Shown in pieces: positions 1 to 29,572 of a stretch of 29,572 nt of DNA; positions within the stretch are counted from its first letter, which is position 1; the number at the start of each line of letters is the position of its first letter. Source of the stretch: a virus; the IMG/VR virus record IMGVR_UViG_3300038429_000025, positions 1-29,572 of that record. The stretch is one strand, 5' to 3'. The notes under the pieces were generated by a model. That model saw nothing but the letters and a program-made list of their open reading frames with translations, did not search any database and had not been told where the DNA came from. Made by a program: the position numbers and the translations under genes.

Positions 1-297
1 GGTGGCGTCCTGTTTCGGTCCTCGGCTCTTGTCCTCCCCTCCTTCGCCGCTATGTTACTTAGATATAATGCAATCGTCTTGCCAGAATTGGTTATAGAAT
101 GATTAAAAAGATAAGTATCGGTAATTGCAGGGTAAAGGATAAATGGCCGCTGCCGGGCTGTTCAGGCCGAATAACCAAAGTAACTATTTTTGTCAGTTTC
201 CGGTGACAATTTTGGGAAAAGTGACGTAAATGGTCATTGCAAAGAGGTAAAACAAGGTATATCATGCTGAACTAAAAGCGGAAGGTGGTAATTTATT
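1..297. other. Non-coding left end of window
   Basis: No convincing gene is visible on either strand. The first 60 bases are C/T-rich and the rest is mixed. The words ATGCAATC (68-75) and GTTATAGAATGAT (91-103) recur in the non-coding stretch after the small terminase gene. The 3' end holds a possible promoter and the SD of the HNH gene. The region may be the tail end of an upstream intergenic control region cut by the window. Confidence 0.6.
237..265 (+). promoter_or_regulatory. Possible sigma70 promoter for HNH gene
   Basis: TTGCAA (237-242) is followed after 17 bases by TATCAT (260-265). The -35 matches consensus at 4 of 6 positions and the -10 at 5 of 6. Transcription would start near 272, about 26 bases before the ATG, with a GGAAGGTGG SD in between. 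The match is modest. Confidence 0.35.
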
Positions 298-687
298 ATG
301 ATCGGTAAAAAGAAAATATCTCCTGAGTATCGGCGTTATCTTCAGAGTCAAAGATGGAAGGATTTAAGGTTAAAAGCATTGAAGTTGGCCGGTAACAAGT
401 GTCAAGAGTGTGGTGATAACTTCATGTTGCTTGTCCATCACCTAAGATATACTTATAAGTGGCGGGATGAGCCTGTAACGGATTTAAGGGTGCTCTGCCA
501 GTCATGTCATGGTAAAGTACATCATCGGAAGGTGCGGAAGTGGCGGAAGGTGAAAAGAATCGTTGTTTATCAGAATGGCGACTTTAAGGAAATTACGGAT
601 TACAAGCCATTTTTCAATGATTTAAAGAATGATCCGAGCGTTTCAGAGGTCTATAGAATTAAACAATTCGATAAACTGTTTTCTTAG
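298..687 (+). CDS. HNH endonuclease family protein
   Basis: This 129-aa protein has the compact zinc-bound HNH (beta-beta-alpha-metal) layout. A first CxxC lies at residues 35-38, the HH of the catalytic strand at 47-48, and a closing CxxCH at 67-71 with further His at 75-76. The N-terminus is basic (YLQSQRWKDLRLKAL), as in many small phage HNH proteins. The start has a good SD (GGAAGGTGG, about 8 bases upstream). HNH proteins next to terminase genes are known in several phages (for example HK97 gp74) to assist DNA packaging by stimulating terminase cleavage. This one lies directly upstream of the small terminase, so that role is a reasonable inference. A free-standing homing nuclease is the alternative. 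The HNH call is firm, the packaging role is not. Confidence 0.85.
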   Translation: MIGKKKISPEYRRYLQSQRWKDLRLKALKLAGNKCQECGDNFMLLVHHLRYTYKWRDEPVTDLRVLCQSCHGKVHHRKVRKWRKVKRIVVYQNGDFKEITDYKPFFNDLKNDPSVSEVYRIKQFDKLFS

Positions 688-726
688 TGAACGGACTATA
701 GGTAAGCCGTTTAGTATAACAAGCTC

Positions 727-755
727 TTGACTATATGATTTATAAGGTCTATAAG
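727..755 (+). promoter_or_regulatory. Sigma70 promoter for small terminase
   Basis: TTGACT (727-732), a 17-base spacer and TATAAG (750-755) form a good promoter, with 5 of 6 matches in each box. The predicted start is near 761-763, immediately before the ATG at 764, so the transcript would have almost no leader. A distal start codon at 845 would give a normal leader instead. Confidence 0.6.
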
Positions 756-763
756 TTCTAATC

Positions 764-1294
764 ATGGCATTAAAAATAAACGGCTCAAAAGTTCCAATAG
801 TAACCGTTGAAGACCTGGAAAAAGCAAGGGGTACTAGGCTTAAAATGTCCGGTAGGCCGTCAAAATACTCCGCTCTCCTCGCTGCCGATATATGCCAAAG
901 GTTAGAGTCAGGGGAGACTTTAACTAGTATTTGTAAGCCTTTAGCCATGCCACATATAAGCACAATATATGACTGGGAAGCGGCGTTGCCCGAATTCTCC
1001 GAAGCTCTTGCACGGGCACGGCGGCGCTCGGCTCATTCCCTGGCGGATCAGTCTTTGGATATAGTCGATCATAGTAAGAATTCACTTGACCTGACGCAAG
1101 TTCGATCCGCTGAGATTCGATCAAAAACCCGCCTGGAATTGGCAAAGTTCCATAATCGCTCTTACTTCGGTGACAAGGTTCTAGTCCAGGGTGACATTGT
1201 AATTGAAACTATGGCGGATCGGATCAAGCGTTTAACGGGTGCTCCGGTGGAGATTCCGGCAGAGTTTAGGCACATAGTTAAACAGATTAAATAG
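764..1294 (+). CDS. terS: Terminase small subunit (Sf6-like family)
   Basis: This 176-aa protein would recognise the packaging start site and recruit the large subunit. After a 28-residue lead-in it shows the diagnostic pattern GRPSKYS, then the helix-turn-helix segment GETLTSICKPLAMPHISTIY, then W-x6-F-x3-LARARR (residues about 31-88). This matches the Sf6/terminase-small-subunit-like family. The C-terminal part (RSAEIRSKTRLELAKF) resembles the oligomerisation helices, and the tail would contact the large subunit. No SD precedes ATG 764, whose promoter starts transcription almost at the codon. ATG 845 (MSGRPSKY) is an alternative start but has only a distant AAGGGG. Unusually, the large subunit gene is more than 4.5 kb downstream. 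Confidence 0.8.
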   Translation: MALKINGSKVPIVTVEDLEKARGTRLKMSGRPSKYSALLAADICQRLESGETLTSICKPLAMPHISTIYDWEAALPEFSEALARARRRSAHSLADQSLDIVDHSKNSLDLTQVRSAEIRSKTRLELAKFHNRSYFGDKVLVQGDIVIETMADRIKRLTGAPVEIPAEFRHIVKQIK

Positions 1295-1491
1295 ATACAT
1301 GATTAACTTCTTACCTTAGTTAATGCGGTGGCTGTTCTGGCCGTCTCCAGGTGGCTGCTGACCGTGGCCCCTGGCTCCCCTCTCCTCCCTCTAACATCTT
1401 TCATGCAATCCGTTATAGAATCATCCTGTTCTCGGCAGGATTCGGATGTTTATGGCGGATTATACTTACCTACTTACCTGGGGGTGATCGG

Positions 1492-1522
1492 GGGGGATGC
1501 CCGGACCTCCTCCGGCACCCCC
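1492..1522. other. GC-rich hairpin, no U-tract
   Basis: GGGGG (1492-1496) pairs with CCCCC (1518-1522). An inner stem pairs GCC(C)GG (1499-1504) with CCGGC (1512-1516) around the loop ACCTCCT. No T-run follows, so it is not a classical terminator. It could be a DNA-level recognition structure or a transcript-end structure. Confidence 0.4.
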
Positions 1523-1665
1523 ACCCTTCCCCTATGTAACATCCACTGAGTATCACACTCACAACTTCACCATTGCCTCCTTATAGGAGTACCTGTCCAA
1601 AGTAACTTTGACTTCTGTGGTTTTCCTTCCCGGAAATAATTTTTTTAGATTTTGGAATAAAGGGG

Positions 1666-1694
1666 TTGACAATCATGAAAGTTTTATTTATTAT
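1666..1694 (+). promoter_or_regulatory. Strong sigma70 promoter
   Basis: TTGACA (1666-1671), exactly 17 bases, then TATTAT (1689-1694). The -35 is consensus, the -10 is 5 of 6, and the surroundings are very A/T-rich. Transcription would start near 1701, with the SD GGAG (1715-1718) placed correctly for the ATG at 1724. Confidence 0.8.
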
Positions 1695-1723
1695 TTTTAT
1701 TATATTTAAATATTGGAGTAAAT

Positions 1724-2095
1724 ATGACTCGTCAAGAATGTCGTTCAATAACAATCCATTTAATTGAGACTGGAGAAATTAAGAAAAAGGATTTTTGTGA
1801 GAAATGTGGTTCTGGTAAATTTGTTGAATGCCACCATAATGATTACACAAATCCCAAAGATATTAACTGGTTTTGTAAAAGTTGCCATAAGTTTTTGCAT
1901 GGAGAACTGAAAAGGAATGGTGAAAGTATCCCTATGGACAAACCAGACACCGGTAGCGTCTTAAATATTAAAGGGATTGATGATAATTTAATGATGGAAT
2001 TAAAGATTATGGCGGCTCGCAAAAGAGTAACAATGCGAGAACTGGTTATAGAAGGTATCCACTTGGTTATAGCTAGGAATGATAAGGGGAAGTGA
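1724..2095 (+). CDS. Zinc-finger/HNH-like plus ribbon-helix-helix protein
   Basis: This 123-aa protein has two parts. Residues 25-55 form a zinc-binding unit: CEKC (25-28), CHHND (36-40) and CKSCH (51-55), spaced like a small HNH/zinc-ribbon fold. Residues about 79-117 (LNIKGIDDNLMMELKIMAAR, then TMRELVIEGIHLVIA) have the beta-strand and two-helix pattern of Arc/CopG-type ribbon-helix-helix DNA binders. A sequence-specific regulator with an added zinc module is the likeliest role, and a targeted nickase is possible. The gene has its own near-consensus promoter and SD and lies at the left edge of the accessory island, which suggests early independent expression and perhaps autoregulation. Recognition of both domains is by pattern only. 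Confidence 0.65.
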   Translation: MTRQECRSITIHLIETGEIKKKDFCEKCGSGKFVECHHNDYTNPKDINWFCKSCHKFLHGELKRNGESIPMDKPDTGSVLNIKGIDDNLMMELKIMAARKRVTMRELVIEGIHLVIARNDKGK

Positions 2096-2147
2096 TAGTC
2101 GCCTCTTGGTTCGGGGTTATAGAGAAGACAAATAAAAAGGAGGATGT

Positions 2148-2486
2148 ATGAAACTGGATGATCTGACAATCGGCGAAGTTAAGGAATTGGCTAAGATGTT
2201 CAACTCACAATCAGCCCCTTGCAATGATTCACCTTGGGAAATCGGGGCGTGTTATATGATCCGTACTGTGACGATGATCGACACAGGCATTCTTGTGGCC
2301 GTGACTTCGCAGGAATTGGTGTTGGAGGAGGCCGCTTGGATTGCCGATACTGGCCGATTCGCACAAGCTATAGAGAAAGCGGAGTTTGGGGAAGTCGAGC
2401 CTTTTCCTGAAGGGAAAGTTATAATTGGCCGTGGCAGTATTGTTGATGCTGTTAAAATTAAAGTTGCACCCCGGAGCCAAAAATGA
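2148..2486 (+). CDS. Conserved phage protein, DUF6948-like
   Basis: This 112-aa protein is preceded by a perfect AAGGAGG SD (2137-2143). The central pattern YMIRTVTMIDTG, LVLEEAAWIADTG and the end VEPFP-x6-GRGSIVDA match an uncharacterised family often found near terminase or early accessory genes in phages, which I recall as DUF6948. It has no membrane segment and no catalytic motif that I recognise. The stop codon overlaps the start of the low-complexity frame at 2483 by ATGA, which would couple their translation. The function is unknown. The gene call is firm and the family name is from memory. Confidence 0.75.
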   Translation: MKLDDLTIGEVKELAKMFNSQSAPCNDSPWEIGACYMIRTVTMIDTGILVAVTSQELVLEEAAWIADTGRFAQAIEKAEFGEVEPFPEGKVIIGRGSIVDAVKIKVAPRSQK

Positions 2487-2749
2487 ACGCCGCAGTTATG
2501 AGAGCAGGGTTTGATATGTCGGGGTCGGGGTCGCGGTCGGGGTCGGGGTCGGGGTCGGGGTCGTGGTCGCGGTTGTGGTCGGGGTCGGGGTCGCGGTTGT
2601 GGTCGCGGTCGGGGTCGGGGTTGGGGTCGGGGTCGCGGTCGGGGTCGTGGTCGCGGTCGCGGTCGTGGTCGCGGTCGGGGTCGCGGTCGCGGTCGCGGTC
2701 GTGGTCGCGGTCGGGGTCGCGGTCGGGGTCGTGGTCGTGGTCGTGGTAA
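2483..2749 (+). CDS. Low-complexity Ser-Gly/Ser-Arg/Ser-Trp repeat frame (uncertain)
   Basis: If translated, this 88-aa frame begins with an ordinary 12-residue lead (MNAAVMRAGFDM) and then consists only of dipeptides SG, SR, SW and SL to the stop. It starts with an ATGA overlap on the preceding gene, the arrangement of translational coupling used repeatedly in this operon, and that is the main argument that it is expressed. Against it, the underlying DNA is a hexamer repeat that leaves every frame on both strands open, so openness is not evidence of coding. The +1 shifted frame would instead encode an Arg-Gly protein (2511-2798) ending in the SD of the next gene. It may be a decayed or repeat-invaded gene. 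Confidence 0.3.
   Translation: MNAAVMRAGFDMSGSGSRSGSGSGSGSWSRLWSGSGSRLWSRSGSGLGSGSRSGSWSRSRSWSRSGSRSRSRSWSRSGSRSGSWSWSW
2521..2748. repeat. Degenerate hexanucleotide tandem array, 38 units
   Basis: The array is 38 uninterrupted 6-bp units of form G-N-G-G-T-C, where N is G, C or T but never A on this strand. Three units end in TT instead of TC, and the last ends in TA. The 6-bp phase never slips. Units 4-7 give four GGGG tracts separated by TC. Strand asymmetry is extreme, with almost no A on the + strand. Such arrays can expand or contract by slippage. It is a contiguous repeat, not a CRISPR array. Confidence 0.95.
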
Positions 2750-2797
2750 ACAACTATATGTCTTACTCTTGCAGAAGACGGAAGCGTGGAGGGGATG

Positions 2798-3232
2798 ATG
2801 AGAATACTGGTGGCCTGCGAATTCTCAGGAGTAGTGCGACGTGCTTTTGAGGCAAAAGGGCATGATGTCATTTCGTGTGACATTCTCCCTTCCGATGACA
2901 ATTCTCCTTATCACTACCAAGGGCCTGTTGAAGATTTAATTGAACAGGGGGGCGGCTTTGACCTGATGATAGCACACCCGCCTTGCACCCACTTAGCATC
3001 ATCCGGGGCGCGCCATTTTGCAGCTAAGAGGGCTGATGGCCGACAGCAACAAGAGGAAGGAGAGGGGGAAATAACCATGTGCCTTGTGATCGAGCATCTA
3101 GGTAAAGAGCACCTTTGTTATTGCTGTTTACATAAGGCAATTCATAAAGGACAAGAACCGTGCCGGACTTGCATCTTCGTGGAGAAGGCTGCTGACTGCC
3201 GGTTTGAAGATGACGGGGAGGTTAGGGAATGA
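2798..3232 (+). CDS. Truncated DNA methyltransferase-like protein fused to Cys-rich tail
   Basis: The chosen start at 2798 has GGAGGGG (2788-2794) directly upstream; GTG 2786 and ATG 2795 are in frame but poorly spaced. Residues 1 to about 84 (MRILVACEFSGVV, CDILPSD, DLMIAHPPCTHLASSGARHF, KRADGRQQQ) match the first part of a widespread phage SAM-dependent methyltransferase family, often annotated as DNA cytosine methyltransferase. From memory, full-length members run to over 200 residues. Homology stops abruptly at GRQQQ and the frame continues through E/G-rich codons, which are the SD of a separate small gene, into 51 residues with several Cys. It has the SAM-binding start and the PPC motif but lacks the rest of the fold. 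It is probably an inactive deletion remnant, although the fusion is intact as a reading frame. Confidence 0.6.
   Translation: MRILVACEFSGVVRRAFEAKGHDVISCDILPSDDNSPYHYQGPVEDLIEQGGGFDLMIAHPPCTHLASSGARHFAAKRADGRQQQEEGEGEITMCLVIEHLGKEHLCYCCLHKAIHKGQEPCRTCIFVEKAADCRFEDDGEVRE
3077..3232 (+). CDS. Small Cys-rich (zinc-binding) protein
   Basis: This 51-aa protein starts at an internal ATG (3077) with an excellent SD, AAGGAGAGGGGG (3057-3068), in frame with the methyltransferase remnant. It contains C14, C16, C17, H19, H23, C29, C32 and C39, a likely structural zinc site of a kind common in tiny phage proteins. Its end overlaps the following gene by ATGA. I think this is the real, independently translated gene at this spot and that the upstream remnant was joined to it by a deletion. 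The function is unknown. Confidence 0.55.
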   Translation: MCLVIEHLGKEHLCYCCLHKAIHKGQEPCRTCIFVEKAADCRFEDDGEVRE

Positions 3233-3627
3233 AGCGACCTTCAGAACTTAAACTTATGCGGAGAAAACTGCAAAAAGAAAACGATAAAAGGTTTCTTACT
3301 CTGACTCCTGTTTCTAAAGAGAATTGGCCTTATAATGACGATATAAATCGGATAGCAGTTTTCCTCTCTCTTTATTATCTGGCCCAAATATTCGATGAAA
3401 AAAACGGAGTAATCCGAATATCATGCAACCGTACTACGATGGATCAAAACGGCCAATGGGAAGAAAATCTTTCATGGGATGAACTTATGGAGGTTAAACG
3501 GCAATGTGGTTATGGTGAGAGTTATGCCGTTGAGGTTTTGCCTGGGGATTCCGAGATAGTGAACGTCGCCAATATGCGGCACATCTGGATCACGCCACAT
3601 CCGATTGTAGGCTGGAGGAAGAAATGA
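3229..3627 (+). CDS. Conserved phage protein, DUF7694-like
   Basis: This 132-aa protein has a basic N-terminus and then a pattern I know from phage proteins now grouped as DUF7694: FDEKNGVIRISCNRT, a GxW near residue 76, SWDELMEVKRQCGYG, and the ending VNVANMRHIWI (residues about 55-123). No catalytic motif is evident. It overlaps its neighbours by four bases on both sides (ATGA at 3229 and 3624), so the group from 3077 to 4393 is one tightly coupled operon. In other phages this family sits among replication or early accessory genes. The function is unknown and the family name is from memory. Confidence 0.7.
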   Translation: MKRPSELKLMRRKLQKENDKRFLTLTPVSKENWPYNDDINRIAVFLSLYYLAQIFDEKNGVIRISCNRTTMDQNGQWEENLSWDELMEVKRQCGYGESYAVEVLPGDSEIVNVANMRHIWITPHPIVGWRKK

Positions 3628-4217
3628 CACCACGCCAACAAAATCAGGTTAAAAATCATCCTTCTGCCGGTTCTATAATCACGGTGCAACCGATTATAGA
3701 TAAGGCGGCAATCGAGCGGATAAAAAACCTTCTGCGTGAAGATAATATTTATCGTAATTTTGCCCTCTTCGTAGTGGGTATCAATACGGCCTTCCGCGCC
3801 TCTGACCTATTAACTTTGGAAGTGGGAGACGTAAAAGGAGATGTGATCCGTCGCCGAGAAAAGAAAACGGGCAAGGTCAGGGAGTTCTATTTAAATGGTG
3901 CTGTCAAGGCTGCGGTGGCTCCATTGATCGTCGGCAAGAAAGATGATGATTGGTTGTTTCCTTCCGAAACTACGGGTAAGCCATTGACGGTCCCGGTGTT
4001 TTCAGGAATGGTTAAGATATGGTGCTTCCGTGCGGGGTTAAAGGGCAACTTTGCAAGTCATACTTTAAGGAAAACCTGGTGTCGCGCTATGGTTGATGCT
4101 GGTGAACAGATTTGGAAAGTATCAGAGGCGTTAGGACATAGTTCCGAAAAGGTAACAAGACGTTACATAGGAATTGAAATCGAGTCACTGAAAAGTATGC
4201 ACATGAGACAGGTATGA
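3624..4217 (+). CDS. Minimal tyrosine recombinase (integrase family)
   Basis: This 197-aa protein has the complete catalytic set of tyrosine recombinases: Arg58 in AFRASDLLTL, Lys in the beta-hairpin KKTGK (80-84), H146-x-x-R149 (SHTLRK), His172 (LGHSS) and nucleophile Tyr181 (RRYIGI). Such enzymes cut and rejoin DNA through a 3'-phosphotyrosine link. It lacks the N-terminal SAM-like core-binding domain of ordinary phage integrases (usually about 300-400 aa), having only about 30 residues before the catalytic domain. It may therefore act on short symmetric sites, as in dimer resolution, inversion or small-element mobilisation, rather than as a classical integrase. It is coupled by ATGA overlaps to genes on both sides. 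No attachment core is visible next to it. Confidence 0.88.
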   Translation: MTPRQQNQVKNHPSAGSIITVQPIIDKAAIERIKNLLREDNIYRNFALFVVGINTAFRASDLLTLEVGDVKGDVIRRREKKTGKVREFYLNGAVKAAVAPLIVGKKDDDWLFPSETTGKPLTVPVFSGMVKIWCFRAGLKGNFASHTLRKTWCRAMVDAGEQIWKVSEALGHSSEKVTRRYIGIEIESLKSMHMRQV

Positions 4218-4393
4218 GTAACAAATGGACACCTATAAAGATAGAGGATCATGTAAAGGTTCTTACAAGTGGAATGTGCTTTTATAATGTTGTCCACCGG
4301 GCCTCGGCAGAGATTATCAAGCAACTTCAAGGTGAGATTGCTTCTGATGAAAAGGCTGTAAAAAATATTATTAAAATGATTGACACTGAATAG
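4214..4393 (+). CDS. Small hypothetical protein, 59 aa
   Basis: This 59-codon gene starts at an ATG overlapping the recombinase stop (ATGA) and ends at TAG 4391-4393. The product is soluble and mixed-charge, and its second half (residues about 29-57) is a likely helix with the pattern AEIIKQL then EKAVKNIIKMI. It has no recognisable domain. The coupling to the recombinase suggests a helper protein such as a directionality or DNA-binding partner, but this rests on position only. A terminator cluster follows within 30 bases, so it is the last gene of the operon. Confidence 0.6.
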   Translation: MSNKWTPIKIEDHVKVLTSGMCFYNVVHRASAEIIKQLQGEIASDEKAVKNIIKMIDTE

Positions 4394-4419
4394 CACTAGG
4401 TTTATAGTCGGTTTACACG

Positions 4420-4447
4420 GGCTTGCCAAAGCAAGTCATTTTGGTTT
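4420..4447 (+). terminator. First hairpin of terminator cluster
   Basis: A 7-bp stem (4420-4426 with 4431-4437, one G-T wobble) closes a four-base CAAA loop and is followed by ATTTTGGTTT. It is the weakest of three successive terminator-like hairpins after the recombinase operon. Confidence 0.5.
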
Positions 4448-4449
4448 AA

Positions 4450-4488
4450 GGGGGAAGAAAACCCCTCCTGGGCTTCCCCCTCTTTTTT
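4450..4488 (+). terminator. Rho-independent terminator
   Basis: GGGGGAAG (4450-4457) pairs perfectly with CTTCCCCC (4473-4480), with a 15-base loop, followed by TCTTTTTT. This is a classical intrinsic terminator on the + strand that closes the 2148-4393 operon. Confidence 0.85.
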
Positions 4489-4551
4489 AAAATTTAATAT
4501 TCGATGCTGGATAGAGCGTTAAAAGTTGAAGAAAGGGGTAAAATCCTTTCC

Positions 4552-4588
4552 ATCCTCCAAGGTGCTATCCCACCTTCGGAGGATTTTT
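4552..4588 (+). terminator. Third hairpin terminator or attenuator
   Basis: ATCCTCC-AAGGTG (4552-4564) pairs with CACCTT-C-GGAGGAT (4571-4584) with one bulged base and a 6-base loop, followed by a run of T. It lies only 20 bases before the next gene, so it may act as an attenuator for that gene as well as a backup terminator. A 28-codon frame (4504-4590) runs straight through it. Confidence 0.7.
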
Positions 4589-4607
4589 AGTTTCTGGAGG
4601 CTACAAA

Positions 4608-4793
4608 ATGCCCGGCAAGAATCCTCTCCCCTGTAAATTTCCAGTCCAGCTTTCACAATCAGATAACGATAAAATTTATATGATAGCCGCGAGAAAAGGC
4701 ATTAAGCCTGGGGCATGGGTGCGCTTAGTTTTACACTTAGCGATTATCAACGAGTTACAGGAGATACAACAATCTGAAATGACAGAGGGGTAA
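4608..4793 (+). CDS. Ribbon-helix-helix-like small protein
   Basis: This 61-aa protein starts at an ATG with GGAGG (4596-4600) correctly spaced. Residues 10-47 (KFPVQLSQSDNDKIYMIAAR then KPGAWVRLVLHLAI) fit the beta-strand, helix, turn, helix plan of CopG/Arc-type DNA-binding proteins. It is probably a small repressor or accessory DNA binder, and one dimer would bind a short operator. It stands directly behind a hairpin that could attenuate its transcription, and it is one base from the next gene. The fold is assigned by pattern and no target is known. Confidence 0.6.
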   Translation: MPGKNPLPCKFPVQLSQSDNDKIYMIAARKGIKPGAWVRLVLHLAIINELQEIQQSEMTEG

Positions 4794-4794
4794 T

Positions 4795-5019
4795 ATGTCA
4801 AAGCCCTTCTTTTATCGAATTGATGTTATAGAACTAATGGATTTTGCTACGGAACCTGATGGGATTAATATGTCCTTACTGGAATTTGCCAAGGAATTAA
4901 AAAAGGGTGAATCAGACTATCCAGCTATCCAAAAAATTATTAATGAGGCAAATGAGTTTATCGCTAAGAAGTCTGCTGCTGGTAAAAAAGGTATGGAGAA
5001 TAGATATAATAAAGGTTAA
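4795..5019 (+). CDS. Truncated replication-protein-like ORF (DUF1376-type start)
   Basis: This 74-aa protein begins KPFFYRIDV and ends KKSAAGKKGMENRYNKG. The ending resembles the linker that follows the N-terminal domain of phage DUF1376/YdaU-type replication-associated proteins, which normally continue through an Asn/Gln/Thr-rich stretch into a second domain. Here the frame stops at the linker. The downstream DNA keeps the right flavour (CYNGVVT, YNQKDVITRS, SNSNN) but in other frames. I read it as the surviving N-terminal piece of a decayed longer gene, possibly still functional as a small protein. Start codon spacing is tight, one base after the preceding stop, with an in-gene GAGGGG SD. 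The family match is tentative. Confidence 0.5.
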   Translation: MSKPFFYRIDVIELMDFATEPDGINMSLLEFAKELKKGESDYPAIQKIINEANEFIAKKSAAGKKGMENRYNKG

Positions 5020-5273
5020 CAGTGTTAGGCAATGTTATAACGGTGTTGTAACGATGATATAACCAGAAGGATGTTATAACCAGAAGCAGTAACAGTAACA
5101 ATAACAGATAATCTTTAAACCTTGCCGAGAAGAGGGAATTACATAAGAAGGTAGTTAGTAAGGATAAAGAAAGATGGTAAATGCGCTGCATCATTTGTGA
5201 CGAGCGGATGAGTACACCAGTTATTCTCCTCCAGGCCCGTTTGAAGGTGGTTATACGTTGGTCCAGGAGTAAC
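5020..5273 (+). pseudogene. Degenerate coding remnants with frameshifts
   Basis: No intact gene is visible. Fragments of protein-like sequence change frame: CYNGVVTMI, then from about 5058 YNQKDVITRSSNSNNR, a stop, and 22 further open codons to about 5178. A second remnant starts at ATG 5181 (MRCIICDE) and, after a one-base shift near 5204, continues as YTSYSPPGPFEGGYTLVQE to TAA 5270-5272. That frame ends one base before the next start and contains its SD, as a real upstream gene would. Decay of one or two small genes is the simplest reading; sequencing error is the alternative. Confidence 0.45.
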
Positions 5274-5759
5274 ATGCGTCTCCACGATTCAAAAATCTGC
5301 GAATTGGGGCGGGTCTATGACCCGCTCCATGCTACTTGCCGGAGTTGCCCGGTGGGTTGTGCAATGAAAGCGGCAAAAAAGGAAATCAGAAAAGTTCCCG
5401 AAGTGCAAGAACCTGTGCAAAAACATCAGAAGTATGGTAATAAGAAGGTGAAACGTGACGGTATAATATTTGATTCAGCAAAAGAAGAACGTAGATACCT
5501 TGATTTGAAGTTTATGATGCAGACTGAACAAATTTTGAACTTAGTTTTACAGCCTATTTTTATCCTTGCCCCGTCTGTTATCCTTCACGGAAGGAAAAAA
5601 CCAGCCCTGCGGTATGTGGCGGATTTTCAGTACACAAAATCTGACGGTAGTGTTATTGTTGAGGACGTAAAATCTAAGATCACAAAAGAGAATCGAGCGT
5701 ACAGAATCAAAATTCATCTCATGAAGTCAGTCCTTGGGCTTGATGTGGAGGAAATTTAA
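5274..5759 (+). CDS. DUF1064 family PD-(D/E)XK-type nuclease
   Basis: The chosen start (5274) has the SD AGGAG (5265-5269) and gives 161 aa. A 31-residue extension to 5181 is in frame but has no SD. Residues 9-29 hold four Cys (CELGRVYDPLHATCRSCPVGC), a probable zinc site. Residues 52-160 match DUF1064: KYGNKKVKRDGIIFDSAKEE, then QPIFIL, RYVADFQY, and SVIVEDVKSK. Conserved acids E71/E72, D117 and the E130-D-V-K133 motif fit a PD-(D/E)XK endonuclease core. Members are thought to be Holliday-junction or branched-DNA nucleases in phage recombination or packaging. Its place just before the large terminase suits clearing branches before packaging. Activity is inferred, the family match is good. 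Confidence 0.75.
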   Translation: MRLHDSKICELGRVYDPLHATCRSCPVGCAMKAAKKEIRKVPEVQEPVQKHQKYGNKKVKRDGIIFDSAKEERRYLDLKFMMQTEQILNLVLQPIFILAPSVILHGRKKPALRYVADFQYTKSDGSVIVEDVKSKITKENRAYRIKIHLMKSVLGLDVEEI

Positions 5760-5831
5760 AAGGGTGTTAAACAGGGTTGACAAATTAATATCAAGTTTGT
5801 GAGAGAAACTTACAATATTTAACAAAGAGTT

Positions 5832-5848
5832 TGGCCGCTTGTCGGCCA
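5832..5848 (+). other. Hairpin in leader of large terminase gene
   Basis: TGGCCG (5832-5837) pairs perfectly with CGGCCA (5843-5848) across the loop CTTGT, 20 bases before the terminase start. No T-run follows, so it is a leader structure that could affect translation rather than a terminator. TTGACA at 5777-5782 lies upstream but has no acceptable -10 at normal spacing. Confidence 0.45.
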
Positions 5849-5867
5849 TAACGGGAAGTTAAAACAC

Positions 5868-8801
5868 ATGGCAAAACCAACAGCGGCAGAACAACAGGCT
5901 CTAGACCTTCATTTCCAAAGATGCAATTGGGACTATCCCTATTTTGCCGCTCATAATCACATGGTACAAAACAAGTCAAACGAACTTGTTTATTTCAAAC
6001 TCAATGAAGTTCAAGTAATACTAGAAGAAATTTGGGCTGATATTGAAAAATCAGGACGCAGAATAAGGCTTTACTGTCTCAAGGGTAGGAAACAAGGTAT
6101 TTCCACATGGTTTGAATCTCGCGGCCATTGGATGATAATGGGTAAAGGACAGTTTGTAGAGGATAGTAAAGGTAACATCTCTTATCTTGGCCCTACAAAG
6201 AATCAAAACATGAGTATCATAGCTCATGATCCCCCTACTACTGAAACATTATTTGGTATTTGTAAGAGACTTGACGAAAATCTCCATCCTGAATTTACTT
6301 TTCCTAAAGCAAAAGATAACGAACACGTTATTCACTATAAAGACCCTACAAACCCCAAAAGTCCTGACTCTTTAGATTCATCAATCATTGTTGGAACCGC
6401 TAATACCAAGGATTTTGGATCGGGTATGACTTTAACAATTTCGCATCGTTGTCTTTCTCTCGACACTCCAATTATTTGTGAGCATGGGATACAGAAATTT
6501 GCTAGAGATGTAAAAATTGGAGATGTTGTTGTCACTCATCAAGGCAATTATGGAAGGATATCAGCAATAAAAATAACTAAATCAAAAGACTTACCTGACA
6601 ATAAAAGAATGATAAAAGTGCAGCCTTGGCTTGGGTTGCCAATTACAATGACACCACAACATAAAGTTTGGACAAATATGGGGTGGGTCAAAGCCGGTGA
6701 ACTTGACCCTTATTGGCATCAATTAGCAATGCCTATCAGAGATATAACAGAAAGGATAGATAATTTACCATTCCAAGTCAATAGAAGTAAATTTGGTCCT
6801 TCATATAAAGGGCCATTAGAATTTCCCATTAGCAAAGAGACAGGTTTTTTTATAGGATATTATCTAGCTGAAGGCAATGTAGGAGTCAATAAATATGGCC
6901 CTTGCAGAATAACATTGGCTTTACATGAAGATGAAGAACCTTTTGCAATAAGAGCATATGAGGCTGTAAAAGAGTTTTGTAAAAGCACTCCCAAATTTAA
7001 AAGTAAAAAAGATTCAAAAACAAAAACGTGTTGCTTGGATAGTACCCCACTAGCAAGATTTGTAGCAGAAAATTTTGGGGCTGTAGAAGGTAAACATATC
7101 CCTGATTGGATATTCAATTGCGGAGTTGAATTTTGTACGGGGCTTGTAACTGGGTATCTTTCAGGGGATGGATCAAAAGGGTTATATCCAAGTCGATATA
7201 AATATACCAGTAACGCCATAACTGCAACGAGTATAAGATCATCTCTCGTTTATCAAGTTCGTGATTTAGTTGCTTCTTTAGGGTTGGGATGGGGGAGTAT
7301 AAGATATAAAACAGGCGGTGTTTATTACGGGAGAAATTGTCAAAGTGCATGGATATTGACCTTTAATGGCAATTGCGGTATGCGCCTCCGGGAATTAATG
7401 GGCATTGCTTTTGAAAAAGAAAACAAGGAATCTGCTCAAAAATATAGAATTGATAACCAAAATAACCAGATATGGATGAAAATACGCTACATTAGCGAAT
7501 CTGAAAGTGACGAAGTAATTGATTTTGAAGTGTGCCATTCAGATCATAGTTTTAGGGTATCCAGCTTTTCAGTTTCAAATTCGGAACTCGCAAAATGGCC
7601 CTCTGAAAATGTCAAAGACTTGCTACTCTCACTCGACAATGCTATGCCCGACCATGAGAATACGGCTGTTTTGAACGAAAGCACGGCAAAAGGTGTTGGT
7701 GGAGAATTTCATAAAGGTTATCTAAACTGCCGTTATATATACGAAGTTTATCAAGATAAAAATCAAGTTGCACATTGGCGAATGGAGATTAATCCTGATG
7801 CCGATGAAAATAACGAATACTCTCGGATATTTATTCCGTGGTTTATAACGAAAGAATACGCTCGGCCTGTGCCTGATGGTTTTAAAGTAACTTTGGAAGA
7901 GAAGGGATGGAAAGAAAAATATAATCTCACTGATGAACAAATCCAGTGGTATCGTTGGGCGAAGCAGAACCTTTGTGGTGGAGATAAAAATCAGAGATCA
8001 CAGGAATTTCCGAATTGTTGGCAAGAGGCTTTCATATCTTCAGGGGAACCGGCTTTTGATGTTCCGACAATCCTGCATCTCAAGGAACTTTGTGAGCCGC
8101 CGATTGCACGGTATGACTGCTTATTATCCAGTGGTCAGTTTATAGCCAAACAGGATGGCGCAATCAAGGTGTGGAGAGAACCGGACAGAAGCGGGAATTA
8201 CGTTATAGACGCTGACGTTTCGGAAGGTCTTGAGCATGGTGATTTCCATTCCGCTGACGTTTTGGATCATGATACCGGTGAACAGGTCTGTCATTATCGC
8301 GGTAAGATGGAGCCTTGGGAATATGCTGCGCTCCTTATGGCTTTAGGGAAACGGTATAACGAAGCCTGGATTGTGCCGGAGAAAAATAATCATGGTCAAC
8401 AGGTGATCCAGGAGCTTATCAAGGCGGATTATCCAAACATCTACATGGAGATGATTGAAGAACCGCCGAATAAACCACGGAAACGGTTTGGGTGGGTGAC
8501 TACCGGGGCGGGTGATCGTAAGCGTCAAGCTCTGATTGATAACGGAAAGAAGATGATTTCTGAAGGTAATCCTGGTATTAACGATCCTCAGACTTACGAA
8601 GAGATGTTGAACTTCAAGCGGCAAGCTGACGGCAAAGAACGGGCTGACAATGGAACATTTGATGATTCGGTTATGTCGTGGTTGATTGGTCAATATGTCC
8701 GTGAAACTCTGCCCTATGCTACACGGACACGCAAAGGTCCGGGAGATAATAAAGGTCGCGGTGGAAATCAAAAAAAACCTTCATCAAAAGCATATTATTG
8801 A
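5868..8801 (+). CDS. terL: Terminase large subunit with intein
   Basis: The 977-aa precursor would splice to about 600 aa, a normal size for the packaging ATPase/nuclease. The ATPase domain shows the Walker A-like loop GRKQGIST (73-80). The Walker B strand MTLTISHR is cut by the intein and resumes as SELAKWP, whose Glu is the catalytic residue. Coupling motif III is NESTAKG (603-609). The nuclease domain has DADVSEG (Asp781, Asp783), VPEKNNHG (Glu838) and FDDSV (Asp932/Asp933), the three acidic sites of the RNase H-like fold. It works with the small subunit and portal to cut concatemers and pump DNA into the prohead. The SD is weak (GGGAAG). The start fits the leader hairpin, and no in-frame alternative nearby looks better. 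Confidence 0.93.
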   Translation: MAKPTAAEQQALDLHFQRCNWDYPYFAAHNHMVQNKSNELVYFKLNEVQVILEEIWADIEKSGRRIRLYCLKGRKQGISTWFESRGHWMIMGKGQFVEDSKGNISYLGPTKNQNMSIIAHDPPTTETLFGICKRLDENLHPEFTFPKAKDNEHVIHYKDPTNPKSPDSLDSSIIVGTANTKDFGSGMTLTISHRCLSLDTPIICEHGIQKFARDVKIGDVVVTHQGNYGRISAIKITKSKDLPDNKRMIKVQPWLGLPITMTPQHKVWTNMGWVKAGELDPYWHQLAMPIRDITERIDNLPFQVNRSKFGPSYKGPLEFPISKETGFFIGYYLAEGNVGVNKYGPCRITLALHEDEEPFAIRAYEAVKEFCKSTPKFKSKKDSKTKTCCLDSTPLARFVAENFGAVEGKHIPDWIFNCGVEFCTGLVTGYLSGDGSKGLYPSRYKYTSNAITATSIRSSLVYQVRDLVASLGLGWGSIRYKTGGVYYGRNCQSAWILTFNGNCGMRLRELMGIAFEKENKESAQKYRIDNQNNQIWMKIRYISESESDEVIDFEVCHSDHSFRVSSFSVSNSELAKWPSENVKDLLLSLDNAMPDHENTAVLNESTAKGVGGEFHKGYLNCRYIYEVYQDKNQVAHWRMEINPDADENNEYSRIFIPWFITKEYARPVPDGFKVTLEEKGWKEKYNLTDEQIQWYRWAKQNLCGGDKNQRSQEFPNCWQEAFISSGEPAFDVPTILHLKELCEPPIARYDCLLSSGQFIAKQDGAIKVWREPDRSGNYVIDADVSEGLEHGDFHSADVLDHDTGEQVCHYRGKMEPWEYAALLMALGKRYNEAWIVPEKNNHGQQVIQELIKADYPNIYMEMIEEPPNKPRKRFGWVTTGAGDRKRQALIDNGKKMISEGNPGINDPQTYEEMLNFKRQADGKERADNGTFDDSVMSWLIGQYVRETLPYATRTRKGPGDNKGRGGNQKKPSSKAYY
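6450..7580 (+). other. Intein with LAGLIDADG homing endonuclease in TerL
   Basis: The 377-residue intein spans residues 195-571. It begins with Cys195 after ISHR and ends VSN, followed by Ser572 as the +1 extein nucleophile. Block B is T262-P-Q-H265 and block F is VIDFEVCHSDHSFRV (550-564). The residue before the terminal Asn is Ser570, not the usual His, which is a minority variant. A two-motif LAGLIDADG endonuclease sits inside, FIGYYLAEG (328-336) and VTGYLSGDG (427-435), each with the expected acidic residue. Removing it rejoins Walker B (LTISHR-SELAKWP). The insertion is seamless and in frame, and the intein DNA looks more A/T-rich than the C-terminal extein. Confidence 0.93.
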
Positions 8802-8812
8802 AAGGAATAATT

Positions 8813-9400
8813 ATGAGAGATTCAGGGCTTGTAACAAGGACTCCAGTAACAAAACCCGATTATATGATAACATCTAAAAACAATTCAGGCTCAAAAGAAA
8901 AAAATCTTTTAATAGCTAGATGGCTTGGGAGAAGAGGTTTAGGCATAAAAGATTGGGCCTCTGATGATAATATGGCATTGAAATTACTTCCTGAACTTGT
9001 GAAAAGGGAATATATTCCTACCTTGCAATTCGATGTGAATCTCAATTTATGGAAGATGCACATTGCGCCGAAGCCCTTTGAAGGCCATGATAGGCTAATT
9101 ATTATTCGCACGGGTGCTACTTTATCACAGTCAATTGTCAATGCAGTTTTAGAACTTCCTGAAGTGAAACAGATACAAGAGAAGGTGAAAGATAAGTTTA
9201 AACATGAGATAGAACAGATCGTTAATAACGCCAATGCGGAAGGGGTTCATATCCCGGCATTGGAAGTAAAAGAAATTACTTGTATTTGTAAAAAGTGGCC
9301 TTATAAAGTAATAAAATTAGATAAAAATCATAATTGTGCTGAATGTGGCTTACCTTTAAACCTATATCCCAAGGAGAACTTGTATGAAATTAAAACCTAA
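8813..9400 (+). CDS. Unknown protein with C-terminal zinc-ribbon motif
   Basis: The ATG at 8813 with AAAGGA (8801-8806) is the likely start, giving 195 aa; an upstream TTG (8798) is in frame but has no SD. Residues about 31-120 (NLLIARWLG, KDWASDDNMALKLLPEL, then a TLSQSIVNAVLEL helix) resemble the small phage ABA-sandwich domain seen in accessory proteins; this match is weak. The C-terminus has CIC and CAEC pairs about 20 residues apart, a likely zinc ribbon. It lies 11 bases after terL and overlaps the next gene by 17 bases, so it is co-transcribed with the terminase. I cannot assign a function. Confidence 0.7.
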   Translation: MRDSGLVTRTPVTKPDYMITSKNNSGSKEKNLLIARWLGRRGLGIKDWASDDNMALKLLPELVKREYIPTLQFDVNLNLWKMHIAPKPFEGHDRLIIIRTGATLSQSIVNAVLELPEVKQIQEKVKDKFKHEIEQIVNNANAEGVHIPALEVKEITCICKKWPYKVIKLDKNHNCAECGLPLNLYPKENLYEIKT

Positions 9401-9725
9401 CGATCAGATAGTGAATGAATTTGTGATACCTTTTACAATCGCGCTGAAGAAGTGGTGTACTGAACATACTCTTCAGCTTTACGGGCCGATAGAACATCGA
9501 CGGGTGCCGGGTGACGCGAAACATCCTGAAGAGGGCTTTGTCTTATACGGCGGTGTGGAACATATTATCAGCCACGATCAATGCGAGTTTGGTGTTTCCT
9601 TTGGGGAACGCTTCAATAATCCGATTCCTGAAACACTCGATGAGTTGCAATCAGTTTTGGATAGTGTGACAGACCCTCTCACGGATTATTTTTGGCCTGG
9701 GAGAAGAAAAGAGACGGTGCATTAA
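9384..9725 (+). CDS. Hypothetical protein, 113 aa
   Basis: This soluble protein of mixed composition has no recognised domain. It overlaps the end of the previous gene and has AAGGAG (9370-9375) eight bases before its ATG. The C-terminus contains an acidic amphipathic helix (ETLDELQSVLDSV) and ends DYFWPGRRKETVH. It belongs to the short terL-linked cluster. After its stop there is a 10-base palindrome CGGCTAGCCG (9726-9735) and a small GCCGG/CCGGC hairpin before the next SD. The function is unknown. Confidence 0.7.
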   Translation: MKLKPNDQIVNEFVIPFTIALKKWCTEHTLQLYGPIEHRRVPGDAKHPEEGFVLYGGVEHIISHDQCEFGVSFGERFNNPIPETLDELQSVLDSVTDPLTDYFWPGRRKETVH

Positions 9726-9758
9726 CGGCTAGCCGGATGACCGGCAAAGGAGATGACA

Positions 9759-10046
9759 ATGGGTATCGGTGAATTATTCGAGTTCGAGAAAACAGGGCAA
9801 ATACTGCCGGAAAGAGGGCCGGTCGATCCGCTTGTTATCTCTGCATCTCGCCAAAACGGTTCTATGCCGTGGGACTTGCTTTTTGCCCACGGATGGCGAA
9901 TTGTCGGAATGAACCATTATCGCCTTGACGGGAAAGAATGTCTGTTCTGTGCCATGATAAAAGACGGCAGATGCATTGTCGCGGAAGGGCCACAAGACAT
10001 CGGTATTTTCAAGTGGCTCGAAGAGAAGGCCGGGTTAAAGGGATAA
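9759..10046 (+). CDS. Hypothetical protein, 95 aa
   Basis: ATG 9759 is preferred over ATG 9753 because AAAGGAG (9746-9752) abuts the latter and is six bases from the former. The product has no signal or membrane segment. Residues 29-95 look like a compact alpha-beta domain (DLLFAHGWRIVGM, HYRLDGKECLFCAM, FKWLEEKAGL). It is the last gene before the late control region; a hairpin and the promoter follow. I do not recognise the family. Confidence 0.7.
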   Translation: MGIGELFEFEKTGQILPERGPVDPLVISASRQNGSMPWDLLFAHGWRIVGMNHYRLDGKECLFCAMIKDGRCIVAEGPQDIGIFKWLEEKAGLKG

Positions 10047-10055
10047 CAAACAGCT

Positions 10056-10072
10056 CACGCGCTCGTCGCGTG
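10056..10072 (+). other. Hairpin after packaging gene cluster
   Basis: CACGCG (10056-10061) pairs perfectly with CGCGTG (10067-10072) over the loop CTCGT, just after the stop of the preceding gene. There is no T-run. It may stabilise the 3' end of the terL-cluster message, with the true terminator 50 bases further on. Confidence 0.45.
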
Positions 10073-10091
10073 TAGCGGGAGTTAATTTCTC

Positions 10092-10120
10092 TTGACAGAA
10101 AAGTTGCTTTGGAATATATT
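10092..10120 (+). promoter_or_regulatory. Consensus sigma70 promoter of structural operon
   Basis: TTGACA (10092-10097), exactly 17 bases, then TATATT (10115-10120): a perfect -35 and a 5-of-6 -10 with ideal spacing. The expected start near 10127 falls inside the 5' arm of the terminator at 10122-10158, so its own transcript cannot form that terminator completely. It is positioned to drive portal, scaffold and capsid genes as the late promoter. Confidence 0.85.
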
Positions 10121-10121
10121 C

Positions 10122-10158
10122 CCGGCTAATATTAATTTTAATTAGCCGGTTTTGTTTT
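10122..10158 (+). terminator. Terminator overlapping late-promoter start
   Basis: CCGGCTAAT (10122-10130) pairs perfectly with ATTAGCCGG (10141-10149) across a 10-base A/T loop, followed by TTTTGTTTT. It would stop read-through from the terL cluster. A transcript starting at about 10127 lacks half of the 5' arm, so it should escape this terminator. Confidence 0.85.
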
Positions 10159-10219
10159 AAATGGTTCTCTACAATGGGTAGGGGGCCATAAGACCGTAAG
10201 CCAAAAGGGTGGATACGGC

Positions 10220-10252
10220 ATGAGAAAGCAACTAATCAGAGCCGTAGTGTAG
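10220..10252 (+). CDS. Possible leader peptide (10 aa)
   Basis: An ATG with AGGGTGG (10206-10212) upstream opens a 10-codon frame, MRKQLIRAVV, ending at TAG 10250-10252. The last four codons lie in the 5' arm of the terminator hairpin, so a ribosome on this frame would block terminator formation. A frame this short can arise by chance, and its value rests on its placement. Confidence 0.3.
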   Translation: MRKQLIRAVV

Positions 10253-10288
10253 GCGCTTATTCAGCGTCCATGCTACGGCTTTCTTTTT
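10240..10288 (+). terminator. Strong leader terminator upstream of portal operon
   Basis: AGCCGTAG (10240-10247) pairs perfectly with CTACGGCT (10273-10280). The stem continues inward with one mismatch and some wobbles to a TATTC loop (10258-10262), followed by TTTCTTTTT. At about 18 positions it is the most stable hairpin I see in the window. It lies between the late promoter and all structural genes, so regulated read-through is required or expected. Confidence 0.85.
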
Positions 10289-10302
10289 CATGGGGGTTTA
10301 AA

Positions 10303-10443
10303 GTGTCTCCTAAAAATACCAAGGTAGATAAAATTTATCAGGCAATCAAAAAGAAATCCGGTGATAAGGGCATGGCGGCTGCGACTGCTCAAAATATAAC
10401 TGGTAAATCGCTGGCAACCGGCAAAAAGCCAAAAGGTAAATAA
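10303..10443 (+). CDS. Small basic protein upstream of portal, 46 aa
   Basis: A GTG start with GGGGG (10292-10296) six bases upstream gives a 46-aa Lys-rich product. The pattern VDKIYQAIKKK, then AAATAQNITGKSLATGKKP, is one I have seen in tiny phage proteins encoded next to terminase or portal genes (the end AxxTGKSLATGKK recurs). It overlaps the portal start by one base (TAATG), so the two are translationally coupled. It may bind DNA or be a small virion component; no function is established. Confidence 0.7.
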   Translation: MSPKNTKVDKIYQAIKKKSGDKGMAAATAQNITGKSLATGKKPKGK

Positions 10444-12467
10444 TGGCTGAACAAGCCCTACAAAAATCAGGCATGGTTGATTTGGAAGATATTTTCCCTG
10501 GCATTGACCCGGACATGATGGATATTCCTGAACCTCATGACCAGCTTGCCGTTCATGTTCGTTCTGTTTGGCAAACGAATTGGCAAGCCAAACAGGTTAT
10601 TGAGCAAGAAGATTTAGCCAATGAGCGCCGGGTTAAAGGTGAATATGACCCTACACACCTTGCCGCGATAAAAGACGCTGGCCTTCCTGAAGACACAATA
10701 CGCATGACCTACCACAAGTGCCGTGACTGCTGTTCATGGGTGCTTGATACCATTGATCCTCTCGGTGATCGTACATGGGACGTTGAGCCGGATGGTGTTG
10801 TTGAAATCCCTCCTGAGCTTCACGATCAACTCATTCAGCAAAAACAAGTAGAGATGCTGCAAGCGATTATGCAACAAGCTCAAGCATCCGGTCAACAACT
10901 CGACGAAAATCAAGTTCTACGAATGATTGAATCTTCTGAGCCTGAAATTATCGGCCTTATTCTTGAGGAAGCGAAAGCCGTTGCTGAAGAACGCTGCACC
11001 AATATGGAACGGCTGATTATGTCTCAACTTCATGAAGGTGGGTGGGATGATGCATACAAGGCTTGCGTTGATGATTTCTCAAAGCGTAAAGCTGCGGTAA
11101 TGAAAGGCCCACTCCCTAATAAAATCAGAGTGCTGAAAAATGATGAAAAGACGGGAAGATATAAAGCAGTAGATAAAGTTGTACCCGGCTTCTGGCGGGT
11201 AAATCCTTTTGATGCTTATCCTGCGCCAAATTCTCTGAATCCGAATGACGGCGATTTCATAGAGATTGAACATTATGATCCGCTCGACCTTTCCCGGCTG
11301 ATTGGTCAACCCGGATATGATAGTGACGCCCTCCGTAAAATTCTTGCCCTATACCCGAAAGGGCATCATGAAACAACAGTAATTGATGATGAGCGTAAAT
11401 GGCTTGAGAATGAAGATGTAAGCGGTGCTCAACTCGATGCTTACGGCGGGAAAATAGACTGTATCAACTTTTGGGGTAATGTCCAGGGCAAGATTCTCCG
11501 TGATTGGGGAATGAGCGAAAAGAAAGTTCCTGATGGAGATTCGTATTATCCCGTCAATGTGAAGATGGTTAACAACATCATTTTCCAGGCCCGTATTAAT
11601 CCTGACCCTCTTGAACGCAATCCTTACGATTCCGCTTCATTCGTTAAAAATAACGATAGTGTGTGGGGTGAATCTCCTGCTGACTTGATGAAGGGTCTTG
11701 AAAATATGGCCCGTGCTACGATCAGAAACATGATGTATAACGTGGCGACTTCTTCAGGTGCAGTATGGGAAATTGATGAAACTCGGCTGGCTCCTGGGGA
11801 TGATGGCGATATTTATCCCGGCAAAAAGTTGATGACTACCAACAAGAGGATGCAGGAAGGTCCGGCACTTCGGATGTATCAGGCCAAACTGAACGCTCAA
11901 GAGTTACTTTCTGTTTTCGATAAATTTACCAAACAGGCTGATGACACAGTTGTTCCGGCCTTTGCCAATACTGCTGCTGGTGGGGAAAGAACGACCTCGG
12001 CTCTTTCAATGAGAATGTCTGCTGCTGGCCGGAATATCAAGATGGCTGTTGATAATATCGACAGTGGCATAATCCACAACAAGATTGACAAGTTATTTAC
12101 ATGGAACATGCTGAATGTCGATGATCCTTCCATCAAGGGAACGACAAGGGTAGTGGCTCGGTCTACCAAGTCTCAAGCTGCGCGTGAACAAATGGCGACA
12201 CGGCACTCTGAATTTGTTGACAGGATTGCGCGTAATCCCATTCTCACAAGGATCGTCGGTGATAAGGGGCTTGCTTATGCCTTGGGCGAAAATGCAAAGT
12301 CACTTCAAATGAATGTGAAGATGTTGATTCCGAACCTAGAAATGATAGAGAAATCTCCAAATCAACCGCTTAACCCGGCTCAAGGTGGAGAACAGCCCCC
12401 TGCGGCAAATGGGGAGACTCTTGACCATGCCGGTAATCCTGCTGGTGGGCCACAAGGAGCCGCTTAA
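10443..12467 (+). CDS. Portal protein
   Basis: This 674-aa protein, of the usual size for podovirus-type portals, follows the terminase cluster and precedes scaffold and capsid. The portal is the dodecameric ring at one capsid vertex through which terminase pumps DNA and to which the tail attaches. Portal-like features are the N-terminal region with QTNWQAKQVIEQEDLANERR, a wing with an acidic beta segment (GDRTWDVEPDG), a Gln-rich helical insertion (about residues 130-160), the stem/clip-type stretch with MKGPLPNKIRV and FDAYPAPNS, a later ERTTSALSMRMSAAGRNIK segment typical of P22/N4-type portals, and a Pro/Gly-rich C-terminus. Assignment rests on these patterns plus gene order. The start overlaps the preceding stop as TAATG. 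Confidence 0.88.
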   Translation: MAEQALQKSGMVDLEDIFPGIDPDMMDIPEPHDQLAVHVRSVWQTNWQAKQVIEQEDLANERRVKGEYDPTHLAAIKDAGLPEDTIRMTYHKCRDCCSWVLDTIDPLGDRTWDVEPDGVVEIPPELHDQLIQQKQVEMLQAIMQQAQASGQQLDENQVLRMIESSEPEIIGLILEEAKAVAEERCTNMERLIMSQLHEGGWDDAYKACVDDFSKRKAAVMKGPLPNKIRVLKNDEKTGRYKAVDKVVPGFWRVNPFDAYPAPNSLNPNDGDFIEIEHYDPLDLSRLIGQPGYDSDALRKILALYPKGHHETTVIDDERKWLENEDVSGAQLDAYGGKIDCINFWGNVQGKILRDWGMSEKKVPDGDSYYPVNVKMVNNIIFQARINPDPLERNPYDSASFVKNNDSVWGESPADLMKGLENMARATIRNMMYNVATSSGAVWEIDETRLAPGDDGDIYPGKKLMTTNKRMQEGPALRMYQAKLNAQELLSVFDKFTKQADDTVVPAFANTAAGGERTTSALSMRMSAAGRNIKMAVDNIDSGIIHNKIDKLFTWNMLNVDDPSIKGTTRVVARSTKSQAAREQMATRHSEFVDRIARNPILTRIVGDKGLAYALGENAKSLQMNVKMLIPNLEMIEKSPNQPLNPAQGGEQPPAANGETLDHAGNPAGGPQGAA

Positions 12468-12730
12468 TGATAAGGCCGGGAAAAGAACTTAACTATAGCT
12501 TGTCACGGTTGATACTTAATAACCCTGAAATTATTAAATGGTTCAAAGATTCATTAGCGGATCAACTAGATGTGAATATCGACTTAATAGATGAACCTGG
12601 GATTCGCGGCCAAGGAAAGGCTCAAGAACTTCGGGAGATCATCCAGTTTATAGAAGCTGCACCTGAACAAGTAAAAAATCAGCAAAAAAGGGACAGCCAC
12701 CCGGCACCCAAACAAATGAGGATAGTCTAA
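12467..12730 (+). CDS. Small protein between portal and scaffold, 87 aa
   Basis: The ATG overlaps the portal stop by one base (TAATG). The product is mostly helical and charged: residues 7-32 (LNYSLSRLILNNPEIIKWF) and 49-73 (GQGKAQELREIIQFIEAAPE), then a Lys/Pro-rich tail. The second helix with a G-x-x-x-E-L-x-x-I pattern is typical of small portal-linked phage proteins that I know only as hypothetical. It probably serves assembly, perhaps at the portal or scaffold, but there is no direct evidence. Confidence 0.7.
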   Translation: MIRPGKELNYSLSRLILNNPEIIKWFKDSLADQLDVNIDLIDEPGIRGQGKAQELREIIQFIEAAPEQVKNQQKRDSHPAPKQMRIV

Positions 12731-12751
12731 AGACACCTCAAATCTAATTAT

Positions 12752-12771
12752 GGAGAGAGCGAAAGCACTCC
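12752..12771 (+). other. GNRA-type hairpin before scaffold gene
   Basis: GGAG (12752-12755) pairs with CTCC (12768-12771) and, inside a small bulge, GC pairs with GC around a GAAA tetraloop. It precedes the scaffold SD AAGGAG (12773-12778). It may be an mRNA processing or translation-control structure. Confidence 0.35.
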
Positions 12772-12785
12772 AAGGAGAGTAACAA

Positions 12786-13856
12786 ATGGCACTCGGAACG
12801 GACAGAGAATCAATCAGGAAAGAAGCTGAAGAAGCTGAAGCAGAATTGCTCAAGATCAAAGCGGAAAACGACCAGAAAGAAGCAGATAGGTTAGCCGAAG
12901 TCAAAGAACTTCCGGTAGGGTCTGTTGCTATCGAAGATATTTTCTCGGCTGAAGGTGACACCACTATTCCTTCCGGGTCTGGCATTGAAGTTAAAACCGA
13001 TGATGCAACTCCTGCTGCTACTGCGGTCACTGACACTGAAGCTGCGGCGTTGAAAGCGGAAAATACTCGGCTTCAATCGGAACTGGCGAAACTCAATGCT
13101 CGTTTTGAATCGACCTTTGGCAATTTCAACAAGGCTGGCATGGCTGAACTCCAGAAGAAGGTTGATGATCTGGAAAACAAGCTGGCTGCTGCAACTGCGG
13201 CTCCTGCTGCCGTTCCTGAAGTGTTTACTACAAATCGTGAAGAGATGGTGAAAGACCTGGGGGAACCGGCTGTTAAGGTAATTGAATTTCTCCAGGGCAA
13301 AATCACTTCTCTTGAAACAGCCCTTACTGATGTAACCGGACAGGTCAAGGCTACCGGCGAAAAGGCGGGTAAACTGGAAGAAGGCCAAACAGCGATTGCG
13401 ACACGAAGCTATTATTCGGCTCTCGATAGTCTCGCTCCTGACTGGCGGAAGATCAACGGTGACGATAAGACCCCTCAAAACCCGAAATTTCTTACTTTCC
13501 TAGACAAACAGATTCCGGGAACCGATATGACCTATGATTATGCTATCAAGGTTTATCATGAGCGGGGGAACGCCGTCAAAGTGGCTGAAATATTCAATCT
13601 CTTCAAGGCGTCAGAAGGTGCTGTTACTACGGCTGCTGCTGGCGGTGATAAAGAGGAAATTATACCTGAACCGGGTAAAACTGGTAGGGGTAGTACCCTA
13701 CCCAAACAAAAAACTGAAAAACGGACCTATACTCAAGCGGAAATAGATCGCTTCGATACGTTGAAGAAGGCCGGGAAACTGAAAGCGACTCAGGCTCAAA
13801 TAGACGCAATCGAAAGCGATATTCAAGACGCAATTTTAGAAGGAAGGGTCCGTTAA
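12786..13856 (+). CDS. Capsid scaffolding protein
   Basis: This 356-aa acidic, low-complexity protein lies immediately before the major capsid gene, the standard position for scaffold. Residues 8-40 and 85-137 are charged heptad-rich helices (AENTRLQSELAKLNAR, AELQKKVDDLENKL), a likely coiled coil joined by Ala/Pro linkers. Residues 165-205 form another helix with FLQGKITSLETALTDV. The C-terminus from about residue 300 is basic and helical (TYTQAEIDRFDTLKKAGKL), as expected for the coat-binding end of a scaffold. It would template the prohead and leave before or during packaging. A strong SD (AAGGAGAG) precedes it. No protease motif is visible, so it is probably not a protease-scaffold fusion. 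Confidence 0.75.
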   Translation: MALGTDRESIRKEAEEAEAELLKIKAENDQKEADRLAEVKELPVGSVAIEDIFSAEGDTTIPSGSGIEVKTDDATPAATAVTDTEAAALKAENTRLQSELAKLNARFESTFGNFNKAGMAELQKKVDDLENKLAAATAAPAAVPEVFTTNREEMVKDLGEPAVKVIEFLQGKITSLETALTDVTGQVKATGEKAGKLEEGQTAIATRSYYSALDSLAPDWRKINGDDKTPQNPKFLTFLDKQIPGTDMTYDYAIKVYHERGNAVKVAEIFNLFKASEGAVTTAAAGGDKEEIIPEPGKTGRGSTLPKQKTEKRTYTQAEIDRFDTLKKAGKLKATQAQIDAIESDIQDAILEGRVR

Positions 13857-13869
13857 AAGGAGCCTTACG

Positions 13870-14949
13870 ATGAAGAATTTCAACAGATTCATGCAGTCAA
13901 AATGGGGGATATTCGCCCTCGTTATCCTGTGCGCTGCAATCGCACACCTTCAGGGACATAGTGCTTTTGCATTTATGGCCGCTGGCCTTATTGCTGGTGT
14001 CCCTGGTGAAGTGGATTATACAAACCAGACAGGTGACGCCCGTATCCCGGCCCTTTTCTCTCGGATTTACCGGGATAAGTTTTATGATGCAGTCTGCGCG
14101 GCCAACATTACCAACACGAAATATACCGGTGAGTTGAAAGGACTCGGCAACCAAGTAACTATCAATACCATTCCTACCGTCAAGATTTACCCCCTGGTGC
14201 GCGGTCAGAAGCGCCAATGGCAAGAGCTTACTTCTGCGCCGGTTATCATGACCGTCAACCGTGGGACCGTCTTTGACTGTCTTATCCTCGACGCCGATAA
14301 ATCCCAAATGTGGGATAAGGATTTCCTTGGGACTCTTTCCAAGGATGCTCGTCAACAGAACGCGATTTACGTTGATGGTCTTTTCCTGTCCACCAACTAT
14401 CCCTATGCCGCTGCCGCTAATACTGGTACTGCTGCCGGTAAGAAATCTGGTACTACTGCAACCGTCGCCGGTCCCGGCTACAACATGGGCGTAAGCGGTA
14501 CGCCTCGCGGCGTCAACAAGGTCAACGTGGTTGACGCAATCCGCGATTGCCAGTCTGTCGGTGACGAACAATCCTGGCCTACGGATGATCGGTGGATGGT
14601 CATTCCTACCTGGATGGAAAATATCATGGATATGTCGGATTACAAGGATGAATCCATGACCGGCATGAAATCTACCTGGGCTGGCGGACGGATCGGCACT
14701 TGCGCCAAATTCAAGCTCTATTCCACAAACCTCTACACGCCGATTGCTGACGGCTCCGGCCACACGGCATATCCGGTGATCTTCGGCCACATTTCGGCAA
14801 TCAGCTTCGTGCAGCAACTCGCCAATGTCAAATATTTCCCGGAACTTCAGGAAGTCAACGGCGCTGGTCTGTGCGGAGAAAACATCTTCGATTGGTCCGT
14901 GACTTATCCTGACGCTCTCGGCGTTCTGTACTGCTACCAGAACCGGTAA
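13870..14949 (+). CDS. Major capsid protein with hydrophobic N-terminus
   Basis: This 359-aa protein follows scaffold and has an A/G-rich, beta-rich sequence and codon use consistent with high expression. From residue 44 (GVPGEVDYTNQTGDARIPALF) it looks like P22/N4-type coat proteins with the HK97 fold: ITNTKYTGELKGLGNQVTI, then QNAIYVDGLFLS, then WMVIPTWMENIM and ending FDWSVTYPDALGVLYCY. The odd part is residues 1-43: a basic start MKNFNRFMQSK, a strongly hydrophobic run IFALVILCAAIA (14-25), and HLQGHSAFA (26-34), which together look like a signal peptide or membrane anchor with an AxA-like site. The next gene also begins MKNF with a hydrophobic stretch. The SD is AAGGAG. Capsid assignment rests on order and pattern. 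Confidence 0.82.
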   Translation: MKNFNRFMQSKWGIFALVILCAAIAHLQGHSAFAFMAAGLIAGVPGEVDYTNQTGDARIPALFSRIYRDKFYDAVCAANITNTKYTGELKGLGNQVTINTIPTVKIYPLVRGQKRQWQELTSAPVIMTVNRGTVFDCLILDADKSQMWDKDFLGTLSKDARQQNAIYVDGLFLSTNYPYAAAANTGTAAGKKSGTTATVAGPGYNMGVSGTPRGVNKVNVVDAIRDCQSVGDEQSWPTDDRWMVIPTWMENIMDMSDYKDESMTGMKSTWAGGRIGTCAKFKLYSTNLYTPIADGSGHTAYPVIFGHISAISFVQQLANVKYFPELQEVNGAGLCGENIFDWSVTYPDALGVLYCYQNR

Positions 14950-14972
14950 TAATCGGCTCAATCAATCATAAT

Positions 14973-14990
14973 GGGGGGCTTCGGCCCTCC
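14973..14990 (+). other. UUCG-tetraloop hairpin after capsid gene
   Basis: A perfect 7-bp stem (14973-14979 with 14984-14990, one G-T wobble) is closed by C(TTCG)G, one of the most stable RNA tetraloops. It is 23 bases after the capsid stop and three bases before the SD of the next gene. There is no T-run, so it more likely stabilises the capsid message end or tunes the next gene than terminates. Confidence 0.6.
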
Positions 14991-15006
14991 AATGGAGGTT
15001 AGAACA

Positions 15007-15495
15007 ATGAAGAATTTTAAAGACTTTCTGAAGAGGATTTATCTCTTCCCGGTCAACATGCTTCTCGGTGTCACCACTACTGCGGTTGTTGGGACTGCTG
15101 CGGTTCCTTACCGTAGCATGGGTAAAAGTTTTATCACCCCTCCGGCTACTGTCACTGTGCCTTTAACAGCCGTCACCAATGATGTCGTGCAATGCGTCCC
15201 TTATCTCAAAGGGTGGCTGATTGAAGGAATCATAGTAAAGATGCTTACCAGAGGTACAGCAACCACGATTACCGGTCAGTTTGGTATAACCGGTGGCACT
15301 ACCAATGGCTTCGCGGCTTCTGCTGACCTCACGGCGGCTGGCCCGTTCCTTTCTCCCCTCGCTGGTACTTATCCTGCTGCTGGTGGTTTCCTTGCGGCTG
15401 CTGATGGTACTGTTGACTTGCTTCTTTCAACGATCACTTTAATGACTGTTGCTCCGATAATAAGCGTCCAGTTGATCGTCAACGACACTAACTAG
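15007..15495 (+). CDS. Capsid-associated protein with hydrophobic N-terminus
   Basis: The start is at ATG 15007, behind GGAGG (14994-14998); an in-frame ATG at 14971 lies inside the hairpin and is rejected. The 162-aa product begins MKNFKDFLKR, then a hydrophobic stretch IYLFPVNMLLGVTTTAVVG (11-29). The rest is Thr/Ala/Gly-rich beta sequence (ATVTVPLTAVTNDVV, TTITGQFGITGGTT) ending ISVQLIVNDTN. The position directly after the major capsid gene and the beta-rich make-up suggest a head decoration or cement protein. The N-terminus echoes that of the capsid protein, which hints at a shared targeting or assembly signal. No family is recognised. Confidence 0.65.
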   Translation: MKNFKDFLKRIYLFPVNMLLGVTTTAVVGTAAVPYRSMGKSFITPPATVTVPLTAVTNDVVQCVPYLKGWLIEGIIVKMLTRGTATTITGQFGITGGTTNGFAASADLTAAGPFLSPLAGTYPAAGGFLAAADGTVDLLLSTITLMTVAPIISVQLIVNDTN

Positions 15496-15553
15496 CCCTA
15501 ATTTACCCTGCGGCTAAAGGCCGGGAAAATACGGCATAGACAAGGAGAAAATT

Positions 15554-16267
15554 ATGGGAAGAAACATCCAAACATTTGGTGAGGTAGTCCTGGAAGGCGC
15601 GATAAACCAGGATGGGGTTAATGTCATGCTTCGTGACTTAAATCTGAATGCCTTTTATTGCGCTGGCGCAAGCACGGCCCCTTCGGGCAAGGCGCATTAT
15701 GCGGTAGGTTGCACTTACGTCAACATGACAACCGGCGCAAAATACGTCAACACTGGTTCTATAACCTCTTGCACATTCGTTCTTCAGTCTGCGACACCAA
15801 GTAATACAATAACTACCGCAATGCTGATGGCGAATGTAGTCACCAGTGGCAAGATCGACACGGGCGTTATCCAGGTGGACAAGGTTTCCATCTCAGCGGC
15901 CAACATCATATCAGGCACTACGATGAAGCAGCTTGTGGCTGCTCCTGCTGCTGGCAGTTATCTGGAACTGCTTTCTTGCACACTGGCAATAACCTTCGGG
16001 ACGGCTGCGTACACTGGTGGCGGCAACGTGTCAATAGCGTTGGGTACGACTCCTATTACCGGTATCATATCCAATGCCAACAGTTTCGGTAAAGGCTCAA
16101 ATGCAGTCATTCAGTTTAATCCGCTGGCTGCGGCGGCAACCGATATTTCAGCGTTGACTGCAACGGCGCTGAACATCAACGTGGCTTCAGGGGCGTTTAC
16201 TAATCCTGGAACCGCTGCGGGAACGGCGGTTGCTTACGTCGCTTACCGCATTCTCACAACCACATAA
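15554..16267 (+). CDS. Putative head decoration or head-fibre protein
   Basis: This 237-aa protein has an AAGGAG SD (15541-15546). It is rich in Ala, Thr, Gly, Ser and short beta strands, as in exposed virion proteins. The segment AVGCTYVNMTTGAKYVNTG (about residues 49-67), with its Cys-flanked pattern and ASTAPSGKAHYA before it, recurs in phage proteins encoded just after the capsid gene. Later repeats of the type TAMLMANVVTSGKIDTGVIQV suggest a fibrous or trimeric beta structure. It probably decorates the head. There is no enzymatic motif. Confidence 0.6.
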   Translation: MGRNIQTFGEVVLEGAINQDGVNVMLRDLNLNAFYCAGASTAPSGKAHYAVGCTYVNMTTGAKYVNTGSITSCTFVLQSATPSNTITTAMLMANVVTSGKIDTGVIQVDKVSISAANIISGTTMKQLVAAPAAGSYLELLSCTLAITFGTAAYTGGGNVSIALGTTPITGIISNANSFGKGSNAVIQFNPLAAAATDISALTATALNINVASGAFTNPGTAAGTAVAYVAYRILTTT

Positions 16268-16287
16268 GTTTGATCTGTTGAAGGATG

Positions 16288-16310
16288 GGCCGGAACTGTT
16301 TATTCCGGCC
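16288..16310 (+). other. 8-bp hairpin in head gene operon
   Basis: GGCCGGAA (16288-16295) pairs perfectly with TTCCGGCC (16303-16310) across a 7-base loop, about 20 bases after the decoration gene stop. The following TTGACTTGAA is not a T-run, so termination would be weak. It could be a partial attenuator that sets the ratio of upstream to downstream products. Confidence 0.5.
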
Positions 16311-16350
16311 TTGACTTGAACGGCCAAGCCAATTAAGGAGGATTTACGAT

Positions 16351-16701
16351 ATGCGAATAAAAATGAGTAACATGGTATCAGTCTTTGAATTCGGTGCAAC
16401 GGGAACGACTGTCAAAGTCCCTTCTGATGTTAACGGCTGGCTTAAACAGATGATTGTTGATGTAACTGGCATTACGACTCAAAGCGCAATTATAACTATT
16501 GTTGACCCTATGGGATACATAGTTTTTACTTCTGCTTCATGCCCTGCCAGCACAATAACCCGGATTGGTGACACGATAACTGCGGCTGAACTCGGTCAAA
16601 TCCCTCTCGGTGAATGGCCCTGGTATCTTCAGTGTACTCTTTCCGGCAATGCGGGTGGTATAGGTGGCAATGTCACGGTAGTTTCATATTTCAGTTTATA
16701 A
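16351..16701 (+). CDS. Small virion protein, 116 aa
   Basis: AAGGAGG (16335-16341) serves ATG 16351; a second ATG at 16363 is also possible. The product is beta-rich with SVFEFGATGTTVKVPSDVNGW, then a MIVDVTGI and GNVTVVSYFSL ending. It lacks membrane segments. Its place between the decoration gene and the adaptor suggests a head or head-tail joining component. I do not recognise the family. Confidence 0.6.
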   Translation: MRIKMSNMVSVFEFGATGTTVKVPSDVNGWLKQMIVDVTGITTQSAIITIVDPMGYIVFTSASCPASTITRIGDTITAAELGQIPLGEWPWYLQCTLSGNAGGIGGNVTVVSYFSL

Positions 16702-16713
16702 GGAGATCGACAA

Positions 16714-17292
16714 ATGGCGAAGCATAGAATGTTGCAACTGGTTAAAGAAGGTGTACCCGATGAGCGCCTTTGGCATTGGACGCCGGAACTGGCAAAAGAC
16801 CCGAACATGAGAGAGGTCTATGTCGAAAAAGGGAAAGGGCAATCGGTGTTGGTAGTTAAGGAAGAGATTGCAGACACGCCCACGATTGTTTATTCGGCTC
16901 GGCCTTCTGGCTTCGGAGAGTTTGATATTATCAAGACAATCCCGGCTGAAGCCGATGGGGATGAACCGGTTGATGAGATCATAGATCATATCACCGGGAT
17001 TGAGGCGGCAAAGGCAAGAGTGGAAGAATTGAATTATCCTCAAGGAAGATCGGATATACCGTCTCCGGCTCCTGAACAGAAGGAAATGAGCGCCGAAGAA
17101 CGCATATCGGCCATAGAGGATGCTATATCGAGTATGGATGAAGCGGATTGGGGTAAAGGCCCGTTGCCTTACCCGAAAGTTCCGGCTGTCTCGGCCATTA
17201 CTGGCTTCAAGGTATCTTTCCAGGAAATCAAAGCTGTATGGGACAACATGAAACCGGCTCCGGCTGCACCGGAAGATAAAGAAGAGGCATAA
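16714..17292 (+). CDS. Hypothetical head protein with C-terminal helical domain
   Basis: This 192-aa protein has AAGGAG 6 bases upstream. The N-terminal part (LWHWTPELAKDPNMREV) resembles the opening of small phage proteins that precede head-tail adaptors. Residues 90-120 are a charged, Pro-rich linker. Residues about 122-180 (SAEERISAIEDAISSMDEAD, WGKG, PKVPAVSAITGFKVSFQEIK, AVWDNM) form a compact helical domain of the kind 'AI-x-DW-G-x-P-V-A-x-G-x-E-W' seen in many phage head genes. It likely acts at the head-tail interface. The name is not secure. Confidence 0.6.
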   Translation: MAKHRMLQLVKEGVPDERLWHWTPELAKDPNMREVYVEKGKGQSVLVVKEEIADTPTIVYSARPSGFGEFDIIKTIPAEADGDEPVDEIIDHITGIEAAKARVEELNYPQGRSDIPSPAPEQKEMSAEERISAIEDAISSMDEADWGKGPLPYPKVPAVSAITGFKVSFQEIKAVWDNMKPAPAAPEDKEEA

Positions 17293-18072
17293 ATGCTGGC
17301 TTCAGATTTGGTAAAAAGGGTCAGACACCGGTTATTTGATACGGTGGGAAAGCGGCATACGCACTACTGGAGTGATTATGAATTGCTTGAGGAGTACGGC
17401 AATGCTGCGCTCGACAAGCTCTTTCTCGGTGTCCGTAAACTCATTACTGACTCTAAAACAGCGTCTGATATACAGGGTAATCCGTTATGTGTTCTCCCTT
17501 TGGTGGAGTCTCAAGCGGATTATCCTGTTTCCCCAAAAATCATCGAAATCAATACCGCCACAATCACAGAGATAACAGACCCGGTTGCAGGAACTACACT
17601 GATAAAACCTATGGCGGTTATGACCGTTGCGGAGATGGACGCAAGGTATTCTTACTGGCGTAGTGTTGGTGCTGGTACTCCAAAAGTTGTCATAACCGAT
17701 TTGAACACGGATAGTCTGACGGTCTGGCCTACTCCTGAATTGAATTTAAATCCTCCCCCTACTCTACTGACTCCCACTGTGAATCTGACGGTTCATAGGT
17801 TTATGCTGCGACGTTTGGGAATGATTCAAGTTGGAAGCGAATTTAAACCGGATGATTCTGTGATTCTTACTTTCAGGGAAGAGTACCACGAATTTCTGGT
17901 TTACGGTATCCTTGCTGAAGCATATACCAAGGATGATGGAGAAACCAAACGGCCTGACTTGGCCGCGCTGAACGAAAAGAAATTTAATGATAAAATAGAA
18001 AGTGCCAAAGACGATTTAAGCCGTAGAATGAGAGTGAATACAGGCGTAAGGACAAGACTGGCCTTCAGGTAA
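17293..18072 (+). CDS. Head-tail adaptor protein (SU10/gp6-like)
   Basis: This 259-aa protein begins at the ATG right after the preceding stop. Its pattern matches phage adaptor proteins that form the ring below the portal in podoviruses: YWSDYELLEEYGNAALDKL near the start, VESQADYPVSPKIIEI (about 75-90), the MAVMTVAEMDARYSYWRSVG block with G-x-P following (about 107-127), TVWPTPEL, and the C-terminal REEYHEFLVYGILAEAYTKDDGE with a long final helix. This type of adaptor supports a short-tailed virion. It is coupled closely to the next gene (2-base gap). The family is recognised with fair certainty. Confidence 0.75.
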   Translation: MLASDLVKRVRHRLFDTVGKRHTHYWSDYELLEEYGNAALDKLFLGVRKLITDSKTASDIQGNPLCVLPLVESQADYPVSPKIIEINTATITEITDPVAGTTLIKPMAVMTVAEMDARYSYWRSVGAGTPKVVITDLNTDSLTVWPTPELNLNPPPTLLTPTVNLTVHRFMLRRLGMIQVGSEFKPDDSVILTFREEYHEFLVYGILAEAYTKDDGETKRPDLAALNEKKFNDKIESAKDDLSRRMRVNTGVRTRLAFR

Positions 18073-18074
18073 TT

Positions 18075-18983
18075 ATGAGAGCATCTGCTTCTGACATGAA
18101 GTTTCAAGTCACGGGTTTTGCCGGGACAAATAATACACAGGATGCCGCAAGGCTGAATGGTCCTGTTGTTGGTAGACCTTCTGCCAATGCCGAATGTGCA
18201 ATGATAAGTAACTTTGATATTACGGATACTCTTTCTGCTACAACTCGTCAAGGTAAGAGTAAAATTTATTCTGGCACTCCTCATAGTTTTGATCCGAATG
18301 GATCAGGGTATTTTGTGGAGGGGAATTATTTTAAGCAACTCCTGCCGGATTATACGGTGTTTATCTTTCCCGGTGTTCTGAAGGCTCCATATTTGCCAAT
18401 GAGCTACACAAAAGTCAATTATTTGATGGTGTGCTCTAACGGTATTGATCTTTTTATAGTGGAGAATGGTGTGATCTCGGCTTTCAGAACGCCTACTGCC
18501 ACTTTCAAATTACCTATTCTCCCCTCTCAAATTGTCGCTTTCTTCGGAAGACGGCTTTATTATGTAGTTGGGAATGTCCTGTATTACTCGGATGCTGACA
18601 ATATCGAACAGGCAGATACAAGGGATGATCCTTTCGTTTTCAATAAACCAATTACGATGGTGCTCCCTCTCGATAATGGTATCTATGTTGGTGCGGATAA
18701 AGTCTACTGGCTGGCTGGCCGTGCTCCTGAAGACTTCCAAATAAATGGTGTCGCTTATGACGGTGGTGCAGTTGCGGGTACAGGAATAGCTTTCGATGCC
18801 TCTATGGTCGGTGGTACAGGTAAAATAGGAATGTTCACGGCTACGGATGGGATTTGTCTTTGTACGGATGGTGGTCAAGTGCAGAACCTTACTCTAAACA
18901 AAATCAACTTCACTGATGGTCATCGTGGGGCTGCTCTCATAAGGAAATCAGGAGACTTTAACCAGTACATATCTTGGACATAA
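18075..18983 (+). CDS. Tail nozzle-like beta-propeller protein
   Basis: This 302-aa protein follows the adaptor directly. Short repeats of hydrophobic strands ending in aromatic-aromatic-D/S-G (YLMVCSNGIDLFIVENG, RRLYYVVGNVLYYSDADN, LDNGIYVGADKVYWLAGR, GMFTATDGICLCTDGGQV) are typical of blade-like beta repeats. In several podovirus genomes the gene after the SU10-type adaptor encodes a nozzle or propeller protein with this texture. It would extend the tail tube below the adaptor. The SD is weak (CAGG), suggesting coupling to the adaptor gene. Fold and role are inferred from texture and position. Confidence 0.55.
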   Translation: MRASASDMKFQVTGFAGTNNTQDAARLNGPVVGRPSANAECAMISNFDITDTLSATTRQGKSKIYSGTPHSFDPNGSGYFVEGNYFKQLLPDYTVFIFPGVLKAPYLPMSYTKVNYLMVCSNGIDLFIVENGVISAFRTPTATFKLPILPSQIVAFFGRRLYYVVGNVLYYSDADNIEQADTRDDPFVFNKPITMVLPLDNGIYVGADKVYWLAGRAPEDFQINGVAYDGGAVAGTGIAFDASMVGGTGKIGMFTATDGICLCTDGGQVQNLTLNKINFTDGHRGAALIRKSGDFNQYISWT

Positions 18984-18995
18984 AGGAGAAAACAC

Positions 18996-19793
18996 ATGAA
19001 AGTTAGCGACGGAATGAGCCTTGCGGTAACAAATAATGGTGGATGGTGGGATAACCTTCAGGGTGGCGTTCTGGATTGGTGGAGTGGCGCTGAACCGGCA
19101 ACCGCTAATTTAGCCGCAAGTGGTACTCTCCTGGCGACTCTGACAAAGAGTGGAAGCGCCTGGACTGCTGAAACTCTCGCTCAATGGAAGATCACCCTCG
19201 GCGGTTCTTCCGGGTCCGTCAACACTATCAAGCTCGGTGGGGTGGAAGTCCTTGGAACTGGGGTCAACTTTACCACTGATTTAACCACTACGGCGGCTCT
19301 CGTTGCGGCCACTATCAACGCTCATACATATCCGAATTACTTTGCAACTTCTGTGGGTGCGGTGGTTTACATCTATGCTCCTATCGGTTCAGGAGTGGGA
19401 CGTAACGCCATTGTCTGCGCCACAACGGTAACAACCATGACGGCGACTGTGGCCGGTGACGGGACTCCTTCCGGTTCCGGTGGTACGGCTGGCATAGCGT
19501 CGGCAAATGGCCTGAGTTGGCAATATCCAGGTATAGTGACTGCGGGTGTTGGTACTCTCTTCACCAAGGAGACAACTATCTGGCAAATGACTACTCCTAC
19601 ACAGAACGGGACTGTTGGTTACATGCGGCTCCGTCTGGATGGTGCTGACGATCAATCGGCAAATGCGACTTATCGGCGTGTTCAATTTTCGGTGGGTACG
19701 AGTGGTGCCGATGCAATAAGTTCAAATCTCACGGTAACTGCTGGTGTCCCGGCTATTGTGAATACAGCTACTTTCCTTGTCCCTGAACTGTAA
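18996..19793 (+). CDS. Beta-rich tail protein
   Basis: This 265-aa protein has a strong SD, AAGGAG (18983-18988). It is Thr/Gly/Ala-rich with few charged residues: an aromatic N-terminus (NNGGWWDNLQGGVLDWWSG), then long beta stretches and a segment AALVAATINAHTYPNYFATS-like that recurs in phage tail proteins as a small alpha-beta insertion (about residues 95-130). It probably forms part of the tail tip or a short fibre with its neighbours. No enzyme motif. Confidence 0.6.
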   Translation: MKVSDGMSLAVTNNGGWWDNLQGGVLDWWSGAEPATANLAASGTLLATLTKSGSAWTAETLAQWKITLGGSSGSVNTIKLGGVEVLGTGVNFTTDLTTTAALVAATINAHTYPNYFATSVGAVVYIYAPIGSGVGRNAIVCATTVTTMTATVAGDGTPSGSGGTAGIASANGLSWQYPGIVTAGVGTLFTKETTIWQMTTPTQNGTVGYMRLRLDGADDQSANATYRRVQFSVGTSGADAISSNLTVTAGVPAIVNTATFLVPEL

Positions 19794-19804
19794 AAGAGGT
19801 CTAA

Positions 19805-20710
19805 ATGGCCTTTGCAATAGCCACAAATGTACCTAAACCGGTAGCAAGCATCAGTTTTAATGCTGTCAATATTAAAACTGTTGCTTTGCTGCCGGTTGCC
19901 TCAATAGGGATAAATATCACCCCTGTCTTTAGGATTAAGGCAGAGGCTCAACTTCCTGTTGGAGCTATACTTTTTAACGATACCTTTAAAATCAAGGCTT
20001 CTGCTCTTCTGCCTGATGCCTCTCTTAGTTTCAATTCATCCACGGTATTCTCCATTGCAGCAAAAAGCAAATTGCCGGTTGCTTCTATTCTTCTCGGATC
20101 GGCATTGGTTATCCATGCCAAAGCAACTTTGCCGGTTGCCAGTTTGATTTTTGTTGGCAATTCTCCACCGTTCAATATTGCGGCAAGGGCTAAAATACCG
20201 GTTGCAAATATTATCTTCGGTCATGGAGATATTGCAACTTACACCGTCATGGTCATGAATCTGAAAAATAAACTGGTGTCTTTCTACCAGAATTACAACT
20301 TTGAATCGGTGGGTATCTTCAATGGGGTGCCTATCGGATGTGACCCGGCAAGTGGGCTTTATCTTCTCTCTGGGGCTGATGATAACGGAACTGACATTGC
20401 TGCTTCAATTCTTCTCGGTGATTACGACTTTGGGATTAACAATATCAAAACAAATCCTGAGTTTTTTGTGAATTATTCAGGGAATGGAGAAGTACAGGTA
20501 TCGGCTACGATAGATCAGGAAGATGATACAAATGGACCTTATGAGGTTCCTGCTCCACATGAAACAAAAGTCCAGACAAGACGGGCTATAATAGATCAGG
20601 GCCTAAGGGGAAGTCACTGGCAATATCTGATTGAGAATATTCAAGGTTCTCAAGTTACTATTCAAAATATAGGGCTTAATTTCAAGAAATCACAAAGGAG
20701 CCTACATTGA
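19805..20710 (+). CDS. Tail protein with seven LPVAS-type repeats
   Basis: This 301-aa protein has two parts. Residues 10-141 hold seven imperfect repeats of about 19-22 residues, each starting (K/L)(L/I)PVASI-x-F and ending in a strand such as FxIxAxA. A regular beta solenoid or stacked strands is likely. The C-terminal 160 residues contain VMVMNLKNKLVSFYQNYNF, GLYLLSGADDNGTDIAA, DYDFGINNIK and QGLRGSHWQYLIENIQGSQV, a pattern I know from tail proteins near the nozzle of podovirus-type phages. It is probably a tail-tube or fibre-anchor component. Its stop overlaps the TTG start of the next gene. Confidence 0.7.
   Translation: MAFAIATNVPKPVASISFNAVNIKTVALLPVASIGINITPVFRIKAEAQLPVGAILFNDTFKIKASALLPDASLSFNSSTVFSIAAKSKLPVASILLGSALVIHAKATLPVASLIFVGNSPPFNIAARAKIPVANIIFGHGDIATYTVMVMNLKNKLVSFYQNYNFESVGIFNGVPIGCDPASGLYLLSGADDNGTDIAASILLGDYDFGINNIKTNPEFFVNYSGNGEVQVSATIDQEDDTNGPYEVPAPHETKVQTRRAIIDQGLRGSHWQYLIENIQGSQVTIQNIGLNFKKSQRSLH
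19832..20226 (+). repeat. In-frame LPVAS protein repeats (7 copies)
   Basis: The repeat is seen at the DNA level as variants of TGCCGGTTGCCTC every 57-66 bases, and at the protein level as LPVASI, LPVGAI, LPDASL, LPVASI, LPVASL and IPVANI after a first KPVASI. Unit length is not constant and the loops vary. Copies are more alike in the PVAS core than elsewhere, as expected for a structural repeat that can gain or lose units. Confidence 0.8.
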
Positions 20711-21333
20711 AACCGGGAAAGTATGATTTCATAATAGATCAGGGCGCGAATTGGGGGCAGACATTCTACTTTGGCAATAGCGCGATAGGTCCGACTCTTC
20801 TCCCTTCTTCTCCTTATACGATAGTTGTTGATGGAGTAGTAAAAACTTTCACTCGTAATGATGGTGGCTCTTTTCTGACTGATGGCCTTGCAATCGGTAA
20901 CTATCTGGTCTGTTCAGGATTCGCAAATAAGGTTAATAACGGCTCTCACTTGATTACGAATGTCACGGCCACGGTGATAACCTGTTCTGGCGATACAATG
21001 ACCACGGAGACGGCTTCTCCGTCGCTTTCGGGACAAAGTATTATGGTAGTCAAGGCTATGGACTTAACGGCGGCTACAGGTGCTTCCATGATCCGTCAAC
21101 AGTACAGTGACGTAAGCCCTGTTGCCACAATAACGGTTGCTTTCTCCGGCACTCCTACTGATGGTTCCATAGCTCTTTCTCTAACTCATACTCAAACGGC
21201 GGCGATTCCTGCCGGGAAAGATGTTTGTTCACAGGCAAGTCAGTATGTATGGGATTTGAACGTAACTCAGTCAGGGCTGGTCACAAGAATGTTAGAAGGT
21301 AAAGTCTCTATTGATCCGAGTGCTACCCATTGA
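20707..21333 (+). CDS. Tail/fibre-associated protein with inserted domain
   Basis: A TTG start, with AAGGAG (20695-20700) six bases upstream, overlaps the previous stop (TTGA). The 208-aa product opens [18 protein letters not shown] and resumes after an insert with [14 protein letters not shown], then ends [21 protein letters not shown], the layout of a common phage protein next to tail fibres. Residues about 30-115 are an inserted segment ([47 protein letters not shown]) resembling a recurrent beta domain in phage proteins. It is likely a fibre-attachment or baseplate-like part. There is no catalytic motif. Confidence 0.6.
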
Positions 21334-23180
21334 GCGATTTTGAAGAAACCACAATAGTTGAAACGATAGCAGAAAACGAGATTGTGGTTATTCCACAACC
21401 TAATGCAGCCGTTATTGTTGCGGTCCCTGCTCCAGAACAGCCAATTATTGTCTTTGTTGGCAATTCTCCGGGTGCTAAAGGTGCTGATGGTGCTCCTGGT
21501 GCTCCTGGCACTCCAGGCACTAACGGGACAAATGGCACTAATGGGACTAATGGTACGAATGGAACAAACGGTGCTCCGGGTGCTGATGGTGCTCCTGGTC
21601 CTAATCTGGTATCGACTTCGACCTCTACAAATATCACTGGTCTTTTGAAAGGCGACGGTTCCCATGTTAATCAGGCGACTGCCGGGGTGGATTATATTAC
21701 TCCTGCGGAAGTCCCTACCACTCTCCCTCCGAATGGCTCTGCCGGTGGAGATTTAACCGGGAATTATCCAAACCCTACTTTAGCGGCGCTCGGTTCACCC
21801 CCTACTGGTAGCTATACCAATGCGAATATCACTGTTGATGCAAAAGGACGGGTGACGGCTGCGGCGAATGGATCAAGTAGCGGTGCTGGAGATGTGGTTG
21901 GCCCTGCTTCAGCGGTTGACAATCATGTGGTATTTTTCGACGGCACAACCGGTAAATTAATCAAAGATAGCGGTTTGACTCTTTCCGGGTCAAATACTGG
22001 AGATCAGGATTTATCTGGTAAAGAAAATACACTTCCACTTACTACTCTTGGTGATACGCTTTATCAGGATGGATCAGGTCGTCAACGGCTGGCTGGAAAC
22101 ACAACCACTTTTCAAAAGTTTCTTTCACAAACTGGTAACGGGTCAATCTCGGCGGCTCCTTCATGGCAAACTATACCGATGCAATCAACTTTAACGTATT
22201 ACTTTCAGGACACTGCCTCGGCGGTTGCGACGTATAAAAAACAAATTACAACTCCTTATACTCCTGAAACTACAGAAACATATACTCCGGCAAACGGGAC
22301 TCATGTCATCCAGAACTTTATCACTGATCCTGGATTCCCTGGGTTGGCCTTTATTCCTGCGGGTCAATTTGAGTTCCATATCCATGCGTCAAGGGCTGGA
22401 GGCAACTTCACTGTTTATGCTGAAATATGGGAAACAGATTCTGCCGGGGTTGATATTGCTTTAATCGGAACGACTGAGCACTCTACTAATACTACAACTT
22501 CAGAGGCGGAATATCGTTTATTTTTCGTTACGATAAACACCTATACATTGGCTTCGACGGCAAGCCGGATTGTGTGCCGAATTTGGGCTATTACAACGTC
22601 TTCTGCAACCTGTAACCTATACGTTGGTGATACGGCTGATTCACACTTGACTCTGCCGACAAATACGGTGGACGCAAGTAACTTTATCCCTTATATCGGG
22701 GCAACGGCTAATATTAACACAGGCGCGTTCACCGTAACCTCGGCTGGTTTTTCAGGGCCATTAACCGGGAATGTCACAGGTAACTGTTCGGGTTCCTCTG
22801 GTTCTTGTACGGGTTCATCAGCATCGTGTACCGGGAATTCAGCCACGGTGACGGGATTTTCTCCGACTGGCGGGAAAACACTTACATTGACTGATAGTAC
22901 AACCCTTGGGAATGCCTCTATATCTCTTGCCAATGGTAAAGCTCTTACTCTCACGGGCAATTTAACAGCAAGTTCGGACGCTACTGTTTCAGGGACAAAT
23001 ACAGGCGATCAAACGAGTGTAAGCGGTTCATCTGGTTCCTGCACAGGAAATGCAGCGGGGCTTTCAGGCCAATATATCGACTGGAACGCCTCAAGCGGTG
23101 GAACTTCAATCGCAAATAAACCATCTATCCCTTCTGCTGCGTCAAATATTTTATTACAACAGAATTTTGGAGGTTTCTAA
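21330..23180 (+). CDS. Collagen-like tail fibre protein
   Basis: This 616-aa protein starts at TTG 21330, overlapping the preceding stop (TTGA); the SD is poor, so coupling is likely. Residues 48-92 are 15 perfect Gly-X-Y triplets, rich in GTN and GAP, expected to form a collagen-like triple helix. Downstream come fibre signatures: [31 protein letters not shown], two SGxNTGDQ motifs (near residues 224 and 554), and Cys/Ser/Gly-rich [13 protein letters not shown] repeats near 486-508. The middle (about 285-450) is a globular beta domain, perhaps receptor binding. It should be a trimeric fibre contacting the host. It ends with GGAGG, the SD of the next gene. Confidence 0.82.
21471..21605 (+). 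repeat. Gly-X-Y coding repeat (15 triplets)
   Basis: The 9-bp units encode [15 protein letters not shown], then six GTN, then GAP, GAD, GAP and GPN. The six GTN units use different synonymous codons, so the repeat is maintained at protein level rather than being a fresh DNA expansion. The flanking GAP/GAD units are nearly symmetric. Confidence 0.9.
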
Positions 23181-23624
23181 ATGTCCTCAAATACTTCACC
23201 AATATTTCCTTTAACTCCATTGGCCCCTAGTGTAACTTTGGCTGGTGTAACGGCTTGTTCCACAAGAGCACCCACGGCTTCAGCCAGTCTTGCGGGTGCA
23301 AATATCTTCCAACTCTTAGCCTCTCAGACGAATGGATGCAAAATTGACAGAATCCGTGTCCAGGCTTGCTCATCGTCAATAACTGCTCCGACTGTGGCTC
23401 AAACGGTCTTAATCTGGCTCTTGGATGGTACAACGGCCTGGGTGATAGATGAAATACTTGTTACTGCGGTCACACCTTCAACCACGGCTGCGGCCTTCTC
23501 TACGGAGAAAACATATAGTAATTTGGTGATCCCTACGGGGTATTCTCTCTATGCCTCGACTACGGTAACAACAACTTCATCCACAACGGCTTTACAAGTA
23601 ACAGCTTTCGGGGGAGCCTTTTAA
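23181..23624 (+). CDS. Conserved phage virion protein, 147 aa
   Basis: It starts with GGAGG ten bases upstream. The pattern NGCKIDRIRVQACSSS, VLIWLLDGTTAWVIDEI, YSNLVIPTGYSLYAST and final VTAFGGAF is one I recognise from many phage structural modules, where it is annotated as hypothetical. It is a single beta-sandwich-like domain. Such proteins lie next to fibres or decoration genes, so a fibre-tip or capsid surface role is likely. It overlaps the next gene by one base (TAATG). Confidence 0.65.
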   Translation: MSSNTSPIFPLTPLAPSVTLAGVTACSTRAPTASASLAGANIFQLLASQTNGCKIDRIRVQACSSSITAPTVAQTVLIWLLDGTTAWVIDEILVTAVTPSTTAAAFSTEKTYSNLVIPTGYSLYASTTVTTTSSTTALQVTAFGGAF

Positions 23625-24052
23625 TGTTTAACTCTCTCAATCCGATAGTTATTGCTGCCAGAAAAACCATCATATTTAGCAATACTATTGCCTCGTTAGG
23701 TCAGGCCACTGGTTTTATTATCATGGCTAAGAGTATCAATGTGCTAACTGTTTTAATAGATCAGCCCTGTCGGGTAAGACTTTATTCAACTGCTGCTGCT
23801 AGAAACGCTGATTTAACTCGGATGACAACAATTCCTCCCACTCCAGGGACTCAGCATGGCGTGATAATGGATTTAGTCCTTTCCACTGCTGCGGTTGGCT
23901 CTTTTCCGGCGACTTGGTTTCTTTCTCCTGCGGCGATTGGGAATAATGACGATAATCCTGCATCGAGTAATATTTATTACACTGTGGATAATCTGACAGC
24001 ATCGGCAAAGGCTATCAATGTAACAATAAGCTATTTACCGATTGAAACTTAA
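23624..24052 (+). CDS. Small virion protein, 142 aa
   Basis: Translation is probably coupled to the previous gene through the TAATG overlap. The product is beta-rich: FIIMAKSINVLTVLIDQPCRVRLYSTAAAR and a C-terminal IYYTVDNLTASAKAINVTISYLPIE. This layout of a tag-free small beta protein beside a fibre gene resembles its neighbour in size and texture. It may form a heteromeric surface complex with it. The function is unknown. Confidence 0.6.
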   Translation: MFNSLNPIVIAARKTIIFSNTIASLGQATGFIIMAKSINVLTVLIDQPCRVRLYSTAAARNADLTRMTTIPPTPGTQHGVIMDLVLSTAAVGSFPATWFLSPAAIGNNDDNPASSNIYYTVDNLTASAKAINVTISYLPIET

Positions 24053-24066
24053 TAAGGAGTCTTAAT

Positions 24067-24966
24067 ATGTATGCAACATACACATATGCTGCAAGCTCTA
24101 CGGCGGCAAATATCTTGGCTGATGTAGTTTTGTTACTGACAGGAACAACGGATAAAGGCACTTTATCAGCTAACTGTGTCCAAGGAACAACAAGCATAGA
24201 TGCTAGTGTCACTGTTGCCGGATGGACTGTCTATGATGCTTCAGCCGGAACTAATGCTCAATGTCTTAGAGCACCTGTGGCAGATAATGCAAGCCAGTAT
24301 AAATATCTTGTTATTGATACAAATACTGCTGGTTATATTTTACAAAAGGTATATGAAACATGGAATAGTGGCACTCATGCAGGGACAAACCTAGCGTACA
24401 ATTCAGATAATACTACTTATTCACAACGGACCTTAATTGCATCTGGCGGAACATTATATATAAGTGCAAATGTACGTCATTGCTTTATATATTCTCTTCA
24501 AGGCGGTGTTTATGGCAATAGCTCATCGTCAAATCCGTCTGGGATACTTGAACGATCAAGGCTCTCTCCTTGGGACACAGTGGCTAACGGGTATCCACCA
24601 TTTGTATATTGGGGTGCTTATTCTGTGATATATGAACCACGCTCTCTGAATGCGACTGGTGCCGATATAACAGGAAACGGATCATTAATGACAATAGTTT
24701 TTCCATTGGGGGGGTCAGCTGAAACTCCCCCCACGACTTCGGTAATATCTAATTCAAATAAAGTTACATTAGGCCATGTTTTTTTACCGTTCGGCGCGTG
24801 CAAGGCTACAAACGGTCATCTTGGGGGTGATTTCTCAAGTTTCTCAGACATATGGTTGACTACATATAATAGTGGAAGTCCATTAGATACAGTAGTCTAT
24901 GGCGGTAATACTTATAACATTTGGTCAGCTGCGACGACATGGCGCTATGCTGTCAGGCAGGGGTAA
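24067..24966 (+). CDS. Beta-rich tail protein, 299 aa
   Basis: It starts with AAGGAG (24055-24060). The protein shows a first module (ILADVVLLLTGTTDKGTLS, then TVAGWTVYDASAGTNAQCLRAP) that I recognise from phage tail proteins, and later SLQGGVYGNSSSSNP and GHVFLPFGACKATNGHLGGD. It has few charges, many aromatics and Gly/Ser. It is probably part of a surface-exposed tail or baseplate-like complex with the neighbouring small genes. No enzymatic site is seen. Confidence 0.6.
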   Translation: MYATYTYAASSTAANILADVVLLLTGTTDKGTLSANCVQGTTSIDASVTVAGWTVYDASAGTNAQCLRAPVADNASQYKYLVIDTNTAGYILQKVYETWNSGTHAGTNLAYNSDNTTYSQRTLIASGGTLYISANVRHCFIYSLQGGVYGNSSSSNPSGILERSRLSPWDTVANGYPPFVYWGAYSVIYEPRSLNATGADITGNGSLMTIVFPLGGSAETPPTTSVISNSNKVTLGHVFLPFGACKATNGHLGGDFSSFSDIWLTTYNSGSPLDTVVYGGNTYNIWSAATTWRYAVRQG

Positions 24967-24969
24967 ATT

Positions 24970-25116
24970 ATGGCTGCATGGACAGGTGCGGGTTTTCTTG
25001 AAAATTATAGTGAACCGGGTAGCTCAACTGTGTTTGTAATTTGGCGCTGGGAAAGTTGGCTTGCTTCCAGGAATATGACTGGCAATGTGAGCGGATCAGG
25101 ACAAGTTTTCCCTTGA
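24970..25116 (+). CDS. Small hypothetical protein, 48 aa
   Basis: This 48-codon frame fills the gap between two larger genes, starting 4 bases after one stop and ending 7 bases before the next start. The product is aromatic-rich (AAWTGAGFLENY, TVFVIWRWESW), resembling a short tail-linked peptide. The upstream SD is weak (GGGG). The perfect fit into the gap is the main support. Confidence 0.5.
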   Translation: MAAWTGAGFLENYSEPGSSTVFVIWRWESWLASRNMTGNVSGSGQVFP

Positions 25117-25123
25117 GATAAAA

Positions 25124-26953
25124 ATGCCTCTTAAACTTGAATTATTGACTTCTAAAGGTACGGAATGGATCGGATTGTGCAAACATCGACTCCATATGAT
25201 GTCTGTCATGAGAAAGCCTGGTGCCATACTGAAACAGACTTATTATTTGCCAAAAGGCGTTATGGCTCAAGTTATTTCTTCTGATGTCTGCGATATTATC
25301 AGAATATGGGGCGGTGGTCTGACAGGTATTATTTGTCATCCTCGGTCAAAAGATCAAGCAACATTATATGTTATCCCTGCGGCTCTTCCCGGCCAAGAGG
25401 CTATTTCTGTAATTGCAATAGTTGGCGGCTGGCATACCGATAAAGACGGTAATTTTGTAGAGTTAACAAGTAACTTTGATTATCCTCTGGTCGATTCCGA
25501 TAACGCCTCATTTCTCTTCTCTGGTGAGGATTCAGTAAAAAGCGGTGGTTTTCTTGGTAGTGAAGGGAATTATGGCAATATTTACTGGCATAACAACGAC
25601 AAAAGTAACTTGAGTGTAATTTCCTACAAAGGCATTCCCACTCGTCACTTCATGTTAGATCAACAAGGGGCTATTAACGGTGCGGACTTTGCTACTGACG
25701 GGCAAGGTATTTGCCTTTACAAATCTGGAATATTTCTCACATATACAAGAAAAGGTCAAGACGGCAAAAATGAGGTTGTGAACGGTGCTGCGGAACTTGA
25801 AGGAGAGGTTATTTGCTGTACTCCATCCGGCGTTTCAATCCTTCAGGGAAGTAAATGGGTGGATATACCAATTATCGGATGGGTGGCTAGTCCAGCATGG
25901 TATTTCGATAGTACAGGTAAAAAAGCAATTAATTCAGAAGGCACTCGTATCCTGACTTTCCAAAAAGCTGACAATGGTTCGGTTACTGGTGTTCAGACAG
26001 CCAATTATGTCCCTGCAACAAATAAATATTTATATCTTACCTCTTCAGGGCAGACTGGTTACTCTAGTTTAGAGTATAATAGCGACAAAATATCACAGGA
26101 TTCATGCTTTGAATTAAAAGCAAATGGGGATATTGTCAACCTAAGTGTTATTGCTTCTTTGACAGCTAAAAGCGAATATAAATCAAGTGCGAGTAAGAGT
26201 TTTGCTGATTACGCTATCTATGACGATGGTAAAAAATACATTGTTACATTAACTTATGACGGTAACGTAACAGTATGTGCGGGACTGGCAAACCTGGATG
26301 GCTCACCTGCAAGTTTCCCTCCTGGTGTTGCTTGCGGCCCGTTTACATATTCGTTTACGGGTGCCACTCAAATAGGAAATACCAGTTGTGCTAAGTTAGA
26401 CCCTACCTCGGCATGTTGTCCAAATGCTGTGGTAATGAATGTTTCGGCAACTATAACTGGTCCGGGGGTGGATGCTACAGGTAGTAGAGATATTACAACG
26501 GTGGCTAAGGCTGGTTCATGGGTAATGACATCTTGCAATCTGGAATGGGTAACATATGATACAGGTGCCGCTCCGCCATGCGGTTGCACTTCACTTACTG
26601 ACACCACAGATAATGCTTATTATATGGCTCACGGTTTACCCTCATATAGTGCTGCTTTGGACCCTGTTTATTCTCCATGCGGAGGGACAAAAACACAAGA
26701 ATTCACCCGGTCAGGCAGTTATGTAAGAGATATAATTGGCGGTGGACTTCCTGTGGCCCATTCAGGATGTAACCCCCCTTTTAATTTTGTGTCAATTGGA
26801 ACGGATGTCATAGGAGGCGGATGCGCTCTTGTTTTTGGTGGTGAAGGTGATCCCTGTGGAATGCCAGGGGAATACTATTGTATTCAGAATGTAAATGAAT
26901 ATGGCGCACAGTACAGCATAGGAACAGTGACTTATACATGGGTGTGTCCATGA
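25124..26953 (+). CDS. Large Cys-rich C-terminal virion protein, 609 aa
   Basis: Two-part protein. Residues 1 to about 390 are beta-rich with Gly/Trp signatures (IIRIWGGGLTGIIC, AIVGGWHTDKDGNF, GVSILQGSKWVDI). Residues about 395-609 contain over a dozen Cys, many paired or close (ACC, PCGC, GGC, PCG, YYC), which is unusual among the neighbouring virion genes and suggests disulphide- or metal-stabilised folding. The location after the fibre genes makes a receptor-binding or host-contact protein likely. No hydrolase motif is visible. The SD is poor and the gene may be coupled to the small gene before it. It overlaps the next start (ATGA at 26950). Confidence 0.6.
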   Translation: MPLKLELLTSKGTEWIGLCKHRLHMMSVMRKPGAILKQTYYLPKGVMAQVISSDVCDIIRIWGGGLTGIICHPRSKDQATLYVIPAALPGQEAISVIAIVGGWHTDKDGNFVELTSNFDYPLVDSDNASFLFSGEDSVKSGGFLGSEGNYGNIYWHNNDKSNLSVISYKGIPTRHFMLDQQGAINGADFATDGQGICLYKSGIFLTYTRKGQDGKNEVVNGAAELEGEVICCTPSGVSILQGSKWVDIPIIGWVASPAWYFDSTGKKAINSEGTRILTFQKADNGSVTGVQTANYVPATNKYLYLTSSGQTGYSSLEYNSDKISQDSCFELKANGDIVNLSVIASLTAKSEYKSSASKSFADYAIYDDGKKYIVTLTYDGNVTVCAGLANLDGSPASFPPGVACGPFTYSFTGATQIGNTSCAKLDPTSACCPNAVVMNVSATITGPGVDATGSRDITTVAKAGSWVMTSCNLEWVTYDTGAAPPCGCTSLTDTTDNAYYMAHGLPSYSAALDPVYSPCGGTKTQEFTRSGSYVRDIIGGGLPVAHSGCNPPFNFVSIGTDVIGGGCALVFGGEGDPCGMPGEYYCIQNVNEYGAQYSIGTVTYTWVCP

Positions 26954-27945
26954 GTAATTGTTATAATTCTACAGGCAATTCTAGTAAAGTTTTATGCACA
27001 AAGCCGTGTGTAAACGGTATGTATGGTAGCATTCCATGTGCAGCTTCATCAGAAGGGACACAGACAGTCAAACATACTCTTAATAGTAATGCAACTGCCA
27101 CATTTGGACCTTTCACCATACCTATTTTAAATACTATTAGAAATTTTACATTCATTGGAGGCTCTAACACTACTCCACTTTCCAGGGATGTAACAGGTTC
27201 TATATCAGAATCAATAAAACAGACAAGTTGTATTTTCCACTATGTTAATAGTGCAGAGGAAGTATGTTTATATAAAAAGACAGTGACTAAATTATCATTT
27301 TCAGGGTCAGAATCCGGTTGTGTTTCTTCACTGCATTTCAACAACAGTTATGCAAAAGTGATAGTAAGCAATCTGTCACTCACAAAAGATCACACTTATA
27401 TTTTGTTAAGAAATGGACTTGAAGAAACATTAGGGTCATATAGTGAAAATTCAGGCGGTTCAGGAGTGTGGAAAATGTTTCTCGCTCCTACTCCTGACTT
27501 GGATGCTTTGCAGTTTGACTTGGATATACAAAAATACGGTTTTTATAACGATTATGATTCTTGTCCTAATGCGGCTGTTGATTCTCTCACGGCCCTTGAC
27601 GGTGGGCCTGATATGTTCTATCCTGAGTGGGCTAGAGACTGGACACCTGACATGATGTGGCAACAAGTAGCGGTCAATAAATTCTATGGATGCAAGAGCG
27701 GGACACCTATATTAAAGGATAATTTTGGGTTTGGAATATCAACTGAACCTGTGCCAATAGGCGATTTTGCGAGACACCCCAAACTTGGTGATTGCTATAG
27801 TTGGTTGCTCTCCTTGGGGAAGGATATAAAACTGGTGAATTTTATAAACGGCCAAAAAGATGATAGTTTACTGTCTGATGCACTTAAACCACACCATATT
27901 GATTTGAAAAAGTTGGTTGCGTATTATCCAATTTCTCTTATATGA
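26950..27945 (+). CDS. Cys-rich tail protein, 331 aa
   Basis: The ATG at 26950 overlaps the previous stop (ATGA) and is preferred over ATG 26938. The N-terminal half is Ser/Thr/Asn-rich with Cys pairs (SNCYN, LCTKPCVNG, IPCA, SGC), and the C-terminal half (from residue about 175) is more globular with many aromatics and WARDWTPDMMWQQVAV, YGCKSGTPILKD. No domain is recognised. It is co-translated with the preceding Cys-rich gene and A/T-richer than the head genes, so the two may form one acquired host-range cassette. Confidence 0.6.
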   Translation: MSNCYNSTGNSSKVLCTKPCVNGMYGSIPCAASSEGTQTVKHTLNSNATATFGPFTIPILNTIRNFTFIGGSNTTPLSRDVTGSISESIKQTSCIFHYVNSAEEVCLYKKTVTKLSFSGSESGCVSSLHFNNSYAKVIVSNLSLTKDHTYILLRNGLEETLGSYSENSGGSGVWKMFLAPTPDLDALQFDLDIQKYGFYNDYDSCPNAAVDSLTALDGGPDMFYPEWARDWTPDMMWQQVAVNKFYGCKSGTPILKDNFGFGISTEPVPIGDFARHPKLGDCYSWLLSLGKDIKLVNFINGQKDDSLLSDALKPHHIDLKKLVAYYPISLI

Positions 27946-27952
27946 GGTTTCA

Positions 27953-28432
27953 ATGCTGATAAATAATGCACAACGGTTAAATGTATGGTTAGGGCTGAAT
28001 GACAAGTTCAGTTATGAAGAAATGTGTGCAGCTTCTACCGCTCAAGGAGTTCAGTTGTTGACAGCTATGGTATTTGCGGCTAAGGTAGGGATGATGATGG
28101 TTGCAAAATCTGAATTTCCTGAAATGGAATATAAAGACGCTGTTATGGCATTTGCTGCTAAATATAACGGACAAGAAATATTCTATCCGGCTTCTGAAAT
28201 AAAAAATGAACAGGTGCCGTCGCCTGAGAATAAGGGAAGGGGCTGCTGTGGTGATAATGGTGTCCCTTCTCAATCCCGTGGTTTAGGAGACACGGTGTTT
28301 AAAATCACACATGCCACTGGCCTTGACAAACTAGCAGAGATATACACAAAGATTACAGGTCAACCATGCGGATGTGCTGAACGTCAAGAGGCTCTTAACA
28401 AACTATTTCCTTACGGTATAAGAGAGGAATGA
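27953..28432 (+). CDS. Phage protein with CGC-x-RQEALN C-terminal module
   Basis: The start is at ATG 27953 with GAGG (27944-27947); an upstream in-frame start at 27917 overlaps the previous gene without an SD. The 159-aa product has a helical N-terminus (MLINNAQRLNVWLGLNDKF, LLTAMVFAAKVGMMM), a Gly/Cys linker (GRGCCGDNG) and a C-terminal module GLGDTVFKITHATGLDKLAE, then GQPCGCAERQEALNKLFPY. The latter, with CGC-x3-Q-x3-LN, recurs at the C-termini of various phage proteins and may be a small metal-binding or attachment domain. The function is not known. Confidence 0.65.
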   Translation: MLINNAQRLNVWLGLNDKFSYEEMCAASTAQGVQLLTAMVFAAKVGMMMVAKSEFPEMEYKDAVMAFAAKYNGQEIFYPASEIKNEQVPSPENKGRGCCGDNGVPSQSRGLGDTVFKITHATGLDKLAEIYTKITGQPCGCAERQEALNKLFPYGIREE

Positions 28433-28433
28433 T

Positions 28434-29474
28434 ATGGCAGCAACTATTGATCCCCAAACAATCCTCACTGAATCTGAAAATCTTGTTAATGATTTTTTAA
28501 GTAGAATTGACGACTCAATAAGCAACTTACAGAACTTTGTTGACGGTCGCACTACTTATGTAACTTACAATCCTCCTACTGCGTTTGCTCCTTCGGCTCC
28601 TGCGCCGATTCCTTTAGATCAGTTACCGGTTTTAACCCCTGCAATTCTTGATGCTGACTTTGGAAATCCTCTGTCTGAAATGGACGCCTATAAAGGGCAT
28701 GTTTATATCGCTCCTATTCTCGATCAAATGGAAGCGACTTTAACCGGGTGGATCAACTCTAAGACTCTGGCCGGGGTGGATGCGGCTGGAAATCTGCTGA
28801 CTTCTGGTGGGGTTGGGATTGATTCGACTACCCAAAACGCCATATACCAGAATGGACGGCAGAGAGATTTACTTGCTCTCTCTGATGCGCTCGATGCCAT
28901 AGCTTCAAGAGATGCGAAGAGAGGTTTTGCTTATCCGACTTCACGGAGAGCTTCTGATGCGGCTATTGTCGAGTTCCAACAGAATTACGAGAATCGAAGC
29001 TGGCAGATCACGGCTCTCATGTCCGACTTGGCTCAAAAGAATATCCAACTGGCAATACAAAGCAATATGAGTATAGAAGGGTTACATGCCTCTTTTGCTC
29101 AAGGCTTCGGTAGTCTCTTCCTGAACTTGAAAAAGTTGATTGTGGATACTTTTAAGGTGGAGGTCGATGAAAGAGTAGAAGTATTTAAAGCTCAACTCTC
29201 GGCAGTCATAGCCGGTTATCAACTCTCTGAAATCAATGGTAAACTGTCTATTTCTTTCCAGGAATTGCTTTTGAAACAATGGGAAATCCTGACTGAAACA
29301 TCTACTGACAGAGTGAAGAGCCTTATTGCACAAGCTGAAGAGGGGAATAGGATACAGCTTGAGGCTGCTAAAGCTCTTGTTTCCTCTTTGGAGAGCATAA
29401 TTCAGGCGGCATTATTCCAGACAAACGGAGTAGTGGCGCAGATAGATAGTCAGACTTCAGGAAGTAGTGCATAA
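28434..29474 (+). CDS. Helical virion protein, 346 aa
   Basis: The ATG follows the preceding stop by one base, and AGAGGA lies upstream. The first 100 residues have a short helix and a Pro-rich segment (FAPSAPAPIPLDQLPVLTP). From residue about 140 on it is almost continuous amphipathic helix (RQRDLLALSDALDAIASRDAKR, FQQNYENRSWQITALMSDLAQKN, then long QA/E-rich helices) with heptad character. Such proteins in late operons are often internal virion or ejection proteins, or tail rod proteins. It is Gln/Ser-rich with no Cys, unlike its neighbours. No specific family is recognised. Confidence 0.6.
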   Translation: MAATIDPQTILTESENLVNDFLSRIDDSISNLQNFVDGRTTYVTYNPPTAFAPSAPAPIPLDQLPVLTPAILDADFGNPLSEMDAYKGHVYIAPILDQMEATLTGWINSKTLAGVDAAGNLLTSGGVGIDSTTQNAIYQNGRQRDLLALSDALDAIASRDAKRGFAYPTSRRASDAAIVEFQQNYENRSWQITALMSDLAQKNIQLAIQSNMSIEGLHASFAQGFGSLFLNLKKLIVDTFKVEVDERVEVFKAQLSAVIAGYQLSEINGKLSISFQELLLKQWEILTETSTDRVKSLIAQAEEGNRIQLEAAKALVSSLESIIQAALFQTNGVVAQIDSQTSGSSA

Positions 29475-29484
29475 GGAGTTAATC

Positions 29485-29572
29485 ATGATCTCTCCGCAAA
29501 TTGAAAACCTTGTCAGAATGAAAGTTCAGCAATCCAATGTGATGTTGGCCTCTCAACCGCAACCGGGTCAAG
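29485..29572 (+). CDS. Partial gene at window edge
   Basis: AAGGAGT (29473-29479) precedes ATG 29485, and the frame stays open for 29 codons to the end of the window (MISPQIENLVRMKVQQSNVM, then Ser/Gln/Pro-rich). It continues the late operon 10 bases after the helical protein gene. Too little is present to identify it. Confidence 0.6.
   Translation, partial: MISPQIENLVRMKVQQSNVMLASQPQPGQ

Follow-up and report, generated by a model that had tools for sequence, protein, structure and literature searches.

The window, that is, the whole stretch of virus DNA that was analyzed (29,572 nucleotides; IMG/VR record IMGVR_UViG_3300038429_000025), carried two overlapping genes on the plus strand. The first gene (2148-2486) encoded a protein of 112 aa that ended in RSQK before a TGA stop and belonged to a group of relatives named family A. 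The second gene (2483-2749), whose layout was common to its relatives, encoded 88 aa in 88 codons, namely the head peptide MNAAVMRAGFDM (2483-2518) followed by 38 dipeptide units (2519-2746), each made of Ser and a variable residue X, and it was terminated by TAA immediately after the last unit. The start of this (Ser-X)n gene overlapped the stop of the upstream gene as ATGA (2483-2486). A ribosome-binding-like GGAG, 6 nt ahead of the ATG at 2483, was seen in CCGGAGCCAAAA (2471-2482, plus strand) within the end of the upstream gene. The second gene is probably translationally coupled to the first through the ATGA overlap.

The sequence-only reading had described the repeat, with an offset of 2 nt (2521-2748), as 38 GNGGTC units in unbroken 6-bp phase, with variation nearly limited to one site that was never A and with all six frames free of stop codons. 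A unit-by-unit count confirmed 38 consecutive hexamers in perfect phase without any indel, in agreement with TRF, which returned a single period-6 array (2518-2747, score 285, 0% indels). Positions 1, 3, 4, and 5 of the hexamer (G, G, G, and T) were invariant in all 38 units, and position 2 was G in 16, C in 13, T in nine, and A in none. The restriction to one site was not complete, since position 6 also varied slightly (C in 34, T in three, and A in one), which left 34 of the 38 units as strict GNGGTC. The absence of stop codons from all six frames held for the window array, owing to its TCG-NGG composition, but not for the relatives (n = 81), in which in-array stops were found in every one of the five frames other than the Ser frame (2-26 arrays per frame). 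The identical 38 units, except for two base differences, were present in L129/L209, an independently assembled contig of a different sample, so the assembly of the array was sound.

Downstream, the cassette was adjoined on the plus strand by a truncated DNA methyltransferase-like gene (2786-3232), which, as had been noticed earlier, was incomplete and matched only positions 13-115 of the 247 of phrog_757. Its N-terminal part was followed by a C-terminus rich in Cys (CYCC...CRTC), as though a zinc-ribbon-like piece had replaced half of the protein, and a 99% identical copy was present in contigs L128 and L129. Elsewhere on the plus strand, two small HNH/zinc-type endonuclease-like genes (298-687 and 1724-2095; Pfam HNH and phrog_2340) lay on either side of the terminase small subunit gene. 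Within the terminase large subunit gene (5868-8801) lay what looks like an in-frame intein that includes an endonuclease domain of the LAGLIDADG type. The intein started at ...HR/CLSLDTPI and ended at ...SFSVSN/S, with weak Pfam matches to LAGLIDADG_3 and Terminase_6C. A tail-fibre-like protein (21330-23180; phrog_1806) contained collagen-like GTNGTNG repeats (TRF 21516-21568).

The reading frame of the array

In the coding phase, the array (2519-2746, plus strand) consisted of 38 TCG-NGG units. The N was the first base of the X codon, and the three unit types encoded Ser-Gly (GGG), Ser-Arg (CGG), and Ser-Trp (TGG), which supported the earlier suggestion that the array is under selection; Leu replaced Ser in three of the 38 units. 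The base A was missing at N in the window array because its Arg was written CGG, while relatives used AGG instead, so that N was G, C, or T in the former and A, G, or T in AGG arrays. The two Arg codons rarely occurred together, and at least 90% of the Arg codons were of one type in 64 of 72 arrays.

The Ser frame was identified as the coding frame by the switching of Ser codons, the third-position freedom of the head, the tracking of starts and stops, and the degenerate arrays. The dominant Ser codon among 81 arrays was TCG (50), TCA (15), AGC (10), TCT (5), or TCC (1), and the choice tracked the GC content of the genome. In two degenerate arrays (L273 and L311), the Ser-X pattern was kept with mixed codons. 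At the same position in relatives of the upstream gene, an ORF opened with MNxAxLR(T/A)GFDx and ran in frame into Ser-X repeats. An alignment of 56 heads, which had been selected for R7 and G9, showed M or V at position 1 in all of them, D or E at position 11 in 50, and A at position 4 in 41. The mean identity at the first, second, and third codon positions was 0.71, 0.86, and 0.48, respectively (codons 4-11, 56 sequences), and thus the third position was the least conserved. For the 76 loci found by the DNA pattern of the array alone, the Ser frame had an ATG no more than 20 codons away in 58 cases (13 and 11 in the other frames) and a stop no more than five codons past the array in 59 cases (9 and 8 in the other frames). 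An Arg-Gly frame (CGN GGT, in which N is silent) was also considered and rejected. Its only start in the window was TTG, starts and stops tracked it in 13 and 9 of the 76 loci, and relatives that used a different Ser codon had Gln/His, Pro, Leu, or Ala in place of its Arg. With very little doubt, the hexamer array makes up the main coding part of the second of two genes that form a phage cassette. The sequence-only reading had recognized the repeat without noticing that it has one specific coding frame and a conserved neighbor.

The Ser-X tracts were about 7-45 dipeptides long, with a median of 29. Across the arrays, the 1,861 X residues included 627 Arg, 591 Gly, and 493 Trp, and only three of 55 long arrays lacked one of these three. 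The protein, which is cationic and has a high content of Trp, Gly, and Arg, was predicted to be disordered; the AF2 model had a pLDDT of 46 and no secondary structure, and a folded β-solenoid was rejected on the same grounds. No convincing match to the (Ser-X)n gene was found in Pfam, PHROGs, or NCBIfam.

The Sm-like partner and its pairing with the repeat gene

The protein encoded at 2148-2486 likewise had no convincing match in Pfam (including its Sm families), PHROGs, or NCBIfam, and a PDB profile search was negative. Its AF2 model (pLDDT 86.3) consisted of an N-terminal helix (residues 8-18) and a five-stranded bent β-sheet (residues 35-40, 44-52, 56-64, 90-94, and 98-104), the arrangement of the Sm fold. 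Among the first 40 Foldseek matches in the PDB, nearly all were either Sm/LSm proteins or chains from complexes that include Sm/LSm subunits, with 1jbm, 1i8f, and 4f7u among those at the top; E values started at about 1.5e-3, and the target TM scores of the leading matches were mostly 0.5-0.8. In the alignment of family A (73 relatives), residues T40, T42, G47, W64, R70, and E84 were invariant, and G94, R95, and G96 were at least 90% conserved. By their positions, G47 and the GRG motif, which sits in the turn between strands 4 and 5, may correspond to the Gly of Sm1 and the RG of Sm2. The gene appears to encode an Sm/LSm-like small β-barrel protein, as far as the predicted fold is concerned. 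A second family (B), met behind other arrays, was without the RG and was homologous to family A (hhalign probability 95%, E 2.7e-8).

The two genes of the cassette were found together from whichever side the search began. Starting from the arrays, an adjoining Sm-like gene was present on the same strand in 74 of 85 loci (upstream in 65 and downstream in nine), and none of the best Sm-like matches at these 85 loci was on the opposite strand. Starting from family A, a Ser-X run was found on the same strand within 400 nt in 79 of 83 testable distinct loci, against a background of five Ser-X runs in 264 kb. Family B loci, picked without preselection for an array, had (Ser-X)n arrays in 54 of 56 testable cases. 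No other gene around the cassette was conserved. The methyltransferase gene, which had been singled out for its place beside the array, was not part of the conserved module, with the Sm-like gene as the sole conserved neighbor. A fusion of the Sm-like and Ser-X proteins, which would have indicated an interaction, was found in none of the loci examined.

The type of head followed the family of the partner. The heads paired with family A were near neutral (MNxAxLRTGFD), whereas those paired with family B were basic (K-Q-K-Y-R type); the mean net charge was 0.14 and 3.5, respectively (p = 2e-7, a statistic that ignores relatedness). In some contigs, several Ser-X genes lay in tandem, nearly identical in the head but different in the array: seven in L278 (3-505 and 1495-2632), six in L015 (about 1000-2250, reverse strand), and four in L228 (4300-8506). 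Several of the copies in L278 were chained via ATGA overlaps.

In environmental phage contigs of IMG/VR, 221 family A loci and 283 family B loci were confirmed by tblastn. INPHARED contained only two records, both metagenome-assembled (MW202573.1 and MW202825.1), and the pair in MW202573.1 was annotated as the hypothetical proteins UOF78857 and UOF78858. Plasmids gave no matches to the cassette, and all six matches in GTDB were MAG contigs; almost no isolates carried it. No description of a phage Sm-like/Ser-X pair was found in open-access papers. These results suggest that the Ser-X gene is undescribed and that the pair is a phage system of two genes that is widespread, changes fast, and has gone unstudied.

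Turnover of the array

Close relatives differed mainly inside the array. The window and L129 had three differences in 7,646 nt, two of them inside the array (p = 0.003), and all 11 differences between the window and L128 in 5,611 nt were inside the array (p = 7e-19). The sequence-only reading had proposed a comparison across related phages to see whether unit order, unit number, or only the N position differs. Among sibling phages, the differences were mostly at N; among relatives at large, the Ser codon, the unit number, and N all differed, and the unit number varied widely between arrays. The marker unit GGGGTT was shifted by two units, so some of the sibling differences may in fact be gains or losses of units that were scored as substitutions.

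The Ser codon was uniform within arrays (mean 0.956; 56 of 77 arrays pure), whereas two arrays shared their Ser codon with a probability of only 0.41. In 18 of 55 long arrays, block repeats were longer than in shuffled arrays (p<=0.05); in the window array they were not (p = 0.37). The uniformity of the Ser and Arg codons within arrays, their differences between arrays, and the block repeats are the mark of concerted evolution through the copying of units, under selection at the protein level. This agrees with the repeated expansion of a few unit types, which had been one of the earlier suggestions: the silent choices were homogenized within arrays and differed between them. The unit was 6 nt long and the changes stayed in frame, whereas a phase-variable contingency locus has a unit that is not a multiple of three.

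Selection on the protein alone is insufficient to explain one feature of the codons. NGG accounted for 89% of the X codons irrespective of the Ser codon and of the GC content of the genome, and the Gly and Arg codons stayed NGG (GGG and CGG/AGG) at 91% even in AT-rich phages with genomes of 33-42% GC. Our guess is that all of the unit types descended from a TGG unit and were then homogenized.

Among the family A contigs, 16 of 81 ended within the array, which suggests either variation of the array within populations or assembly breaks induced by the repeat. In a sibling contig (L208, 5427-5472), the array was interrupted close to the end of the contig by non-repeat sequence that contained a stop codon in frame; this is either an assembly error or a genuine break of the array.

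A possible phage ribonucleoprotein and the known systems

In the mechanism that we propose, gene 1 would provide an Sm/LSm-like small β-barrel protein and gene 2 a disordered protein with a short conserved head and a Ser-X tail. Recombination or slippage would copy and remove units of the array, always 6 nt at a time, for which reason the reading frame would never be broken. The array evolves in concert and turns over much faster than its flanks, and selection retains Ser alternating with a mix of Gly, Arg, and Trp. The head may dock on the Sm-like protein, which probably forms a ring, as suggested by the difference in head type between the two partner families, and the cationic, aromatic tail may bind RNA or another nucleic acid, or drive condensation. 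The product would be a phage ribonucleoprotein with a design like that of Sm rings with Arg-Gly tails. Because a disordered, cationic Ser-X protein has an Sm-like partner, an RNA-protein particle with its tails in trans is the most economical model. We assign a probability of roughly 0.55 to this explanation as a whole, including the cassette, its turnover, and the ribonucleoprotein; the function as a ribonucleoprotein is proposed tentatively and at somewhat less than even odds.

An Sm-like protein with a low-complexity tail is of a known kind, and there is a real chance that the cassette forms a new class. More speculatively, it could be an undescribed class of phage ribonucleoprotein, in which an Sm-like ring receives variable Ser-(Gly/Arg/Trp) tails in trans from one to seven coupled, concertedly evolving genes, perhaps as a condensate or an RNA-handling machine in an arms race with the host; we hold this fuller version to be somewhat doubtful.

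Among the other explanations, the same cassette might encode a membrane-active or toxic Trp/Arg-rich peptide for lysis, superinfection exclusion, or host takeover, with the Sm-like protein as its regulator or antidote. Cationic antimicrobial peptides have a similar Trp/Arg-rich composition, and coupled small genes, copy-number expansion, and rapid array change fit an arms race. This role is unlikely because no transmembrane or signal segment was visible in the Ser-X protein, the strict Ser alternation with Gly as a third of X is unusual in membrane peptides, and the partner has a predicted RNA-binding-type fold rather than a known antitoxin fold. Slightly less likely still, the array may act mainly as RNA or DNA, for example as a multivalent mRNA site for the Sm-like protein, with the peptide as a by-product. 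The persistence of NGG and the RNA-binding-type protein encoded directly upstream would be in its favor, but the codons in use varied for Ser (TCN or AGC) and for Arg (CGG or AGG) with the amino acids unchanged, the degenerate arrays held Ser-X with mixed codons, the conserved head was coding, and the Ser frame stopped directly after the array. A neutral, selfish microsatellite in a non-essential ORF would account for the high turnover and for the contigs that end within arrays, as simple repeats self-expand; it is improbable given the near-universal pairing with the Sm-like gene, the conserved head, the retention of Gly, Arg, and Trp in nearly all long arrays, and the rebuilding of the same protein pattern from different codons. 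The least probable explanation is the writing of the N positions by templated or targeted mutagenesis (hypermutation or a diversity-generating retroelement, in which variation is likewise limited to defined positions of a coding repeat), to which the nearly single variable position in the window and the sibling differences at N had pointed, because no reverse transcriptase (RVT_1) was found in the window, itself a genome fragment, the variation was not adenine-directed, A and C served together for Arg in only eight of 72 arrays, which random mutation at N would not give, and block repeats and widely varying unit numbers were present; the templated writing raised by the sequence-only reading was therefore not supported, while its suggestions of selection and unit expansion were.

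The cassette joins a predicted fold of the ancient RNA-binding type to a disordered polymer that is simple and tunable and whose grammar of Ser followed by Gly, Arg, or Trp has been rebuilt by evolution with different codons in many phages. If it works as we propose, with a possible role in infection, nature would offer here a minimal setting in which to study Sm-type particles, disordered tails that bind RNA, and the concerted evolution of coding repeats.

The best viral structural match of the Sm-like protein was a DUF6948-type phage protein (A0A6J5MA76, E 1e-4), and the A2 members had no Pfam sequence match to DUF6948. Members of the Sm/LSm/Hfq superfamily (archaeal SmAP, eukaryotic Sm, and LSm) share with the protein at 2148-2486 the helix and five-stranded barrel (predicted here); the Gly after strand 1 and, in family A, the Arg-Gly in the turn between strands 4 and 5, placed like that of Sm2, may be further common features. 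Unlike them, it lacked a detectable sequence match to the Sm families of Pfam and PDB and had an insert between strands 3 and 4, and the tail of the cassette was encoded by a separate overlapping gene. SR-related proteins, defined by S+R of at least 70% of a low-complexity domain, also have Ser-Arg-rich low-complexity tails linked with RNA-binding type proteins, and RS-domain proteins occur in some viruses (PMC9479744). The window array had 35 Ser and 13 Arg among 76 residues (about 63%), below the 70% threshold of that paper; its other X residues were mostly Trp and Gly, and no RRM, DEAD-box, or packaging domain was present. The nearest described case is that of the Borg Sm ribonucleoproteins, which carry amino-acid tandem repeats fused to the Sm N-terminus (PMC9879509). 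Both systems combine an Sm protein of a mobile element with a fast-evolving in-frame tandem repeat that is predicted to be disordered; unlike the fused Borg repeat, that of the cassette was encoded by a separate Ser-(Gly/Arg/Trp) gene, overlapping and often multi-copy, in phage contigs.
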